A DNA stretch of 64,000 nt, taken from NCBI RefSeq assembly GCF_000482705.1, contig NZ_AXWO01000004.1, positions 1 through 64,000 on the forward strand. The letters run 5' to 3'. Below are positions 1 to 64,000 of the stretch, piece by piece. Every line of letters begins with the position of its first letter. The stretch's first letter is position 1. The notes below the pieces were generated by a model. It did no database searches. It was not told the DNA's origin and saw only the letters and a program-made list of their open reading frames with translations. Position numbers and translations under genes: made by a program. Source of the DNA: Glycomyces arizonensis DSM 44726 (lineage in GTDB: Bacteria; Actinomycetota; Actinomycetes; Mycobacteriales; Micromonosporaceae).

Positions 1-282
1 GGATCGAATTATATGTCGCAACGGTTCAGCGAGTATTGCGCCTCGCATGGGCTGCTGCGGTCGGTGGGGCGGACTGGTATCTGCTTCGATAACGCGATGG
101 CAGAAAGCTTTTTCGCGGCGCTGAAGAACGAACTCGTATCCCGAGTCACATACACGACCCGTCGCGAAGCCAAGCGTGACATCATGCGATATATTGAATT
201 GTGGTACAACACTCGGCGGCTTCACTCCGCTGTCGACTATCGACCACCAGTCGAAGTCCGGGAAGCCTACGAGCTGACCTGA
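1..282 (+). CDS. IS3-family transposase OrfB, C-terminal part (cut by window start)
   Basis: The reading frame is open from base 1 and ends at a TGA at 280-282, so only the last ~93 residues are visible. They contain the end of the retroviral-type integrase core of IS3 elements. GSNY at the start follows the second catalytic Asp of DxGSxY, and NAMAESFF carries the catalytic Glu. The C-terminal YNTRRLHSA and YRPPVE blocks are typical of the family. The enzyme would cut and join the ends of its IS in the cytoplasm. An ATG at 13 exists but lies inside the conserved core, so it is not the true start. Whether the element is intact upstream cannot be judged. Confidence 0.92.
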   Translation, partial: GSNYMSQRFSEYCASHGLLRSVGRTGICFDNAMAESFFAALKNELVSRVTYTTRREAKRDIMRYIELWYNTRRLHSAVDYRPPVEVREAYELT

Positions 283-790
283 TAGGAAGACATCACCCCA
301 GGAAGTTGTCAGCAACCAACTGTCCGAAAAATGCGGGGCACCTCAGAGACAGCTCCGACCCTCACCTGCCCCGTCCTCGCTGACTCGCTTAAAGTCGGGC
401 CGAATACAACCCCGGAGACACAGAGACAGCCCCAGCTCCCGCTTCCCTCTCGATCGCTGACCGATTGAACTCCCACCCGAGCGAGCCTCCTCGCTGGCAG
501 GCCACCCTGAGCACTTCCCCACCTTCCATCGCTGACTTGCCCGAAGCCGGACCGAAAGCGATCTTGAGGACACAGAACCACACCCAACTCTCTCTCACCT
601 CATTGCTTGGTGCCGCGATCGTCGGTGTCGCAACGGTTGTGACCCCGTGTGGTGGCCTTGTCGGCGGTGGCCAGGTTCATCGACAAGTTCATTCCATAGC
701 TCTCCACCGAGGAGGCCAAAGTCGAGATGTGATCCTGAAACGAGAAGCATCTCACCTACAATGAGCTGCGGGTGGGGCGTTTTTTCTGTC
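283..790. other. Non-coding stretch with degenerate ~76-bp repeats
   Basis: No convincing gene is seen. Three weakly similar units begin with TCGCTGAC at 377, 454 and 529, a spacing of 77 and 75 bp. The first and third share further blocks such as CGGxCCGAA. A related block recurs near 1896-1925. This may be decayed repeat or element-end DNA next to the transposase. Confidence 0.35.
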
Positions 791-1021
791 TCAGTTTCCC
801 TTCAGTTTCTCGATGTCCTCCATCGTTGCAACGGGGACCCGTCCGGGACGGCGAACGACAGGTCGGTTCTTGATCCGATCCAGCACGCCTTTAATCGGCT
901 TGGCGTCATCTTCACACAGGTCCGCACTGAAGCTGCCCTCCTCGGTCTTGATGGTGTACGGGGCAGCGTCCTTGGACCGGTCGCCGCATATATCGCAGAT
1001 CGTGAGGTTAATCTTCGCCAT
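791..1021 (-). CDS. Small CxxC protein, phage/actinobacterial hypothetical
   Basis: A 76-residue protein of unknown function. The start chosen is the ATG at 1021, because AGGAGA lies about 8 nt upstream of it. A start at 1051 would lack a ribosome binding site. Residues 8-11 form CDIC, followed by an acidic loop with a further Cys (DLCEDD) near residue 36, which suggests a small zinc-binding fold. The C-terminus (VRRPGRVPVATMEDIEKLK) is basic and could bind nucleic acid. It is divergent from the gene at 1156 across a region with two palindromes, an arrangement like a phage regulatory switch. The link to phage is inference from this context. Confidence 0.55.
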   Translation of the reverse strand: MAKINLTICDICGDRSKDAAPYTIKTEEGSFSADLCEDDAKPIKGVLDRIKNRPVVRRPGRVPVATMEDIEKLKGN

Positions 1022-1055
1022 TCGGACTTTCTCCTGTATTCGGTGCCGCAACTGG

Positions 1056-1137
1056 CAACAATCATAGCAATGTGATTGTTGGATTTGACAATAGATCGTT
1101 TACCAGTCAAACTTGCATACGTCTCATCGTGAGACGT
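1056..1137. promoter_or_regulatory. Two palindromic operator candidates between divergent small genes
   Basis: A perfect 9-bp inverted repeat (CAACAATCA, 8-nt spacer, TGATTGTTG) lies at 1056-1081. A second perfect 8-bp repeat (ACGTCTCA, TCG, TGAGACGT) lies at 1119-1137. A TTGACA hexamer at 1085-1090 sits between them and could be a -35 box for the rightward gene. Which protein binds here is unknown. Confidence 0.5.
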
Positions 1138-1155
1138 GACAGTAAGGAGGTCAAC

Positions 1156-1611
1156 ATGCCGGCGTCGAAGATCGTGAACGAGCAGGAGGTCATTCGGTGG
1201 TTCGAGGAAGGGAGGACCTACCAGTGGATGGTGACGGAATACAAGCGCAAGTACAACATCGACACCGTTCCTTCGCTCTGGGGCAATTTCCGCCGTCGCC
1301 GCGGCCTGGAGCGTCGCACCCTTCGCGACGACACGATGCTCCCCTGGGGCATGAAGGATGAGCACCGATGGCTGTTCCCCGCCCAGATGCTGCGAGCTGA
1401 GGCCCGGCGCCGAGCGGGCAAGCAGCTTCGCCCCGATGAAGAGAAGCGGATCGACAACTTCATCAACCGCCTCAAGCGAGACGGCCTGGTGGTCCACTAC
1501 GACATCGACACGAAGGAAGGCTTCTTCTATGTACCGGCCAGGGAGGGGATCGATACCGACCTGATCCGCGAGCCAGAACGTAAGACCACCACCCGACCGC
1601 GGGCCGACTAG
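1156..1611 (+). CDS. Conserved phage-type DNA-binding-like protein
   Basis: A 151-residue protein starting at ATG 1156 behind a strong AGGAGG at 1145-1150. Upstream in-frame ATGs lack such a site. It resembles a family I know from actinobacteriophages and actinobacterial prophages, with an N-terminal segment (EQEVIRWFEEGRTYQWM) that reads like a helix-turn-helix and a middle basic block (NFRRRRGLERR). The C-terminal part (VVHYDIDTKEGFFYVPAREGID) is the most conserved region from memory. The molecular function is not established, and a transcription-regulator role is inferred from the HTH-like segment and the palindromes upstream. It is divergent from the CxxC gene. Confidence 0.6.
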   Translation: MPASKIVNEQEVIRWFEEGRTYQWMVTEYKRKYNIDTVPSLWGNFRRRRGLERRTLRDDTMLPWGMKDEHRWLFPAQMLRAEARRRAGKQLRPDEEKRIDNFINRLKRDGLVVHYDIDTKEGFFYVPAREGIDTDLIREPERKTTTRPRAD

Positions 1612-1684
1612 GAGACCCCCAGCAGCCCGCTGGAGACTCTTCCGTTTCTGCGATCAGTGCCCGTCGGCGCCGCACTCCACCTCC

Positions 1685-1774
1685 TCCGTCCACCTCCGCG
1701 TCGACGGGAATCCTCAGAGTGAGCAGGACCTGGCGCATGGTTCGGTGATCCACCCCCGCGTAGGCGGGGAATCG
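1685..1774. repeat. Two CRISPR-like type I-E repeat remnants, 61 bp apart
   Basis: A 29-nt unit at 1746-1774 has the short palindromic core CCCCGCGTAGGCGGGG, as in type I-E repeats. A second, decayed unit at 1685-1713 keeps TCCACC, CCGCGT and GGGAATC. The ends of the two units are exactly 61 bp apart, the usual repeat-plus-spacer length for type I-E. No further units are seen on either side and no cas gene is present, so at best this is a relic. Confidence 0.4.
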
Positions 1775-1957
1775 AAGCATCTCAATACTCTCGCCACGCG
1801 ATTCTTTCCCATCGTCGCACTACACGGCCGCCAGTAATCCGCCGACGCTCATCCAATAAGTTTCGGATCAATAATGAAGCAGACTCTCCCCCATCCAACC
1901 GACCGCTCAGAACCCTTCCCCGCTTTCTATCGCTGCTTCGTTTGAGGTGCAAGGGGT

Positions 1958-2755
1958 TCACCTCGATTCCAGACCCAACAGGGAATCTCGGTGCGCCGCC
2001 AGCTTCGCCGCGGCCGCCATGAAGCCTCGATCGTGGCGTTCGCGGCGCTGCACCTCGAATTGCGGGTCACCGGCCCTGATGCGCTGCCGCAGGAACATCC
2101 CGGTCGAGTAGAGGCGCAGAACCGCGTCGTCGACGACGTCCTCCGGGTCGAGTCCGCCGTAGGCGTCGCACAGGAGGGCGAGTCGGGCACGCCGGTCCGG
2201 CGGGCGGTCCCACCCCCAGCTCGATATGTCGTCGTCCAAGTGGAACGGGACGAACTGGTGAGCAAGATAGGCCATGTCCCAGGACCGGGTCATCGGCCCG
2301 GCCGCGTCCCAGTCGATGATGCCGGTCACTTCGGTGCCCTCGAACACGAGGTTCCATGGGGCCAGGTCGCCGTGTCCGATGATCTCGGTGTCGTGGACCG
2401 GTCGGCAGGTCTCGAGCGGATGCCATTCGTGGGTCCCGCGATCGATGAAGGACACCGAGAGGTCATGGATCGTCCGGGTGGCTCGCGCCGCCGAGACGAG
2501 TGCTTCCTCTGACCGCAGGTCTTCGGTCAGTGGTGGATAGCCGGTGACGCCGGGGATATAGGAGAGCCGCTCGTGCTGTGCGGATGCTTCGAGTATTCGA
2601 GGTGTCAGGCTGCATCCCCGGTCCTCGAAATGTCGGAGCAGTGCACGGGAACCCGAATTCTCGACGGTGGGGTGCCGCACCACGGTGTCGCCTTCGCGGC
2701 GTACGCCGGCGAACCGGCCCCGCGCCATTTCATCGTCGATCGGATCGATCGGCAT
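1958..2755 (-). CDS. Aminoglycoside phosphotransferase (APH)-family kinase
   Basis: A 265-residue protein with the small-molecule kinase fold of the APH/choline kinase family. The catalytic loop IIGHGDLAPWN is at residues 126-135 (Asp130, Asn135), followed by the metal-binding GIIDWD at 145-150. The N-lobe is short, with no clear nucleotide-binding lysine motif that I can place. Such proteins phosphorylate aminoglycosides, homoserine, fructosamine or other small hydroxyl/amino substrates in the cytoplasm. The substrate cannot be told from the sequence, and resistance should not be assumed. The gene stands alone beside mobile-element remnants, which hints at acquisition by transfer. Confidence 0.82.
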   Translation of the reverse strand: MPIDPIDDEMARGRFAGVRREGDTVVRHPTVENSGSRALLRHFEDRGCSLTPRILEASAQHERLSYIPGVTGYPPLTEDLRSEEALVSAARATRTIHDLSVSFIDRGTHEWHPLETCRPVHDTEIIGHGDLAPWNLVFEGTEVTGIIDWDAAGPMTRSWDMAYLAHQFVPFHLDDDISSWGWDRPPDRRARLALLCDAYGGLDPEDVVDDAVLRLYSTGMFLRQRIRAGDPQFEVQRRERHDRGFMAAAAKLAAHRDSLLGLESR

Positions 2756-3111
2756 CCTGGACGACCTCTCTGCGCAGGTGGTATTGAGCCGGAATCAGAT
2801 GGTACCGACGGTGTATCCGGCATGGAGCGCAAGGAAGCAGACCCTCAGGGGAGGCACACTTCTGGACGATGTGGAAGCACGACTGGACGGCGGCCTCCAC
2901 GCGCTCGCCACCAAGGAGTGCGCGAACCCGTCGCGTCGCAGTCCGACGCCTGGGGCGACGGCTGCACCTCATGCGACCGGCGTCGTGGGCCTTCGGGTCC
3001 ACTGCATCCCGATCTCAGGCGGTCTGCCTGTCGGTACCATTGGCGGCTCTGTTCCACCGGCGCAGCGGGCCATCGCTGTCGCGGCCCGCCGATTGAGGAA
3101 GGCGTGAGGGT
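2756..3111. other. Intergenic, no gene recognised
   Basis: Several short frames are open here, as expected at this G+C content, but none has a ribosome binding site together with a recognisable product. GAGG at 3104-3109 probably belongs to the truncated gene that starts at 3112. Confidence 0.4.
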
Positions 3112-3238
3112 ATGCCGATCGGCATCTTGCATCCCGGTCAGATGGGCGCCGCCGTGGGCGCTCAGGCCGTCGCCGCGGGCGCGCGCGTGCTGTGGTGTCC
3201 CGAGGGGCGCAGTGGCTTGACCGCTGAACGCGCCCGTA
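3112..3238 (+). pseudogene. NAD(P)-binding dehydrogenase, N-terminal stub cut by an insertion sequence
   Basis: The frame starting at ATG 3112 reads MPIGILHPGQMGAAVGAQAV and continues through AAGARVLWCPEGRS. This is the first beta-alpha-beta unit of a 6-phosphogluconate/3-hydroxyisobutyrate dehydrogenase-type Rossmann fold, with the glycine motif GxLHPGQMG. It stays intact for about 42 codons, then enters the left end of the ISAzo13-type element at 3239 and stops at a TAG inside it (3247-3249). The sequence on the right side of the element does not continue the protein, so a deletion accompanied or followed the insertion. The remnant cannot make an active enzyme. Confidence 0.72.
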
Positions 3239-4547
3239 AGGGGTCGTAGAAGTATTACTTGAGGGTTTGCTGCTGTGTGTCTGTTTCAGGCGGGGTGGAT
3301 GGTGTAGTTCCAGGAGCCATGCCATTCGTGGGGTTCGATGGGGAGGCTTGCCATTTCGGCGTCAGTGATCTTGATGCCGGTCGGGTATTCGTGTTCGTCG
3401 AGCCAGGCGGTGACCGACAGGCCCTCCTCGGTTTCGGTGCCGCCGATGAGGTCGAGGATCACCTGGTAGTCCGTCAGGGGCCTGCCGCGCCAGTTCATGG
3501 ACACGAAACTGAACAGGCGATGCTCGACCCGGTTCCACTTCGAGGTGCCCGGCGGGTAATGGAGCACGGTGACGCTGATGCCGGTCTCGGCGCAGAACGC
3601 GGCCAGCTCGGCCTTCCAGGCACGGGAACGGTAGCTGTTGGACCCGCCGGCATCGGCGGTCAGGCACAGCCGGTCGATGTGCCCGTAGAGGTCACGTCCG
3701 GTGGCATACCACCATTGCCGGAGCGTGTTGACCGCGAACGCGGCGGTCTCGGCCGAGACCCCGACCGAGACCCAGCCTTCGTTCGCGCCGATGTCGTAGA
3801 TGCCATACGGGATCGCCTTGGGGACCCCGGCGGGGAAGTCGTGGCCGTTGACCTCGACAGGGTTCCCGCCCGGCTGCCATTCCCGTCCAGCCTGGGCGTA
3901 CTCGCCGACCAACTCTTTTTTCTTGCAGTCGATGCTCAGGACCGGGTCCCCGGTGTCTAGGAACGCGGCGCAGGTGTCGTTGATGTAGCCGAACTGGGCA
4001 TCCCGGTCCGGATGGTCGGCTCCTTCCTTGGTCTTCTTGACCTTCTGCAGCCGGTACCCCAGGCCCTTGAGCAGGGCCGCGATCGCTTTGATCGAGGCGC
4101 GGAACCCGGTCCGGCGCAGCCCCTCCCGCAATTGTTTGCGACTGCGGGTCGTCCACCGCAGCGGCCCGGTCGGCTCGCCGCGCGCATCGGGCTCGACCAG
4201 TGCCTCGAGCGCGGCAGTGATGCCGGGCTGTTCGACCTCCAGGCTCGGCCTGCCGCCACCAGGTGCGCGGACCCGGTCGGTGATCTCGGCGCCGTTCTCG
4301 ATCTCGCGCAGACCCTTCCGGACGGTGTTCGGTGCCGCGCCCGAGGCCCGCGCGACCAACGCGACACCACCGCGTCCCAGGTCAAACGCTTCACTGCCCA
4401 GGTACAGACGCCACTGCCGCTCGTTCAAGTGCGGGCGCATCCGGTCGAACTTCTCGGCCAACACCGCCTCATCGATCACACCGGACTAACGAACCAGCCC
4501 GAACACGAAGCACGGCCTACCGATTAACTTGTTCAGCCACGAGCCCT
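3239..4547. mobile_element. ISAzo13-family insertion sequence, apparently complete
   Basis: About 1.3 kb carrying one transposase gene on the minus strand. The ends are imperfect inverted repeats: AGGGGTCGTAG at 3239-3249 and, on the other strand, AGGGCTCGTGG ending at 4547. A TA dinucleotide flanks both sides (3237-3238 and 4548-4549) and may be the target duplication. The exact ends are inferred from this match and are not certain. Confidence 0.7.
3286..4479 (-). CDS. ISAzo13-family transposase
   Basis: A 397-residue DDE transposase. The N-terminus (about residues 1-70) is a helix-turn-helix region for binding the element ends. The catalytic core contains VLSIDCKKKE (first Asp), CLTADAGGSN (second Asp) and WNRVEHRLF (Glu), the signature blocks of the ISAzo13 family. 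The reading frame is intact and nearly fills the element, so it may still be active. No second frame or passenger gene is seen. Its insertion has truncated the dehydrogenase gene to the left, and it sits about 80 bp from the short-chain dehydrogenase gene on the right. Confidence 0.92.
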   Translation of the reverse strand: MIDEAVLAEKFDRMRPHLNERQWRLYLGSEAFDLGRGGVALVARASGAAPNTVRKGLREIENGAEITDRVRAPGGGRPSLEVEQPGITAALEALVEPDARGEPTGPLRWTTRSRKQLREGLRRTGFRASIKAIAALLKGLGYRLQKVKKTKEGADHPDRDAQFGYINDTCAAFLDTGDPVLSIDCKKKELVGEYAQAGREWQPGGNPVEVNGHDFPAGVPKAIPYGIYDIGANEGWVSVGVSAETAAFAVNTLRQWWYATGRDLYGHIDRLCLTADAGGSNSYRSRAWKAELAAFCAETGISVTVLHYPPGTSKWNRVEHRLFSFVSMNWRGRPLTDYQVILDLIGGTETEEGLSVTAWLDEHEYPTGIKITDAEMASLPIEPHEWHGSWNYTIHPA

Positions 4548-4558
4548 TAAAGATCAAG

Positions 4559-5530
4559 TTAGGCGTGCAGAAGCTCGGTCGAGACCGTCCAGAGTCGCTC
4601 GGCGAGAGCGGGGTCGAGCGCCCATTCCTTGACACCATGGGGATGCTGCGCAAGGTCGGCGTCATTCGGCACGGTGTAAGCCTCTTGCGCGTCATCGAGG
4701 TAGTGGCCGCCGGAGTGGGCGAAGGCCGGGAAGACGGCCGCCACAATGCTGGTCGCGGCCCCCTGTTCGATCGTCTTGTAGGTGAAGAGGCCGGCGGCCT
4801 CGGCGGCGTCGAGCGACTGCCGCTGCTGTGGTGTGAAATTCCTTTGCAGTCCCGTGGCGACGCCGCCGGGGTTCACGGTGTTGGCGACGATCCCATCCGG
4901 TGCCCACAGGCGGGTGGCATGGACGGCGAACAGGGAATTCGCCGTCTTCGACTGGGCGTAGGCGATCTGCGGGTCGTAGCTGCGGCGTTGGAAGTGAAGG
5001 TCGTCGAAGTCGATGCCCGAACGCATGTGCGCGGTCGAACTCACCGAGACGATCCGGGCGCCGTCTCGGTCGGACGCGCCCAGAGCCAGGGCGCTGCGCA
5101 GACCGGTGGCGAGGGCGAAATGGCCGAGATGGTTGGTTGCGAACTGCAGCTCCCAGCCTTCACGGGTTCGTTCGTAGCCGCCGGTGACCACACCTGCGTT
5201 GTTGACCAGCAGGTGCAGCGGGCCGCGCCAAGCCTCGACGAATCGTGCGATGGTCGTCGTATCGGCGAGGTCGAGCTGGGCTACCTGGGGCCGGGCTCTT
5301 CCAGTGGAGCTCGCGATCGCGTCAGCGACCGTGCCACCCGCAGTGGTGTTCCTGACAGCCAGGGTGACCTGTGCTCCGGCAGCGGTCAATGCGCGAGCGG
5401 TCTCGATCCCGATACCGGAGGAACCTCCCGTCACGATGGTGCGGACGCCGGTCAGGTCGAGGCCTTGGAGCACGTCGTCTGCGGTGCTGGCGGCGGTGAA
5501 GGGAGTGGAGATGAGCGCAGGATCGGTCAC
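4559..5530 (-). CDS. Short-chain dehydrogenase/reductase (retinol-dehydrogenase-like)
   Basis: A 323-residue classical SDR. The cofactor motif TGGSSGIG is at residues 34-41, NNAG follows near 100, and the catalytic YAQSK motif lies near 195, so the NAD(P)-dependent oxidoreductase core is complete. The length and C-terminal region resemble the WW-domain oxidoreductase/retinol-dehydrogenase-like branch common in actinomycetes. The substrate is unknown. GTG 5530 is chosen as start. A longer frame from 5557 would begin inside the operator palindrome. The gene is divergent from a TetR gene and is very likely its target. Confidence 0.85.
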   Translation of the reverse strand: MTDPALISTPFTAASTADDVLQGLDLTGVRTIVTGGSSGIGIETARALTAAGAQVTLAVRNTTAGGTVADAIASSTGRARPQVAQLDLADTTTIARFVEAWRGPLHLLVNNAGVVTGGYERTREGWELQFATNHLGHFALATGLRSALALGASDRDGARIVSVSSTAHMRSGIDFDDLHFQRRSYDPQIAYAQSKTANSLFAVHATRLWAPDGIVANTVNPGGVATGLQRNFTPQQRQSLDAAEAAGLFTYKTIEQGAATSIVAAVFPAFAHSGGHYLDDAQEAYTVPNDADLAQHPHGVKEWALDPALAERLWTVSTELLHA

Positions 5531-5536
5531 GACGAG

Positions 5537-5568
5537 AACTATACAAGATATATTCAACTTGTATAGTT
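5537..5568. promoter_or_regulatory. TetR operator candidate (32-bp inverted repeat)
   Basis: Perfect 11-bp arms, AACTATACAAG at 5537-5547 and CTTGTATAGTT at 5558-5568, are separated by a 10-nt AT-rich spacer. The site lies between the divergent SDR and TetR genes and overlaps the likely promoters (TATAGTT and TATAGGCT nearby). Binding by the adjacent TetR is inferred. Confidence 0.8.
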
Positions 5569-5592
5569 AGTATAGGCTCGTATGATCATTCC

Positions 5593-6165
5593 ATGAGCAG
5601 TCCCGATCTCGGTCAGCCGTCCCCTACCACCCTCGATATCAGTCGACGGGCCATGGTCTTGGACGCCGCCCTGACCACGTTCGCGCGATTCGGCTACAGG
5701 AAGACCTCGATGGAGGAGGTGGCGCGGGCGGCGCACATCTCCCGGCCAGGGCTCTACTTTCTCTTCTCTTCCAAAGAGACCCTGTTCCGTGCCGCGGTCA
5801 CCCAGGCCCTGGAACGCGACCTCGCCGCGGTCGAGCGCGTTCTGGCCGACACCGGACGGCTCCTGCCGGAGCGCCTCATCGAGGCGTTCGATCAGTGGGC
5901 GGGCCGCTACGTCGGCCCATTGACGCGCGATGTCACGGAAGTCATCGAGGCCAACCCGGACCTGCTGGGCGAGATGGTCGCGACCGCGCCACGGCGTTTC
6001 GAGGCACTGCTCACCGATGCGATCGCCGCGGAGATCGGGCGGAAGACGGCGCTTGCCGTCGCCCAGACGATGATCAGCGCTTCGATCGGCCTCAAACATC
6101 AGGCACCCTCACGGGAGTTCTTTCTCGAACGGCTGAAGGCCGCCATCGCTCTGCTTGTCCGCTGA
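5593..6165 (+). CDS. TetR/AcrR-family transcriptional regulator
   Basis: A 190-residue one-component regulator. The N-terminal helix-turn-helix spans about residues 18-65 (TSMEEVARAAHISRPGLYFL and SSKETLF), and the C-terminal helical half is the ligand-binding and dimerisation domain. ATG 5593 lies 24 nt after the palindrome. The gene is divergent from the SDR gene and probably represses both itself and the SDR until a ligand, perhaps the SDR substrate, binds. The length is normal for the family. The ligand cannot be deduced. Confidence 0.9.
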   Translation: MSSPDLGQPSPTTLDISRRAMVLDAALTTFARFGYRKTSMEEVARAAHISRPGLYFLFSSKETLFRAAVTQALERDLAAVERVLADTGRLLPERLIEAFDQWAGRYVGPLTRDVTEVIEANPDLLGEMVATAPRRFEALLTDAIAAEIGRKTALAVAQTMISASIGLKHQAPSREFFLERLKAAIALLVR

Positions 6166-6514
6166 GCAGGCCCGGGCGTCTTCTGCAGAGGTGAGAGTTC
6201 GCGCCAGTCACGGACCTCAATGCCTCATCGTCGCGTACTTCGGCGGGGCGTGTTCGGCTCCTACGGCCGGCCCGGTGCCAATGGCCCCCCATCCCGGTCG
6301 GTGCTCCGGGGATCGTCGAGTTCGACGCCGGGCTCAACCGCGAGCAGACATCGGGAACATCGGGGATCACCGTGGTGGTCCCTGTTTTCTTGCCCGACAC
6401 GGCCTCGGCGCGGCCGTTCCCTACCAAAGTAGGAGGCGGCTCCGCCGGAGGCGGGACTCGGCGCGGCCTCGCGGCTGATGCGGTGACCCGGCCCCGTCGA
6501 TGAGGCTGGGCGGC
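6166..6514. other. Intergenic, no gene recognised
   Basis: No supported gene. A small inverted repeat, CCTAC-CAAA-GTAGG, at 6419-6432 precedes a GC-rich tract and the start of the membrane-protein gene at 6515, and may be a regulatory site. Confidence 0.35.
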
Positions 6515-6706
6515 ATGAGCAAACGCACGCGACGCTTCCTCGTCGTCATCGGCGCCTCGGTCGCCGCGCTGGTCATCTGGGTCCTGGCGGTTCCCCTCGC
6601 CGGGGTCGATGTGACCGTGCAGCCGCCCGAATCCCAGCTGGCAGTCGGACCGATCGCCGCGGTGAGCACCGCGGTCGTGCTCGTCCCCGGGCCGGTGCGC
6701 CGATGA
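6515..6706 (+). CDS. Short membrane protein, DUF6069-like, probably truncated
   Basis: A 63-residue protein from ATG 6515 (an in-frame ATG at 6500 is also possible). It has a basic N-terminus (MSKRTRRF), one hydrophobic helix (about residues 8-28) and the block LAGVDVTVQPPESQLAVGPIA, which I associate with DUF6069 membrane proteins. Those are usually about twice as long with three or four helices, so this copy looks shortened at its C-terminus. It ends in an ATGA overlap with the next gene, whose own N-terminus is hydrophobic. The two genes are probably translated together. Function unknown. Confidence 0.5.
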   Translation: MSKRTRRFLVVIGASVAALVIWVLAVPLAGVDVTVQPPESQLAVGPIAAVSTAVVLVPGPVRR

Positions 6707-7851
6707 ACCTTCCCTACGGCTACCTGGTGGGCGTGATCGTCCTCGCGATCCCGCTGCTGCGCTTCCGGCGCCTGCCGATGGCGCTGGGCTCCACGGTCTT
6801 CCTCGCCAGCGTCGCGATCAGCGAGCTGCCCTTCCTCGCCATCGCCGCGTTCGCGGCCAGCACCGGTCTCGCGTTCGCCGAGGGCGACCTCGCCTCCCCG
6901 GTGACGATCGTCGCGGCCGTGCTCGGTGCGGCCTGCGTGGCGCTGACGGCCTGGCGCGGCATGAGGGCGCTGCCGGTCCTGCGGCGCGCCATGGGCACCG
7001 CGCCGGTCTCGCGCCGCCTGCCGTGGTCGCGGATCCTGCTGCGGCCCTTCGCGCTTCGTCCCCGCTCGGTCGAGCGCATCGCGAACCTCCCCTACGGTCC
7101 GCACGGCAAGCGCAACCTGCTCGACGTCTACCGCCACCGCTCCGCCCCGGGCGGCGCACCGGTCCTGATCCACTTCCACGGCGGCTACTACACGACCGGC
7201 CGCAAGAACTCCCAGTCGCTGCCGATGCTCCACCGACTCGCCGAGCGGGGCTGGGTGTGCATCAGCGCGAACTACCGCTTCCGCCCGGAGGCCTCGTTCG
7301 AGGACCACCTGATCGACGCCAAGCGCGTGGTCGCCTGGGTCCGGACGCACGGCCGCGACTTCGGCGCCGATCCCGACCGGATCGTCCTCTCCGGATCCTC
7401 GGCGGGCGCGCACATGTCGACGCTGGCATCGTTCACCGCCGGCGACCCCTCGTACCAGCCCGGGTTCGAGGACGTCGACACGTCCGTGTCCGCGGTCGTG
7501 GTCCTGGGCGGCTACTACCGCGCCTACTTCAATCGGCCCGACACCGAGCCGACGGCGTTCGCCCGGCCGGACGCGCCGCCGTTCCTCGTCGTCCACGGCG
7601 ACCACGACTCCGTGGTCCCCGTGGACGACGCCCGCCACTTCACCGAACGCCTGCGGCAGATCTCGACGCAGCCGGTGGTCTACGCCGAGCTGCCCGGCGC
7701 CCACCACGGCTTCGACCTGTTCCACTCGCCGCGCTTCGAGGCGGTCGTCAACGCGGTCGAGGCCTTCACGGCACGGGCCTTCGCCTCGGCGGCGTCCGTT
7801 CGTCTCTCAGCGCGAGGGCGCTCCGAGCCAGGCCGCGAGCGCGGCCGTTAG
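6703..7851 (+). CDS. Membrane-anchored alpha/beta hydrolase (HSL/carboxylesterase type)
   Basis: A 382-residue protein. Residues 1-95 hold about three membrane helices, followed by an alpha/beta-hydrolase domain. HFHGGYY (around 155) forms the oxyanion hole of the hormone-sensitive-lipase type, GSSAGAH (around 230) carries the nucleophile Ser, HGDHDSVVP supplies the acid and GAHHGFD the His. The catalytic triad is therefore complete, and ester hydrolysis at the membrane is expected. It overlaps the preceding small gene by 4 bp (ATGA). Its 3' end also overlaps the 3' end of the convergent FAD-monooxygenase gene by 45 bp, leaving no room for a terminator between them. Confidence 0.82.
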   Translation: MNLPYGYLVGVIVLAIPLLRFRRLPMALGSTVFLASVAISELPFLAIAAFAASTGLAFAEGDLASPVTIVAAVLGAACVALTAWRGMRALPVLRRAMGTAPVSRRLPWSRILLRPFALRPRSVERIANLPYGPHGKRNLLDVYRHRSAPGGAPVLIHFHGGYYTTGRKNSQSLPMLHRLAERGWVCISANYRFRPEASFEDHLIDAKRVVAWVRTHGRDFGADPDRIVLSGSSAGAHMSTLASFTAGDPSYQPGFEDVDTSVSAVVVLGGYYRAYFNRPDTEPTAFARPDAPPFLVVHGDHDSVVPVDDARHFTERLRQISTQPVVYAELPGAHHGFDLFHSPRFEAVVNAVEAFTARAFASAASVRLSARGRSEPGRERGR

Positions 7852-9330
7852 ACCCTGCATGTCCGCTCCGGCCCAGGCGACGACGCCGTCGGGGCGGACC
7901 AGCAGGCCGTCGACGTCGGTGTCCGGGCTCTTGGCGCTGACGACGGCCGCTCGGTCGCGGTACGCGTCGGCCGCCTCCCGCAGGTCGGCGCGCCCGGCGA
8001 GGTCGAGCAGGAGCGCCCGGCCGTCGTGGAGGTGGTCGGCGAGCGCGGAGCCGTCGGCGAGGGCCAGGTCGGGGGCGCTCCGGCCCACCAGATCGTGGTC
8101 GCCGGGCAGGTCGTAGCGGTGCCAGACGCCCGAGATCTGCTTGACGGCGTAGGTGGTTCCCGCGGTGGTGGACAGCAGGTCGTGCACGATGCCCCGCAGC
8201 GCGCGAGAGCGCTCGTCGGTGCGCATGAGCGCCACTTGGGCGCGGCTCCAGTCCAGCACCCAGGCGCCGATCGGATGGCGCTCGGCCGTGTAGGTGTCGA
8301 GCAGTCCGGCAGGGGCCCAGCCTTGGAGGGTCGCGGCGAGTTTCCAGCCGAGGTTGAACGCGTCGCCGATGCCGAGGTTGAGTCCCTGCCCGCCGAACGG
8401 CGAGTGGACGTGGGCGGCGTCGCCCGCCAGCAGGATCCGGCCCTTGCGGTAGGTGGTGGCCTGTCGGGCGTTGTCGGTGAAGCGGGTGGCACTGTGGACG
8501 TCGGTGATCGTGACGTCGACGCCCGAGACGTGGCGCAGGCCGGCCTCCAGCTCGGCGGCGGTGATCGGGGCGTCGCGGTCGGCGGGCGGCCCGTCCAGTT
8601 CGACGGTGAGGATGCGCCCGGGGAAGGGCCCGTTGGCGTAGATGCCGGTGGGGGTGGTGTTCCAGCCGCCGCCGAGCCGCTCCGCGCCCTCCATCTCGAC
8701 GATCGCCTGGTGGCCGGTGATCTCGGGGTCGGTGCCGGGGAAGTCGAACGCCGCGAGCCTGCGGACGGTGCTGCGTCCGCCGTCGCAGCCGACCAGCCAC
8801 CGCGCCCGCAGCGGCCCGGCGCTGGTCTCGGCGGTGACCGCGTCGCCGTGGTCGGTCAGGCCGGTCAGCGCGGTGCCGCGCCGGACGGTCACGCCGAGGC
8901 GCCGCGCCCATTCGTCCAGGATGGACTCCATGTCCTGCTGGTTGACCATCCCGACGTCGCCGGCAGGGCCGTGTCCGGCGAAGGCGGGATCGTCCTGGTC
9001 GAAGTGCTCGGCGCTCATCATGAGCCCGGCGAAGTGGCCGGCGAACTTCGGCGGGGCCTTGCGCGGCGCGTCGACGCCCCGCGAGGCCAGGAACGACCTG
9101 AATCGTTCGAGGTTGCGCTCCTGGGCCGCGGCGAGTTCCGGCAGCAGCCCGCGGCGGTAGAGCGCTTCGGCGGTGGGCGTGTTGATGGCCCCGGCCTTGA
9201 TGGTCGTGTCGGGCTCGGTCAGCCGCTCCACCACGGCCACGGTGACGCCGCGCAGGCGCAATTCGCAGGCGAGCAGCAGGCCGACGGGTCCGGCACCGCA
9301 GACGACGACTTCGAAATCGGTATCAATCAT
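7807..9330 (-). CDS. FAD-dependent aromatic-ring monooxygenase
   Basis: A 507-residue flavoprotein hydroxylase of the p-hydroxybenzoate hydroxylase/PheA-TfdB type. GAGPVGLLLACEL (residues 11-23) is the FAD-binding Rossmann motif, WLVGCDGGRS is the DG motif in the middle, and GRILLAGDAAHVHSP with GQGLNLGIGDAFNLGWKLA is the GD motif for the FAD ribityl chain. The C-terminal domain is thioredoxin-like in this family. It uses NAD(P)H and O2 to hydroxylate phenolic or polyketide-like substrates. ATG 9330 is chosen because residues before it do not belong to the fold. Divergent from a TetR gene, which probably controls it. Such enzymes often inactivate rifamycins or tetracyclines or decorate polyketides, but the substrate here is unknown. 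Confidence 0.87.
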   Translation of the reverse strand: MIDTDFEVVVCGAGPVGLLLACELRLRGVTVAVVERLTEPDTTIKAGAINTPTAEALYRRGLLPELAAAQERNLERFRSFLASRGVDAPRKAPPKFAGHFAGLMMSAEHFDQDDPAFAGHGPAGDVGMVNQQDMESILDEWARRLGVTVRRGTALTGLTDHGDAVTAETSAGPLRARWLVGCDGGRSTVRRLAAFDFPGTDPEITGHQAIVEMEGAERLGGGWNTTPTGIYANGPFPGRILTVELDGPPADRDAPITAAELEAGLRHVSGVDVTITDVHSATRFTDNARQATTYRKGRILLAGDAAHVHSPFGGQGLNLGIGDAFNLGWKLAATLQGWAPAGLLDTYTAERHPIGAWVLDWSRAQVALMRTDERSRALRGIVHDLLSTTAGTTYAVKQISGVWHRYDLPGDHDLVGRSAPDLALADGSALADHLHDGRALLLDLAGRADLREAADAYRDRAAVVSAKSPDTDVDGLLVRPDGVVAWAGADMQGLTAALAAWLGAPSR

Positions 9331-9331
9331 G

Positions 9332-9361
9332 CGGTTCACTTTACTCGGTTCATTAATGAGT
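9332..9361. promoter_or_regulatory. Regulatory region between the monooxygenase and its TetR
   Basis: CGGTTCA occurs twice (9332-9338 and 9346-9352), and the palindrome CATTAATG lies at 9351-9358, with outer ACTC/GAGT arms at 9343 and 9358. These elements fill the 47-bp gap and are the likely operator of the adjacent TetR protein. Confidence 0.55.
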
Positions 9362-9377
9362 CGGGTATAGTTGTGGT

Positions 9378-10034
9378 GTGAACGACACGCCCGCACCGCC
9401 CACTCGGCGCGACCGCCGCAAGGCCCAGACCCGACAGCGCATCTCCGACGTGGCCACCGTCCTGTTCCTCCGGCACGGCTTCGACCAGGTCACGGTCGGC
9501 CAGATCGCCGAGGCGGCCGACGTGTCCAAGGTGACCGTGTTCAACCACTTCCCGCGCAAGGAGGACATGCTCCTCGACCGCGGCCCCGAGGCCGCGCGGC
9601 TGATCACCGACGCCGTCGGCGACCGCGCCCCGGGCGAGACGCCCCTGGGGGCGCTGCGCCGGGTGCTGGTCGAGCGCGCCCGCACCGAGGAGCCGCTCGG
9701 CGGCTTCGCCGACCGCTTCACCGAGTTCTGGCGGCTCGTCGCCGACTCGCCCGCCCTGCGCGACCGCGCCCGGGAGCTGTACCAGGAACTGGAGTCGGTC
9801 CTGGCCGAGTGCCTGGCCGAGGCGAACCCCGAGCGCCGCGCCGACGCCGCGCTGGCCGCGGCGCTGGCCCTGGCCGCCTACCGCACCGCCTTCCACGCCG
9901 CGGCCTCGCGCATGCTCGCCGGGACCCCGGCCGCCGAGGTCGTCGACGACCACATCGCGGCGGTCGAGCGGTCGCTTCGCGCTGTTGAACACGCTGTTGA
10001 ATGCGCTGTTGAACGGGCCGCCGACGAGCGCTGA
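9378..10034 (+). CDS. TetR-family transcriptional regulator
   Basis: A 218-residue TetR protein starting at GTG 9378. The helix-turn-helix is in residues 15-65 (TVGQIAEAADVSKVTVFNHF), followed by the usual helical ligand-binding half. It is divergent from the FAD monooxygenase and probably represses it. The extreme C-terminus is odd: three in-frame 12-bp repeats (GCTGTTGAACAC-like, 9981-10016) encode a repeated AVEx pattern. This looks like a recent repeat expansion beyond the normal end of the fold, and is unlikely to affect DNA binding. Confidence 0.9.
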   Translation: MNDTPAPPTRRDRRKAQTRQRISDVATVLFLRHGFDQVTVGQIAEAADVSKVTVFNHFPRKEDMLLDRGPEAARLITDAVGDRAPGETPLGALRRVLVERARTEEPLGGFADRFTEFWRLVADSPALRDRARELYQELESVLAECLAEANPERRADAALAAALALAAYRTAFHAAASRMLAGTPAAEVVDDHIAAVERSLRAVEHAVECAVERAADER

Positions 10035-10048
10035 GCACCGAGCGGCCG

Positions 10049-11203
10049 TCAGCGGATCAGCGCCTTCTGGAGCGCCTCGGCCGGACCCGCCGCGAAGCGC
10101 GCCAGCCACAGCCGCGATCCGACGACGAGGAACGCGCCGATCGCCAGCCAGAGCGCGGCCTCGAACCACCCCGAGCCGCCGAACCGCGCCCCCAAGCCCA
10201 GGCCCCAGCCGTAGCAGACCGCCGAGGCCAGCAGGTTCTGCAGAATATAGCCGCTCAGAGCGGTGCGGCCCAGGCTCGTCAGGCCGGTCATGAGCGGTCC
10301 GCGGCGTGCGCGGTCGACGATCCAGCCGACCAGTCCGATGTAGCCGATCGCCAGGAGCGGCGCGGACACGTAGCGCTCCACGAAGAACAGATCGGACGGC
10401 CCCGCCATCAAGACGGCGGTGAGCGGCGCGCCCGCGCCCAGGCCCCACCGCAGCAGGCGGCCCCGGATCGCGCGGGCGCGCTCGTCGCCGCCGAAGGCCC
10501 CGGCGCGGAACAGCTCGACGCCCGCCAGGAACAGGAACACCATCATCGGGAAGGTGATGGCCAGTTCGATGCGGAACACGGGCATGTCGTCGAGCCGGAA
10601 CTGAACCTGCTCGATCCACGAGCCCGAGGCGTAGAGCGCCTCGATCGAGCGGTCGCGCTCCGGGCCGGACTCGGGCCCGGCGAACATGGCAGCGGTGAGC
10701 AGAGCGATGAACGCCAGGTGCAGCGCCAGACTCGTCCACATCACGACGCGGCGGAGCGTGCGCGACCGCGTCAGCATCCAGGCGACGGCGAGCGCGGTGA
10801 CCGCGTAGCCCATGAGGACGTCCCAGGCGAAGACCAGCGTGAAGTGGACGGCGCCCTCGACGAACAGGAACAGGGCCCGCCAGTGGTAGCGGCCGGGCCA
10901 GCGCCGCCCGCGTCCCGCCGCCGATCGGTACTGGATGGCCAGGCCGGCGCCGAACATGAGCGTCAGCATCGAGAAGAACTTGCCGTTGGCCAGGAACTCG
11001 AAGACGGCGCCGATCGCCGTCCCCTCGGTGGCCGTCCAGCCGAGGAGCGGACCGGCCTCGCCGTGCGGCGAGGCGAAGATCCAGATGTTGGTGGCGAGCG
11101 TGCCGAGGATGGCGACGCCGCGCAGGACGTCGAGCAGCGGCAGCCGCTTCGAGGCCGGTTCGCGTTGCGTCGGTGCGGACTCGGTGGTCACGGAGGTGTG
11201 CAT
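10049..11203 (-). CDS. DUF418 multi-pass membrane protein
   Basis: A 384-residue integral membrane protein with about ten hydrophobic segments. The N-terminal block RLPLLDVLRGVAILGTLATN is the hallmark of DUF418/YeiB-like proteins, which are related in topology to membrane acyltransferases. The C-terminal half holds the DUF418 domain proper (SGYILQNLLASAVCYG). The biochemical role of the family is unknown, and transport or acyl transfer are both guesses. It is convergent with the TetR gene (14-bp gap) and is preceded upstream by the terminator of the esterase gene, so it appears to be transcribed alone. Confidence 0.82.
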   Translation of the reverse strand: MHTSVTTESAPTQREPASKRLPLLDVLRGVAILGTLATNIWIFASPHGEAGPLLGWTATEGTAIGAVFEFLANGKFFSMLTLMFGAGLAIQYRSAAGRGRRWPGRYHWRALFLFVEGAVHFTLVFAWDVLMGYAVTALAVAWMLTRSRTLRRVVMWTSLALHLAFIALLTAAMFAGPESGPERDRSIEALYASGSWIEQVQFRLDDMPVFRIELAITFPMMVFLFLAGVELFRAGAFGGDERARAIRGRLLRWGLGAGAPLTAVLMAGPSDLFFVERYVSAPLLAIGYIGLVGWIVDRARRGPLMTGLTSLGRTALSGYILQNLLASAVCYGWGLGLGARFGGSGWFEAALWLAIGAFLVVGSRLWLARFAAGPAEALQKALIR

Positions 11204-11313
11204 GGATGCAAGCCTGTCCGCGCCCGGGCGGTGATGAATCCTCCTGCGGCACGGACTTTCGGCGGCGACGGGCGGACCTGCGTCGCACTCCGGGCCGCAT
11301 CGAACGGTGGAGG

Positions 11314-11357
11314 CCGCAGGGCCGGCCTGCCACTTTGGTGGCAGACCGGCCCTGCGG
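11314..11357 (-). terminator. Intrinsic terminator of the esterase gene
   Basis: A long hairpin: 12-bp outer stem CCGCAGGGCCGG/CCGGCCCTGCGG plus a 7-bp inner stem CTGCCAC/GTGGCAG around TTTG. It lies 14 bp past the stop of the minus-strand esterase gene. There is no T-run, as is usual in actinomycetes. Confidence 0.8.
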
Positions 11358-11370
11358 TTCGGGCTGTCGG

Positions 11371-12936
11371 TCAGGCGTGCAGCGAGCGCCAGAAGCCGAG
11401 GTGGTGCTCGTCGGCGAAGTCGATGTTGCGAGCGCCCTCAGGCGAGAGTTCGCGCACGTCGGCGTCGGTCGCGTACGGCTCCCACGGGCCTTCGCCGTCC
11501 GGGTCGCCCGAGCGGGCGAACTCGGACCAGCTCGCGATCATGAGCTCGGCGAGCGGCTCCTGCGATTCCCGCATCGGCTCGAAGAAGGCGGTGTCGAACA
11601 GGAAGGCGCAGTCGACCATGTGGAAGGCGTCGAGGCGGTAGCCGGGGCGCGGGACGTAGTCGAAGTACGGGGCATCGGACACCGAGAGCTCGTAGGTGAA
11701 GGCCGGGACCTGGTCGCCCAGGACCTCCCTCGTCCGCTCCATGCCAGCGGCCCAGTCGGAGTCGGTCATGATGGCGCCCACCGCCTTGGCGGGGACCTCG
11801 AAGTCGTCGAGCGGGTACTCCTCGGCGATCGCGGCCGCGTCCTCCCCGAACAGCCCGGTCAGGGCGGCCAGGTAGCTCTCCTCGTCCTCGACGCCCGCGC
11901 CGGCCGGGTGGCCCTGCATCTCGTCGCTGTTGACGCCGTGCAGGATCGGGACGCGGTTGAACTCGCCCGAGGCGAGCGCCTCGCCGGTCGGCACCGGCAT
12001 GACCGGGCCTCCGATGACCGGCTGGGTCTCGAACAGCTCGCTCCCGGCGGCGATGACGTCCGCGGTGTCGATCTGGCGCAGGCACGCCGCGATGTCGCCG
12101 GTGCTCTCGTCGCACCCGAGGCCTTCGGCGATGCCGACGGCGAGGGCCTGCCCTTCCTCGCGGCTCGTCGCCCAGTCCGTGGCGCACATGGCACTCTGAA
12201 CGATCGCCTTGTCGAACAGGCCCGCCGAACCGGCGGAGGCGAGGTGGGCGCACACGTCGTAGCCGCCGCCCGATTGGCCGAAGACGGTGACGCTGCCTTC
12301 GTCGCCGCCGAAGGCCGATGCGTTGGACCGGACCCATTCGAGGGCGGCCTGCTGGTCTTGGAGACCGTAGTCGCCCGAGAGGATCTCGCCGTTCCCGCCG
12401 TCGAGGGCGGGATGGGCCAGGGTGCCGAACAGGCCTTGGCGGTAGTTCACGGTCACGACGACGACCTCGCCGTCGGTGACGAGCCGCGACGGGTCGTACT
12501 GCTCGGCGGCGCCGTAGGCGTTGCCGCCGCCGTGGAACCAGACCATGACCGGCAGGTCGTCGTCGGCGATGTCGGGCGCGTAGACGTTCAGGTAGAGGCA
12601 GTCCTCCGCCTCGCTGGGGACGCTCGGCATGCCCATGGCGGATTCGCCTTGGGCGCAGGCGGGCGCGAACTCGTCGGCGTCGCGGACGCCGTCCCAGGAT
12701 GCGGCCGGCTCGGGGGAGGCCCAGCGGAGGTCGCCGACCGGCGGGGCGGCGTAGGGGACGCCGAGCCAGGAGCGGACGCCGTCGTCGGTGGTGCCCTGGA
12801 GCCGTCCCTGCTCGGTGGCGACCAGGGTGGGGTCGGGCTCGTCGGCTTCGGCGGTGCCGCAGGCGATCGTGCCGACGGCGAGACCGGCCGCGGCGATGAC
12901 GCCGGCGAGTCGTTTGGCGGTGGTCTTGAGGTGCAT
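11371..12936 (-). CDS. Secreted type-B carboxylesterase/lipase, lipoprotein
   Basis: A 521-residue esterase of the cholinesterase-like (type B) family. ATG 12936 starts a clear lipoprotein signal (MHLKTTAKRLAGVIAAAGLA, lipobox TIAC near residue 25), so the enzyme should be anchored outside the membrane. EDCLYLNVYAPD and PVMVWFHGGGN (oxyanion hole) are diagnostic. The nucleophile elbow reads FGQSGGG rather than the usual GESAGG. The acid is the Glu of GVNSDE and the His lies in DAFHMVDC. The triad is complete. It is divergent from a TetR gene, which probably represses it. The substrate, a carboxylic ester, is unknown. Confidence 0.88.
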   Translation of the reverse strand: MHLKTTAKRLAGVIAAAGLAVGTIACGTAEADEPDPTLVATEQGRLQGTTDDGVRSWLGVPYAAPPVGDLRWASPEPAASWDGVRDADEFAPACAQGESAMGMPSVPSEAEDCLYLNVYAPDIADDDLPVMVWFHGGGNAYGAAEQYDPSRLVTDGEVVVVTVNYRQGLFGTLAHPALDGGNGEILSGDYGLQDQQAALEWVRSNASAFGGDEGSVTVFGQSGGGYDVCAHLASAGSAGLFDKAIVQSAMCATDWATSREEGQALAVGIAEGLGCDESTGDIAACLRQIDTADVIAAGSELFETQPVIGGPVMPVPTGEALASGEFNRVPILHGVNSDEMQGHPAGAGVEDEESYLAALTGLFGEDAAAIAEEYPLDDFEVPAKAVGAIMTDSDWAAGMERTREVLGDQVPAFTYELSVSDAPYFDYVPRPGYRLDAFHMVDCAFLFDTAFFEPMRESQEPLAELMIASWSEFARSGDPDGEGPWEPYATDADVRELSPEGARNIDFADEHHLGFWRSLHA

Positions 12937-13026
12937 GGGGAGTCCGTTTCCGTTCGGGACCGGGGTGGTGGTCGCGCTTGCGGGAGAACCGTACCAAGGA
13001 TTTGGGCAAACGTGCAATGCGATCGC

Positions 13027-13039
13027 GCAAAAAATTTGC
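13027..13039. promoter_or_regulatory. Operator candidate between esterase and TetR
   Basis: The inverted repeat GCAAA-AAA-TTTGC lies in the 166-bp divergent gap, and further GCAAA/TTTGC-like words occur on both sides (for example near 12990 and 13060). The cluster is the likely binding region of the adjacent TetR. Confidence 0.55.
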
Positions 13040-13102
13040 CTAAGGCTCGCGATCTATGCAAATGATCTAGGAAAATGCCCAGTTCATTGCTAGGATCGGC
13101 CC

Positions 13103-13678
13103 ATGGGAAATCGCGAGGCGCTGCTCGACGGGGCCAAGAAATGTCTGCTGGAGAAGGGCTACGACCGGACCACGGTGCGCGACATCGCTTCCGCGGCCGG
13201 AGTGAGCATGGCCGCGATCGGCTACCACTACGGCTCAAGGGAGGCACTGCTGCAGCAGGCGCTGTTCACCTCGCTGCACGAATGGGACGCCGGGCTGAAG
13301 GAGGCGCTGGCCTCGCTCGACGTGCCGCAGGGGTCGGGTCGGTTCGCGGCGGTCTGGAACCTGCTCATCGGGCATTTCCAGCAGCATCGTCCGCTGTGGA
13401 TGGCCAGTTTCGAGCTGTTCCTCCAGGCGCAGCGGTCGCCGGAGCTGCTGGAGGAGTACGCGAAGGGGCAGCCGGGCGCCTTCGCGGCGATGGCCGCGCT
13501 GGCCACCGGCGAGCTCGAGGAAGACGTCGACGACGATACCGGCCGCACGGTCGGCGCGGTGCAGCTGGCGCTGGTGAGCGGGGTCGTCATGCAGTGGTTG
13601 AGCAACCCGGACACCGCACCGGGCCCGGCCGAGATCGCCGCGGGGCTGCGCGGCCTGGCGGACACGATCGACTCCTGA
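13103..13678 (+). CDS. TetR-family transcriptional regulator
   Basis: A 191-residue regulator with the helix-turn-helix in residues 5-50 (TTVRDIASAAGVSMAAIGYHYG, split between recognition and support helices) and a helical C-terminal ligand domain. The ATG at 13103 follows a 20-bp A+T-rich stretch. It is divergent from the secreted esterase and very likely controls it and itself. The length is typical. The next gene downstream is convergent, 132 bp away, with no strong hairpin in the gap. Confidence 0.9.
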   Translation: MGNREALLDGAKKCLLEKGYDRTTVRDIASAAGVSMAAIGYHYGSREALLQQALFTSLHEWDAGLKEALASLDVPQGSGRFAAVWNLLIGHFQQHRPLWMASFELFLQAQRSPELLEEYAKGQPGAFAAMAALATGELEEDVDDDTGRTVGAVQLALVSGVVMQWLSNPDTAPGPAEIAAGLRGLADTIDS

Positions 13679-13810
13679 GCCGCGCCGAGCCAGGGCCCGC
13701 TGCGAGCCATCGGGCCACGAGACCCCCGGCGTCGAAACCGTTCGGCGAATGGGAGACCGCCGGGCGGCATCCGGAAACGGACGCCACCCGTGCCCGGTTT
13801 CCCGTCGCGG

Positions 13811-14566
13811 TCAGGCGGTGGTGGCGGTGGCCTGGCGCGGGATGGCGCTTCGTCTGCGGGACTTGGGGCGCCGGTCGAGCCACCACTGGGCGATCATCAG
13901 GTTGACGATCCAGCTGATCCAGATCGAAGCGACGGCGACGTCCGCGAACATCGCCTCCGTGTCACCGGCGTAGTAGCCGTCGACGAACGGCAGCAGCGCC
14001 ATCACGAGGATCCCGATCCACAGCCGGTTGGCCACGATCGAGAAGCACAGGGCGAAGCTGCGGACCATCCACCGGCGGTGGTCCTTGAAGCGGCGCTGCC
14101 GCGCGGCGCGCAGCCCGGCGAAGGTCGTCCAGAACCACAGCGCCGTCAGCATGAGGTTGCCGATCTTCCCGGGCGGGCCCACCACGGACACGACGCTCAC
14201 CACGCCGGCCAGGATGCCGGAGGGGACCACGCCCGCGAACACGTAGAGGCGCCCCGAGGCGCGGTGGATCCTGGGATGCGCCTTCCGCAGCCACGGCCAG
14301 ACCTGCATGCTGCACGTCAGCAGCGCGATCGAGCCGAACGCGATGTGGCCGCTGAGCAGCAGGTAGTGCGTTTCGGGGAAGTCCTCCTGGAGCTCGACCA
14401 GGGCGTCGCCGGTGTCGAAGCTCAGGTAGGACGGCAGCCGCAGCGCCACGAACAGGACGGCGACCGCGAACAGCGGCACGATCCACGGGCGCTTGTACCA
14501 CTTGGGCCCGGTCTCGGCGGGCGGCGGTGCGGGTGCGGCGGAGAGCGGGGTGGTGTCCTGCGCCAT
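13811..14566 (-). CDS. DUF2306 membrane protein
   Basis: A 251-residue integral membrane protein with about seven hydrophobic helices after a proline-rich cytoplasmic N-terminus. The blocks HPRIHRASGRLYVF and FKDHRRWMVRSFAL are the conserved His/Arg-containing loops of DUF2306, a family related to cytochrome b561-like four-helix proteins. The conserved histidines may bind haem, but this is not shown. Function unknown. It is divergent from a TetR gene across a perfect 16-bp palindrome, which strongly suggests ligand-controlled expression. Confidence 0.83.
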   Translation of the reverse strand: MAQDTTPLSAAPAPPPAETGPKWYKRPWIVPLFAVAVLFVALRLPSYLSFDTGDALVELQEDFPETHYLLLSGHIAFGSIALLTCSMQVWPWLRKAHPRIHRASGRLYVFAGVVPSGILAGVVSVVSVVGPPGKIGNLMLTALWFWTTFAGLRAARQRRFKDHRRWMVRSFALCFSIVANRLWIGILVMALLPFVDGYYAGDTEAMFADVAVASIWISWIVNLMIAQWWLDRRPKSRRRSAIPRQATATTA

Positions 14567-14608
14567 GGTGCGCTCCGATCATGCGGGGGCGGACGGATGC
14601 GTATCTCA

Positions 14609-14637
14609 TACGCTAATTAGCGTAGACTATACGCTAA
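14609..14637. promoter_or_regulatory. TetR operator: perfect 16-bp palindrome plus half site
   Basis: TACGCTAATTAGCGTA at 14609-14624 is a perfect palindrome, and a further half site TACGCTAA lies at 14630-14637. The cluster is in the divergent gap of the DUF2306 and TetR genes and is the likely operator. Confidence 0.85.
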
Positions 14638-14710
14638 ATCGGTGATGGAGAGGGGCGCCGAGGAACGACGTAGTCTTCAGTTCGCATCACCGGCCGGGAA
14701 AGGAGCGCGC

Positions 14711-15400
14711 ATGGGGCAGGACGTCCGCGAACTGCTGTGGGGCGACGCCGCCCGCCCGCCGCGCGGGCGCCCGGCCGGGCTCAGCCGCGAGCAGATCGTC
14801 GCCGAGGCCATCGCCATCGCCGACGCCGAAGGGCTCCAGAAGGTCTCCATGAAGCGCGTCGCCGAGCGCCTCGACTGCGGCGTCATGTCCCTCTACCGCC
14901 ACGTCGACGGCAAGGAGCAGCTCGTCGCGCTCATGCACGACACGGCCATCGGCCCCGCCCCGGACCTGTCGGCCGACCGCGGCTGGCGGGAGGCGGTGGC
15001 CGAGTGGGCCAGGGCCACGCGCGCGTACTTCCTCGCCCACCCGTGGGCGCTGCCGCTGGTCACCGAGGACCGGCCCGTCGGCCCCAACGAGGTCTCCTGG
15101 CTCGATCAGGGCCTGGGCGCGCTCGAGTCGACCCGCCTGTCGGGGGCGGAGCGGCTGGCCGCGGTCATGGTCGTCAACGGCTTCGTCCGCGGCGGGGTCC
15201 AGCCCGAGGTCCAGGAGAGCTACGCCGGTGCGCAGTGGTTCGACTTCATGGCCGACCCGCGCGCCCGCGAGCGGTTCCCCAACACGTCGGCCCTGTTCGC
15301 CGACGGCAGCATGTCCTATGAGACGCCCGAACTGTCCTTCGAGTTCGGACTCCAGGTCGTGCTCGACGGGCTGGAACGCCGCATCGGCGACGCGGCATAG
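14711..15400 (+). CDS. TetR-family regulator (TetR_C_1-like)
   Basis: A 229-residue protein. The start at ATG 14711 is set by AAAGGAG 7 nt upstream. A longer frame from 14642 is open but lacks such a site. A basic leader (RPPRGRPAGLSREQIV) precedes the helix-turn-helix (SMKRVAERLDCGVMSLYRHV), the form typical of TetR proteins with a TetR_C_1 effector domain, which includes tetracycline-type repressors. The C-terminal half is helical. It is divergent from the DUF2306 membrane gene, its presumed target. A terminator hairpin follows at 15405. Confidence 0.9.
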   Translation: MGQDVRELLWGDAARPPRGRPAGLSREQIVAEAIAIADAEGLQKVSMKRVAERLDCGVMSLYRHVDGKEQLVALMHDTAIGPAPDLSADRGWREAVAEWARATRAYFLAHPWALPLVTEDRPVGPNEVSWLDQGLGALESTRLSGAERLAAVMVVNGFVRGGVQPEVQESYAGAQWFDFMADPRARERFPNTSALFADGSMSYETPELSFEFGLQVVLDGLERRIGDAA

Positions 15401-15404
15401 CGAA

Positions 15405-15423
15405 ACGCCGCCGACGGCGGCGT
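15405..15423 (+). terminator. Short intrinsic terminator after the TetR gene
   Basis: ACGCCGCC-GAC-GGCGGCGT, a perfect 8-bp stem starting 5 nt after the stop codon. The following 310 bp to position 15734 hold no recognised gene. Confidence 0.65.
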
Positions 15424-15734
15424 CCGGCTCGCCGCGAAGGGGCGAGGCCCCTCCACCGCGGCCGTCCCGGCGACCGCGCTCCCGAAAGTACGGCGTCGCC
15501 GGTTCCTGAAACGGATTGCGACCCGGTTCGATACGGGTGGGCTCCGCCGCGCGGCGCAAGGCCGGGGCCGCCGCCTCCCCCAAAGGTCGCAAGCCGATTT
15601 CCGACTCGCGCCAGTCGTCGCGGGCCGCTCCTCCCAGTGAAGATGGATTTGTTCGAACGCAAGGGTTTCCCGCACCGATCGCATCGGCGATCAAGCAATT
15701 CCTCACAGGACAGACCAACTCACCAGGAGCTGAC

Positions 15735-17732
15735 ATGCACGCCAGTGCAACCGCGCCCCGCCGCAAGACGAGCGGCATCGCGGCCCGGATCGGAGCCGCG
15801 TTCGGCGCCGCCGCGCTCATCGCGACCACCGCCGCCTGCGGCCAGACCGACCCCGACCTCCCCGAACCTCCGGCAGGCGACAGCGCCGCCCCCGAAGCAC
15901 TGACAAAGGCGAACGTCGACGCCTGGCTCGACGGCACGCTCCCCGAGCAACTGGAGCGCAACGGGATCGCCGGGGCCGTCGTCGCGGTCGTGAACGACGG
16001 CGCCGTCGTCACCACCCGCGGCTTCGGCTACGCCGACACCGGCGACGACGGCTCCGAGCCGGTCGAGGCCGACCCCGAGGAGACGCTGTTCCGCGTCGCG
16101 TCGGTGTCGAAGGTCTTCACCGCCACCGCCGTGATGCAGCTGGTCGAACAGGGTGAACTCGACCTCGACGCCGACGTCTCGCGATACCTCGACTTCGAGC
16201 TGGAGCGCGAGTACGACGACGACATCACCCTGCGGCACCTGCTCACCCACACCGCCGGGTTCGAGGAGCGCCTCCGCGGCCTCATCGCCTACGGCGACGA
16301 GCCCGTCGACCTCCGCGAGGTCCTCGCCACCGACCCGCCCGAGCAGGTGTACCGCCCCGGCACGACGCCCTCCTACTCCAACTACGGCAACGCCCTGGCC
16401 GGCTACATCGTCCAGCGCGTCAGCGGCGAGCCCTTCGAGGCCTACATGGAGCACCACCTCTTCGAGCCGCTCGGCATGGACGCCTCCTCGTTCCGCCAGC
16501 CGCTCCCAAGCGACCTGAGCGACCGCGTCTCGAACGGCTACCTGGACGGCTCCGGCCCGGCCCAGGAGTTCGAGATGGTCGGCACCCCGCCCGCCGGGGC
16601 GCTGTCGATATCCGCGAACGACATGGCCCGGTTCATGCTCGCCCAACTCGGCTCCCTCCCCGAGCAGTCCCTGCTGGCCGACGAGACCCGCGAGCAGATG
16701 TTCACCCCGGCGCTCACCGAGGAGTCCCTGGGCGGCTTCGCCGAGTCGGAGCGGATGACCCTGGGCTGGTTCCAGGAGGACCGGGGCGGCCACCGCATCG
16801 TCGGCCACGGCGGCGACAGCAACTTCTTCCACTCGCACCTCCAGCTCTACCCCGACGACGGGACCGGGGTCTTCATCGCGCTCAACAGCTCCGGCGGCGA
16901 GGACGCCGACACCCTCGGCCTGCGCGCGGACCTCATGGACGGCTTCACCGACCGCTACCTCCCCGCCGACGAGGCCCCGACCGCGACCGTCGACGAGGCG
17001 ACCATGCGGGCGAACGCCGAGCGGATCGCCGGGACCTACGTCTCCTCGCGGGGCTTCCACAGCACCTTCCTGTCCGCGCTCGACCTGTTCATGACGACCG
17101 AGATCACCGCCCTCGACGACGGCCGCCTGTACTTCGAGGCCGACCCCGGCACCGGCAAGCCCGGCGTCTACGAGCAGACCGGCGAGTCCACCTGGCGAGA
17201 AGTGGGCGGCGACCGCACGATCGCCGTCCGGACGGACGGCGGCGAGGTCACCGGCATCGTCCACGACGCGGCCTTCACGCTGCTGCCGCTCGAGACCGAC
17301 CGCGCCATCGGACTGCCGATCCTCATCGGCGCCACCGCAGTGCTCCTCCTCGGGCTGCTCGCCTGGCCGGCCGGCGCGATCTACCGCAAGCTGCGCGGGC
17401 GTCCCGCCCCGGAACGCGACGGCCGCCCGATGCGCATCCTGGTCCGAGTCGGCGCCGCCTGCACCGTCCTGGCGCTCGCCGGATGGGTGACGATCGTGCT
17501 CACCGTCATGGGCCTCACCGATCCCCCGGCCGCCGCGATCCGCGCCGTGCAGGCGCTCCAGCTGATCGGCGCGCTGGGCATGGTCCCCGCGATCGCCAAG
17601 CTGGTCGGCGAGATCCGCCGCAAGTCCGGCTGGAAGCCCGTGGCCGGGACCGTGCTGACGCTGCTGGCCCTGTCGGCGGTCGGCAACTTCGCCGTCCAGT
17701 TCCAGCTCCTGTCCCCGAACATCTCCTACTGA
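15735..17732 (+). CDS. Membrane-anchored beta-lactamase-fold serine hydrolase
   Basis: A 665-residue class C-like serine hydrolase. ATG 15735 follows AGGAG. The first 35 residues form a lipoprotein signal ending in a TTAAC lipobox (Cys35). The catalytic S-x-x-K is SVSK at 123-126, YSNYGN supplies the Tyr-x-Asn element and VGHGGDSNFF the HxG motif. After a middle domain come four hydrophobic segments (about residues 525-660). The protein is therefore tethered at both ends with its active site outside the cell. Related proteins are D-alanyl peptidases or esterases. True beta-lactam hydrolysis is not implied. A two-component system follows after 50 bp. Confidence 0.88.
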   Translation: MHASATAPRRKTSGIAARIGAAFGAAALIATTAACGQTDPDLPEPPAGDSAAPEALTKANVDAWLDGTLPEQLERNGIAGAVVAVVNDGAVVTTRGFGYADTGDDGSEPVEADPEETLFRVASVSKVFTATAVMQLVEQGELDLDADVSRYLDFELEREYDDDITLRHLLTHTAGFEERLRGLIAYGDEPVDLREVLATDPPEQVYRPGTTPSYSNYGNALAGYIVQRVSGEPFEAYMEHHLFEPLGMDASSFRQPLPSDLSDRVSNGYLDGSGPAQEFEMVGTPPAGALSISANDMARFMLAQLGSLPEQSLLADETREQMFTPALTEESLGGFAESERMTLGWFQEDRGGHRIVGHGGDSNFFHSHLQLYPDDGTGVFIALNSSGGEDADTLGLRADLMDGFTDRYLPADEAPTATVDEATMRANAERIAGTYVSSRGFHSTFLSALDLFMTTEITALDDGRLYFEADPGTGKPGVYEQTGESTWREVGGDRTIAVRTDGGEVTGIVHDAAFTLLPLETDRAIGLPILIGATAVLLLGLLAWPAGAIYRKLRGRPAPERDGRPMRILVRVGAACTVLALAGWVTIVLTVMGLTDPPAAAIRAVQALQLIGALGMVPAIAKLVGEIRRKSGWKPVAGTVLTLLALSAVGNFAVQFQLLSPNISY

Positions 17733-17782
17733 CCTGAACATCTGCCACTGACGAGGCGGCCGTCGCCGATGCGAAAGGGCGA

Positions 17783-19102
17783 GTGAAGATGAACCACATG
17801 ACCGGAAGCCCCAAAGCATCCGCGACGGCCCTGCCGACCCTCCTCAGGCGCCTGGACGCCCTGCTGTCCCGCTTCGGGATCCGCGGGACGTTCCCCCGGG
17901 ACGCCGTCCTGGCGCTGGTCGTCGCGGTGCTCACCTTCGGGATGTTCGCGACCCTGACCAGGCTGGCTCCGACCGACCCGACGATCGACCTGTCGGCCGC
18001 CGAGGGATGGACCATCACCGCGTTCGGCGTCGTCCAATCGCTGCTGCTGTGCCTGCGGCGCCTGCGTCCCGTGCTGTGCGTCGCGGCGGTCATGGCCTGC
18101 CAGATGGCCATGACCGCCGTCGCGCCCGGCATCTCGGGCAACGGCATCGGCCCGGCCGTCGCCGTCTACACCATCGGCAGCATCGCGAGCCTCCGGTTCA
18201 CGATCGCCGTCGCCGCCACCGCGGTGCTCGCCCCGACGGCCGCCGCGGCGGCGGCGAGCCTGGGCGAGGACGCCATGTTCGCCGTGGTGACGAACCACCT
18301 GACCTCGAACGCGGTGGTCCTCACCGCCGCCGCGCTCATCGGTATGTACGTGGCGGCCCGGCGCCGCAACGCCGCGCTCGATCGTGAACGGGCGACCGCG
18401 GTGCTCCGGGCGCACCGGGAGCGGGCCGAGGCCGCCGTCATCGCCGAGCGGGCCCGCATCGCCCGCGAACTCCACGACGTGGCCGCGCACCACCTCTCGG
18501 GCATGGTCATCCAAGCGGCGGCGGTGGAGCGGCTGATCGGCCGGGACGCCGAGGCGGCCAAGTCGGGGGCGGCGTGGATCCGCTCGCAGGGCAAGGCGAC
18601 ACTGGAGAACCTCCGGCAGGTCGTGGGGCTGCTGCGCGACACCGACACCGACGGCAACGCCCCCGTCCCGGGCGTCTCGGCGCTCCCGGCGCTGATGGCC
18701 GAGGCCCGTCAGCTCGGATCCGAAGTGGAATCCGAGTGCTCGGGCGAGCCGCTGCGGCTGCCGCCGATCGCCGACATCTCGCTCTACCGGATCGCCCAGC
18801 AGGCACTGACCAACGCCAGGCAGCACGCGCCCGGGGCGAGCGTGCGAATCCGGCTCGCCTACGGCGACAAGGACGTGGTGCTCGAAGTGACGAACGGGCA
18901 CTCGTCGCGCGGCGAGCTCGCCGACGTCGGGCGAGGTGGAACGGGCCTGGTCGGCATGCGCGAACGCGCCGACCTCGTCGGGGCCGACTTCACCGCCGGT
19001 CCGACCGGCGACGGCGGTTGGCGCGTGAGGGTGGCACTGCCGGTCCGCGACACCGAGCGGCGGGCCGAGGACATCGAGTTCGAGACGGGAGACCGGACGT
19101 GA
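17783..19102 (+). CDS. Sensor histidine kinase, NarL/DesK type
   Basis: A 439-residue kinase. Residues about 38-192 form five or so membrane helices without a sizeable outside domain, so it probably senses the membrane itself. The dimerisation/phosphoacceptor region HisKA_3 contains ARELHDVAAHHLSG with the phosphorylated His231. The HATPase domain follows, with a weakly conserved N box (QQALTNARQHAPG) and the GGTGLVGM G box. The start is GTG 17783 (ATG 17789 is possible). The stop overlaps the start of the response-regulator gene (GTGA), so the two proteins are made together. Confidence 0.92.
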   Translation: MKMNHMTGSPKASATALPTLLRRLDALLSRFGIRGTFPRDAVLALVVAVLTFGMFATLTRLAPTDPTIDLSAAEGWTITAFGVVQSLLLCLRRLRPVLCVAAVMACQMAMTAVAPGISGNGIGPAVAVYTIGSIASLRFTIAVAATAVLAPTAAAAAASLGEDAMFAVVTNHLTSNAVVLTAAALIGMYVAARRRNAALDRERATAVLRAHRERAEAAVIAERARIARELHDVAAHHLSGMVIQAAAVERLIGRDAEAAKSGAAWIRSQGKATLENLRQVVGLLRDTDTDGNAPVPGVSALPALMAEARQLGSEVESECSGEPLRLPPIADISLYRIAQQALTNARQHAPGASVRIRLAYGDKDVVLEVTNGHSSRGELADVGRGGTGLVGMRERADLVGADFTAGPTGDGGWRVRVALPVRDTERRAEDIEFETGDRT

Positions 19103-19755
19103 TCAAGACGCTGCTCGTGGACGACCAGGCGGTGGTGCGCGCGGGATACCGCGTGCTGCTGGAGGAGGCCGGGGACATCGAGGTCGTCGGCGAGGCCTCG
19201 AACGGCCCGGCCGCGGTGAAGGAGACCGCGCGCCTGCACCCGGATGTCGTCTGCATGGACGTGCGCATGCCCGGCGGCGATGGGATCGAGGCGACGCGCC
19301 GGATCGTCGCCGAACGGGACGGGGAGCGCCCCGCGGTCCTGGTCGTCACCACCTTCGACCTGGACGACTACGTCTTCGGCGCGCTGGAGGCGGGCGCGAA
19401 CGGGTTCATCCTCAAAGACTGCGAACCGGAGGAACTGGCCGAGGCGGTCAGGAAGCTCGCCGCCGGTGAGGGACTGGTCGACCAGGCGGTCACGAGGCGG
19501 GTGATCACCGAGTTCGCCAGGCGCCGCAGGAAGGCCGAGCCCTCACCGGGCGCGGCCGAGGTGCTCACCGCCCGGGAGACCGAGATCGTGCTGCTGCTCG
19601 CGCGCGGCATGTCCAACGCCGAGATCGCGCGGGAGCTGTTCGTGGAGACCAGCACCGTCAAGTCGCACCTGGGCCGCGCCATGGCGAAGATCGGCGCCAG
19701 GGACCGGGTCCAGACGGTGGTGTGGGCCTACCGCAACGGGCTCGTCGACCACTGA
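19099..19755 (+). CDS. LuxR/NarL-type response regulator
   Basis: A 218-residue regulator starting at GTG 19099 within the GTGA overlap with the kinase gene. The receiver domain has the acidic pair Asp8-Asp9, the phosphoacceptor Asp54 (VCMDVRMPG) and the Lys of FILKDC. The C-terminal LuxR helix-turn-helix spans about 150-205 (LTARETEIVLLLARGMSNAEIA, then STVKSHLGRAMAKI). Phosphorylated by the neighbouring kinase, it would bind promoters as a dimer. Targets probably include the adjacent hydrolase gene, but this is inference from context. Confidence 0.93.
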   Translation: MIKTLLVDDQAVVRAGYRVLLEEAGDIEVVGEASNGPAAVKETARLHPDVVCMDVRMPGGDGIEATRRIVAERDGERPAVLVVTTFDLDDYVFGALEAGANGFILKDCEPEELAEAVRKLAAGEGLVDQAVTRRVITEFARRRRKAEPSPGAAEVLTARETEIVLLLARGMSNAEIARELFVETSTVKSHLGRAMAKIGARDRVQTVVWAYRNGLVDH

Positions 19756-19822
19756 CGGCGGAGCACGGCCCGATGCCGTGCCCCGCCCGATGGCTGCTAA
19801 CTCCATTCGACTTCGCGGCGGC

Positions 19823-21138
19823 TCATGGTTCCCTCCCCTCTGGGGCGCCGGTGGGTTCCAATGGCGCTCCGACGTTCTCGGTCGGCTTCAGGACCAGTCG
19901 TGTTCGCGGTTCATCGCCTTCCCTCCGTTCCTGTCGTTTGTCGAGGCGGCAGACCGCGCCGACGGCCAGCGCGCCGAGCGAACCGGTGGCGGCGCAAGCC
20001 GCGATCGCCGCCGACGCGGGCATCAGTTCGGCCAGGACTCCGGCGATCAGGACTCCCACACCCTGGGCGGTCCGCAGACCGGCCGAGGCGAGCCCGATCG
20101 CGCGAGCGCGCAGTGCGTCCGGCACCAGCTGCGTGAACGCGATCTGAGCGAGGACTGCGTAGTCGGCCAGCAGCCCCGAGAGCGCCCACAGTGCCACGGT
20201 CACCGCCGGTCCGGGCCCCGCGAAGGTGGCCAGCAGCGGCACCCCGGTCCCCACCGCCGCGGGCACCAGCAGCCGCTGCCGCAGGACGGGACCGAGCCTG
20301 CCGACCAGGAACGAGCCGATCACCATGCCGACCACGTCCGCGGCCATGAGCACCCCGACCGACGCCTCACCGGACCCGATCTGGTGCGCGTACGGCGCCG
20401 CCAAAGCCTCCGGCGCCAGGTAGAGGCCGAGAAGATCCACACCAGCGACGCCAGGCCGAGCAGCTTGCGGTCCTTCGCGATCAGCGCGATACCCGCCAGC
20501 GCGAACCCGCCGCGGGCGGCGGGCCCGGCGGCGTCGGGCGCCACCAAGGGGCGATGCGGGCGCAGACCCCACCGCAGGAGCGCGGCCGACAGCAGGAACG
20601 TGGCGGCGTCCACGGCGAGCACGAGGTGCGGGCTGCCGAAGAAGGCGACGAACGCGCCTCCGGCGGTGAAGCCGAGCACCTGCGCCAGACCGTTGGTCGA
20701 CGTCATGATGCTCATGCCGACCGGGTAGCGCTCGCCTTCGAGCACATTGGGGAGGGCGGCGCTGCGGGCGGCCGAGAACAGCGGCTGGGGGCAGGTGGCC
20801 GCCACGAGCAGGACGGCCACCACCGGCAGCGGCAGGGCGGGGACCGCCATCGACCCGATGAGCGAGGCCCGCAGCAGCTCGATGACCACCATGACCGTGC
20901 GCCGGGAGTACCGGTCGGCCAGCCCGGCGAGCAGCGGCGCGGTGAGCAGCGGCGGCAGGAACGTCAGCGCGTAGACCAGCGTCGTCAGCGCCGGAGAGGA
21001 CGTCCGGTCGAACACCAGCAGCGCCAGTGCGACCTTGGCGAGCTGGTCGCCGATCCGGGACTGCGCCTGGGCGATCCAGAGCACCCGGAACTCCGGCACG
21101 GCGAGCGCCTCCCGGTACCTCGCCGTGCGCTGGGACAT
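19823..21138 (-). pseudogene. MFS transporter (MFS_3 type) interrupted by a frameshift
   Basis: From ATG 21138 the protein reads MSQRTARYREALAVPEFRVL and runs through about 234 residues of a normal major-facilitator N-half. After LGLASLVWIF, near 20430-20437, it shifts frame. The rest, beginning GLYLAPEALAAPYAHQIG and running about 200 residues to the stop at 19823, is in another frame. Joined, the two parts give a typical ~438-residue drug/siderophore exporter of the EntS-like kind. The total length is one base short of a multiple of three, which fits a single-base deletion in TTCTCGG. It is either a real recent inactivation or a sequencing error. Confidence 0.85.
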
Positions 21139-21276
21139 CGGGTCCTCCAAGGCCGATCGCGGTCGCCGAGATCGGCGACCGAGGCACACTCTGGTGCGCG
21201 GTTGCACGGCATCGGCACGCCTGCTGCACGGTCCGACCCCGTGCTCGCGGTCAACGACCGGCTGAGGCGATAAAGC

Positions 21277-21310
21277 GCGAGGGGCCGCCCCGGACGGGAC
21301 GGCCCCTCGC
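21277..21310 (-). terminator. Intrinsic terminator of the symporter gene
   Basis: Stem GCGAGGGGCCG/CGGCCCCTCGC (11 bp, perfect) around a 12-nt loop that can pair further (CCC/GGG). It lies 22 bp beyond the stop of the minus-strand symporter gene. Confidence 0.82.
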
Positions 21311-21331
21311 TTCAGGAGAGGAGGAAAAGAC

Positions 21332-22675
21332 CTAAGTGGCCGGTTGCAGCTCCGGCTTGAGCGGCTCGGCCTCCGGCGACGGCTTCGCCTCATCGATCGG
21401 CCCGTCCAGCGGCTGCGGCGGGGCGTCGTACACCTTCTGGTCCAGCAGCCCTTCGGACTTCGCGACCAGCACCGGGACGGTCATCTGCCCGGCCACGTTG
21501 GTGGCGGTGCGGATCATGTCCATGATCGGGTCGATCGCCAGCAGCAGGCCGACGCCCTCCAGCGGCAGACCCAGTGTGGACAGCGTCAGCGTCAGCATGA
21601 CCGTCGCGCCGGTGAGCCCGGCGGTGGCCGCCGAGCCGATGACCGAGACGAACGCGATCAGGAGGTAGTCCTGGACGGCCAGGTCGATGCCGTAGACCTG
21701 CGCGACGAAGATCGCGGCGATCGCCGGGTAGACCGCGGCGCAGCCGTCCATCTTGGTCGTGGCGCCGAACGGCGAGGCGAACGAGGCGTAGTCGCGGCTC
21801 ACGCCGAGCCGCTCGACGACGGTGCGCTGCGCCAGCGGCATCGTGCCCACCGAGGAGCGCGACACGAACGCGAACTGGATCGCCGGCCAGGCCTTCTTCA
21901 GGAACTGCACCGGAGAGACCCTCGCGGCGAAGCGCAGCAGGATCGGGTAGACCACGAGCATCACCAGCAGCGTGCCGACGTAGATGTCGATGCTGAACAC
22001 CGCGAACTGGCCCAGCAGGTCCCAGCCGTAGGAGTACACCGACTTGCCGATCAGGGCGGCGGTGCCGATGGGCGCCAGGCGGATCACCCACCACAGGGCC
22101 TTCTGGACCAGGTCGAGCGCGGACTGGTTGAACTTGAGGAACGCCTCGGCCTTGTCGCCGATCTTCGCGGCGGCCGCGCCGGCGATGATCGCGATGAACA
22201 CGATCTGGAGGACGTTGACGTTCACGAAGGCGTCGACGACGTTGGTCGGGATGATGCCGGTCAGGAAGTCGGTCCACGAGCCGGTCGTCTCGGGCCGCTC
22301 GGCCGCGGCGTCGAGGGCGATGCCCCCGCCGGGGTTGGTGAGCAGGCCGATCGTCAGGCCGATCGCGACGGCGATCAGGGACGTGGCGAGGAACCAGCCG
22401 AGCGTCTTGGCGACCAGGCGCCCGGCGTTGGCAAGGTTGCGCAGGTTGGCGATCGAGGCGACGATCGCGGTGAAGACGAGGAACGGGACGATCAGGAACA
22501 GCAGCTGCACGAACAGCGTGCCGACCGTCTCCAGGGTGGTGCCGAGCCAGGCGAGCGACCATTGGCGGGCGGCGTAGCCCAAGGCCAGGCCGAGCGCCAG
22601 GCCGATCAGGAGCTGCGCGGCGAACGGGATCTTCCGCCGCCGCTTCGGCTCGACCGCGGCATCGGTTTCGGACAT
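21332..22675 (-). CDS. Dicarboxylate/amino-acid:cation symporter (GltP/DctA family)
   Basis: A 447-residue transporter of the SLC1/DAACS family, with eight membrane helices and two re-entrant loops. FVSRSSVGTMPLAQR is the serine-rich re-entrant loop HP1, FGATTKMDGCA is the conserved helix-7 motif, GLTGATVML lies in HP2, and DPIMDMIRTATNVAGQ is the substrate-binding helix 8 with its Asp/Arg/Asn residues. These fit uptake of glutamate, aspartate or C4-dicarboxylates with Na+ or H+. The last residue of the helix-8 motif is Gln where Asp is more usual, which could alter specificity. The start is ATG 22675. A longer upstream frame has no family similarity. Confidence 0.92.
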   Translation of the reverse strand: MSETDAAVEPKRRRKIPFAAQLLIGLALGLALGYAARQWSLAWLGTTLETVGTLFVQLLFLIVPFLVFTAIVASIANLRNLANAGRLVAKTLGWFLATSLIAVAIGLTIGLLTNPGGGIALDAAAERPETTGSWTDFLTGIIPTNVVDAFVNVNVLQIVFIAIIAGAAAAKIGDKAEAFLKFNQSALDLVQKALWWVIRLAPIGTAALIGKSVYSYGWDLLGQFAVFSIDIYVGTLLVMLVVYPILLRFAARVSPVQFLKKAWPAIQFAFVSRSSVGTMPLAQRTVVERLGVSRDYASFASPFGATTKMDGCAAVYPAIAAIFVAQVYGIDLAVQDYLLIAFVSVIGSAATAGLTGATVMLTLTLSTLGLPLEGVGLLLAIDPIMDMIRTATNVAGQMTVPVLVAKSEGLLDQKVYDAPPQPLDGPIDEAKPSPEAEPLKPELQPAT

Positions 22676-23188
22676 GTGAGAGCACCTCTGATATCGGGCA
22701 GGCGGCACGGCGCAGAGCGCCGCGCGGTGCGGCTGCCGGAAGACTTGACGATCGCTGGAAGGGGCCCGGTCCAGCGGAGAAGAGGGTGACGTCGGCGAGC
22801 CCGCCGGTGAGGTGGATCGAGCTAACGACACAGGACGGTCGACACGCGGCAGAAGTCGAGGTGACGCCTGCGTGTCAGGTGCTGGTTCGTAACGGTGTAG
22901 CTCATCGCGGATCAACTCTACGAACCGCGGGGCCGCGAGCGCAAGGTTCGGTGATCGAACGCATATCCGCGCGGCAGCGCTGCGGAGCAGACAGCGCTGC
23001 GGACAAGGCGGCGCCGTGGACGCGACGGGGCTGTGGACAAACCTGTGGACAACGCCGCCGCGCAGCGTTTCCTGTCGGACACCGAGCGTAGCGTTGAATA
23101 AAGGGGTCCCCCAAAGGGGGCAAATCAGCAAATATCCGCTTTCACGTTTGCCTCGGGGAACGTGAGGCGGGGCGGCCGCTACATTCGA
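22676..23188. other. Divergent intergenic region with two DnaA-box-like repeats
   Basis: TGTGGACAA occurs twice in direct repeat at 23032-23040 and 23044-23052, matching the complement of the actinobacterial DnaA box TTGTCCACA. A CCCCC-AAA-GGGGG hairpin lies near 23108-23120. No gene is seen and no fluoride riboswitch could be recognised before crcB. Confidence 0.45.
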
Positions 23189-23659
23189 ATGGTGCCCCGA
23201 AAGCAGCAAGGCCCCCGCTTGAGCCAGGTGCTTCGGGCGACGCCCGGATCGGTGCTCGCCGCCGTCGCCCTCGGCGGCGCCGTCGGCGCACTCGCCCGCC
23301 ACGGCCTCACCGTCGCCCTTCCCTCCGTGACCGGCTCGTTCGGCGTTGCCGTATTCGACATTGCCACGTTCACCGCCAACCTCGTCGGCGGCCTCCTCAT
23401 CGGCGTCCTCATGGTCACCATCACCGAGGTCGCCCCCGGCCCGGCGCACCTGAGGCCGTTCCTCGGCGTCGGCGTGCTCGGCGGCTTCACCACCTTCTCG
23501 ACCTACATCGTCGACATCGGCGCGGCCGCGAACGCCGGCGCCGCACTCCTCGCCCTCATCTTCGCGTTCGCCACCATGGCCGCCGCACTCGTGGCCGCCG
23601 CCGTCGGCATGTGGGCGACGCGCCGCCTCCTGGTCCGCAGGAGAGAGGCGGACGAGTGA
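23189..23659 (+). CDS. crcB: Fluoride channel subunit CrcB/Fluc, first of a pair
   Basis: A 156-residue membrane protein with four helices. The start at ATG 23189 is most likely; a GTG at 23162 would add nine residues. TFTANLVGG contains the conserved Asn of the pore and GGFTTFSTY the phenylalanine-rich, Na+-coordinating break helix of Fluc channels. These proteins form antiparallel dimers that export fluoride passively. The stop overlaps the start of a second crcB gene (GTGA), so the pair probably makes a heterodimer with fixed opposite orientation, as known for paired Fluc genes. Confidence 0.9.
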   Translation: MVPRKQQGPRLSQVLRATPGSVLAAVALGGAVGALARHGLTVALPSVTGSFGVAVFDIATFTANLVGGLLIGVLMVTITEVAPGPAHLRPFLGVGVLGGFTTFSTYIVDIGAAANAGAALLALIFAFATMAAALVAAAVGMWATRRLLVRRREADE

Positions 23660-24018
23660 CGCTGCTGCTCGTGGCCCTCGGCGCGGCCCTCGGTGCGCCC
23701 CTGCGCTTCCTGACCGACCTCGTGGTCGCCCACTACGCGGGCCGCCGCCTGCCGTGGGGCACGCTCGTGGTCAACGTCGCCGGGTCGGGCCTGGCCGTCT
23801 TCCTCGCCGTTGCCGTGGCCGACCCCGGCTGGACCGCGCTGCTCGCCGTCGGCTTCTGCGGCGCGCTGACCACCTACTCCACGCTCTCCTATGAGACGCT
23901 GCTGCTCGTCGAGGACGGGCGCTGGAACCACGCACTGTGGAACGTCGCCGCGAACCTCGCCGGTGGGCTCGGGGCGGGCCTGGCGGGGTTCGCCCTTGCC
24001 CACCTGCTGTTCATTTAG
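23656..24018 (+). CDS. crcB: Fluoride channel subunit CrcB/Fluc, second of a pair
   Basis: A 120-residue protein starting at GTG 23656 in a 4-bp overlap with the first crcB gene. It shows four hydrophobic helices, VNVAGSGLA (pore Asn) and GALTTYSTLSYE (break-helix motif with Tyr in place of the first Phe). It is expected to pair with its neighbour to form one heterodimeric fluoride channel in the cytoplasmic membrane. The length is typical of the family (110-130). Low sequence similarity between the two copies fits specialised partners rather than a recent duplication. Confidence 0.9.
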   Translation: MTLLLVALGAALGAPLRFLTDLVVAHYAGRRLPWGTLVVNVAGSGLAVFLAVAVADPGWTALLAVGFCGALTTYSTLSYETLLLVEDGRWNHALWNVAANLAGGLGAGLAGFALAHLLFI

Positions 24019-24103
24019 GAGACACGCCGGGCCCGCGTCCCCCGCTCGCCCCTCCATATGGCCGAACATCGGGGTTCCTGCCACCGAACGGAGAGGACCC
24101 CTG

Positions 24104-26563
24104 ATGCCGGGCCACCGCACCCTGGCGCTCGCCGCCGCGCTGCTGCTGCCACTCGCCACGCTGTCCTCGGCGGCGCAGGCCGCCGAGGAGGCGCCGCAGG
24201 ACGTCTGGCTCGTCGAACTCGACCCCGGCGTCACGGCCGCCGACCTCGAGGACGCCGCCCCGGGCCTGGACTTCACGATCCGCCACGACTTCGAGCGGAT
24301 CTGGCACGGCGTCTCCATCGACGCCGACGCGGCCACCGCCCACCGGCTCGAAGCGGTCGGCGCCGTCGACCAGGTCTGGGCCGACGTCGAGCTCTCCGGG
24401 CCCGCCCGGCCCGACAGGCAGACCGAGCTGGCGCTCGCCACGGCCACCACGGGCGCCGCCGAGGCCCACGAGTACGGCATCGACGGCAGCGGCGTCAAGG
24501 TCGGCGTCATCGACACCGGCATCGACTACACCCACCCCGACTTGGGAGGCTGCTTCGGCGACGGTTGCCGCGTCGCGTTCGGCACCGACTTCGTCGGCGA
24601 CGACTACAACGCCGACGAGCCCGAGACCGCCGTCCCCGCGCCCGACGACGACCCGGCCGACTGCGCCGGACACGGCACCCACGTCGCCGGGATCGTCGGC
24701 GCCGACGGCGAGGTCACCGGCGTCGCGCCCGACGTCGAGCTCGGCGCCTACCGGGTCTTCGGCTGCGAGGGCAGCACCAGCGCCGAAGTGGTCATGCAGG
24801 CCTTGGAGGCCGCCCTCCTCGACGGCATGGACGTCGTCAACCTCTCACTGGGCCAGGCGTTCCAGTGGCCCGACTACCCGACCGCCGAGGCCGCCGACAC
24901 GCTCACCGACAAGGGCGTCGTGGTCGTCGCCTCCATCGGCAACGCCGGGGAGTCCGGCGTCTACTCCGGCGCCGCGCCGGGCGTCGGCGCCGACGTCATC
25001 GGCGTCGCCTCCACCGACAACCCCGCCGAGCGGTTGAGCGAGGCCCGCGTCGAGGCCCTCGGCCGGTCCATCGGCTACAAGCCCGTCGAGGCGGTGCCCG
25101 AGCCCGAACCGGACACGGCCACCGACCCGCTCGTCTGGCTCGGGCGGGCCTGCGCCGAGGACGCCTCCGAGAACGACGTCGACGGCAAGGCGGCCTTGAT
25201 CGTGCGCGGCACCTGCACCTTCAAGGAGAAGTACGAGCGGGCCGTCGCCGAGGGCGCCACCGGCGTCGTCATCTACAACGACCGGTCCGGGCCCTTCGGC
25301 GGCGGCGGGGTCGACGACCTCGGCGTGCCGCTGGTGGGCATCACCCAGGCCGACGGCGAGGACCTGAAGGACCTGGCCGAGATCGGCGCCGAGCCGCGGC
25401 TCGAGTTCACCGGCGGCACCGTCATGGTCGACCTGCCGCGCGGCGGGCTCGTCTCGGCGTTCAGCTCCTACGGGCCCGCGCCGGACCTGACGCTCAAGCC
25501 CGACCTGTCCGCGCCCGGCGGCGGCGTCTGGTCGACCTACCCGGTCAAGGACGGCTCGTACGCGTCCCTGTCGGGCACGTCGATGGCCGCGCCGCACGTC
25601 GCCGGGGCCGCGGCGCTGCTGCTGGAGGTCGAACCCGATCTCGACCCGGCACAGGTGCGGACCCGCCTGGCCAACACGGCGGAGCCCGTCATGTGGGGCG
25701 AGAACCCGGACCTGGGCCATCTGGAGGCGACGCATCGGCAGGGCACCGGCGTGATCGACGTGATGGCCGCGCTCGGGGCCGAGGGAGCACTGTCCCCCAG
25801 CGGCGTCAACGTCGGCGACGGCACCGGGCCGCGCACGTTCACGTTCGAGCTGACCTCGCGTTCGTGGTCGACCGTGACCTATCGGATGCGGCACCAGATG
25901 GCGATCGCCACCACCGGCGACATCCGGGACACCGGCTTCGACGTCGCCGAGTCGTCGGTGAAGTTCGAACCGGAGACCGTCGAGCTGCGCCCCGGTGCGA
26001 CCGCGGCGGTGACCGTGACGGTCACGCCGAGCGCCGAACTGCCCGAAGGGAGCGTCTTCGGCGGGCGCGTCGTGGCCGAGCCCGAGGACGGCGGCGTGCC
26101 GCTGGCGGCCGCGTACTCCGGTTACTTCGGCGACTACCTCGCCATTCCGGTCCTGGAGCACCCCGAGTACCCGAAGCTGGGCGTCGCGATCGGCGAGGAC
26201 TCCGAGACCGGGGAGGTCGACTACCGCGACCTCAAGGACGGCGAGACCTTCAGCATCGCGGGCGGCGAGCTGCCGTCCGCGATGATCTACCTGAACCACG
26301 CCCCGGCCGCGATGGAGCTGAGCGTCGAGCACGTCGACACCGGCGAGGTCGTCGAGTGGCACCGCGAGCGGTTCCTCGGGCGCTCGCCGGGGCCGGACGA
26401 CACGCTCGTCATAGACCTCGCGGAGTTCGACGAGGCGGTGCCGGGCGTGCTCGAACCGGGGCAGTGGCGCGTCGAGGTCCGCGTGCTCAAGGCCCTCGGC
26501 GACGCGTCGAACCAGGATCACTGGGAGCAGTGGACCTCGCCGGCGTTCACGTTGACCGCGTAG
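24104..26563 (+). CDS. Secreted subtilisin-like serine protease with PA domain
   Basis: An 819-residue S8 peptidase from ATG 24104. Residues 1-26 are a secretory signal (ending in AQA), and residues ~30-100 an inhibitor-like propeptide. The catalytic residues are Asp137 (GVIDTGID), His190 (AGHGTHVAG) and the Ser of LSGTSMAAPH near 495. A protease-associated (PA) domain is inserted between His and Ser (about 330-430, ALIVRGTCTFKEKY and GVVIYND). After the catalytic domain comes an Fn3-like beta domain (about 560-680) and a further C-terminal region. This order resembles C5a-peptidase/lactocepin-type proteases. Its 3' end overlaps the convergent efflux gene by 17 bp. Confidence 0.92.
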   Translation: MPGHRTLALAAALLLPLATLSSAAQAAEEAPQDVWLVELDPGVTAADLEDAAPGLDFTIRHDFERIWHGVSIDADAATAHRLEAVGAVDQVWADVELSGPARPDRQTELALATATTGAAEAHEYGIDGSGVKVGVIDTGIDYTHPDLGGCFGDGCRVAFGTDFVGDDYNADEPETAVPAPDDDPADCAGHGTHVAGIVGADGEVTGVAPDVELGAYRVFGCEGSTSAEVVMQALEAALLDGMDVVNLSLGQAFQWPDYPTAEAADTLTDKGVVVVASIGNAGESGVYSGAAPGVGADVIGVASTDNPAERLSEARVEALGRSIGYKPVEAVPEPEPDTATDPLVWLGRACAEDASENDVDGKAALIVRGTCTFKEKYERAVAEGATGVVIYNDRSGPFGGGGVDDLGVPLVGITQADGEDLKDLAEIGAEPRLEFTGGTVMVDLPRGGLVSAFSSYGPAPDLTLKPDLSAPGGGVWSTYPVKDGSYASLSGTSMAAPHVAGAAALLLEVEPDLDPAQVRTRLANTAEPVMWGENPDLGHLEATHRQGTGVIDVMAALGAEGALSPSGVNVGDGTGPRTFTFELTSRSWSTVTYRMRHQMAIATTGDIRDTGFDVAESSVKFEPETVELRPGATAAVTVTVTPSAELPEGSVFGGRVVAEPEDGGVPLAAAYSGYFGDYLAIPVLEHPEYPKLGVAIGEDSETGEVDYRDLKDGETFSIAGGELPSAMIYLNHAPAAMELSVEHVDTGEVVEWHRERFLGRSPGPDDTLVIDLAEFDEAVPGVLEPGQWRVEVRVLKALGDASNQDHWEQWTSPAFTLTA

Positions 26564-28145
26564 CCGCGTCCGCCTCCTCCGGTTCGGGCTCCGGTTCGGG
26601 CTTCTTTCCGGTGCGCAGCGGCACGTGCCGCACCAGCACCGCGGCGACGATCCCGAGCACGGAGGCGACGGCGCCCCACAGGAACAGCGAGGCGATGCCC
26701 TCGGTGACCGCCCGCTGGAACAGTGCCACGGCGGCGTCCGGGAGGCCGCGCAGGAGCTCGGGGGTCATGGAGTTGGCGCCGGCGGCGATCGCCGCGCCGT
26801 CGGCCCCGGCGTCTTCGAGCGAGCCGATGAGCTGGTGGGTGTAGATCGCGCCGAGGAGCGCGACGCCGATCGACGAGCCCATGTTCCGCATGAAGGTGAC
26901 GGCGCCGGTGCCCGCGCCGATGTCGCGCAGGGCCACGCTGTTCTGCGCGATGAGGGTGCTGGTCTGCATGAGGCCGCCGAGTCCGATCCCGAGCACCACC
27001 ATGTAGACGCCGGTGGCGATGACGCCGGTGTCGACGTCGACCGTGGAGAACAGGAAGAGGCCGATGGTCACGAGGACGGTGCCGCCGACCGGCAGGGCCT
27101 TGTAGCGGCCGGTGCGGCTGATGAAGATGCCGCCGCCGACGCTGACGACCATTGCGGCGATCATCATCGGCATGAGCAGCAGGCCGCTGTTCGTCGCCGA
27201 GGAGCCCTGGACGAACTGCTGGAACTGCGGCAGGTAGCCCACGGCGCCGAACATGGCGAATCCGGCGATGAAGGAGATCGCGGAGGCCAGTGCGAAGTTG
27301 CGGCTCTTGAAGACCCGCAGCGGCATCACCGGTTCGGCGACGCGGCGCTCCACGATGATGAAAGCGGCGAATCCGGCGACTGCCAGCGCCGCGAGGCCGA
27401 GGATCTGGGGCGAGTCCCAGTCGTAATCGGTGCCGCCCCAGCTGATGACGAGCACCAGCGCGGTGATCCACACGGCGAGCAGGCCGGTGCCGGTCCAGTC
27501 GATCCTGGCCCCGCCGGTGCCCTTCGGCAGCGTCCGGAGGGTGATCCAGCAGATGACGAGGGCGACCGCCCCGAGGGGCAGGTTGACGTAGAAGGCCCAG
27601 CGCCAGTCGAGGTTGTCGGTGATGTAGCCGCCGACGAACGGGCCGGCGATCATGGCGACGGGCATGACGGCCATCATGATGCCCTGGTATTTGCCTCGCT
27701 CGCGTGGCGGGATCATCTCGCCGAGGATGGACATGACGCCGACGATCAGGCCGCCGGCGCCGAGGCCCTGGACGGCGCGGAAGGCGATGAGCTGGCCCAT
27801 GTCCTGGGAGACGCCGCAGAGGATCGATCCGACCAGGAACACGCCGATCGCGCTGACGAAGACGATGCGGCGTCCGAAGAGGTCGCCGAGTTTGCCCCAG
27901 ATCGGCGTGGCGACGGTGGTGGCGAGGATGTACCCGGTGGCGACCCAGGCGAGGTGTTCGAGTCCGCCGAGTTCGCCCACGATCGTCGGCAGCGCGGGAG
28001 CGACGATCATGTTGTCGAGCATCGCGAGCAGCATGGCGATGGCCAGGCTGGACATGGTGACGACGATGCGGCGGTGGCTGAATCCGAGGCCGCCGCCTTC
28101 GGTGTCCGGTGGGGTCGCGGCCCCGTGTTCGCTCGTAGTGGTCAC
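26547..28145 (-). CDS. DHA2-family (EmrB/QacA) 14-helix drug:H+ antiporter
   Basis: A 532-residue major-facilitator exporter with 14 predicted helices. Motif D1 (LAMLDNMIVAPALPTI) in helix 1, motif A (GKLGDLFGRRIVF) between helices 2 and 3, and motif C-like GPFVGGYITDNLDWRW in helix 5 define the DHA2 drug-exporter group. The C-terminal tail is rich in Glu and Pro (EPEPEPEE). It should pump amphipathic compounds out using the proton gradient. It is divergent from a TetR gene across a 48-bp perfect palindrome, a typical ligand-inducible efflux module. The real substrates are unknown. Confidence 0.92.
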   Translation of the reverse strand: MTTTSEHGAATPPDTEGGGLGFSHRRIVVTMSSLAIAMLLAMLDNMIVAPALPTIVGELGGLEHLAWVATGYILATTVATPIWGKLGDLFGRRIVFVSAIGVFLVGSILCGVSQDMGQLIAFRAVQGLGAGGLIVGVMSILGEMIPPRERGKYQGIMMAVMPVAMIAGPFVGGYITDNLDWRWAFYVNLPLGAVALVICWITLRTLPKGTGGARIDWTGTGLLAVWITALVLVISWGGTDYDWDSPQILGLAALAVAGFAAFIIVERRVAEPVMPLRVFKSRNFALASAISFIAGFAMFGAVGYLPQFQQFVQGSSATNSGLLLMPMMIAAMVVSVGGGIFISRTGRYKALPVGGTVLVTIGLFLFSTVDVDTGVIATGVYMVVLGIGLGGLMQTSTLIAQNSVALRDIGAGTGAVTFMRNMGSSIGVALLGAIYTHQLIGSLEDAGADGAAIAAGANSMTPELLRGLPDAAVALFQRAVTEGIASLFLWGAVASVLGIVAAVLVRHVPLRTGKKPEPEPEPEEADAATRST

Positions 28146-28169
28146 GAGGTAGCCTTTCTGGTATGAATC

Positions 28170-28217
28170 TGCTTACCGACCGGTAAGTCAGTATACTGAC
28201 TTACCGGTCGGTAAGCA
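28170..28217. promoter_or_regulatory. TetR double operator: perfect 48-bp palindrome
   Basis: All 24 positions on the left of 28193/28194 are complementary to the right side. Each half contains its own near-palindromic site, CTTACCGACCGGTAAG and its mirror CTTACCGGTCGGTAAG, with GTATAC at the centre. Two TetR dimers could bind here. It sits upstream of both the efflux and the TetR gene. Confidence 0.92.
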
Positions 28218-28260
28218 ACTGGGGTTCCCGCATGGCGCGTGGCCAGCAGAAAGGAAAGCA

Positions 28261-28872
28261 TTGACACAGCAGAGCGAGCCGACGGTCAGGGAGCGCCGCA
28301 AGGGCAGCGACACCCGTGCCGAGATTCGCGACGTCGCCCTGGAGCTGTTCACCGAGCAGGGCTACGAGGCGACCTCGATGCGCGAGATCGCCGAGCGGCT
28401 CGGCATCAGCAAGGCGGCGCTCTACTACCACTTCAAGAGCAAGGAGTCGATCGTCGGCGGCTTCTTCGACAGTTACCTGGAGGCCATCGAGGGTGTGCTG
28501 GAGCGGGCCGAGTCGCAGCCGCCGTCGCCGGAGCGCTCGGCCGCGCTCGTCTCGGAGTGGCTCTCGGCCGTCGCCGACCCCGGCCTGCGGCTCATACGCT
28601 TCGCCGCCATGAACCACGCCGCGCTGCGCGACACCGGGACCGTCGACCGGGAGCGACTGATGGGGCTCCTCGACCGCGCCGCCGACCTGGTCGTCGGTCC
28701 CCACGCGCCCGTGCGCAGCCTGTTGCGGGTCCGCATGGCGTTCTTGAGCATCCAGAACGCCGCGATCGCGGCGAAGAACATCGACGTCGGCGACGAGGAG
28801 ATCCTCGACGCGGCGCGCGAGGTGGCCGCGATGCTGACCGACGGACTGGCCCCGCCGCCGGCGGACTCCTGA
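28261..28872 (+). CDS. TetR-family regulator of the efflux gene
   Basis: A 203-residue protein starting at TTG 28261, with AAAGGA 6-7 nt before it and no better ATG or GTG nearby. The helix-turn-helix reads TSMREIAERLGISKAALYYHF, followed by KSKESIV, the classical AcrR/QacR-type pattern. The helical C-terminal half should bind a drug-like ligand. It is divergent from the DHA2 exporter and probably represses it through the 48-bp palindrome. The 3' end is convergent with an SDR gene, with a hairpin between the two. Confidence 0.92.
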   Translation: MTQQSEPTVRERRKGSDTRAEIRDVALELFTEQGYEATSMREIAERLGISKAALYYHFKSKESIVGGFFDSYLEAIEGVLERAESQPPSPERSAALVSEWLSAVADPGLRLIRFAAMNHAALRDTGTVDRERLMGLLDRAADLVVGPHAPVRSLLRVRMAFLSIQNAAIAAKNIDVGDEEILDAAREVAAMLTDGLAPPPADS

Positions 28873-28897
28873 GGCCCGTTCTCAGGCGGGGGCCTCA
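28870..28897. terminator. Hairpin between convergent TetR and SDR genes
   Basis: TGAGGCCC (28870-28877) pairs with GGGCCTCA (28890-28897). The hairpin starts at the TetR stop codon and also covers the SDR stop, so it may end transcription in both directions. Confidence 0.6.
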
Positions 28898-29635
28898 GCC
28901 TTCGACGCGGTGGACGATCTGCGCGGCGGCCTGGTCGCGGGGTGTGATCGTGAGCCGGTCGATGTTGACGTGCGCGGGGCGCGTCGCCACCCAGGCGACG
29001 GACTCGGCGACGTCGTCGGCGGTCAGCGGCGTCATGCCGCGGTAGACGGCATCGGCCTTCTCGCGGTCGCCCTCGAAGCGGACGACGCTGAACTCGGTCT
29101 CGACCATGCCGGGGTCGATCTCGCAGACGCGCACCGGCTGCCCGACGAGCTCCAGGCGCAGGACGCGGGTGAGTGCGGCCTCGGCGTGCTTGGCGGCGTT
29201 GTAGCCGGAGCCGCCGGGGTACGGCTCGTGGGCGGCGATCGAGGCGATCGTGACGACCTGCCCGTCGCCGGAGGCGATGAGCCGCGGCAGCAGCGCCTTG
29301 GTGACGCGCACGGTGCCGAGGACGTTGACCTCGTACATCCGCTGCCAGTCGTCCAGGTCGGCCTCGGCGACCGAGGCGAGCCCGAACGCGCCGCCGGCGT
29401 TGTTGACCAGTACGTCGCAGCGCTCGATCCGGGAGGCAAACGCTTCCACGGAGGTGTCGTCGGTGACGTCCAGCGGCAGCGGCGTCCCGCTACATTCGGC
29501 GGCGACTTCGGCGAGGCGGTCGGCGCGCCGGGCGCCGAGCACCACGTCGAATCCGGCTCGCGCCAGGGCTTTCGCCGAGGCGGCGCCGATGCCGCTGCTG
29601 GCCCCGGTGACGACGGCGACGGGTCGATCGCTCAT
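28895..29635 (-). CDS. Short-chain dehydrogenase/reductase (YdfG-like)
   Basis: A 246-residue classical SDR. The N-terminal cofactor motif TGASSGIG is at residues 10-17, RRADRL after strand 2 suggests NADP(H), NNAGGAFGLA follows, and the active site is S...YNAAKHA. The length and C-terminal region match the YdfG/serine-3-hydroxy acid dehydrogenase group, which reduces or oxidises short 3-hydroxy acids and aldehydes. Both the substrate and the pathway are unknown. It is transcribed toward the TetR gene, and its start lies over 100 bp before the metE riboswitch, which is on the other strand. Confidence 0.87.
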   Translation of the reverse strand: MSDRPVAVVTGASSGIGAASAKALARAGFDVVLGARRADRLAEVAAECSGTPLPLDVTDDTSVEAFASRIERCDVLVNNAGGAFGLASVAEADLDDWQRMYEVNVLGTVRVTKALLPRLIASGDGQVVTIASIAAHEPYPGGSGYNAAKHAEAALTRVLRLELVGQPVRVCEIDPGMVETEFSVVRFEGDREKADAVYRGMTPLTADDVAESVAWVATRPAHVNIDRLTITPRDQAAAQIVHRVEG

Positions 29636-29749
29636 GGTTCCTCCGTGCTGGTGCGGTTTCGCCCGTGACGATACCGATCCCGGCCACTGGGAACCAGTGG
29701 TGCACGCCTACATGTGCATCGCCGAACGGCCGGTGACGCCATGCCCGCC

Positions 29750-30060
29750 CGTACCATCGGAGTCGACGCCGGTTCCGGGACGGCGGCCAGTCGCCCCGGC
29801 CAAGAGGGAACCTGGTGCGAATCCAGGACTGCCCCGCAGCGGTGAGTGGGAACGAAAGCCGTCAAGAGCACTTGGTCCCGATCCTATAACTTATATTTTA
29901 TAATATATAACCTGCGATCTTCCTATGTCCTATATCGTATAAGATACGAGTTATAGGATATAAGATGTAATATATGTTATAGCTATAGGATATAATCTAT
30001 AGGGATGGGACCTGGGAAGCGACGGCCGGTAGGCACCGGGTGAAGGCCCGGCCTCGGTGA
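29750..30060 (+). promoter_or_regulatory. Cobalamin (B12) riboswitch upstream of metE
   Basis: The core landmarks are plain: AAGAGGGAA before CTGGTGCGAATCCAG, then ACTGCCCCGCAGCGGTGAGT (29829-29848) and AACGAAAGCC, and a B12-box-like CTGGGAAGCGACGGCCGG at 30012-30029. Outer limits are approximate. In the known class, adenosyl- or methylcobalamin binding lowers expression of B12-independent enzymes such as MetE. A strong hairpin (CCGCGCGC/GCGCGCGG, 30118-30137) before the start codon may be part of the expression platform. A peripheral stem is greatly extended by AT-rich DNA. Confidence 0.9.
29885..30001 (+). other. AT-rich insert within the riboswitch
   Basis: By hand count 28 of 117 bases are G or C (24%), in a genome near 70%. 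The flanks pair as GGTCCC (29874-29879) with GGGACC (30007-30012), continuing through ATCC/GGGAT and TATA/TATA, so the insert lengthens one arm without breaking the core. Inside is a 12-bp hairpin at 29929-29957 (CCTATATCGTAT / ATACGA-gt-TATAGG). Confidence 0.8.
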
Positions 30061-30170
30061 GGCTTGCGAGTCGCGAGTCCGTGGAGGAGCCCGCGAGTCC
30101 GAATACCTGCCGGTGTGCCGCGCGCATGGGCGCGCGGTCCACGCTGTCGCACGTTCGAGGGAACTGACAC

Positions 30171-32435
30171 ATGAACGACTCGAAGAAGACCGTGCACGCC
30201 ACGGTCCTCGGCTACCCGCGCATCGGCGCGGGCCGCGAACTCAAACGCGCCGTCGAGGCGCACTGGTCGGGGCGGCTCGACGAGGCCGGGCTCGAAGCGG
30301 CCGCCGCCGCGATCCGCTCCGAAATGCTCGACGACCTCGCCTCGGCGGGAATGGACTCCGTCCCGACCGGCGTGTTCTCGCTGTACGACCACGTGCTCGA
30401 CACCGCCGTAGCGGTCGACGCGATCGCGCCCAGGCACCGCCGCGAAACCGAACTGGCCTCCTATTTCGCCGCCGCGCGCGGCGACGACACCGCCGCGCCG
30501 CTCGAGATGACGAAGTGGTTCGACACGAACTACCACTACCTGGTCCCCGAGATCGGGCCCGACACCGCTTTCCACGCCAGGCCCGGCAAGGCCCTGGCCG
30601 AGTACCGCGAAGCCCGCGAGCGTGGTCTGGACGCCCGCCCCATCCTGCTCGGGCCGGTCTCGTTCCTGCTGCTGGCCAAGGCGACCGGCGACGCCCCGAG
30701 CGGCTTCGAGCCGCTCGACCGCATCGGCGAGCTCACCGCCGTCTATGCCGATCTCCTGTCCGCACTCGTCGAGGCCGGCGCCGACCGGATCCAGCTCGAC
30801 GAGCCCGCCCTGTGCGCCGACCGCACCGAGGCCGAACTCGAAGCGGTCAAGGCGGCCTATGAGCATCTGAACGGCGTCGCGGAACTGCTCGTGACCGGCG
30901 GCTACGGGCCCCTTGGCGAATCACTGCCGGTGCTCGTGGAGGCGGGCGTCCCGGGCATCGCGCTCGACCTCGTCCGCGGGCGCGTCGACATCGACGTCCT
31001 TGAGTCGCTGGATGTTTCACGTGAAACATTCGTCTCGGCCGGAGTGGTCGACGGACGCAACATCTGGCGCACCGACCTGCTCGCCGCCGCCGCGGACCTC
31101 GAACGGCTCCACCGCGTCACCGACCGGCTCGGCGTCTCCTCCTCGTGCTCGCTGCTCCACGTCCCGGTCGATCTGGACGCCGAGACCGAGCTGCCTGCGT
31201 CGCTGAAGGAGCGGCTCGCGTTCGCGCGCCAGAAGCTCCGCGAGATCGCGAGCCTCGCCGAAGCGGGCGCCCCGCGCCTCCAGCGCCCGGCGGCCCCGGA
31301 CGACTGGCGCGACGAGACCGTCCGCTCCCGCCTCGCCGCCCTCCCCGAGGACGCCGACCGCCGCGTCGACTACGCCGAACGCGTCGCCGCGCAAGGCGAA
31401 CTGCCCACGTTGCCGACCACCACCATCGGCTCCTTCCCGCAGACCGCCGAGCTCCGCAAGGCTCGCGCCGCCCACCGGCGCGGGCTGATGATCGACGCCG
31501 ATTACCACGCGCGCATGCGCGCCGAGATCGCCGCCGTCATCGCCGAGCAGGAGAAGCTCGGCATCGACGTCCTCGTCCACGGCGAGCCCGAACGCAACGA
31601 CATGGTCCAGTACTTCGCCGAGCAGCTCACCGGCTTCGCGACCACCGCCGCCGGGTGGGTCCAGTCGTACGGCTCGCGGTGCGTGCGCCCGCCGATCCTC
31701 TACGCCGACGTCGCGCGCACCGGCCCGATGACCGCCGAGTGGACCTCGTACGCCCAGTCGCTCACCGACAAGCCGGTCAAGGGCATGCTCACCGGCCCGG
31801 TGACCATCCTCGCGTGGTCGTTCGTCCGCGACGACCAGCCGCTGGCCGACACCGCCGACCAAGTGGCCCTGGCGCTGCGCGACGAGGTGGCCGACCTCGA
31901 ATCGGCCGGGACCGCGATCATCCAGGTCGACGAGCCCGCCCTCCGCGAGCTCATGCCGCTGCGCCGGGACGGCCGAGGCGCCTACAAGGCGTGGGCCACG
32001 CGCGCCTTCCGCATCGCCACCTCCGGCGTGCGGCCCGAGACGCAGATCCACACCCACCTGTGCTACTCGGAGTTCGGCGACGTCATCGACGCGATCGCCG
32101 ACCTCGACGCGGACGTGACCTCGATCGAGGCGTCCCGTTCGAAGATGGAGGTCCTCGCCGACCTCGACCGCGCCGACCACCGACGCGGCCAGGACCAATC
32201 CTCCGCTCGCAAGCTTCGCCAAGTGGGCCCGGGCGTGTGGGACATCCACTCCCCGCGCGTGCCCTCGGCCGAGGAGATGGCCGCCTCCCTGCGGCTCGCC
32301 GTCGCCGCCGTCGACCCGAAGCGCATCTGGGTCAACCCCGACTGCGGGCTGAAGACCCGCCGGTACGAGGAGGTTCGCCCCGCCCTGGCGAACATGGTCG
32401 AAGCCGCCCGAACCGTCCGAGGCGAACTCGCATGA
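30171..32435 (+). CDS. metE: Cobalamin-independent methionine synthase
   Basis: A 754-residue enzyme that transfers the methyl group of 5-methyltetrahydropteroyl-polyglutamate to homocysteine, the last step of methionine synthesis. The N-terminal half is the duplicated barrel used for folate binding (LGYPRIGAGRELKRAVEAHW at residues 12-31). The C-terminal catalytic barrel has the homocysteine site (TTTIGSFPQT) and the zinc ligands IHTHLCYSEF and DCGLKTRR. Full length and intact. ATG 30171 follows GAGGGAA. Expression should fall when B12 is plentiful, through the riboswitch upstream, implying a B12-dependent MetH elsewhere. A perfect parS site lies inside the coding sequence. Confidence 0.96.
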   Translation: MNDSKKTVHATVLGYPRIGAGRELKRAVEAHWSGRLDEAGLEAAAAAIRSEMLDDLASAGMDSVPTGVFSLYDHVLDTAVAVDAIAPRHRRETELASYFAAARGDDTAAPLEMTKWFDTNYHYLVPEIGPDTAFHARPGKALAEYREARERGLDARPILLGPVSFLLLAKATGDAPSGFEPLDRIGELTAVYADLLSALVEAGADRIQLDEPALCADRTEAELEAVKAAYEHLNGVAELLVTGGYGPLGESLPVLVEAGVPGIALDLVRGRVDIDVLESLDVSRETFVSAGVVDGRNIWRTDLLAAAADLERLHRVTDRLGVSSSCSLLHVPVDLDAETELPASLKERLAFARQKLREIASLAEAGAPRLQRPAAPDDWRDETVRSRLAALPEDADRRVDYAERVAAQGELPTLPTTTIGSFPQTAELRKARAAHRRGLMIDADYHARMRAEIAAVIAEQEKLGIDVLVHGEPERNDMVQYFAEQLTGFATTAAGWVQSYGSRCVRPPILYADVARTGPMTAEWTSYAQSLTDKPVKGMLTGPVTILAWSFVRDDQPLADTADQVALALRDEVADLESAGTAIIQVDEPALRELMPLRRDGRGAYKAWATRAFRIATSGVRPETQIHTHLCYSEFGDVIDAIADLDADVTSIEASRSKMEVLADLDRADHRRGQDQSSARKLRQVGPGVWDIHSPRVPSAEEMAASLRLAVAAVDPKRIWVNPDCGLKTRRYEEVRPALANMVEAARTVRGELA
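31013..31028. other. parS centromere site inside metE
   Basis: TGTTTCACGTGAAACA is identical to the consensus ParB-binding site of bacterial chromosomes. It is read as part of Asp-Val-Ser-Arg-Glu-Thr in metE. ParB would load here and help segregate the origin region. No second copy was seen in the window. Confidence 0.93.
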
Positions 32436-32452
32436 GCGACCGCTGAAATGCG

Positions 32453-32488
32453 CACCGGCCCGGCGGCCGTTCGGCCGCCGGGCCGGTG
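32453..32488. terminator. Bidirectional terminator after metE
   Basis: A perfect 16-bp stem (CACCGGCCCGGCGGCC and its complement) around GTTC, between the convergent metE and the gene ending at 32493. No T-run on either side. Confidence 0.85.
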
Positions 32489-32492
32489 GCGG

Positions 32493-32864
32493 TCAGCCGC
32501 CGCAGGCCCGGATGCCGTCCTCCCACACCCTGACGGCGGCCGTCTTGATCCGCATGCCGTGGTCGCTCTCGCTGATCCACGTCTCGTGCTCGTAGTCCGA
32601 GATCCACAGGTCGGGATCGCCGCTGGAGAGTCCCGTGAGGAACCCGAACGGCCTCGGCTCGGCGCTGTCGAAGCCGACCCACAGGCGTGGACTGGCGGTG
32701 AAGGTGCAGAAGGCCAGGTCCCGGCCTGCGACGGCGGCGGTGCCCAGGACGGTCAGCAGCACGGGGTCGGGCATGCGGGCCGACCGGTCGGGAATCGGCA
32801 GCGCGGTCAACGCGCGGAGGTAGGCCGCGCGGACCCGGTGCGGCGCGGTGCGTCCTACGCCCAT
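32493..32864 (-). CDS. Hypothetical protein, 123 aa
   Basis: Not recognised. From ATG 32864 the protein has a basic N-terminus (MGVGRTAPHRVRAAYLRALT), a middle hydrophobic stretch (PVLLTVLGTAAVAG) and a Trp/Asp-rich second half (PDLWISDYEHETWISESDHG). It overlaps the end of the upstream gene (stop at 32855) by 10 bp, so the two are very likely translated together. Lack of a signal peptide suggests a cytoplasmic protein. Codon use looks like that of its neighbours, which supports a real gene, but no function can be assigned. Confidence 0.5.
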   Translation of the reverse strand: MGVGRTAPHRVRAAYLRALTALPIPDRSARMPDPVLLTVLGTAAVAGRDLAFCTFTASPRLWVGFDSAEPRPFGFLTGLSSGDPDLWISDYEHETWISESDHGMRIKTAAVRVWEDGIRACGG

Positions 32865-33808
32865 GCGGCCGCCTCCGTCCGGGCCCGCCGAGCTCCGGCG
32901 ACGGCGCGGGCCATGGCGGCGGCCCGGTCGGCCCGCGCGGCCCGGTCGACTGGCCCGGCCTGGCGCGGCAGCGGCGGCGGAGCCGTTCGCCTTGCGACAG
33001 GAGCTCTCCTGTGCCTGGACTCGGTGGTCGGCCCCGGTTGCGGGAGGGAGCGGCTCCGCCGTTCACCTCGCCGAGCCGGGGAGCCGGTGAACAAGGCGAT
33101 CAGCCATTGGGCAAGGCCGGTCCACAGTGCCCACCCGAGCCCGGCTTCGCGGCCGATCGCCGAGCGGCGGCTCGGGGGCGTGCGGTGCGCGGCGGCCAGG
33201 GGTTCGGAGTCGATCAGCCAGCGGTCCCAGGCGTCCTCGCGGAGGTTGGAGAACCGGTAGGGCTCCTCCTCGGAGTCGCCTTCTTGCCGAGGTGCGGGCC
33301 AGAACCGCTGGCGTGCATCGGGGCGGGGTCGGTCGGACTGGAGGGGGCGGTGGGGCCGGGTCGGCTCCTCGTCATCGGTATCGGACGGGAGCGGATCGGG
33401 CAGTTCGGCTCGGCGGTGGCGGCCGGTGCGCTGATCCTGGTACCAGCCGGGGGAGCCGTAGGGGCCGGGGTCGTCGGGATCGTATGGCCTGCCGCCGATC
33501 TCCCAGTCGTCGCCGGGCCGGTGGCGCAGGTGCGGCGGTTCGTAGCGCGGGTTCGCCGGGTCGGTCTCGGGCGCGGTCGGGTCGCAGGTGGAGGGGTCGT
33601 GCCGGTAGCGGTAGGCACCGGGAGTGTCCGGGTCCGGGGAGCCGTCCGGCAGGAATAGCCGCCGCCCGGCGGCGTCGTAGCGGCCCGAGGCCTCTACCAG
33701 CCCGAGGGCAGGGTCCGGCCCGCTCACCCGGTGGGAGTGAGCTGGGGAAACGATGGTGTTTTGCTCTGGTGCGGCCGCCTGTTTTTGGCGTAGGCTGATG
33801 CTTGCCAC
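32855..33808 (-). CDS. Hypothetical proline/arginine-rich protein with one hydrophobic segment
   Basis: Not recognised. GTG 33808 is chosen because GAGAGG lies about 9 nt upstream and a palindrome lies just before it. The frame stays open up to 33994, but that part would cover the palindrome. The 317-residue protein is dominated by Pro, Asp, Arg and Tyr (PGAYRYRHDPSTCDP, PGPYGSPGWYQDQRTGR), looks largely disordered, and has one hydrophobic stretch near residues 225-245 (GWALWTGLAQWLIALFTG). The C-terminus is very basic. It could be a membrane-associated scaffold. Coupled to the downstream 123-residue protein. Confidence 0.5.
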   Translation of the reverse strand: MASISLRQKQAAAPEQNTIVSPAHSHRVSGPDPALGLVEASGRYDAAGRRLFLPDGSPDPDTPGAYRYRHDPSTCDPTAPETDPANPRYEPPHLRHRPGDDWEIGGRPYDPDDPGPYGSPGWYQDQRTGRHRRAELPDPLPSDTDDEEPTRPHRPLQSDRPRPDARQRFWPAPRQEGDSEEEPYRFSNLREDAWDRWLIDSEPLAAAHRTPPSRRSAIGREAGLGWALWTGLAQWLIALFTGSPARRGERRSRSLPQPGPTTESRHRRAPVARRTAPPPLPRQAGPVDRAARADRAAAMARAVAGARRARTEAAAWA

Positions 33809-33900
33809 GGGAGGATTCCTCTCTGGTGTAGGTAGGCGGGCCGCCAGGAGATGTGGTAATTGATCGGCGGCCCGCCGCCCGTATGGAATTAAGTCTCGGT

Positions 33901-33921
33901 GGACGTGCCACTGGCACGTCC
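33901..33921. promoter_or_regulatory. Perfect 21-bp palindrome, operator candidate
   Basis: GGACGTGCCA-C-TGGCACGTCC, perfect 10-bp arms with a single central base, lies 92 bp before the GTG of the minus-strand gene and about 240 bp before the plus-strand zinc-ribbon gene. The binding protein is not identified. The region 33809-34161 holds no other recognised feature. Confidence 0.6.
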
Positions 33922-34161
33922 TATCAGCGTTACATGGCGATCTGTCACAGCGCAAGCGCGACACGCGTTCGTGTCCGAAAACGTCTAGGTCCACTGTCGT
34001 GTCACTGTGCGGATTCGCCCGTACCCCACATGTAGCGGTGAGCGAAGCTCTTCGCGTGAACAGCAGTCGTCAAGGGCCGTCCACGATTCACCGTTTCGGA
34101 GGTTCCCTCCCTGTGGCCGGATGGCTACACTGATGGTTCTCCTACCCCTTTGGAGCAGACG

Positions 34162-34542
34162 ATGACCTGCCCTCACTGCGGCTTCGCGTTCAACAAGTTC
34201 ACCTCGGTACTCGGACGTCGTGGTGGCAACGCCGAGCGGTGTCCCGCCTGCGACTACAAGCTCGTGAAGAAACGGCCTGCGCGGCCTCCGAAGTCATACT
34301 GTGTCGACTGCTCGCGGGTATGCCGACGAGGGTCTGAGCGATGCGCGGCATGCCAAGAGCGGAAGAGAAAGCAGAAGCGAAAGGCCGCACCGAAGGACAA
34401 GCAGCAGCCGAACCCGGCCTGGCAGTCCGGGACCGGGCATCGAGATCGCCGCGAGCCGATACCACGTGGTCAATACACGTTCTCGAACGAGTACGCAGAG
34501 GAGCTGCGGAAGACCGGCCGGACGTGGGAACTCGGTGACTAG
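34162..34542 (+). CDS. Zinc-ribbon protein, function unknown
   Basis: A 126-residue protein starting at ATG 34162, with GGAG 7-10 nt upstream (a TTG at 34150 is less likely). It has two CxxC pairs forming a zinc ribbon in residues 3-31 (CPHCGFAF and CPACDYKL), then two more CxxC knuckles (CVDCSRVC, CAACQERK) near 50-70, followed by a highly basic stretch. The C-terminus (YTFSNEYAEELRKTGRTWELGD) is more ordered. The pattern suggests nucleic-acid or ribosome binding. It lies 150 bp before alr and could be phage- or plasmid-derived; no partner is evident. Confidence 0.6.
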   Translation: MTCPHCGFAFNKFTSVLGRRGGNAERCPACDYKLVKKRPARPPKSYCVDCSRVCRRGSERCAACQERKRKQKRKAAPKDKQQPNPAWQSGTGHRDRREPIPRGQYTFSNEYAEELRKTGRTWELGD

Positions 34543-34692
34543 ACGACGTCCCTCGTCTTCCTGACATTGCGGGCGGGCGCGGCCGCTGCCCTCTCCGGCG
34601 GTGGGCTCGGTGACCTGCACGTTCGGCCGGTCCGCCGCTCCGGCCCCAGCGTGCCGGGTGTGGCTTGCCGATCGGGCACGTAACCTTGGTGC

Positions 34693-35865
34693 GTGGCGAT
34701 TGACAACTATCGGATCGCGTCTGATCCGGTTTCCAGCGACATGTCCGGCACGGCGAAGGCGAGCATGGACTGGCGCCGCCTCGCTCACAACGTCGAGACG
34801 CTGGCCGCGCTCACCGAGGCACCGCTCATGGCGATGGTCAAGGCCGACGCCTACGGCCACGGCATGATCCCCGCCGCGCGCGTCAGCGTCGAGGCCGGAG
34901 CCGCGCGCCTCGGCGTCGCGACCCTCCGCGAGGCCTGGCGGCTGCGGCGCCTCCCCGACCTCGCCGAGACCCCGGTCATGGCCTTCCTCTACGCCCCCGA
35001 CCAGCCGGGCCTGGCCGAGACGATCGAGGCCGGCGCCGAGCTCGGCGTCTCCTCCCTCGCGAACCTCGCCGCCGTGGCCGCCGCCGCCGAGCGCACCGGC
35101 ACCGCCGCCCGCGTCCACCTCAAGGGCGACACCGGCATCTCCCGCGGCGGCGTCGCCGAGCACGAGTGGGAGGCCTTCGCCGAGGCCGCCGCGAAGCACC
35201 GGGCCGCCGGGACGATCGCGATCGTCGGCGCCTGGAGCCACCTGGCCTGCGCCGACGAGCTCGGCCACCCCGCGAACGCGCTCCAGAAGGCCGCCTTCGA
35301 GCGCTTCCTCGCCGCGCTCGCCGCCGCCGGAATCGCCCCCGAGGTCCGCCACCTCGCCAACTCGGCCGCGCTCATCGCCGACCCCGAGACCCACTACGAC
35401 CTCGTGCGGCCCGGCATCGCCCTCTACGGCTACAACCCGGTGCCCGAGATCCCGGTCGCTCTCGAACCGGTCATGGAGCTGCGCAGCCGCGTCGCCACCG
35501 TCAAGCGCCTCCCGGCGGGCACCGGCATCTCCTACGGGCACACCCACCACCTCGAACGCGACGCGAACGTGGCCCTGGTGCCGCTGGGCTACGCCGACGG
35601 CATCCCGCGGGCCGCCTCCGGCAGCGCCGAGGTCTACCTGGCCGGACGCAGGCGCCGCGTCCTGGGCCGGATCTGCATGGACCAGTTCGTGGTCGACCTC
35701 GGCGACGACACCGTCAGCCCCGGCGAGCCGGTCGTCCTCATCGGCGCCGGCGAGCACCACCCCGACGCCGACGACTGGTCGGCGTGGGCCGGCACCATCC
35801 CCAACGAGATCCTCACCGGGATCGGCGGTCGCGTCCCGCGCTACTGGAACCGGGGCGTGGAGTGA
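34693..35865 (+). CDS. alr: Alanine racemase
   Basis: A 390-residue PLP enzyme that interconverts L- and D-alanine for peptidoglycan. The PLP lysine is Lys50 in MVKADAYGHG. SHLACAD, the HLANSAAL block and RPGIALYGYNP are conserved barrel motifs, and the catalytic Tyr lies in the C-terminal beta domain (GTGISYGHTH). The start is GTG 34693. It is the first gene of a tight cluster with a hydrolase, tsaE, tsaB, rimI and tsaD, an order conserved in actinobacteria. The stop overlaps the next start (GTGA). Confidence 0.95.
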   Translation: MAIDNYRIASDPVSSDMSGTAKASMDWRRLAHNVETLAALTEAPLMAMVKADAYGHGMIPAARVSVEAGAARLGVATLREAWRLRRLPDLAETPVMAFLYAPDQPGLAETIEAGAELGVSSLANLAAVAAAAERTGTAARVHLKGDTGISRGGVAEHEWEAFAEAAAKHRAAGTIAIVGAWSHLACADELGHPANALQKAAFERFLAALAAAGIAPEVRHLANSAALIADPETHYDLVRPGIALYGYNPVPEIPVALEPVMELRSRVATVKRLPAGTGISYGHTHHLERDANVALVPLGYADGIPRAASGSAEVYLAGRRRRVLGRICMDQFVVDLGDDTVSPGEPVVLIGAGEHHPDADDWSAWAGTIPNEILTGIGGRVPRYWNRGVE

Positions 35866-37121
35866 GGCGCCGGAGCAGACTGCGCCGCCTCGCCGTGGCG
35901 GGGGGCATCACCTGCGGCGTCGCCGCGGGCGCGGCGCTCGCCATCGGCGTGCCCCGCTACCTCGCCCGCCGCACCCGCTCGTCCTCGAACGACCCCTACG
36001 CGAGCGAGCCGTTCGAGCTGCCGCCGACCGACGAGGTGCGCACCGTCATCAGTCACGACGGCGTCCCGGTCCACGTCGAGACCGTCGGCCCTGAGGACGC
36101 GGCCCTGACCGTGGTCTTCGCCCACGGCTACCTCCACGACGCCTCCACGTTCTACTTCCAGCGCAAGGCGATCGCCAGGGCGGTCAATGCGGGCGCCTCG
36201 CTGCGGGCGGTGTTCTACGACCAGCCCGGCCACGGCCGCTCCGGGCCGCTGCCGCGCACCGAGTACTCCATGGACGAGCTCGCCGAGACCCTCCACGACG
36301 TCATCGCCACCGTCGCCCCGCGCGGCCCGCTCGTCCTCGTCGGGCACTCCATGGGCGGCATGGCCGTCCAGGCGTTCGCCCGCCGCAGGCCCGAGGTCGT
36401 CGCCGAGCGCGTCAAGGGCGTCGCGTTCCTGTCGACGAGCCCGGCCGGGCTCGACACCGTCGAGACCAAGCCGATGCGGGCGCTGCGGCGGATGCGGCGC
36501 ACCGTCCTGCCGATGCTCCAGCAGATCACCGGGTGGACGCCGCAGCTGATCGACCGGGCCCGGCTGCTGTCGGGCGACATCGGCTGGCTCGTCACCCGCC
36601 GGGCCGCGTTCGCCTGCCTCGACCCGCCGCATTCGCTGGTGAGCCTGGTCGAGCGCATGAACCGACACACGCCGGTGCAGAGCGTCGTCGGCTATGTGCG
36701 CGCTATTCTCGATCACGACGAGCTGGCGGCACTGGGGCGGTTCGCCGACATCCCGGTGCTCGTCGTCGTCGGCGACAGCGACATCCTGACGCCGCCGCGG
36801 CATTCGCACCGCCTCGCCGACGCGATCCCGGGGGCCAGGTTCGTGCTCGTGGCCGAAGCGGCCCATTCGCCGCAGCTCGAGTATCCTGGTGAGATCTCAC
36901 AACTATTGTTGGAGATGATCGACAAAGTCATTGCCGGAATCGACACCGTCGATGACGGCGACGCCGTGGAGACGACCACGGTCGGCACCACCGCGGCCGG
37001 TGGGGCGAGGAGCGCCCGACCGAGGCGCGCCAGAGACGGATCGCACCCGTCGCCGAGGTGGAGCTGGACCCCGTTCTCCCGCCATGCCGAACGCGGAACC
37101 CATACGCACACAGAGGAGTGA
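35862..37121 (+). CDS. Alpha/beta hydrolase with N-terminal membrane anchor
   Basis: A 419-residue protein starting at GTG 35862 in a 4-bp overlap with alr. Residues ~5-30 are a basic-hydrophobic anchor. The hydrolase fold follows: FAHGYLHDAS (oxyanion hole), YDQPGHGRS, the nucleophile elbow LVGHSMGGM near residue 165, the acid in GDSDILTPP and the His in EAAHSPQLEYP. The last 60 residues are low-complexity and basic. The position between alr and tsaE is conserved in actinobacteria, suggesting a house-keeping role in cell envelope lipid or ester metabolism, but no substrate is known. Confidence 0.87.
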   Translation: MRRRSRLRRLAVAGGITCGVAAGAALAIGVPRYLARRTRSSSNDPYASEPFELPPTDEVRTVISHDGVPVHVETVGPEDAALTVVFAHGYLHDASTFYFQRKAIARAVNAGASLRAVFYDQPGHGRSGPLPRTEYSMDELAETLHDVIATVAPRGPLVLVGHSMGGMAVQAFARRRPEVVAERVKGVAFLSTSPAGLDTVETKPMRALRRMRRTVLPMLQQITGWTPQLIDRARLLSGDIGWLVTRRAAFACLDPPHSLVSLVERMNRHTPVQSVVGYVRAILDHDELAALGRFADIPVLVVVGDSDILTPPRHSHRLADAIPGARFVLVAEAAHSPQLEYPGEISQLLLEMIDKVIAGIDTVDDGDAVETTTVGTTAAGGARSARPRRARDGSHPSPRWSWTPFSRHAERGTHTHTEE

Positions 37122-37125
37122 CATC

Positions 37126-37605
37126 GTGAGGCTGAGCATGCCGACGGCCGAAGACACCCACGAATTCGGGAAGCGCCTCGCAGGCCTGCTGCGCGCGGGC
37201 GACCTCGTGATCCTCACCGGCCCCCTCGGCGCCGGCAAGACCGCCCTCACCCAGGGCATCGGCGCCGGACTCGACGTCGACGGCCGCATCACCAGCCCCA
37301 CCTTCGTCATCGCCCGCACCCACCGGGCCGGTTCGAACGGTCTCCCCCTCGTCCACGTCGACGCCTACCGGCTCGAAAGCCTCGACGAGCTCGACGACCT
37401 CGACCTCGACACCGACGTGGCCACCTCCGTCACCGTCGTCGAATGGGGCGCCGGACTCGCCGAGCGCCTCGCCGAGTCGCACCTCGAGATCGCCATCGAG
37501 CGCGCCGCCGACGAGAGGCGCACGCTCGTCCTCCACGGCCGCGGCGGCGACTGGGTCGACCGCCTCGCCGCCTTCGACGCGCCGATCGGGGCGGCCGCAT
37601 GCTAG
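37126..37605 (+). CDS. tsaE: tRNA t6A synthesis ATPase TsaE
   Basis: A 159-residue P-loop ATPase starting at GTG 37126 (GAGGAG about 9 nt upstream; ATG 37138 is possible). Walker A is GPLGAGKT at residues 32-39, ITSPTFVIARTH is the conserved switch block and VTVVEWGAGL carries the Glu/Trp of the family. TsaE binds the TsaB-TsaD complex and drives the cycle of threonylcarbamoyl transfer to A37 of tRNAs that read ANN codons. The stop overlaps the tsaB start by 7 bp. Confidence 0.94.
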   Translation: MRLSMPTAEDTHEFGKRLAGLLRAGDLVILTGPLGAGKTALTQGIGAGLDVDGRITSPTFVIARTHRAGSNGLPLVHVDAYRLESLDELDDLDLDTDVATSVTVVEWGAGLAERLAESHLEIAIERAADERRTLVLHGRGGDWVDRLAAFDAPIGAAAC

Positions 37606-38294
37606 TCCTCGCCCTCGACACCGCCACCAGCGCCGTCCAGGCCGCGCTCGTCGAGATCGACGGCGACGAGCTGTTCCTGGGCGCCTTCCGCCGCGAGATC
37701 GACAGCCGCGGCCACGTCGAGCGCCTCGCCCCGTTCATCGACCAGTGCCTGGACGAGGCCGGCCGCTCGAAGCGCGACGTCGCCGCCGTCGTCGCCGGTG
37801 TGGGGCCCGGCCCGTTCACCGGCCTGCGGGTGGGCATGGTCACCGCCGCCTCGTTCGCCGACGGGCTCGGCATCCCCGTCTACGGCGTCTGCTCGCTCGA
37901 CGGGATCGGCGCGAACACGCGCGGGCGGGCGCTCGCGGCCACCGACGCGCGCCGCAAGGAGATCTACTGGGCCGTCTACGCGGGCGGCGAACGCCAGGGC
38001 GAGCCGCGGGTCGGCAAGCCCGCCGAACTGCCCGACCTCGACGTCGACTACGCGATCGGCGAGGGCGCCTCCAAGTACCCCGGCGAGCTGGCGATGCCCG
38101 CCGAGGTCGAACCGGTCTACCCCGACCTGGTGAAGCTCGTCGAGCTGGCGGGGCCGCGCCTCCTCGCGGGCGCGCCGACCGAGAAGCTCACGCCGCTGTA
38201 CCTGCGCCGCCCGGACGCGAAGCCGGTCCGTGCGTTAGGGCCGGTGGGCGCGGTGATCACTCGTCCCGTGGCCGGCGGCCGCCGGCCGTGGTGA
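37599..38294 (+). CDS. tsaB: tRNA t6A synthesis scaffold TsaB
   Basis: A 231-residue ASKHA-fold protein from ATG 37599. LVLALDTATSAVQAALVE is the N-terminal beta hairpin, and VAGVGPGPFTGLRVGM the conserved family block. TsaB lacks catalytic metal-binding His residues and serves as the dimer partner of TsaD in making N6-threonylcarbamoyladenosine. The C-terminal part (LTPLYLRRPDAKPV) is typical. It overlaps tsaE upstream and the rimI frame downstream, so it is clearly part of the operon. Confidence 0.94.
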   Translation: MLVLALDTATSAVQAALVEIDGDELFLGAFRREIDSRGHVERLAPFIDQCLDEAGRSKRDVAAVVAGVGPGPFTGLRVGMVTAASFADGLGIPVYGVCSLDGIGANTRGRALAATDARRKEIYWAVYAGGERQGEPRVGKPAELPDLDVDYAIGEGASKYPGELAMPAEVEPVYPDLVKLVELAGPRLLAGAPTEKLTPLYLRRPDAKPVRALGPVGAVITRPVAGGRRPW

Positions 38295-38302
38295 AGACTG
38301 GA

Positions 38303-38767
38303 ATGATGGACGGCGACTTGCACATGGGTCGGCTGCGCTGGTGGCACCTGCCGGTCGTGGCCAGGCTGGAACGGGTGGTCTTCGGGCCCGAGGCGTGGAG
38401 CGAGGGCCTGCTGTGGACCGAGCTGGCCGCCGGGCACGACTACCGGGCGGTCTTCGAACAGGACCGCCTCGGCACTGACCGCGTCGTCGGCTACGCCGGG
38501 GTGGCCCTGGCCGGGAACGAGGCCTGGATCAACAACATCGCCGTCGACCCCGAGCGGCGGCGGCAGGGCATCGCGACGATGCTCATGGACGACGTCGTCG
38601 CCCGCGCCCGCGCGGCCGGCGCGAAGGCGGTGTTCCTGGAGGTCGCCGTCGACAACGAGCCGGCCCAGCGGCTGTACGACCGGTACGGTTTCTACGGCAT
38701 CGGCGTGCGCAAGAACTACTACCAGTTCACCGGCACCGACGCCGCGGTGATGAGGATGGATCTTTAG
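38303..38767 (+). CDS. rimI: Ribosomal protein S18-alanine N-acetyltransferase RimI
   Basis: A 154-residue GNAT acetyltransferase. RLRWWHLPVVARLERVVFG is the RimI N-terminus, WINNIAVDPERRRQGIATML carries the acetyl-CoA binding R-x-x-G-I/x-A loop, and RLYDRYGFYGIGVRKNYY is the C-terminal motif. It acetylates the N-terminal alanine of S18 and possibly other proteins. The start is uncertain: GTG 38291 would overlap tsaB, while ATG 38303 and 38324 are further choices. The position between tsaB and tsaD is the common bacterial arrangement. Confidence 0.92.
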   Translation: MMDGDLHMGRLRWWHLPVVARLERVVFGPEAWSEGLLWTELAAGHDYRAVFEQDRLGTDRVVGYAGVALAGNEAWINNIAVDPERRRQGIATMLMDDVVARARAAGAKAVFLEVAVDNEPAQRLYDRYGFYGIGVRKNYYQFTGTDAAVMRMDL

Positions 38768-39826
38768 ATGAGCGAACCACTGGTGATGGGCATCGAGACC
38801 TCGTGCGACGAGACGGGGGTGGGCATCGTGCGCGGCACCGAGCTGCTGGCCGACGCCATAGCCTCATCGGTCGAGGAGCAGGCCAGATTCGGCGGCGTCG
38901 TCCCCGAGGTGGCCTCCCGCGCGCACCTGGAGGCCATGGTCCCCACCGTGCGGCGCGCGCTCGACGAGGCGGGCGTGGCCCTGGCCGACCTCGACGGGAT
39001 CGCCGTCACCGCCGGGCCGGGCCTGGCCGGGGCGCTCATGGTCGGCGTCGGCGCGGCGAAGGCGTACTCCCTCGCGACGGGCGTGCCGCTCTACGGCGTC
39101 AACCACTTGAGCGCCCACATCGCCGTCGACACGCTCGAGAACGGGCCGATCCCCGAGCCCGCGATCGGCCTCCTGGTCTCGGGCGGCCACTCGACGATCA
39201 TGATGGTCGAGGACCTGGCCGGGAAGGTCACCCAGCTCGGCGCGAGCATCGACGACGCCGCCGGTGAGGCGTTCGACAAGGTCGCGCGCCTGCTCGGCCT
39301 GCCGTTCCCCGGCGGGCCCTACATCGACAGGGCGGCCCGCGAGGGCGACAGCGCCTATGTCGAGTTCCCGCGCGGCCTGAGCGCCGCGAAGGACATGGAG
39401 CGGCACCGCTACGACTTCTCCTTCTCCGGCCTCAAGACCGCCGTCGCCCGCTGGATCGAGGCGCAGCAGGCCGAGGGCCGCACCGTTCCGGTGAACGACG
39501 TGGCCGCGGCGTTCCAGGAGGCGGTGTGCGACGTGCTGACCCGCAAGGCGATCCTCGCGGCCAAGGAACACGGCGTCGACACGATGCTGCTGGGCGGCGG
39601 GGTCGCGGCGAACTCGCGCCTGCGCTCGCTCGCCACCGAGCGCGCCGAGCAGGCCGGGATCAACCTGCGCTACCCGAAGCCGAAGCTGTGCACCGACAAC
39701 GGCGCGATGGTCGCCGCCCTCGGTTCGCACCTCGTCTCGTCCCAGGTGGCGCCGTCGCAGCTGGAGTTCCCGGCGAACTCCTCGATGGACGTGACGATCG
39801 TCAGCCTCGCGAACGACCTGGCCTGA
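38768..39826 (+). CDS. tsaD: tRNA N6-adenosine threonylcarbamoyltransferase TsaD
   Basis: A 352-residue ASKHA-fold enzyme, the catalytic subunit for t6[16 protein letters not shown] is the nucleotide-binding N-terminus, HLSAHI contains the two metal-binding histidines, SGGHSTI the phosphate loop, and [10 protein letters not shown] the C-terminal Asp that completes the Fe/Zn site. The start codon directly follows the rimI stop (adjacent bases). This is the last gene of the alr-to-tsaD cluster, followed by a convergent gene 75 bp away. Confidence 0.96.
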
Positions 39827-39901
39827 GCGCCGCGGCCGCAGTGCGAAGGTCGCGAACGCCGCTCATGAAGCTGCGGTGAGGACTTCGAGACGCCTGCGCC
39901 G

Positions 39902-40612
39902 CTAGGCGCTGTCGGCCGAATCGAGCAGCTTCGTGTGCAGCTCTTCGAGGTTCTCGGCGTGGAGGTCGAACGAGTCGCCGGGGCCGGGCGGATCGCCGTC
40001 GGGGCGCGGCACGTACGCCGTGCGCATCCCGGCGGCCGCGGCCGCGCGCAGGTCCCAGGCGTGGGCGGCGGCCATGAACGGCGGTGCGCCACCGGCGGGC
40101 GCGCTGGCCACGGCCAGCTCATAGAGCGCAGGGTCGGGCTTGTAGGTGCCCGCGTCCTCGGCGGAGAGCACCTGGTGCCACCGCATTCCAGAGGCGCCGC
40201 TGAGGCCGGTGAGGACGCGACGGCTGGCATTGGAGAGGCCGAGCACGGTGACGTCGGCGGCGAGGAGGTCGAGACCGGCGACGGTGTCCGGCCAGGGCTG
40301 AAGCCGCAGCGAGGCGTCGGCGAGCTCGCCGACGCGGTCGCGGGGCAGCAGTCCTTCGTCGGCCAGCCGGTGCAGCGCTTCGCGATCCAGCTCATGGCTC
40401 GGCGCGAACGCGCGGCGGCGCTCGACGATCGCGTGCTCCTGTTCGGCGACGTGGCCGAGCCAGTCGCGCACCACCGCCGCGGCCGTCTCGCCGTCGACTC
40501 CGATCGCGTCAGTGACCTGCCGCTCAAGGCTCCCGCCCTGATCCACCAAGGTGCCGAGCACGTCGAACACCACGACCGGCCGGGACACCGCTTTTTCTTC
40601 TGCCACGTGCAC
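39902..40612 (-). CDS. HAD-superfamily hydrolase (haloacid-dehalogenase type II-like)
   Basis: A 236-residue HAD enzyme. Motif I is FDVLGTLVD near residues 16-24 (nucleophile Asp), motif II the Ser/Asn of GLSNAS, and motif III the Lys in TYKPDP. The final acidic motif is weak: MAAAHAWDLRAAAAAGM places AHAWD at the position of the usual DxxxD, as in type II haloacid dehalogenases. It may therefore act on 2-haloacids or similar compounds rather than on phosphate esters. GTG starts at 40612 or 40606 are both possible. It is convergent with tsaD. An AT-rich hairpin lies 57 bp upstream. Confidence 0.82.
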   Translation of the reverse strand: MHVAEEKAVSRPVVVFDVLGTLVDQGGSLERQVTDAIGVDGETAAAVVRDWLGHVAEQEHAIVERRRAFAPSHELDREALHRLADEGLLPRDRVGELADASLRLQPWPDTVAGLDLLAADVTVLGLSNASRRVLTGLSGASGMRWHQVLSAEDAGTYKPDPALYELAVASAPAGGAPPFMAAAHAWDLRAAAAAGMRTAYVPRPDGDPPGPGDSFDLHAENLEELHTKLLDSADSA

Positions 40613-40668
40613 AACACTAACGGCTGCGGCAAGTGTGTCCGAGATCGCGAGGCGGACCGCTCACACGC

Positions 40669-40721
40669 CACTGCGGAGGTTATAGGCTATATGGGTCATA
40701 TAGCCTATAACCTCCGCAGTG
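40669..40721. repeat. Perfect 25-bp AT-rich hairpin with 3-nt loop
   Basis: The left arm at 40669-40693 begins CACTGCGGAGG and ends TTATAGGCTATATG. The loop is GGT and the right arm at 40697-40721 is fully complementary. It stands between the SnoaL-like gene (stop 40842) and the HAD gene (start 40612), both on the minus strand. The centre is far more AT-rich than the genome. Confidence 0.9.
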
Positions 40722-40841
40722 TGAGGATCGCGATTCCGGCTCACCTTCGGACCAGAGCGAGTGGCCGCCGGTTCGGGGCGCGACCGGTGCCGAAGGGCCG
40801 ACGGGAGTCGCTCGCTCGGGTGACTCCCGGCGGACCGGCGG

Positions 40842-41201
40842 CTACTTCGTCTCGGGGCGGTCGATGATGCGCTTCCACGTGCCGTCGGGCTGCCGCCGCA
40901 GCACCTGGACGCGGGTGCCCTTGCCGTCGGCCGAGACCGTCGAGGCCAGCGCCAGGTCCTCGAAGTAGACCGTCGGCAGCTGGTGCTCGTCCGTGCCGAA
41001 CTGGACGTTCTGGTCGGCCATCGCCTGGTAGATCGCCTTGATCGCCTCGACGCCGGTGGTCGGGTTGTCCGGCGGGTAGGCCAGGACGGCGTCGGGTTCG
41101 TACAGCTCGGCGATCCCTTCGACATCGCCCGCGTTCAAACGCTCGGCGACCAGCCGCGTCACCTGTTCGGCCTCGGTCGCCCGCTTGCCGTCTGCTGCCA
41201 T
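40842..41201 (-). CDS. SnoaL/SgcJ-like NTF2-fold protein
   Basis: A 119-residue protein. The start is ATG 41201, supported by AAGGAG 7 nt upstream; an ATG at 41216 has no such site. LVAERLNAGDVEGIAELYEPDAV and DNPTTGVEAIKAIYQAM are characteristic of the NTF2-like cone fold (SgcJ/EcaC/DUF4440). Such proteins act as small isomerases, cyclases or ligand-binding modules, often homodimeric. No catalytic residue can be assigned here. It is divergent from the NUDIX array across 133 bp, so the two may share control. Confidence 0.78.
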   Translation of the reverse strand: MAADGKRATEAEQVTRLVAERLNAGDVEGIAELYEPDAVLAYPPDNPTTGVEAIKAIYQAMADQNVQFGTDEHQLPTVYFEDLALASTVSADGKGTRVQVLRRQPDGTWKRIIDRPETK

Positions 41202-41334
41202 CGGAGACTCCTTCATCGCATGCGGATCGGTACGCCTCCCAGCGTCGCACCGATCGGCGACAAAACAGCCGCATTGCCGGAAACGGGGCCGCGTTCGAGT
41301 TGGGCCCCTTCAACCTCCGGATAGGCTTGCGTCT

Positions 41335-41856
41335 ATGAATCCCACCCCTGACGGCCTCATACACCGCCGCGCGGCGCGGATCCTCATCGTCGACCGGGAC
41401 GACCGCGCCCTCCTGTTCTTCGGTCCCGGGCTCGCCCGCCAGGACAAGGACTACTACTTCACCGTCGGCGGCAGGGTCGAGGACGGCGAGTCCCTCGCCG
41501 AGGCCGCCGCCCGCGAGGCGTTGGAGGAGACGGGCCTGCGCGTCACGCCCGAGGCACTCGGGCCGGTGGTGGCCCACACCGAAGGCGCCCGCGTCACCCA
41601 CGACGGGATCCGCTTCTACTCCGACGACAGCTTCTTCTTCCTGCGCACCGACCACTTCGAGGCCAGCCTCGACGGCATGGAAGAGGAGGAGAGCAAGGAG
41701 ATCAGCCGCTGCGAATGGCTCGGCCTGGACGACCTGCTCGCCACCGACGCGTACGTCTTCCCGATCGGCCTGGCCGGCGTCCTCAAGCGGCTCATGGGCG
41801 GCGAGGTCTTCACCGAGCCGATCGAACTGCCCTGGCTCGACCTCGGCCCGCAATAG
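41335..41856 (+). CDS. NUDIX hydrolase 1 of 4
   Basis: A 173-residue NUDIX protein from ATG 41335. The NUDIX box is intact: GGRVEDGESLAEAAAREALE followed by ETGL. It hydrolyses a nucleoside diphosphate linked to another group, with Mg2+ or Mn2+. N-terminal RRAARILIVDRDDRALLFF is the usual first strand pair. It is the first of four consecutive paralogues and is closest to number 2 (shared DKDYYFTVGG/GVEYYVTVGG layout). The substrate is unknown. A 32-bp gap separates it from the next gene. Confidence 0.92.
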   Translation: MNPTPDGLIHRRAARILIVDRDDRALLFFGPGLARQDKDYYFTVGGRVEDGESLAEAAAREALEETGLRVTPEALGPVVAHTEGARVTHDGIRFYSDDSFFFLRTDHFEASLDGMEEEESKEISRCEWLGLDDLLATDAYVFPIGLAGVLKRLMGGEVFTEPIELPWLDLGPQ

Positions 41857-41888
41857 CCGATTCGCCGCCGCGTGCGGATACTCGAACG

Positions 41889-42461
41889 GTGAGTGCCGCA
41901 CCGGAACTTCCCACCACCAGGCGCCGCTGCGCGCGAGTGCTGCTCGTCGACGAGGACGACCGGCTCCTGCTGTTCTACAGCAACGGCTTCGTGGCGCCGG
42001 GCGTCGAGTACTACGTCACCGTCGGCGGCGGCGCCGAGGACGGCGAGTCCCTCGCCGAGGCCGCCGTGCGCGAGGTGCTGGAGGAGACCGGGCTGGTCCT
42101 CGACCCGGCCGATCTCGGCCCGGTCGTCGCGCGCACCGCGGGCGTCTGGTCGGACACGCCGGACTCGCTCGCGTACAACGACGAGTCGTACTTCCACTGC
42201 CGCGTCCCGCACTTCGCTCCCGTGCGCGACGGGCTCGAGGAGGTCGAGCGGCAGGAGTTCAACGAGGCCCGCTGGCTCACCGCCGAGCAGCTCGCGGCCG
42301 CCGACGGGATCGTCTTCCCCGCTCCGGTCGCCGGTCTCCTCAAAGCACTCAACGCCGGTTCGGTACCCGTTGCGCCCGTTGTACTCCCATGGGGCGCTTG
42401 GTGCTGGGACGCGAATAGAGGGTGGACGGCGATCGAGCGCCCCGGGATACTCGAGCGATGA
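41889..42461 (+). CDS. NUDIX hydrolase 2 of 4
   Basis: A 190-residue protein starting at GTG 41889. The NUDIX box GGGAEDGESLAEAAVREVLE-ETGL is complete with the REVLEE metal ligands. The C-terminus continues past the fold with a short tail (GAWCWDANRGWTAIERPG). The stop overlaps the start of the third gene in ATGA. Similarity to its neighbour upstream in both the core and the C-terminal helix (PVAGLLKALNAG versus GLAGVLKRLMGG) shows local duplication. Confidence 0.92.
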   Translation: MSAAPELPTTRRRCARVLLVDEDDRLLLFYSNGFVAPGVEYYVTVGGGAEDGESLAEAAVREVLEETGLVLDPADLGPVVARTAGVWSDTPDSLAYNDESYFHCRVPHFAPVRDGLEEVERQEFNEARWLTAEQLAAADGIVFPAPVAGLLKALNAGSVPVAPVVLPWGAWCWDANRGWTAIERPGILER

Positions 42462-42988
42462 GCGCGATCGAAGCGACGCCGCGAATCGACCGGCGCGGCG
42501 CCAGGGGCATCGTGGCCGACGAGCACGGCCACGTCCTGTTCATAGGCGGTTTCGCGAGGGCCGATCGACCGGCCAAGTGGCTGCTCCCCGGCGGCGGCGT
42601 CGACCCGGGCGAGACGCTGGCCGAGGCCGCGAGCCGCGAGCTGGGCGAGGAGACCGGCCTGCGCGTCGCCCCCGAGGACCTCGTCGGCCCGGTCGCCCGC
42701 CAGCTCTACCTGGGCGTGCGCGAGGACCGCCCGTGGGTGCAGGAGAACCACTTCTTCTTCACCCGCGCCGAGCGGTTCGAGCCGCGCATCTGCGGCGGCG
42801 ACGCCTACGAGCGGGACTTCGAATTCCAGTGGATCGCCGTCGACGACTTCACCGCGACCGAGGGCCTCCATCGCATCGACTCGCTCACCGTCCTGGTCAA
42901 ACGGCTCCTGGGCGGCGACATCCCGACAGCGCCGGTCGAGCTGGAGCACAGCGGCCCCCGGGCCGCATCGGAGGAGACCGCCGCATGA
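42458..42988 (+). CDS. NUDIX hydrolase 3 of 4
   Basis: A 176-residue protein from ATG 42458, overlapping the previous stop. The NUDIX box GGGVDPGETLAEAASRELGE-ETGL is intact. It differs from copies 1 and 2 in having GFARADRPAKWLLPGGGVDPG before the box, resembling the mutT-like pattern. The C-terminal VLVKRLLGGDIPTAPVELE block is shared with copy 4. The ATGA overlap with the next gene points to translational coupling along the array. Confidence 0.92.
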   Translation: MSAIEATPRIDRRGARGIVADEHGHVLFIGGFARADRPAKWLLPGGGVDPGETLAEAASRELGEETGLRVAPEDLVGPVARQLYLGVREDRPWVQENHFFFTRAERFEPRICGGDAYERDFEFQWIAVDDFTATEGLHRIDSLTVLVKRLLGGDIPTAPVELEHSGPRAASEETAA

Positions 42989-43503
42989 GCATCGAGTCCG
43001 AGACCGGGGCGGCCTTCCGTCCCGCCGCCCGCGTCATCCTCCTCGACGAGCACGACACCGTGCTCCACATGGGAGGCGACGAGTGCCTCGACGGCGTCAC
43101 CCGCTGGTTCGTCCCCGGCGGCGGCGTCGAGGAGGACGAGGACCTGGCCACCGCCGCCGTCCGCGAGGTCGCCGAGGAGACCGGCCTGGCGATCGACCCC
43201 GAGGCGCTCATCGGCCCGGTCGGCTACGGCGTCCTCACCGCGTTCCCGCACGGGCGCCTGCTGGTCCAGAAGAACTGGTTCTTCTTCCACCGCGTCCGCC
43301 GCTTCGAGCCGCGCGTCGACAGCGACGTCGCCTATGAGCAGGACCTCGGCTTCGCGTGGTTCCCGATCGACCGGTGCGGCAGCACCGACGGCACCATCGC
43401 CCCCGAGCGCCTGGTCGCGCTCGTCAAACGCCTCCGCGACGGCGACGTCCCCGCCGAACCGGTCGAGCTCGGCGGCACCTACTGCCCCCGCTTCGGCGAC
43501 TGA
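42985..43503 (+). CDS. NUDIX hydrolase 4 of 4
   Basis: A 172-residue protein from ATG 42985 in a 4-bp overlap with copy 3. The box reads GGGVEEDEDLATAAVREVAE-ETGL, which keeps the spacing and the REVAEE metal ligands although G-E at the GE turn is replaced by D-E. VALVKRLRDGDVPAEPVELG repeats the ending of copy 3. The four enzymes probably act on related nucleotide-like substrates or clean up damaged ones; none can be specified. A convergent GNAT gene ends 23 bp downstream. Confidence 0.92.
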   Translation: MSIESETGAAFRPAARVILLDEHDTVLHMGGDECLDGVTRWFVPGGGVEEDEDLATAAVREVAEETGLAIDPEALIGPVGYGVLTAFPHGRLLVQKNWFFFHRVRRFEPRVDSDVAYEQDLGFAWFPIDRCGSTDGTIAPERLVALVKRLRDGDVPAEPVELGGTYCPRFGD

Positions 43504-43526
43504 ACGGCGGCGAACGCCGGTCGCGG

Positions 43527-43961
43527 TCACACGTGGTCCGGCCAGTGCCGGTGCAGCCAGACCGTCTCCTCGCGGTCGAGATCGGTGAACCCGAATTTCC
43601 GGTACAGCCCGTCCGCGTCGTCGGTGGACAGGATGATCCGGCGCACCTTCATCGCCTCGACGTCCGCCATGATCCGCTCGACCAGGAACTTGGACAGTCC
43701 GCGTCCGCGCATCGACCGGTCGATGTAGACGTCCCCGAGCCAGGCGAACACGGTCCGGTCGGTCACCAGTCGGGCGAAGCCGACCTGGCGGCCGTCGGGG
43801 TGGTAGAGCCCGTAGCAGATGGAGTGCTCCAGGGCGCTGGCGACGCGCTCGCGGGGCCGTCCCGGCGCCCAGTACGTGTCGGTGGACAGGCACCGATGGA
43901 TCCAATCGAGGTCGAGCCGTTCGGGATCGGTGGAGATGGCGAAGTCCTCAGCCTCGTGCAT
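43527..43961 (-). CDS. GNAT-family N-acetyltransferase
   Basis: A 144-residue acetyltransferase from ATG 43961. The order of motifs is typical: FAWLGDVYIDRSMRGRGLSKFL contains the acetyl-CoA pyrophosphate loop R-x-x-G-x-x, and GLYRKFGFTDLDREETVW the C-terminal strand with the conserved FGF. The N-terminus (TDPERLDLDWIHRCLSTDTYW) matches the group of small GNATs often annotated as amino-group acetyltransferases. The first 14 bp overlap the end of the STAND-TPR gene, so both belong to one transcript. Substrate unknown. Confidence 0.88.
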   Translation of the reverse strand: MHEAEDFAISTDPERLDLDWIHRCLSTDTYWAPGRPRERVASALEHSICYGLYHPDGRQVGFARLVTDRTVFAWLGDVYIDRSMRGRGLSKFLVERIMADVEAMKVRRIILSTDDADGLYRKFGFTDLDREETVWLHRHWPDHV

Positions 43962-46536
43962 GGGTGTCCTTCCGCTTGAACCGGCGCCACCTGCCGTCGG
44001 TCGCTTCGGACCCGGCCAAGCCGTGATCGCGCAGGAGGCGCCGAATCCGATCGGCGTGGCTGTTCCCGATCCCACTGTACAACTCCTCGGCCGATCCGAG
44101 CGCTGCCGCGGCCTCCTCCGATCGACCCAGCCTGAGCAGGGTCTCCCCTTTGCCCGCAAGGGCGTCGGCGGTGCCGACGTGGTCCAGAATGCGCCGGTAG
44201 AGCTCGACGGCGGCCTCGAAGTGCTCCAGGGCCTCGGCGTCGTCGCCCTCGGCCGCCGCGAGGTCCCCCAGGCCGCGCCGCGTGTCGGCCTCCACGAGCT
44301 GGTCGTGGCTCGCGCGGGCGAGGTCGAGCGCCGCGTCGTAGAGCCGCACGGCCGTCTCCAGCTCGCCGCGCAGGCGCGCCACCTCGGCGCGGCCCCAGCA
44401 GGACTCGGCGACGCCGCGCATGTCGTGGTGGTCCTGGAAGAGCCGCCCGGCCTGGCGGTAGAGCTCGAAGGACTCCTCGAACGCCGGAGCGTCGCGGACC
44501 ATCGCGATCTCCGCCAGCCCCAGCAGGCATTCGGCTTCGCCGCGATCGAGTCCGAGCGCCGAGTAGCCCTCCCGCGCCTCCTCCAAGTGCCGCGTCGCGG
44601 CGTCCCAGTCCTCGCGCAGCCGGGCGATGTGCCCGAGCCCGCCGCGGGCGGCGGCCTCGCCCTCGCCGTCGCCGAGGGCGGCGTACAACTCGACGGCCTT
44701 CGCGAGCTCCGTCTCGGCCTCGGCGTATTGGTCGGACATGCGCAGGACCCGCCCGCCGAGCGCCCGCCTGGCCTCGGCCTCGTGCAGCCGGTCGTCGAGC
44801 TCAACCGCCAGCGCCACCGCGGCCCGCAGGAACAGCTCCGCGTCGCGCGTGTAGCCGATCCGCAGCAGTGACGGACCGATCAGCAGGCACAGGTCGGCCA
44901 GGACGGTCGGCGTGTCCGGCTCGGCGTGCTCGCGGTGGTAGTTCAGGGCGTCGATCAGGTTGCGCCGCTCCATGGTGAGCCAATGGCGCGCCTCGTCGGC
45001 ATTGAGCCGCAGGTCGCTCGAGGGCAGGCGGGACCGGCGGCCCTGGGCGTCGTCGAAGCAGGCGTGGACGGCGAGGGCGTAGTCGCATTGGCGACGCAGC
45101 AGCCGCAGCCGAGCGGTCCGGCGCTGGGACGCGGAGGCGTAGCGGTCGAGCTCGGCTTCGATGTGCAGGTAGGTGCGGTCGTGGAAGCCGTAGGCGCCAT
45201 CGGAGCCGGTCTTGAGCAGCCCGAGCTCGGTGAGGGTCTCGAGGCGGGCCGCGGCCGTGTCGACGTCGGTGCGGTCGAGCGCGGCCAGGACCTCGGCGGT
45301 GAGGCGGAATCCCGGTTGCCCCGCGAGCAGCCCGAGGGAGCGGCGCGCGTCGGCGTCGAGCCGTTCGACGGCGAAGCGGTGGGCGGCGGCCTCGAAGTCG
45401 CCGGCGCCCGCGACTTCGAGCAGGTTGCCGAACTCGGGCTCGGGCCTGCCGTCGAGGAAGCGGATCAGGGGGATCGCCAGCGGCGTGGCGGCGATGCCGC
45501 GGATGAGGCCGTCGATCCGGTCGGCGTCGCCGTCGCCGAGCCCGGCGAGGTGGCGCAGGACCGTCTCGATGGGCAGCGCGGGGATGGCCACGCGGTGGGC
45601 GAGCAGGCCGGGCGGGGCCACGCGGCTGGAGACGATGACGACGCAGCGGCCGTCGCCGGGCAGGAACGGTTCGACCTGGCCGATGTCGAGGGCGTCGTCG
45701 AGGACGATCGCCTGGACGTCGCGTCTGCGCACCACGGTCTTCCACTGGGCGCGCAGTTCGGCCTCGGGGAGGCGGTCGGCGCCGACGACGTCGTAGCGGC
45801 GCAGCAGGTCGGCGAGGGGCCGGTGCGCGTCGGTGTCGCGGAAGGCGCCGCCGCCCAGTTCGCGGGAGGAGGCGCGCAGGCGGACGAAGGGGACGGCCAG
45901 GCCGTCGCGCTCGTCGAGGCGGCGGGCGAGTTCGACGGCCAGCGTGGTCTTGCCCGAGCCCGCTTCGCCGTGGATCCAGATGACGGTGGCTCCGGCGGCG
46001 GTGCGGCAGTGGTCGAGCAGGTCGGCGATCGCCTCCTCGCGGCCCAGGACGGCGTCGTCGGACACGGGCAGGGCGAATCCGCTGCCGGTGAAGTCGATGT
46101 CCCCGGAGTCGCCGGGGCCGAGGTAGGACTTGCGGGCGTCCTGGATGCGGTCGTGGAGGTGCTGGAGGGCGCCGCCGGTGCCGCCTTGGAGGCCGACTTC
46201 GTCCAGGAGCGCCTCCCGGAGCGCCCGGACGAACCGGGCCGGGTCGGCGCCCGCGAAGGACTCGGGGGCGGTGTCGCCGAGGCGGCGGGCGAGGCTGTCG
46301 CGCAGGATGAGGTTGCCGTAGTCGTCGATGAACTCGTCCTCGCGGAGGCCGGCGAGGAGGCTCCGCAGCGCGGGGACCGCGCCGGGTCCGCCGCCGGAGG
46401 TATTCAGGGCCTTGGCGATCGAGCGGTTCACGGCGCGTTGGAGGGCCCGGCGCACGCGCAGCCGGGGGAGCCGCTCGCGGAAGGACAGCCCGAGGAGGTC
46501 TGAGATGAGGCCGACGATCTCGAAGACGAATCCCAT
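43948..46536 (-). CDS. STAND NTPase with TPR repeats (NB-ARC/SARP-less AfsR type)
   Basis: An 862-residue signalling ATPase. ATG 46536 is chosen as start; the frame continues further upstream but with no family similarity. Residues 1-150 are an uncharacterised helical effector-like region (FVFEIVGLISDLLGLS and LREDEFIDDYGNLILRD). The NTPase module has Walker A GEAGSGKT at 190-197, Walker B AIVLDD at 276-281 and a sensor VIVSSRV near 310. A winged-helix/ARM part follows, and from about 560 to the end lie six or more tetratricopeptide repeats. STAND proteins switch on when the repeats bind a signal. Some act in antiphage defence, others regulate metabolism. It overlaps the GNAT gene by 14 bp. 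Confidence 0.86.
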   Translation of the reverse strand: MGFVFEIVGLISDLLGLSFRERLPRLRVRRALQRAVNRSIAKALNTSGGGPGAVPALRSLLAGLREDEFIDDYGNLILRDSLARRLGDTAPESFAGADPARFVRALREALLDEVGLQGGTGGALQHLHDRIQDARKSYLGPGDSGDIDFTGSGFALPVSDDAVLGREEAIADLLDHCRTAAGATVIWIHGEAGSGKTTLAVELARRLDERDGLAVPFVRLRASSRELGGGAFRDTDAHRPLADLLRRYDVVGADRLPEAELRAQWKTVVRRRDVQAIVLDDALDIGQVEPFLPGDGRCVVIVSSRVAPPGLLAHRVAIPALPIETVLRHLAGLGDGDADRIDGLIRGIAATPLAIPLIRFLDGRPEPEFGNLLEVAGAGDFEAAAHRFAVERLDADARRSLGLLAGQPGFRLTAEVLAALDRTDVDTAAARLETLTELGLLKTGSDGAYGFHDRTYLHIEAELDRYASASQRRTARLRLLRRQCDYALAVHACFDDAQGRRSRLPSSDLRLNADEARHWLTMERRNLIDALNYHREHAEPDTPTVLADLCLLIGPSLLRIGYTRDAELFLRAAVALAVELDDRLHEAEARRALGGRVLRMSDQYAEAETELAKAVELYAALGDGEGEAAARGGLGHIARLREDWDAATRHLEEAREGYSALGLDRGEAECLLGLAEIAMVRDAPAFEESFELYRQAGRLFQDHHDMRGVAESCWGRAEVARLRGELETAVRLYDAALDLARASHDQLVEADTRRGLGDLAAAEGDDAEALEHFEAAVELYRRILDHVGTADALAGKGETLLRLGRSEEAAAALGSAEELYSGIGNSHADRIRRLLRDHGLAGSEATDGRWRRFKRKDTHARG

Positions 46537-46906
46537 GGGTTTGGGCTCCAGACGGGGCAGGGGGCGGAGGCGGGACCGCTTTCCAATGTACCGCGACCGA
46601 TCAAGCCCCCCAGGGCATTCGAGCCGCTGACGACGGGAGGGGCGGGCCGGAGCCCGCCTCTCCCGCTCGGTTCGTTCGGGTCGAGATGGCCGACCGCCGA
46701 TGGTCGTGGGACGGGGCGGCCGGTGCGGCGGTCGTTCCCCATCGCCGCGGTCGACGCGAGGACGCGCGCGGCGACGCGGGAGCACACTCCTCTGGCGCCC
46801 TGATCGAGTCGGCGACCGACCCTCTGGACGGGTAGGTTGTTCCCGTCCCCGGCGGCGCACACCGACGGCGCCGCGGGGCACGGGACGCGGAAGGGGGGCA
46901 CCGGCC
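46537..46906. other. Divergent intergenic region, nothing specific seen
   Basis: Separates the STAND-TPR gene from the serine hydrolase gene. No clear palindrome or extra gene was found. GGAAGGGGG at 46889-46897 probably serves the TTG start at 46907. Confidence 0.35.
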
Positions 46907-47764
46907 TTGATCGACTCGTTCTTCGAGCCGCTCGGCGCCGTCGCGCACGCGCACATCAGGGACCTGGACGACGGCCGCTGCCTCGGCGTGCGGGAGACCG
47001 AGCCGGTCATCCTCGTCTCCGTGGTCAAGGTCTTCATCGCCTGGGAGTTCCGGCGCCAGGTGGAGGAGGGCCTGATCGACCCCGGCGCGCCGGTGCGGGT
47101 CACGGCCGCCGACCGGCTCGGCGGGACCGGCACCGCCGGTTTCCGGCACGACGCCACCCTCAGCGTCGAGGACCTGGCCGCACTCATGATGGAGGTCTCG
47201 GACAGCACCGCCGCCGACCTGGTGACCAAGCACATCGGCGCGAAGGCGCTGCGGAGCCTGCCCGCCCGGCTGGGGCTGGAGGGCACGCGGCTCATCGGCA
47301 GCCCCCGCGCGATCCTCGAGCACGTGGCCGACGACCTCGGCCTCTCGGACCTGGAGGCACTGGCCCACGTGCTCGCGAACGGGGCGGTCACGACCGAGGA
47401 GCTGCGCGGCACGAGCGCGTGGGACCCGCTGCGCACCAACGTTTCGACGGCCGCCGACATGACGGCCTTCCTGGATCACGTGTGGGCCGGGCCCGAGCCG
47501 GTCCGGCGCGACGTCCGCACCTGGATGGGGCGCCAGCTCACCGGCGGGCGGCTCACCCGCCTGGCACCCAGCGAGGTGCGCTCGTTCGGGCGCTCCGGCT
47601 CGCTCCCCGGCTGGCTCAACGAGGTGGCGGTCTGGGAATGGCCCGACGGCCGCCGCCACGCCATCGCGGTCTTCGTCCGGATCGGCCGCGGGAACTTCCG
47701 CGAGGTCGAACTGGCCATGAGCCGCGCCGCCCTGCACCTCACCGAGCAACTCGGCAGTCGGTAG
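46907..47764 (+). CDS. Class A beta-lactamase-like serine hydrolase, cytoplasmic
   Basis: A 285-residue protein. The start TTG 46907 is preceded by a G-rich Shine-Dalgarno, and no secretory signal is present. The fold motifs are SVVK (Ser38-Lys41) as S-x-x-K, SDS (SDSTAAD) in place of SDN, and GRSGSL in place of KTG. Length and order match class A penicillin-recognising enzymes, but without export it cannot act on the cell wall, and the general-base Glu of the omega loop is not obvious. A esterase or amidase role on an internal compound seems more likely than resistance. It is convergent with the LysR-like gene. Confidence 0.8.
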   Translation: MIDSFFEPLGAVAHAHIRDLDDGRCLGVRETEPVILVSVVKVFIAWEFRRQVEEGLIDPGAPVRVTAADRLGGTGTAGFRHDATLSVEDLAALMMEVSDSTAADLVTKHIGAKALRSLPARLGLEGTRLIGSPRAILEHVADDLGLSDLEALAHVLANGAVTTEELRGTSAWDPLRTNVSTAADMTAFLDHVWAGPEPVRRDVRTWMGRQLTGGRLTRLAPSEVRSFGRSGSLPGWLNEVAVWEWPDGRRHAIAVFVRIGRGNFREVELAMSRAALHLTEQLGSR

Positions 47765-47779
47765 ATCTCCGATCGGCGG

Positions 47780-48088
47780 TCAGTAGATCTCCGACCACGG
47801 GCGCGGCGGCTCCGCCCGCTCCTCGGCCGCCGCCCGCCCGACGAGCGTCCGCATCCGGCGGTACCGGCTCAGCAGCTCGGGCGCCTCGCGCATGAGCGTG
47901 TGACCCGCCGAGGTCAGGGACACCTGCTTCCCGCTCCGGTCGAACAGCTCGGCGCCGAGCTCCTTCTCCAGGCGCCGGATGCGCTGGCTCAACGGCGGCT
48001 GCTCCATGCCGAGACGCTCCGCCGCCCTGCCGAAGTGGCGTTCCTCACCCACCGCCAGGAAGCACTCCAGGTGTCGCATGATGTCCAT
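47780..48088 (-). CDS. LysR-type DNA-binding protein lacking the effector domain
   Basis: A 102-residue protein, about a third of normal LysR length. MDIMRHLECFLAVGEERHFGRAAERLGMEQPPLSQRIRRLE (split by eye as winged-helix helices 1-3) and LFDRSGKQVSLTSAGH are the classical LysR N-terminal winged helix. After the linker helix (ELLSRYRRMRTLVGRAA) it ends. There is no trace of the substrate-binding domain downstream. It is either a truncated pseudogene or a stand-alone DNA-binding regulator. It is divergent from the duplicated metallo-hydrolase genes, the usual LysR arrangement. Confidence 0.82.
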   Translation of the reverse strand: MDIMRHLECFLAVGEERHFGRAAERLGMEQPPLSQRIRRLEKELGAELFDRSGKQVSLTSAGHTLMREAPELLSRYRRMRTLVGRAAAEERAEPPRPWSEIY

Positions 48089-48097
48089 GCGGCGACG

Positions 48098-48135
48098 ATA
48101 TCAATCTTCGTATCGGTCCATATCACCGTTGATAT
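48098..48135. promoter_or_regulatory. Inverted repeat between LysR-like and metallo-hydrolase genes
   Basis: ATATCAA (48098-48104) and TTGATAT (48129-48135) frame a 24-nt centre that contains further ATATC/GATAC words. The repeat lies in the 83-bp divergent gap and is a plausible LysR-type binding site with several half sites. Confidence 0.6.
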
Positions 48136-48171
48136 TGGACAGAACCGGGCGAGGTCGGCTTGACTGCCGCC

Positions 48172-49134
48172 ATGGAACGACAACGCACCCGAGTGACCAG
48201 GCGCCGCCTGTGGATCACCGCAGGAACCGGCGTCGCCCTCGTCGCCGGCTCGAAGCTGGTCGGGGACACCGTCCTCACCGCGTCGGCCGACGAGGCCGAG
48301 CCGGGGGACCGACCGCCGGTCGAGGCCCGGTGGCTCGGCACCAACGCCTGGGAGCTCAAGAGCGAGCACGCCACCGTGCTCATCGACCCGTGGGTGAGCC
48401 GCTTCCCGACCGGCGCCTACAAGGACGGGGCCGACCCGGAGACCCGCATCGAGGTCTACCCGGCGGTGATCGACGAGCACATCGGCGGCGCCGACTGCGT
48501 GCTCGTGACGCACGGGCACTGGGACCACATCGCGGACGTCCCGTACATCGCTACCGAGACCGGCGCGACCGTGCTGGGCACCGAGACGCACCTCAATCTG
48601 CTGCGGGCCCTGGACGCCCCCGAGGAGCAGCTCGGACAGGTCTCGGGCGGCGAGCGGTACGGGTTCGACGGCTTCACCGTCGAGGTGTTCCGGTCCTCGC
48701 ACGCGCCGAGCGGCGAGCACAAGCAGATCCTGTTCTCCGGCAGCCGCCTCGGCGGGGTGCCGGATCGCCCCAAGCGGATCGGGGACCTCGTCGAAGGCGG
48801 CAGCCTGACCTACCTGGTGGACTTCGGCGGTGTCTCCTTCTTCAACGCGGGCTCGGCGAACGTCCTGGAACGCGAGATCGAGGGCATCCGCCCGACGGTG
48901 CTGTTCCTCCAGCCCGGCGGCGGCCACACGCCCGACTACGTCGAGCGCCTGCTCGAGGCCACCGGCTACCCGCCGTACGTCGTCCCGACGCACTGGGACG
49001 ACTTCGACGAGCCCCTGACCGAGCCCGCCGTGCCGGGCAAGGACTGGAAGACGGTGCGCGACCGCGTCGCCGCCGCCAGCCCCGATTCCGAATTCGTCCT
49101 CATCGACCACCTGGAGCGCCATGTCTTCAACTGA
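48172..49134 (+). CDS. Metallo-beta-lactamase-fold hydrolase, exported (Tat-like signal)
   Basis: A 320-residue protein from ATG 48172 (TTG 48160 is possible). The leader has consecutive arginines (TRRRLWITAGTGVALVAG) like a twin-arginine signal, and the mature part begins near residue 38. The metal motif is VTHGHWDH in about the middle of the first half, with further His in SSHAPSGEH and a C-terminal LIDHLER. It resembles UlaG/COG2220 hydrolases (lactonase or phosphodiesterase-like). The next gene is a leaderless paralogue overlapping it by 14 bp. Confidence 0.86.
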   Translation: MERQRTRVTRRRLWITAGTGVALVAGSKLVGDTVLTASADEAEPGDRPPVEARWLGTNAWELKSEHATVLIDPWVSRFPTGAYKDGADPETRIEVYPAVIDEHIGGADCVLVTHGHWDHIADVPYIATETGATVLGTETHLNLLRALDAPEEQLGQVSGGERYGFDGFTVEVFRSSHAPSGEHKQILFSGSRLGGVPDRPKRIGDLVEGGSLTYLVDFGGVSFFNAGSANVLEREIEGIRPTVLFLQPGGGHTPDYVERLLEATGYPPYVVPTHWDDFDEPLTEPAVPGKDWKTVRDRVAAASPDSEFVLIDHLERHVFN

Positions 49135-49963
49135 GATCACCGTCCGCTGGCTGGGCACGAACGCCTGGGAGATCACCGGGAACGGCGCGACCGTCCTCGT
49201 CGACCCGTGGGTGACGCGCTTTCGCACCGGCGCGCCGAAAGGCGAGGAGTGGGACATGGACACGCCCTTGGAGATCGACGAGGCGGCCGTGGACGAGCAC
49301 ATCGGCGGCGCCGACTGCGTGCTCGTCACGCACGGGCACTGGGACCACATCACCGACGTCCCGTACGTGGCCGCCAAGACCGGCGCGACCGTGCTGGGCA
49401 CCGAGACGCACCTGAACCTCCTGCGGGCCCTGGACGCCCCCGAAGCACAGCTCGGGCAGGTCTCGGGCGGCGAGCGGTACCGGTTCGACGGCTTCACCGT
49501 CGAGGTCTTCGGCGCCCACCACAACCCCGGAGGCAGGCACAAGCGGCTGCTGTTCGCGGGCAGCCGCGTCGGCGGGGTGCCGAAGCGTCCCAAGACCGTC
49601 AGGGACCTGGTGGAGGGCGGCAGCCTGGCCTACCAGGTGACGATGGGGGAGGCGACGCTCTTCATCGGCTGCACGGCGAACTTCCAGGAACGCGAGCTCG
49701 AGGGGATCCGCCCCACGGTGCTGTTCATGCAGTCCGGCGGCGCTGGCGAGCGCGGCGCGCGGTACGCCGAGCGCCTGCTGAACGCCGCGGGGCATCCGCC
49801 GTACGTCGTGCCGACGCACTGGGACGACTACGAGGAGCCTCTGACCGAGCCGGCGGTCGACTGGCTGGGGGCGCACGCCTTGGGGGAGCAGGTGGCCGAG
49901 TTCAGCCCCGAATCGGAGTACGTCCTCCTGGACCACCTGGAGTCCTTCACGTTCGAGGGCTGA
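49121..49963 (+). CDS. Metallo-beta-lactamase-fold hydrolase, cytoplasmic paralogue
   Basis: A 280-residue copy of the preceding protein without its signal peptide, starting at ATG 49121. Shared stretches include VRWLGTNAWE, IGGADCVLVTHGHWDH, GTETHLNLLRALDAPE and PYVVPTHWDD, so the pair arose by tandem duplication and then split into an exported and an internal form. Metal-binding His and Asp residues are retained in both. The substrate is unknown. Differences cluster in the substrate region (SSHAPSGEH versus GAHHNPGGRH). Confidence 0.88.
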   Translation: MSSTEITVRWLGTNAWEITGNGATVLVDPWVTRFRTGAPKGEEWDMDTPLEIDEAAVDEHIGGADCVLVTHGHWDHITDVPYVAAKTGATVLGTETHLNLLRALDAPEAQLGQVSGGERYRFDGFTVEVFGAHHNPGGRHKRLLFAGSRVGGVPKRPKTVRDLVEGGSLAYQVTMGEATLFIGCTANFQERELEGIRPTVLFMQSGGAGERGARYAERLLNAAGHPPYVVPTHWDDYEEPLTEPAVDWLGAHALGEQVAEFSPESEYVLLDHLESFTFEG

Positions 49964-50037
49964 GGCGCCGCGGTCGGGCCTGCCGTGCTTCCCCGCACGG
50001 GGATGACGTGATCGTCGACGACTGCGCACCGTACGGC

Positions 50038-50094
50038 GAAGAGGGTCTCGATGCCCTGACGCTCATGCACGCTTCAGGCAACGAGACCCTCTTC
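50038..50094. terminator. Bipartite hairpin terminator between convergent genes
   Basis: A perfect 13-bp outer stem, GAAGAGGGTCTCG (50038-50050) with CGAGACCCTCTTC (50082-50094), and a bulged inner stem, TGCCCTGA/TTCAGGCA. It stands between the metallo-hydrolase and gnd, and has a T-rich right edge (CTTCTTC). Confidence 0.85.
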
Positions 50095-50114
50095 TTCACG
50101 CCCCGATCGACCGT

Positions 50115-51545
50115 CTACACCGTCTCTTCGGTGCGGTCGCCGGACCAGTCGGTGTGGAAGACGCCCTCGCGGTCGACGCGCTTGTAGGTGTGCGCGCCGA
50201 AGAAGTCCCGCTGGCCCTGGATCAGAGCCGCCGGGAGGCGCTTGGAGCGCAGGCCGTCGTAGTAGGCCAGCGCCGACGAGAAGCCCGGCGTCGGGATCCC
50301 GGCCCGCACCGCGGCGGCGACGACGCGGCGCCACGCGTCCTGCGCGTCGGTGACGATCCGCGTGAACTCGGGGGCGGCCAGCAGCGTCGGCAGCTCCGGG
50401 TTCTCGCGCCACGCGGCGGTGATCTTGTCGAGGAACCGCGCCCGGATGATGCACCCGGCCCGCCACAGCGCCGCGCACGAGCCGAGCTCGATGTCCCAGC
50501 CGTACTCGTCGCTGGCCGCGGCGATCTGGTCGAAGCCCTGGGCGTAGGCGACGATCTTCGAGGCGTACAGCGCCTGCCGGACGTCGTCGACGAAGCTCTC
50601 GGGCAGGTCGATCTTCCCGTCGGGGCCGGTCAGGACGCCCACGGCGCCCTCGCGCTGCTTGACGCCGCTGGACAGCGCCCGCGCGAACGTGGCCTCGGCG
50701 ATGCCGGTGACCGGGACGCCGAGGTCGAGGGCGTTCTGGACGGTCCAGCGCCCGGTGCCCTTCTGCCCGGCCTGGTCGAGGATGACGTCCACGAGCGGCT
50801 TGCCGGTGGCGGCGTCGGTGTGGCCGAGGACCTCGGCGGTCACCTCGATGAGGTAGGAGTCGAGGTCGCCGGAGTTCCACTCGGCGAAGATCTTCGCCAG
50901 CTCCGACGGCTCGATGCCGAGCCCGCGCCGCATGAGGTCGTAGGCCTCGCCGATGAGCTGCATGTCGGAGTACTCGATGCCGTTGTGCACCATCTTGACG
51001 AAGTGCCCGGCGCCGTCGGGGCCGAGCCGCGTGCAGCACGGCGTGCCGTCGGGGGCCTTGGCGGCGATGGCCTCCAGGATCGGGCCGAGGCTCTCGTAGG
51101 ACTCCGCCGAGCCGCCGGGCATGATCGCCGGGCCGAGCAGCGCGCCCTCCTCGCCGCCGGAGACGCCGGTGCCGACGAAGTGGATGCCCTTGTCGCGCAG
51201 GGCGGCCTCGCGGCGCCGCGTGTTCTCGAAGTGCGCGTTCCCGCCGTCGATGATCATGTCGCCGGGCTCCATGAGCTCGGCGAGCGAGTCGATGACCGCG
51301 TCGGTGGCGTTCCCGGCCTTCACCATGATCATGGCCTTGCGGGGCCGCTTCAGCGAGGCCACGAAGTCGGCGAGCTCCTCGGAGGGCACGAAGTCGCCCT
51401 CGCCGCCGTGCTCGTCGATGAGCTCGGTGGTCTTGGCGTAGGTGCGGTTGTAGACCGCGACGGTGAAGCCGTGGCGGGCGAAGTTGCGGGCGAGGTTGGA
51501 TCCCATGACGGCCAGCCCGACCACGCCGATGTCGGCGGTTCCCAT
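50115..51545 (-). CDS. gnd: 6-phosphogluconate dehydrogenase, decarboxylating
   Basis: A 476-residue homodimeric enzyme of the oxidative pentose phosphate pathway; it converts 6-phosphogluconate to ribulose 5-phosphate and CO2 with NADP+. IGVVGLAVMGSNLARN (residues 6-21) is the cofactor site, and the NRT after the second strand favours NADP. IIDGGNAHF and GVSGGEEGALLGPAIMPGG are the substrate-binding blocks, and GAGHFVKMVHNGIEYSDMQ contains the catalytic Lys. The long C-terminal helical domain is complete. ATG 51545. This is the long NADP-dependent (GndA-type) form. It is divergent from the cbs gene. Confidence 0.96.
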   Translation of the reverse strand: MGTADIGVVGLAVMGSNLARNFARHGFTVAVYNRTYAKTTELIDEHGGEGDFVPSEELADFVASLKRPRKAMIMVKAGNATDAVIDSLAELMEPGDMIIDGGNAHFENTRRREAALRDKGIHFVGTGVSGGEEGALLGPAIMPGGSAESYESLGPILEAIAAKAPDGTPCCTRLGPDGAGHFVKMVHNGIEYSDMQLIGEAYDLMRRGLGIEPSELAKIFAEWNSGDLDSYLIEVTAEVLGHTDAATGKPLVDVILDQAGQKGTGRWTVQNALDLGVPVTGIAEATFARALSSGVKQREGAVGVLTGPDGKIDLPESFVDDVRQALYASKIVAYAQGFDQIAAASDEYGWDIELGSCAALWRAGCIIRARFLDKITAAWRENPELPTLLAAPEFTRIVTDAQDAWRRVVAAAVRAGIPTPGFSSALAYYDGLRSKRLPAALIQGQRDFFGAHTYKRVDREGVFHTDWSGDRTEETV

Positions 51546-51740
51546 GTTGTCTCCCTACTGGTTCGAGCGACTCCCTGGAGCCGTGTTGCCATTGCGTGTG
51601 TGCTTCGTGATTCTCGCGGAACCGCCTCGCGGTGGAGCCGCCACGGCACATCGTATCCACGCTGCGGGATCGGGGCGGACCCGACGATGACACGGCCCCG
51701 ACTGCGGACGGGGCGCCCGGCAGGGGCCTAGGCTGGGGGC

Positions 51741-53105
51741 GTGCAGTATTACGACTCGGTGCTCGACCTCATCGGCGACACCCCGCTGGTGCGGCTGAAC
51801 GCGGTCACCGACGGGGTGGCCGCCACGGTGCTCGCGAAGATCGAGTACCTCAACCCCGGCGGTTCGGTCAAGGACCGCATCGCCCAGCGCATGATCGACG
51901 AGGCCGAGGCCTCCGGCGCCCTGAAGGCGGGCGGGACGATCGTGGAGCCGACGAGCGGGAACACCGGCGTCGGCCTGGCGATGGTGGCCCAGCGGCGCGG
52001 CTACCGGTGCGTGTTCGTCTGCCCGGACAAGGTCTCCGAGGACAAGCGGAACGTGCTCAAGGCCTACGGCGCCGAGGTCGTGGTGTGCCCCACCGCGGTC
52101 GACCCGGAGGACCCGCGCTCCTACTACAAGGTCTCGGACCGGCTCTTGACCGAGATCGAGGGCTCGTGGAAGCCCGACCAGTACTCGAACCCGGCGAACC
52201 CGGCCTCGCACTACCACCGGACCGGGCCCGAGCTGTGGGCGCAGACCGAGGGCCGCCTGACGCACTTCGTGGCCGGGATCGGCACCGGCGGCACCATCAC
52301 CGGCACCGGCAAGTACCTCAAGGAGGCCTCCGAGGGCCGGGTCAGGATCGTCGGCGCCGACCCCGAGGGATCCGTCTACTCCGGAGGGACGGGGCGCCCG
52401 TACCTGGTGGAGGGCGTCGGCGAGGACTTCTGGCCCGAGAACTACGACGCCGGGCTCCCCGACGAGATCGTGGAGGTCACCGACGCCGAGGCGTTCGAGA
52501 TGACCCGCCGCCTCGCCCGCGAGGAGGGCCTCCTGGTGGGCGGCTCCTCGGGCATGGCCGTGGTGGGCGCGCTCGCGGTGGCCCGCAAGGCGGGGCCAGA
52601 GGCGGTGGTCGTGGTGCTCCTGCCCGACGGCGGCCGCGGCTACCTCTCGAAGATCTTCAACGACGAGTGGATGACCGAGTTCGGGTTCCTGGGCGCGGGC
52701 GGCGACGTCACCGTCGCCGAGGTCCTGGCCGGCAAGGGCGGCGAGATCCCCGAGCTGGTCCACGTGCACCCCAACGACACCGTGCGCGAGGCGATCGACA
52801 TCATGCGCCAGTACGGGGTGAGCCAGATGCCGGTGCTCAAGGCCGAGCCGCCGGTGATGAGCGGCGAGGTGGCCGGGGCGGTGGCCGAGCGGGATCTGAT
52901 GGACGCGCTGTTCAAGGGCGAGGCGACGCTGCACGACCCGATCGAGCGGCATGTCGGCAGGCCGCTGCCGACGATCGGCTCGGGCGAGCGGGTCGACCGG
53001 GCGGTGGAGGTGTTGGAGAACCACGACGCGCTCATGGTCTTCACCGAGGGCAAGCCGACCGGCGTGCTCACGAGGCAGGACCTGCTCGGCTACGTCGAGC
53101 GGTAG
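51741..53105 (+). CDS. cbs: Cystathionine beta-synthase with C-terminal CBS pair
   Basis: A 454-residue PLP enzyme starting at GTG 51741. The catalytic domain has the PLP Lys44 in NPGGSVKDRIA, the substrate loop PTSGNTGVGLA, and GIGTGGTITGTGKYL for phosphate binding. Residues about 330-450 form two CBS domains (VHVHPNDTVREAIDIM and the final TGVLTRQDLLGYV), a regulatory module that binds adenosyl compounds. It condenses serine and homocysteine to cystathionine (or acts as a cysteine synthase). A 195-bp divergent gap separates it from gnd. Confidence 0.94.
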   Translation: MQYYDSVLDLIGDTPLVRLNAVTDGVAATVLAKIEYLNPGGSVKDRIAQRMIDEAEASGALKAGGTIVEPTSGNTGVGLAMVAQRRGYRCVFVCPDKVSEDKRNVLKAYGAEVVVCPTAVDPEDPRSYYKVSDRLLTEIEGSWKPDQYSNPANPASHYHRTGPELWAQTEGRLTHFVAGIGTGGTITGTGKYLKEASEGRVRIVGADPEGSVYSGGTGRPYLVEGVGEDFWPENYDAGLPDEIVEVTDAEAFEMTRRLAREEGLLVGGSSGMAVVGALAVARKAGPEAVVVVLLPDGGRGYLSKIFNDEWMTEFGFLGAGGDVTVAEVLAGKGGEIPELVHVHPNDTVREAIDIMRQYGVSQMPVLKAEPPVMSGEVAGAVAERDLMDALFKGEATLHDPIERHVGRPLPTIGSGERVDRAVEVLENHDALMVFTEGKPTGVLTRQDLLGYVER

Positions 53106-53285
53106 TCACTCCTCGCCGTGAAACGGTGAACAACCCGTACTGATGGCGGTTGCCCGGCCGTGGGAGCGGTGGGCAAATCGGGTGAGAGGGAATTTTCGGC
53201 GTCGGAGGGCTTGACATGGCATCGGCGTATGGACAACCATGATTGTAATTTCTTTAAGGAATATTTACGAATCATGGAGGGCGCC

Positions 53286-54500
53286 TTGAACCGCACCCGA
53301 AGAGCGGCGCTGATCGCCGCCTCCGCCCTGGTGGCCGCCACCGCCGCGGCCGTCCCGATCGCCTTCGCCACGGGCGCCTCCGCCGAGGCCGCCTGCGAAG
53401 GCGCCCCCTGGCGGGCCGACGAGATCTACGTCGGCGGCGACCTCGTCAGCCACGAGGACCAGGAGTACCGCGCCAAGTGGTGGACCACCGGCGAGGAACC
53501 CGGCACCACCGGCCAGTGGGGCGTGTGGGAGCCCCTCGGCGCCTGCGACGGCGCCGACGACCCCACCGATCCGACCGACCCGCCCACCACCGACGAGCCG
53601 ACCGATCCCCCGACCGGCGACGGCGACGCCACCCTCACCGGCTACTGGCACAACTTCGACAACGGCTCGGGCACGATGCACCTCTCGGAGGTCCCCGAGG
53701 AGTACGACATCATCGCCGTGGCCTTCGCCGAGGCCGTCGCCAGCCCCACCGGCGCCGTCGACTTCGCGCTCGACCCGGTGCTGAACTACGCCGAGGCCGA
53801 TTTCAAGGCCGACATCGCCGCCATCCAGGCCGAGGGCCGCAAGGTCATCATCTCCGTCGGCGGTGAGCGGGGCAACGTCATCGTCAACGACACCGCCAGC
53901 GCGAACGCCTTCGCCGACTCGATCCTGTCCCTGATGGACGAATACGGCTTCGACGGCGTCGACATCGACCTCGAGCACGGCATCAACGCCGCGGCGCTGG
54001 AGACCGCGATGCGCCGCATCCACGCCTCGGCCGGATCGAGCCTGGTCTACACGATGGCCCCGCAGACCATCGAGTTCCAGTACACCAGCGGCGGCTACCG
54101 CGACCTCGCGGTCAACACCAAGGACATCCTGACCATCGTCAACATGCAGTACTACAACTCGGGCACCATGCTCGGCTGCGACGACCAGGTCTACGGCCAG
54201 GGCGATGTCGACTTCATCACCGCCCAGGCCTGCATCCAGCTGGAGGCCGGGCTCGACCCGAGCCAGGTGGGTCTCGGCCTGCCCGCCGTCCCGAGCGCGG
54301 CGAGCAGCGGCTACGTCGACCCGTCGATGGTCAACGACGCCCTCGACTGCCTCTCCCGGCTCGTCAACTGCGGCGACTTCACGCCCGATCAGGCCTACCC
54401 GGGCATCGGCGGCGCCATGACCTGGTCGATCAACTGGGACGCCACGAGCGGCTACCACTTCGCGAACACCGTGGCCGGCCACTTCGCCACCCTCCCGTGA
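53286..54500 (+). CDS. Secreted GH18 chitinase with carbohydrate-binding module
   Basis: A 404-residue secreted enzyme. The start TTG 53286 has GGAGGG 5 nt upstream; an ATG at 53274 is an alternative with poor spacing. A signal peptide (NRTRRAALIAASALVAA, ending near residue 36) precedes a CBM5/12 chitin-binding module (WRADEIYVGGDLVSHEDQEYRAKWW is the core), a Thr/Pro/Asp linker, then the GH18 barrel. The catalytic motif D-x-x-D-x-D-x-E is FDGVDIDLE, and MQYYN is the substrate-binding tail of the barrel. It hydrolyses chitin outside the cell. No DasR-type operator was recognised upstream. Confidence 0.93.
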   Translation: MNRTRRAALIAASALVAATAAAVPIAFATGASAEAACEGAPWRADEIYVGGDLVSHEDQEYRAKWWTTGEEPGTTGQWGVWEPLGACDGADDPTDPTDPPTTDEPTDPPTGDGDATLTGYWHNFDNGSGTMHLSEVPEEYDIIAVAFAEAVASPTGAVDFALDPVLNYAEADFKADIAAIQAEGRKVIISVGGERGNVIVNDTASANAFADSILSLMDEYGFDGVDIDLEHGINAAALETAMRRIHASAGSSLVYTMAPQTIEFQYTSGGYRDLAVNTKDILTIVNMQYYNSGTMLGCDDQVYGQGDVDFITAQACIQLEAGLDPSQVGLGLPAVPSAASSGYVDPSMVNDALDCLSRLVNCGDFTPDQAYPGIGGAMTWSINWDATSGYHFANTVAGHFATLP

Positions 54501-54527
54501 CCCGCTGAATCCGTGTCGGCGGGCACG

Positions 54528-54572
54528 AGGCGGCGGGGCCGACGTCCCATGAGGACGCCGGCCCCGCCGCCT
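54528..54572. terminator. Bidirectional terminator between chitinase and MHYT genes
   Basis: A 14-bp outer stem, AGGCGGCGGGGCCG (54528-54541) with its complement (54559-54572), and an inner CGTCC/GGACG stem. It covers almost the whole gap between the convergent genes. Confidence 0.85.
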
Positions 54573-54577
54573 GCGGC

Positions 54578-55357
54578 CTACCGAAGCCCGGGCTCCATGC
54601 CCTGCTCGATGGCCGCGAGCCGCTGCTCGGTTCGCAGCTCCTCGGGGGTCGGGACGGTGACCACCGTGAAGATGAGGAACAGCAGCACGATCGCCGTCAG
54701 GGTCGCCATCGGGAAGATCATGTCGATCGAGTGGGCGCCGTGGAGCGGCTCGCTGGTGGTCCCGGTGGTGCGCACGCCCATCATGGCCGTGTAGTGCAGC
54801 AGGTTGACCGCCAAGGCCATCACCGCGGCGGCCAACCACATCGACGAGGTCCGTTCGAGCCGCCACGCCAGCCACAGCGACACGGTCGCGGCGCCGACCG
54901 CGATGGCGACGGCCGCGGCGACGAAGCCGGTCTCGTTGCGCAGCTCGACGTTGGAGTTGATGGCGGCCATGCCGGTGTAGTGCATGGCGGCGATGCCGAC
55001 GCCGGTGAACAGGCCGGCCGCGAGCAGCTTCACCGTCGAGTACCGGCCCAGGCCGATGATGAGCAGGCCGCAGGCGACGACGGCGACGGCGAGGAGTGCG
55101 CTGAGCACGGTCAGGCCCGGGTCGTAGCGCAATTCGGCGTCGGTGATGGTGAAGCCGAGCATGGCCACGAAGTGCATGACCCAGATGCCGGTGCCGCCGA
55201 GGGCGAACGCGGCGAGGAAGAGCCACAGGACCCGGCGCCCGCCGGTGGCCTGGCGGCGGGCGTGCCTGGCCAGGAGCAGGCCGAGCGCGGAGCCGGTCAT
55301 GGAGACCAGGAAGGCGATCGGAAGGGTGAGGTATCCATAGGAGAAGTGGTCGATCAT
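54578..55357 (-). CDS. MHYT-domain membrane sensor
   Basis: A 259-residue membrane protein from ATG 55357 with about seven helices. Three copies of the His motif lie at membrane faces: VMHFVAM, AMHYTGM and LLHYTAM. Each MHYT unit spans two helices. In known MHYT proteins, these residues are thought to bind copper and sense oxygen, CO or NO. Here no output domain (GGDEF, EAL or kinase) is fused, so it would need a separate partner. The C-terminal tail is charged and short. No partner gene is adjacent. Confidence 0.88.
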   Translation of the reverse strand: MIDHFSYGYLTLPIAFLVSMTGSALGLLLARHARRQATGGRRVLWLFLAAFALGGTGIWVMHFVAMLGFTITDAELRYDPGLTVLSALLAVAVVACGLLIIGLGRYSTVKLLAAGLFTGVGIAAMHYTGMAAINSNVELRNETGFVAAAVAIAVGAATVSLWLAWRLERTSSMWLAAAVMALAVNLLHYTAMMGVRTTGTTSEPLHGAHSIDMIFPMATLTAIVLLFLIFTVVTVPTPEELRTEQRLAAIEQGMEPGLR

Positions 55358-55677
55358 TTCGGGCTCCGGGGAAGTAGGATCGGAACGGCTGCGGCCCGAA
55401 TGCTGAGCAGTCTTCCGAAGCCTACAACCGGCAATTCGACAACGGTTTCTCCGAGTGTTCCGTTTACGGCGCCTTCTACCTCCGATTGACCGGTATAAAT
55501 GTCTACCTTGGGTGTTATGCCTGGTGGAAGCGTGTCCATGGGGGCGGTAAATAGGTCTTAAACAGCATTCGCCCGACAATAGAATGTCATTCCCCCGACA
55601 AATGGCGAGCCGATTCTGTCCGTTCGAATTGAACCGGACAATTGCCTGTGATTCACTTCATCTCCCGCCATTTGCAT
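55358..55677. other. AT-richer non-coding stretch, no gene recognised
   Basis: No supported gene. The composition is lower in G+C than the flanks (55500-55680), which fits the promoter zone of the MHYT gene followed by the decayed edge of the IS remnant. Confidence 0.35.
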
Positions 55678-55730
55678 CCATTGAGCCTTTTCAGGCAACG
55701 GGTCATGTGCGTTGAGTGAGGATGAGTCGG
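55678..55730. repeat. IS-end remnant, copy A of an inverted pair
   Basis: A 53-nt sequence matching, in opposite orientation, 57848-57900 at 49 of 53 positions. It contains the end of the transposase frame and the small hairpin GCC-TTTTCA-GGC. Confidence 0.8.
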
Positions 55731-55951
55731 TTCCGCTCCCGCTGGTCCTCGCTGAGCTTGCCGTCCTTGGGGACCTTCTCGGGCACGACCACGGCCGGGA
55801 AGGCCCGGAGCTTCTCGTACCCGAGATCGGCCAGGACCAGCAGCCGTTCGGGCTCCTCGACGCCGATGTCGAGCAGGGCGATCTCGGCTTCGACACCGGT
55901 CTTGCCGGCGGTGTTGGCGTCGTGCTCGCGGACGGGCCTCGCCTCGGACAC
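55703..55951 (-). pseudogene. IS5-like DDE transposase fragment, C-terminal
   Basis: An 82-codon frame. From about residue 20 it reads VLADLGYEKLRAFPAVVVPE and then KVPKDGKLSEDQRERNRLIL, which is the block following the second catalytic Asp (ADKGY-like) in IS5/IS1182-type transposases of actinomycetes (compare the usual ...GGELTPEQRERNR...). The remainder upstream is absent and the conserved ending with VEHAI is missing. It cannot be functional. The sequence at its end is duplicated in inverted orientation about 2.1 kb away. Confidence 0.68.
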
Positions 55952-56008
55952 CCACGGTGGATACCCGTCTGGCGCGGGCGCGGGCGCGGAGCGGAGTGCT
56001 GCGCCCGG

Positions 56009-56563
56009 TCACTCGAAGAGGCTGAGCACCATGGCGATCATGGCTTCGACATCGGCGTCGGCCATCGGGCGGCCCGTCATGCCCATGCGGTGGAGGAGGG
56101 TACCCGTGATGACGTCGATGAAGAGCACGATGCGCTGCTCGGACTCGCCCAGGTAGTCCTTGAGCACGATCAGGTAGGGCTCCTGGAATCTCGTGGAGAG
56201 GAGTTCCCGGAGCGCGGCGTCGTTGACCGCGTCGCTGAAGACGCCCGCGAAGGCGGCGCCGACACCCGGTTCGCCGACCTTGGCCGCGAGCCAGCGGACC
56301 GCCTGCGCGAGGGCCGCTGGCCGGTCCTGCCCCAAGGCCGGCATCGGGCTGAAGGCGTCCAAGAGGGTGTCGATGATGAGCGCCCCCTTGGAGGGCCACC
56401 GCCGGTAGAGGGTGGTCTTCGCGGTTCCGGCCGCCGCGGCGATGCGGTCCATGGTCGCGCCCGCGTAACCGAGCTCGTCGACCATGCGAAGCGTGGCCGC
56501 GAAGACGGCCGCATTCAGGTCCGAGCGCGGCCGCCCGGCTGAGGACGAGGTGGATGCCTGCAC
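56009..56563 (-). CDS. TetR-family transcriptional regulator
   Basis: A 184-residue regulator starting at GTG 56563. A basic leader (SAGRPRSDLNAAV) precedes the helix-turn-helix (ATMDRIAAAAGTAKTTLYRRW, then PSKGALI). The C-terminal helical half resembles TetR_C_16-type domains (FAGVFSDAVND and DVITGTLLHRMGMTGRP). It is divergent from an alpha/beta-hydrolase gene across a 25-bp palindrome, so the pair is a self-contained regulated module. Both genes lie between inverted IS-end remnants. Confidence 0.9.
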   Translation of the reverse strand: MQASTSSSAGRPRSDLNAAVFAATLRMVDELGYAGATMDRIAAAAGTAKTTLYRRWPSKGALIIDTLLDAFSPMPALGQDRPAALAQAVRWLAAKVGEPGVGAAFAGVFSDAVNDAALRELLSTRFQEPYLIVLKDYLGESEQRIVLFIDVITGTLLHRMGMTGRPMADADVEAMIAMVLSLFE

Positions 56564-56582
56564 CCGGACAGGCTATCCTGAG

Positions 56583-56607
56583 ATTACGATACTTCTAGTA
56601 GCGTAAT
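56583..56607. promoter_or_regulatory. TetR operator candidate, 25-bp inverted repeat
   Basis: ATTACG-a-TACT-tct-AGTA-g-CGTAAT, with paired outer 6-bp and inner 4-bp arms, lies between the divergent TetR and hydrolase genes. Confidence 0.8.
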
Positions 56608-56624
56608 TGAGATCGGAGAAAGCC

Positions 56625-57590
56625 ATGTCCGCAACACCCCACCTCGGCGTCCGAGTCCTCATGAAGGACAAGGTCGATTGGGACTCGGTCGGCGGCGACG
56701 AGGTCGTCGCGATGCGGGCGAAGACCGAGAAACTGCTGGCCTCGCCCTTGCTGCGGTTCGTCGCCGGGCGGCCCGACCGCGGTGCCTGCGTCAAAGAGCA
56801 CTTCCTCGACCTGCCGGGACGGCGGCTGCGGCTGCGAGTGTTCCGCCCGGTCACGGCAGAGGGACCGCTGCCGCTGGTCCTGTCGTTCCACGGCGGCGGC
56901 TTCATCGCGGGCCTGCCCGAGCAGAACGACTGGGTGAACAGCCGCGTGTCCGCCGCACTCGGTGCGGTCGTCGTCGGAGTGGACTATCGGCTCGCCCCCG
57001 AACACCCGCTCCCCGAGCCGGTCGAGGACGGCAGTGCCGCGCTCGATGCGCTCGCGGAGGACCCGTTCGGCTGGGGCGTCGATCCCGAGAACATCGCGGT
57101 ATTCGGCGAGAGCGCGGGCGGAACCATCGCGTCCTTGCTCGCGCTGCGCTCGCGCGAAGAAGGTCCGAGGGTGCGGGCCCAGGTGCTCGCCTACCCGGCC
57201 ACCGACTGGTCCGAGACGCGCGCCGACTACCCCTCACTGGAGTTGAACGGCCGCAATCCCGGGCTCTCGCTCCCGAAGTGGCGCAAGTCGGCCGAGCTCG
57301 CCGTGTCTCCAGGCGACGACGGGAACGACTACTCCCCCGTCAAATTCGCGAGCCTCGCCGGTGCGCCACCCTCGCTGGTCGTGGTCGGCGCTCTCGACGC
57401 GGCGCTGGACCACGGGCGCCGGTACGTCGAGCGCTTGCAGTCCGACGGGACCGAGGCCCGGGTCCTGGTGTACCCCAGGGCGACCCACGGTTTTGTGAGC
57501 ACTCCCGGGCTGGTGCCGGCCGCGCGCCCCGCCCGCGACGCGATCGTCGCGTTCCTGGCCGAGCGGCTGCGGCCGACCGTTCGCCGCTAG
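56625..57590 (+). CDS. Alpha/beta hydrolase, HSL (GDXG) family
   Basis: A 321-residue esterase. ATG 56625 follows GGAG at spacing 7; an upstream ATG at 56607 lies in the operator. LSFHGGGFIAG is the oxyanion-hole HGGG motif, VDYRLAPEHPLPEP the conserved YRLAPE block, GESAGGTIAS the nucleophile elbow with GESAG, GALDAALDHG the Asp, and RATHGFV the His. The triad is complete. Such enzymes hydrolyse short-chain or aromatic esters and are often induced by their substrate through a TetR repressor, as is probable here. Confidence 0.9.
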   Translation: MSATPHLGVRVLMKDKVDWDSVGGDEVVAMRAKTEKLLASPLLRFVAGRPDRGACVKEHFLDLPGRRLRLRVFRPVTAEGPLPLVLSFHGGGFIAGLPEQNDWVNSRVSAALGAVVVGVDYRLAPEHPLPEPVEDGSAALDALAEDPFGWGVDPENIAVFGESAGGTIASLLALRSREEGPRVRAQVLAYPATDWSETRADYPSLELNGRNPGLSLPKWRKSAELAVSPGDDGNDYSPVKFASLAGAPPSLVVVGALDAALDHGRRYVERLQSDGTEARVLVYPRATHGFVSTPGLVPAARPARDAIVAFLAERLRPTVRR

Positions 57591-57967
57591 GGCCTGCTCT
57601 ATGCGTCCCGGCGGTGTCGGGGCCGAGTCCATTCGGCCGCTCGCAATGCGAATGTACGGCTCGAAAGCGTCGCCGAATCCGCGGAAGGCCCTCCAAATAC
57701 CGGTGTTGTATATGGAGGGCCGGCAACGCGGCGAGCGGGCAAATAGGCCGGGCTCGGACCGCCCGGATGCACAGGACAGGCCCACCCCTGGCGGATCGGC
57801 ACCATCGCCCGCGCCCGCCTGGCCTTCCATCGAATCGAACGTCCTCGCCGACTCATCCTCGCTCAACGCACATGACACGTTGCCCGAAAAGGCTCATTGG
57901 CGGCCCGCGGTCGGGCTCGGGGGCGGCTCCCTCGACGGCGGGCGGGCGCGAGAGGTTAAAGTCCCGT
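57591..57967. other. Intergenic containing the second IS-end remnant
   Basis: No supported gene. Copy B of the IS-end repeat lies at 57848-57900. The rest is unremarkable. Confidence 0.4.
57848..57900. repeat. IS-end remnant, copy B of an inverted pair
   Basis: Matches the reverse complement of 55678-55730 at 49 of 53 positions. Only this end is preserved here; the flanking transposase code of copy A is absent. Confidence 0.8.
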
Positions 57968-58390
57968 ATGACCATGAACGATGACGAACAGATCGTCCGC
58001 TCAGCCGTCGCCGCGCCCGCGCAGCTGCCCGAAGACGTCATGGACCGGCTCGGCGACGAGCGCGTGACCGTCCTCCTCAGTGCCGCGACGGCGGTGGCCC
58101 TCCAGCGCCGGTTCCCATCGGAGCCCAGCCGCGAGCGGGTGCTCGAATTCACCGACGCGCTCCACGCGCGCTTCCCCGCCGCCTCCCTCATCCAACCGGC
58201 CGTGGTCGAGGCCCTCGTCGGCTTCGCGTTCGGCCGCGGCCGCTCCGCCGAGGGCGTCTCGGCCGACGACCTCCGCACCGGGCTGCTCGTGCTGCCCTAC
58301 GCCGTCGCCTCGGAGGAGGACCTCGAAGGCGAGGCGCTCGACGGGTTCGTCACCGAAGTGCTCCAGTCCGTCTACGCCTCTGAGGAATAG
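57968..58390 (+). CDS. Hypothetical protein, 140 aa
   Basis: Not recognised. From ATG 57968 it is a soluble, mostly helical protein (DVMDRLGDERVTVLLSAATAVALQ and FTDALHARFPAASLIQPAVVEALVG, both amphipathic helices). An acidic C-terminus ends in VYASEE. There is no signal peptide and no Cys or His cluster. Codon use is like that of core genes. It is convergent with the fumarase gene and ends at a strong terminator. The function cannot be inferred from the neighbours. Confidence 0.6.
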   Translation: MTMNDDEQIVRSAVAAPAQLPEDVMDRLGDERVTVLLSAATAVALQRRFPSEPSRERVLEFTDALHARFPAASLIQPAVVEALVGFAFGRGRSAEGVSADDLRTGLLVLPYAVASEEDLEGEALDGFVTEVLQSVYASEE

Positions 58391-58399
58391 GTAGCGCGC

Positions 58400-58434
58400 G
58401 GACGGGGCCCGCCGCCGAGCGGCGGGCCCCGTCC
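58400..58434. terminator. Strong bidirectional terminator before the fumarase gene end
   Basis: A perfect 16-bp GC stem (GGACGGGGCCCGCCGC and its complement) around a CGA loop, between convergent genes ending at 58390 and 58469. Confidence 0.92.
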
Positions 58435-58468
58435 GATGTCGCGTCGATCCCCTTACGACACTGTCCTC

Positions 58469-60130
58469 TTAAGACACTGTGATCTTCGGCTTGCGGCCCA
58501 CCGTCAGCACCGGCTGCCGCGTGTCCTCGAAGAAGTCGTTGCCCTTGTCGTCCACCACGATGAACGCCGGGAAGTCCTCGACCTCGATCTTCCAGACCGC
58601 CTCCATGCCCAGCTCGGGGTACTCCAGGACCTCCATGGCCTTGATGTTGTCCTGCGCCAGCTTCGCGGCGGGGCCGCCGATCGAGCCGAGGTAGAACCCG
58701 CCGTGCTCCTTGCACGCGTCGGTCACCTGCTGCGAACGGTTTCCCTTGGCCAGCATCACCATCGAACCGCCCGCCGCCTGGAATTGCTCCACGTAGGAGT
58801 CCATGCGCCCGGCCGTGGTCGGCCCGAACGAGCCCGACGCGTAGCCCTCGGGGGTCTTCGCCGGGCCCGCGTAGTACACCGCGTGGTCCCGCAGGTAGTC
58901 CGGCATCGGCTCGCCCGCCTCCAGGCGCTCGCGGATCTTCGCGTGCGCGATGTCCCGCGCCACCACCAGCGGCCCCGTCAGCGACAGGCGCGTCTTCACC
59001 GGGTGCTTGGACAGCTCGGCGCGGATCTCGGACATCGGCCGGTTGAGGTCGATGCGGACGACGTCGCCGTCGAGCTCTTCCTCCTTGGTGTCCGGCATGT
59101 ACGAGGACGGGTCGGTCTCCAACCGCTCCAGGAACACGCCCTCGGCGGTGATCTTCGCCAGCGCCTGCCGGTCGGCCGAGCACGAGACGGCCACCGCCAC
59201 CGGCAGCGAAGCGCCGTGGCGCGGCAGGCGGATCACCCGCACGTCGTGGCAGAAGTACTTGCCGCCGAACTGCGCCCCGATCCCGAAGTTCCGCGTCAGC
59301 TCCAGCACCCGCTGCTCCAGCTCGACGTCGCGGAAGCCGTGCCCGGACGCCGAGCCCTCGACGGGCATCGAGTCGAGGTACTTGGTGGAGGCGTACTTCG
59401 CGGTCTTGAGCGCGAACTCGGCGCTCGTGCCGCCGATGACGACGGCCAGGTGGTACGGCGGGCACGCGGCGGTGCCGATCTGGCGCAGTTTCGCGTCCAG
59501 GAAGGCCATCATCGCGTCGGGGTTGAGGATCGCCTTGGTCTCCTGGAACAGGAACGACTTGTTCGCGCTGCCGCCGCCCTTGGCGATGAACAGCAGCTTG
59601 TAGGCGTCGTCGCCGTCGGCGTAGAGCTCGATCTGCGCGGGCAGGTTCGAGCCGGTGTTCTTCTCGTCCCACATCGACAGCGGCGCCATCTGGCTGTAGC
59701 GCAGGTTGAGGTCCCGGTAGGCCTGCCAGATGCCGCGCGAGAGGTGCTCCTCGTCATTGCCGTCGGTCAGAACGTGCCTGCCGCGCTTGCCCATGACGAT
59801 GGCGGTGCCGGTGTCCTGGCACATCGGCAGGACGCCGCCGGAGGCGATGCCCGCGTTCTTGAGCAGGTCCATGGCGACGAAGCGGTCGTTGCCGCTGGCC
59901 TCGGGGTCGTCGAGGATCGAGCGCAGCTGCGCGAGGTGCGCCGGGCGCAGGTAGTGCGAGATGTCGTGGATGGCCTCGGCCGCGAGCTCGGTGAGCACCT
60001 GCGGCTCGACGGTGAGGAACCGCCGTCCGGCGGCCTCGGTCACACCGACCCCGTCCTTGGTCAGCAGCCGATACTCCGTCGTGTCGGGTCCGATGGGAAG
60101 CAGGTCAGTGTATTTGAACTCGCCAGTCAC
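58469..60130 (-). CDS. fumA: Fumarate hydratase, class I (iron-sulfur)
   Basis: A 553-residue class I fumarase, converting fumarate to malate in the citric acid cycle. The protein is about the same length as E. coli FumA/FumB and shares their domain order. The N-terminal alpha domain has [10 protein letters not shown] with a conserved Cys of the [4Fe-4S] cluster, [10 protein letters not shown] follows, and [21 protein letters not shown] and [21 protein letters not shown] contribute further Cys/His residues. The C-terminal beta domain ([15 protein letters not shown]) is that of the FumB group. The enzyme is oxygen-sensitive in the known family. ATG 60130. Divergent from rpsF. Confidence 0.94.
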
Positions 60131-60393
60131 CGTTCCAACTTAGCGCGGAGGAGGCCCGCCACCGGGCAGGGTGCGCGTCGGCTCGCGCACACCGCGCGGC
60201 CCGGATTGTCGGTGGTCATCGGTATCGTCACACAGGCGCGGTCCGGACGATCCGGACGGCGTCAACGCAGGTACGATTGCCAGGTTGTCCACCAGGCCGC
60301 CTCCGGTGAGGTGTGGTCCGGTGGGCGATGAGCAAGTGACCCTCCTGCCGCGGAGAGACCGCGGCCGACGAGACCAGAGGAGGTGGAGCGATC

Positions 60394-60684
60394 TTGCGGC
60401 ATTACGAACTCATGGTGATCTTCGACCCGAACATCGAGGAGAGCCAGGTCAGCCCGACGCTGGATAGGTTCCTGAAGGGCGTCAAGGACGCCGGAGGCTC
60501 GGTCGACAAGATCGATGTCTGGGGCCGGCGTCGTCTCGCCTACGAGATCGAGAAGAACAGCGAAGGCGTCTACGCCGTCGTCGACCTGCAGTCCGAGCCC
60601 GCTCCCGTGGCGGAGATGGACCGACAGATGCGGCTCAACGAGTCGGTGCTGCGGACCAAGGTGCTGCGGCCGGAGCTTCGGTAA
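60394..60684 (+). CDS. rpsF: Small ribosomal subunit protein bS6
   Basis: A 96-residue protein starting at TTG 60394, with AGAGGAGGTGG about 7-18 nt upstream. [19 protein letters not shown] is the usual S6 N-terminus, and [19 protein letters not shown] the RNA-binding loop. S6 pairs with S18 in the 30S platform. It is the first gene of the conserved rpsF-ssb-rpsR-rplI string. No other start is available upstream because an ATG with an SD is absent. Confidence 0.96.
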
Positions 60685-60723
60685 CCCGACCTTGCAACTG
60701 CGAGACCTTAGGGAGAAGAGGTC

Positions 60724-61227
60724 ATGGCAGGAGAGACAGTCATCACGGTTATCGGCAACCTCGTCGACGACCCGGAACTGCGTTACACGCCGTCCGGTGC
60801 AGCCGTCGCGAAGTTCCGGATCGCCTCCACCCCGCGCACCTTCGACCGGGAGTCCGGTCAGTGGCGCGACGGTGAGGCGATGTTCCTGACCTGCAGCGTC
60901 TGGCGCCAGTACGCCGAGAACGTCGCCGAGTCCCTGTCGCGCGGCACCCGCGTGATCGTGCAGGGCAAGCTCAAGCAGCGCAGCTTCGACACCCGCGAGG
61001 GCGAGAAGCGCACGGTGTACGAGCTCGACGTCGAGGAAGTCGGCCCGGCGCTGCGATTCGCCACGGCGAAGATCAACAAGTCCGGCGGCGGAGGCGGCGG
61101 CCGCTCCCAGTTCGGGGGCGGTGGCGGCGGTGGCTCCGCTCCGGACGACCCTTGGGCCTCGGCCGCCCCTGCGGGCCAGAGCTCCGGCTCCGGCAACCAG
61201 GGCTTCGATGAGGACCCGCCGTTCTGA
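60724..61227 (+). CDS. ssb: Single-stranded DNA-binding protein
   Basis: A 167-residue SSB from ATG 60724. The N-terminal OB fold (residues 1-110) has [20 protein letters not shown] and [18 protein letters not shown]. The tail is a Gly/Ser-rich linker ([17 protein letters not shown]) ending in the acidic DEDPPF tip that recruits replication and repair partners. The tetramer binds ssDNA during replication. Position between rpsF and rpsR is conserved. ATG is preceded by GGGAGAAGAGG. Confidence 0.96.
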
Positions 61228-61269
61228 CCGGGCCCGACCCGGATCGATTCCAAGTAAGGCAAGACACCA

Positions 61270-61515
61270 ATGGCCAACCCGAAGTCGGCTCCCCTGCGGA
61301 AGCCGAAGAAGAAGCAGAACCCTCTCGACAAAGAGGGCATCGAGTACGTCGACTATAAGGACACGGCGCTGCTGCGGAAGTTCATCTCCGACCGCGGCAA
61401 GATCCGTGCCCGCCGTGTCACCGGCGTCACCTCGCAGCAGCAGCGGCAGATCGCCTCGGCGGTCAAGAACGCCCGTGAAATGGCGCTGCTCCCGTACACC
61501 AGCCAGACCCGTTAA
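61270..61515 (+). CDS. rpsR: Small ribosomal subunit protein bS18
   Basis: An 81-residue protein from ATG 61270. The body [17 protein letters not shown] followed by [20 protein letters not shown] is the family core. No CxxC pair is present, so this is the zinc-independent (C-) form. The N-terminus begins ANPKS after Met; acetylation by RimI is possible because Ala would be exposed. Directly between ssb and rplI. Confidence 0.96.
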
Positions 61516-61530
61516 GGAAGGAGCGCACTT

Positions 61531-61992
61531 ATGAAGATCATCCTGACTCATGAGGTCGCCAACCTGGGCTCGGCCGGTGACGTCGTCGAGGTCAAGCCCG
61601 GTTACGGACGCAACTACCTGCTGCCCCAGGGTCTGGCGATCGCCTGGACCAAGGGCGGCCAGAAGCAGGTCGACTCGATCCAGCGCGCCCGCGCCGCCCG
61701 TCAGGTCCACGACCTCGACCAGGCCCGGGCACTGGCCGATCAGCTGAAGAAGACCGACGCCCACATCGTCGCCCGCGTGGGCGACGCCGGACGTCTCTTC
61801 GGCTCGATCACCGCGGCCGATGTCGCCAAGGCGATCGACGAGGCAGGCGGCCCGAAGGTCGACCGCCGCCGCGTCGAGCTGCCGGGGACGATCAAGTCCA
61901 TCGGCACCTACGACATCGCGGTGAAGCTGCACCCGGAGGTGACCGCGAAGTTCAAGCTTCAGGTGACCCCGGCCAAGCGCCGCAAGAAGTAG
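61531..61992 (+). CDS. rplI: Large ribosomal subunit protein bL9
   Basis: A 153-residue protein starting at ATG 61531, with GGAAGGAG upstream. MKIILTHEVANLGSAGDVVE and GYGRNYLLPQGLA form the N-terminal RNA-binding domain. A long connecting helix (ARAARQVHDLDQARALADQL) leads to the C-terminal domain (VARVGDAGRLFGSITAADVAKAI). A terminator follows after 11 bp, so the rpsF-rplI unit ends here. Confidence 0.96.
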   Translation: MKIILTHEVANLGSAGDVVEVKPGYGRNYLLPQGLAIAWTKGGQKQVDSIQRARAARQVHDLDQARALADQLKKTDAHIVARVGDAGRLFGSITAADVAKAIDEAGGPKVDRRRVELPGTIKSIGTYDIAVKLHPEVTAKFKLQVTPAKRRKK

Positions 61993-62002
61993 CGCCAGAC
62001 GT

Positions 62003-62038
62003 CGAGACCCGTGATCGCGTACGTGATCACGGGTCTCG
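62003..62038 (+). terminator. Intrinsic terminator after rplI
   Basis: A perfect 14-bp stem, CGAGACCCGTGATC (62003-62016) with GATCACGGGTCTCG (62025-62038), an 8-nt loop, then TTCGTTCT. Confidence 0.92.
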
Positions 62039-62266
62039 TTCGTTCTACCCTTCGGGTGAACTCCCTGAGTATGATTTGTCCATCTTGACCCAATTCGCCC
62101 GCCAGTGTTCGAATCCCACGCCCGCCTAAACTGTCACACCCTTATCCGGGTGTCACACCGCTTTGAGAGGCTCGGGTCATTTCTCAGGTTGGCGTGAAGG
62201 TGGGATCGGGAGGGTATCCCGGGGCACCCGGTACGGCCTTCGGCGGCGCTGCCGCCGCCCGGCGGC

Positions 62267-62298
62267 CGAACCCCCGACCTTCTGATCTGTAGTCAGAT
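62267..62298 (-). pseudogene. tRNA-Arg-like fragment (anticodon arm to T-loop start)
   Basis: The minus strand reads ATCTGACTACAGATCAGAAGG then TCGGGGGTTCG. This matches the anticodon arm, variable loop and T-arm start of actinobacterial tRNA-Arg(ACG), with the anticodon reading ACA rather than ACG. No acceptor stem or D-arm is found around it. It begins inside the last codon of the membrane-protein gene. It could be a relic of an integration site. Confidence 0.5.
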
Positions 62299-62682
62299 CA
62301 CCCAGCCCGCGGTCCGCAGCACCACCGTCACCAGGCCCGCTCCCAGGATCGCCGCGGCCGTCCCCGCCACCCCGGCCCGCCATCCCGCCCGCGGCAGACG
62401 CAGCAGCACCGCCACCAGCAGGCTCGCCGCCAGCGACGAACCCAGCCACGCCCACCCGCCCGCGAGCGTCGCCGAGACCCGCGCCGCCGCCGTGCAGCCG
62501 GTGTCGACGCACTTCCCGTCCACCGCCGGCTGTGAGACCACCCACACCAGGTACACGAGCCACGGCACGACGTACCACGCCAGCGTCACCAGCAACGTCG
62601 GCGTGAACGCCCGCTCGCCGGGCCGGTCGTCGCTCTCGGGGTCCAGGCGCGGACGCGGCGCGGGGCTCTCGTTCGGGGGCAT
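62293..62682 (-). CDS. Small membrane protein, unknown function
   Basis: A 129-residue protein from ATG 62682. After a Pro/Arg-rich cytoplasmic head (PNESPAPRPRLDPESDD) come three hydrophobic helices (TLLVTLAWYVVPWLVYLVWV, WAWLGSSLAASLLVAVLL, and AGTAAAILGAGLVTVVL). A Cys pair lies in the first outside loop (KCVDTGC), suggesting a disulphide. It ends GWVI at the tRNA-like fragment. Not recognised as a named family. It is convergent with rplI and divergent from dnaB. Confidence 0.65.
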   Translation of the reverse strand: MPPNESPAPRPRLDPESDDRPGERAFTPTLLVTLAWYVVPWLVYLVWVVSQPAVDGKCVDTGCTAAARVSATLAGGWAWLGSSLAASLLVAVLLRLPRAGWRAGVAGTAAAILGAGLVTVVLRTAGWVI

Positions 62683-62846
62683 CCGGGACCTTTCTCACGG
62701 CGGGGCCCGCGAGCCGTTCCGGGGCGCGGGGTGCGGCGGGCGCTGTCCCCACCATCATGCCAAGTTGGCACGAACAAATTCTCATCCACAGGCAGTGGAC
62801 AACGAAACCGCAGCCCAGCACTGCAACGCGAGAAATGATCCCGTTG

Positions 62847-62921
62847 CTGTCCACAGGTTGTCCACAGGGCTGGGGTAGTTATCCACAGGTTATCCACAGC
62901 CTTGTCCACAGGTTGTCCACA
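62847..62921. promoter_or_regulatory. Cluster of six DnaA boxes upstream of dnaB
   Basis: In one orientation: CTGTCCACA 62847, TTGTCCACA 62858, TTATCCACA 62879 and 62890, TTGTCCACA 62902 and 62913. Spacings are 11, 21, 11, 12 and 11 bp, about one or two helical turns. Two match the E. coli consensus exactly and three the actinobacterial form. Confidence 0.88.
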
Positions 62922-63031
62922 GGGCTGTTTGCAACACCGCGGTGGACGACATAGCGTCATTCAGGCCGCCCGGTGTCGTACCCCGGCGGTAGATTCTCGA
63001 TGAACGCACGGTGACTGAGGGGGTGGCGAAC

Positions 63032-64000
63032 ATGACCGACGTGTCCACCGAGGGCGGCTACTCGCGCGGCCAGAACGGCGCTCGCACGGTCGGCGGAGCC
63101 TACTTCGACGGGCCCCCGCCGGACGACCCCTTCGGCGGCGCCCGCGCCTACGAGCGCACCCCGCCCCAGGACCTCGCGGCCGAGCAGTCGGTCCTCGGCG
63201 GCATGCTCATGAGCAAGGACGCCATCGCCGATGTCGTCGAGACCCTCAAGGCGAGCGACTTCTACAAGCCCAGCCACGGCATCGTCTTCGACGCCATCAC
63301 CGACAAGTTCGCCAACGGCGAGCCCGCCGACGCGGTCACCATCGCCGCCGCGCTCGCCGACTCCGGCGACCTCGGCAAGGTCGGCGGCGGCCCCTACCTG
63401 CACGACCTGCTCAACGCGGTGCCCACCGCCGCGAACGCCGGCTACTACGCCCGCATCGTCAAGGACAAGGCGATCCTGCGCCGCCTCATCGAGGCCGGCA
63501 CCAAGGTCGTCCAGTACGGCTACGGCGGCGGCCAGGGCGGCCGCGACATCGACGACCTGGTCGACCTCGCTCAGCAGGCCGTCTACGACGTCACCGACAA
63601 GCGCCAGAGCGAGGACTTCTCGATCCTGTCCGACCTGCTCCAGCCGGCCATGGACGAGATCGAGGCCATCGGCGCCAACCAGGGCGTCCTCACCGGTGTG
63701 CCCACCGGCTTCGCCGACCTCGACCGGCTCCTGTCGGGCCTCCAGCCCGGCCAGCTCATCATCGTCGCCGGGCGCCCGGGCCTCGGCAAGTCCACCGCCG
63801 CGATGGACTTCATGCGGCACGCCTCGCTCCACCACCGGCACGCCGCCGCGCTGTTCAGCCTGGAGATGAGCAAGCTCGAGATCGTCATGCGCCTGCTCAG
63901 CGCCGAGACCCGCGTCCCGATGCACGTCCTGCGCTCGGGCGATCTGTCCGACGACGACTGGACGCGCCTGGCCAAGCGGATGGGCGACATCTCCGAGGCA
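63032..64000 (+). CDS. dnaB: Replicative DNA helicase DnaB (3' end beyond the window)
   Basis: The first 323 residues of a RecA-type hexameric helicase, starting at ATG 63032 with GAGGGGG upstream (GTG 63011 is possible). The first ~40 residues are a flexible leader. The N-terminal collar domain reads PPQDLAAEQSVLGGMLMSKDA and GGPYLHDLLNAVPTAANAGYY. The RecA domain has Walker A GRPGLGKS at 247-254 and begins the LEMSKLEI motif. It unwinds DNA at the replication fork. The DnaA-box cluster lies about 110 bp upstream. The reading frame is open to the last base. Confidence 0.96.
   Translation, partial: MTDVSTEGGYSRGQNGARTVGGAYFDGPPPDDPFGGARAYERTPPQDLAAEQSVLGGMLMSKDAIADVVETLKASDFYKPSHGIVFDAITDKFANGEPADAVTIAAALADSGDLGKVGGGPYLHDLLNAVPTAANAGYYARIVKDKAILRRLIEAGTKVVQYGYGGGQGGRDIDDLVDLAQQAVYDVTDKRQSEDFSILSDLLQPAMDEIEAIGANQGVLTGVPTGFADLDRLLSGLQPGQLIIVAGRPGLGKSTAAMDFMRHASLHHRHAAALFSLEMSKLEIVMRLLSAETRVPMHVLRSGDLSDDDWTRLAKRMGDISEA

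Follow-up and report, generated by a model that had tools for sequence, protein, structure and literature searches.

The cobalamin riboswitch upstream of metE in Glycomyces arizonensis DSM 44726 carries, in one hairpin of a side domain, an AT-rich insert in which TATA recurs in a 7-nt phase, and we consider it fairly probable that this insert is a copy of a lineage-specific, REP-like, heptad-phased repeat family that occupies hairpin slots in this genome, at gene ends and here in a riboswitch arm. The known part of this observation is the variable insertion in a riboswitch side arm, and the new part is the identity of the insert as a repeat. Extremely AT-rich repeats would then occupy hairpin positions in a genome of 70% G+C, including one in a riboswitch that is apparently left unbroken. 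In the mechanism that we propose, arrays of the family word TATA-D-S-H, often inverted and hairpin-forming, would occupy the hairpin slots of this Glycomyces genome; the usual slot would be the gene 3′ end, where an array would stand in place of a GC-rich terminator-like hairpin and not accompany it. In the metE leader, the slot would be the variable hairpin in the side domain of the riboswitch, and the array there would be a passive, self-contained stem on GGTCCC/GGGACC, with no effect on B12 sensing or on the expression platform.

The metE riboswitch and its enlarged arm

The window, that is, the whole stretch of 64,000 nucleotides that was analysed, has a G+C content of 70.2%. A cmscan search placed a cobalamin riboswitch aptamer (RF00174) on its plus strand at 29753..30128 with 74 bits (E 1.1e-17), well above the gathering score of 31.5 bits; the match covers all 189 model positions (1-189), and a whole-genome search recovered it at the same position. 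The B12-related gene downstream, metE, begins 42 nt past the end of the match (30171..32435, plus strand) and is the presumed regulated gene; its 754-aa ORF encodes a B12-independent methionine synthase (NCBIfam PRK05222, 999 bits, cut-off 541). The first-pass annotation, which had described a conserved riboswitch core before metE, was therefore right on this point. A second, weaker cobalamin riboswitch match lies on the minus strand of the same contig (C4:183420-183577, L215 3420-3577; 33.7 bits, 158 nt). No terminator-like site was found in 29600-30300.

The enlarged hairpin arm of the aptamer side domain (29874..30012, plus strand) is closed by GGTCCC (29874-29879) and GGGACC (30007-30012), and its site is the apical loop of the side hairpin, for which the Rfam model has five positions. 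Enclosed by this clamp is the AT-rich insert, a member of the dispersed family described below (29880..30006, plus strand), which is 127 nt long and has a G+C content of 26.8% (34 bases); an AT-rich stretch had been reported between the two elements before, and only its size (117 nt, 28 G+C, 24%) needed correction. The repeated words reported at the same time are present, with three copies of TATAGG, two of CCTATA and one of TTATAGG, and the regularity that had not been named is the 7-nt phase of TATA. Rfam also matched the insert weakly to MIR6224 (26 bits, far below the gathering score of 171; E 0.029), which we took as an artefact of an AT-rich hairpin. Further AT-rich islands lie in the window at 5518-5602, with the inverted words AACTATACAAG and CTTGTATAGTT and a TATA spacing that is not 7, and at 1047-1132.

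We then examined the predicted fold of the arm. The segment 29868-30018 folds at -54.3 kcal/mol, compared to a mean of -32.7 for dinucleotide shuffles (z -6.1), and none of 200 shuffles was as good, so the structure of the arm is more than chance and the insert has, as had been proposed, a hairpin of its own. In the 408-nt leader, 54.9 predicted pairs are expected within the arm and 0.14 crossing out of it, and exchanging the insert for a 4-nt GAAA loop left the predicted state unchanged at 269/269 other leader positions. In silico, the arm thus behaves as an autonomous stem that leaves the rest of the leader fold unaffected, and for the riboswitch it would be a "variable insertion", a known phenomenon. 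Both the predicted fold and the length of the homologous loop, which varies between 9 and 138 nt among the Glycomyces species, agree with what defines such insertions, namely a non-conserved stem-loop at a tolerant site with an undisturbed core. Hence, the earlier suggestion of a harmless mobile hairpin that keeps the core pairing stands for its harmless, core-keeping part in silico, and its dispersed part is borne out by membership of the family; the family may be mobile, and its riboswitch copy would be neutral for B12 control.

According to the accessible part of the work of Barrick and Breaker (2007, PMC2258182), long insertions that lack conservation are tolerated by many riboswitches at particular sites, where they typically form stem-loops and leave the core undisturbed; an optional P8-P10-P11 domain is described there as well. 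Compared to the RF00174 variable insertions in that account, the metE riboswitch is alike in core and gene context, and it differs in that its insert would come from a genome-wide repeat family and has the opposite base composition. The M. tuberculosis metE B12 riboswitch has, in the accessible part of its description, a large P6 extension with a second four-way junction (PMC11260477), and it is to this type of P6 side domain that the Glycomyces arm most likely belongs; that part does not speak of an AT-rich repeat insert in the M. tuberculosis switch, unlike in Glycomyces, which has one. Nothing on Glycomyces riboswitches was found in the open-access literature.

The homologous loop is short, 9-13 nt, in 15 congeners; by the same measure, it reaches 32-52 nt in G001, G003, G013, G020 and G021 and 138 nt in G. 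arizonensis (G000). In a midpoint-rooted tree of metE, a branch with a support of 100/100 separates the seven species whose arm is enlarged from all others, and members of other genera of the bacterial family (e.g., G022, G024, G028 and G035) have short loops by eye, which makes a single enlargement of the arm the simpler reading. The tip of the arm has been rewritten more than once, since three of the seven enlarged arms (G000, G010 and G020) contain family words and the other four are GC-rich. The G010 arm contains TCCTATAGGATATATCCTATAGGA in strict 7-nt phase, read by eye and outside the pattern of the script; the words of the G020 arm are looser, with two TATAs 8 apart, which counts against the repeat-family reading. 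Between the nearest species, sequence and size are unrelated, as the loop is a GC-rich one of 52 nt in G013 and an AT-rich one of 32 nt in G020.

These data bear on whether the arm could be a new functional arm, sensing a second ligand or temperature, as the first-pass annotation had also considered, or a protein. The enlargement of the arm throughout a clade of seven species would fit such a role, as would the riboswitch copy being the second most fully paired among the 32 arrays described below (81%, z -6.0). Against it stand the short loop in 15/22 species and the lack of relation in sequence and size between the nearest ones, as well as the almost nil predicted contact with the core. The predicted arm pairs are nearly constant from 20 °C (54.5) to 65 °C (50.2) and fall to 41.9 at 75 °C, which speaks against a thermometer, and a second ligand found no support either; altogether, we regard a functional arm as very unlikely. 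Even less credit can be given to the idea that the insert supplies a promoter within the leader, by which the riboswitch would be bypassed or opposed. The one sigma-70-like match (minus strand, 29931-29902; shuffles mean 0.2) reaches only 9/12, which is weak, and AT-rich DNA readily yields such matches, whereas the plus strand of the insert has none, in a scan that covers promoters of the sigma-70-like type among the types of actinomycetes.

A repeat family with TATA in 7-nt phase

A search of the G. arizonensis genome with the arm returned, besides the arm itself, seven other matches at six places (E<=1e-3), all of which are AT-rich islands with unlike flanks and TATA spacings of mostly 7. 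The phase was then counted in a sample of 757 kb (400 kb of contig 1 and the entire 357-kb contig 4), about 15% of the genome. TATA pairs exactly 7 apart occur 66 times in the 400 kb and 82 times in the 357 kb, compared to at most 8 for any other spacing below 14. Among the triplets between 7-spaced TATAs (n=143), the first base is C in 4, the last is G in 9 and the middle is G or C in 112; the family word is TATA-D-S-H, with D not C, S G or C, and H not G.

The triple pattern TATANNNTATANNNTATA occurs 213 times in this genome, as opposed to 10 times for the reversed control. In the 21 congeners its count ranges from 0 to 17 and is clearly above the control in G001, G010, G011 and G016; in several others it is equal to, below or near the control (e.g., G003 1/1 and G004 2/1). 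The same search in 39 other genomes gave one genome with a single match, and in a class-wide sample of 393 other genomes the pattern turned up in four, never more than once per genome. In the open-access literature on Glycomyces, on heptanucleotide or AT-rich palindromic repeats and on repeats within riboswitches, as far as its text was accessible, the family was not recognisable.

The window contains a second family member, found by an inverted-repeat scan on the minus strand at 40669..40721; its arms are 25 bp long and enclose a loop of 3 nt. It has a GC-rich base and a TATAGGC-type tip, with TATA pairs at 40681 and 40699; its distance to a gene 3′ end is 132 bp, and its fold has a z of -15.1.

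This recurrence, with different sequences within G. arizonensis and in smaller forms in other assemblies, also bears on an assembly or sequencing artefact. The assembly is a draft of 49 contigs, which could favour such an explanation, but the riboswitch array lies inside a contig of 357 kb, and an artefact is scarcely credible. It had been anticipated that the insert might prove variable between genomes as an assembly artefact; it is indeed variable, and a repeat family accounts for this instead of an artefact.

Gene 3′ ends and the folding of the arrays

To describe the placement of the family, genes were called by a codon-usage script, so that the gene ends are those of this caller and not of a curated annotation, and arrays were defined as clusters of two or more TATA pairs, which kept 32 and dropped 5/37 clusters with a single pair. 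Eighteen of the 32 arrays lie between genes of the same direction, nine between convergent genes and two between divergent genes, and three overlap a gene 3′ end by a few bases; the riboswitch copy belongs to the two in divergent regions, so its placement is atypical. For 23/32 arrays a gene 3′ end is no more than 45 bp away, compared to a mean of 4.0 and a maximum of 11 in 2000 random intergenic placements. In the congeners with short forms of the repeat, 18/23 loci have a 3′ end at 60 bp or less, a count without a random-placement control that comprises all 14 triple sites of G010, 4/17 of G011 and 5/12 of G016, with one duplicated G011 locus (L050 and L147) counted once. An Rfam scan of 140 kb holding 7/9 of the arrays that are farther than 45 bp from any 3′ end, with C4:40681 outside it and the riboswitch array scanned separately, gave three matches, all of them off the arrays: the second cobalamin riboswitch, a TPP riboswitch and a tRNA.

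We next compared array ends with other gene ends for GC-rich hairpins. With the arrays masked, a GC hairpin was found within 60 nt past the stop at 1/19 array ends and 108/270 others (p 0.0023), within 90 nt at 4/17 and 115/225 (p 0.042) and within 120 nt at 3/15 and 111/185 (p 0.0049). The deficit had the same direction in all nine parameter settings, with uncorrected p values of 0.0005 to 0.046, and, as some convergent arrays count for both ends, the 19 ends are not fully independent. An unmasked version of the test (3/30 vs 120/231) was confounded because the arrays fill the space, and it was superseded by the masked one. Two observations count against the slot reading: a GC hairpin is present at only about 40% of the other 3′ ends, and repeat words were found in only 2/10 orthologous 3′ flanks (for seven arrays; G013, G003 and G001). 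At the 3′ end orthologous to C4:71613, a GC hairpin lies right past the stop in G013 and G003 (by eye), and G001 has a short TCCTATAGGAT repeat; at the C4:163674 junction, G003 has an array of its own and G001 has none. The array at C4:264096 consists of a hairpin followed by TTTTT, which is one clear T-tract and not a systematic count.

The placement suggests that the 3′ copies may serve as terminators or as protecting ends, and the family could have spread either by copying or by the growth of short palindromic seeds. If the heptad arrays are indeed gene-end signals, they would represent an unusual type of terminator or RNA-protecting end in actinomycetes. A bolder version, which we hold to be improbable, is a grammar-based class of 3′-end hairpins with TATA-D-S-H heptad arms and a dedicated factor, which would replace GC terminators and riboswitch side arms and might derive from the word ATCCTATAGGAT discussed below; the arms of this class would, just as improbably, differ in sequence at every gene and keep a constant phase.

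The arrays do fold, and 27/32 have a z below -2 (mean -4.2). However, their own halves pair better than all swapped halves in only 9/32 arrays, and facing NNN triplets are exact complements in 10/48 cases (random pairing mean 1.9, maximum 10), which indicates that the TATA phase is kept better than the pairing. The bias towards sense over antisense folding was not significant (18 vs 11, p 0.16), and an RNA role of the arrays is thus not demonstrated. The arrays do have a hairpin character, which is preserved unevenly, and they may act at the DNA level.

This leads to the strongest alternative, although we still judge it unlikely, according to which the arrays are DNA-level binding sites of a nucleoid protein or regulator, the hairpins are a by-product and the riboswitch copy sits in a tolerant loop. 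The better keeping of the phase than of complementarity (10/48) and the absence of a strand bias both fit this explanation, as does the self-complementary consensus TATADSH with which the words agree. On the other hand, a protein that reads TATA would not need long, element-specific arms with GC-rich parts, such as those at C4:40669-40721 and C4:264096, and the lack of other hairpins at array ends fits a terminator-type slot better. The occupation of hairpin slots remains our preferred explanation.

The word ATCCTATAGGAT and known repeat systems

Further evidence for the DNA-site alternative comes from the 12-mer ATCCTATAGGAT, which is present in 22/22 Glycomyces genomes with 1 to 29 copies (control 0). 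From the nine low-copy genomes, 17/25 copies were fetched, and 14/17 of these lie between divergent genes. Eight of these 14 copies, in eight different genomes of the nine, are beside genes for a GntR/FCD regulator and an aldo/keto reductase (L246, L247, L248, L250, L254, L258, L260 and L261), and G. arizonensis retains the word (L279) beside its own aldo/keto reductase gene and its GntR/FCD gene, the latter at C16:12895-13563. Another three of the 14 are beside a GH95 glycosidase gene (the word precedes GH95 genes at L174, L249, L252 and L262), and three lie in the intergene of a 2-hydroxyacid dehydrogenase and a glucose/sorbosone dehydrogenase. The remaining 3/17 copies comprise two close to a gene 3′ end, at distances of 7 and 19 bp, and a third that is close to neither setting. 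The domain scan covered L246, L249, L251 and L261, so that each group is represented by one or two members, and the other members were assigned by BLASTP.

The presence of ATCCTATAGGAT beside the GntR/FCD gene in 8/9 low-copy genomes means that a protein reading it probably exists, and the word is probably the operator of the GntR/FCD regulator divergent from the aldo/keto reductase gene. It also builds the short 3′-end repeats of G010, G011 and G016, and the repeat may either have grown from this operator or share only its word. The Glycomyces genus, in which the repeat ranges from a handful of short copies to an extensive set, offers a natural series for tracing the growth of such a repeat.

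Intergenic heptanucleotide arrays are known from cyanobacteria, where the STRR repeats consist of fixed heptamers. The TAACTGA heptameric direct repeats are also intergenic and, in the main genome described in the accessible part of that report, lie mostly just before start codons (PMC4679880). They are likewise fixed heptamers as far as that text goes, whereas in Glycomyces only TATA and the phase are fixed, and the arrays lie mostly after stop codons and are often inverted. Another comparison is with REP repeats of the GTAG and CGTC families, for which the accessible account describes palindromes dispersed through the genome, most of them 3′ of coding regions and flanked by ORFs in convergent or unidirectional orientation (PMC3733652). 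The Glycomyces family shares with them the dispersed palindromes at gene 3′ ends, although not every array is palindromic, and it differs in that its sequence obeys a 7-nt grammar and not a fixed consensus. The GTAG and CGTC tags occur at only 8 and 7 of the 32 arrays, below the shuffled means of 13.9 and 8.6.

A Y1 (RAYT) transposase was considered as the driver of the repeats and rejected, since its distribution does not track them. Matches to Y1 PF01797 were found in 7/22 genomes: G. arizonensis has only a 31-position fragment, G010, G011 and G016 have none, and the domain is present in G001 (5 triple sites) and G003 (1 triple site).

Two further loci were noted. In G011, a perfect palindrome of TATATCC heptamers directly follows a GC-rich hairpin (L148, C10:21196-21241) and is perhaps a young array. 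In G. arizonensis, a tRNA gene on the minus strand (C4:301873-301943; L221 1873-1943) lies about 90 bp from the heptad array at C4:302034-302103.
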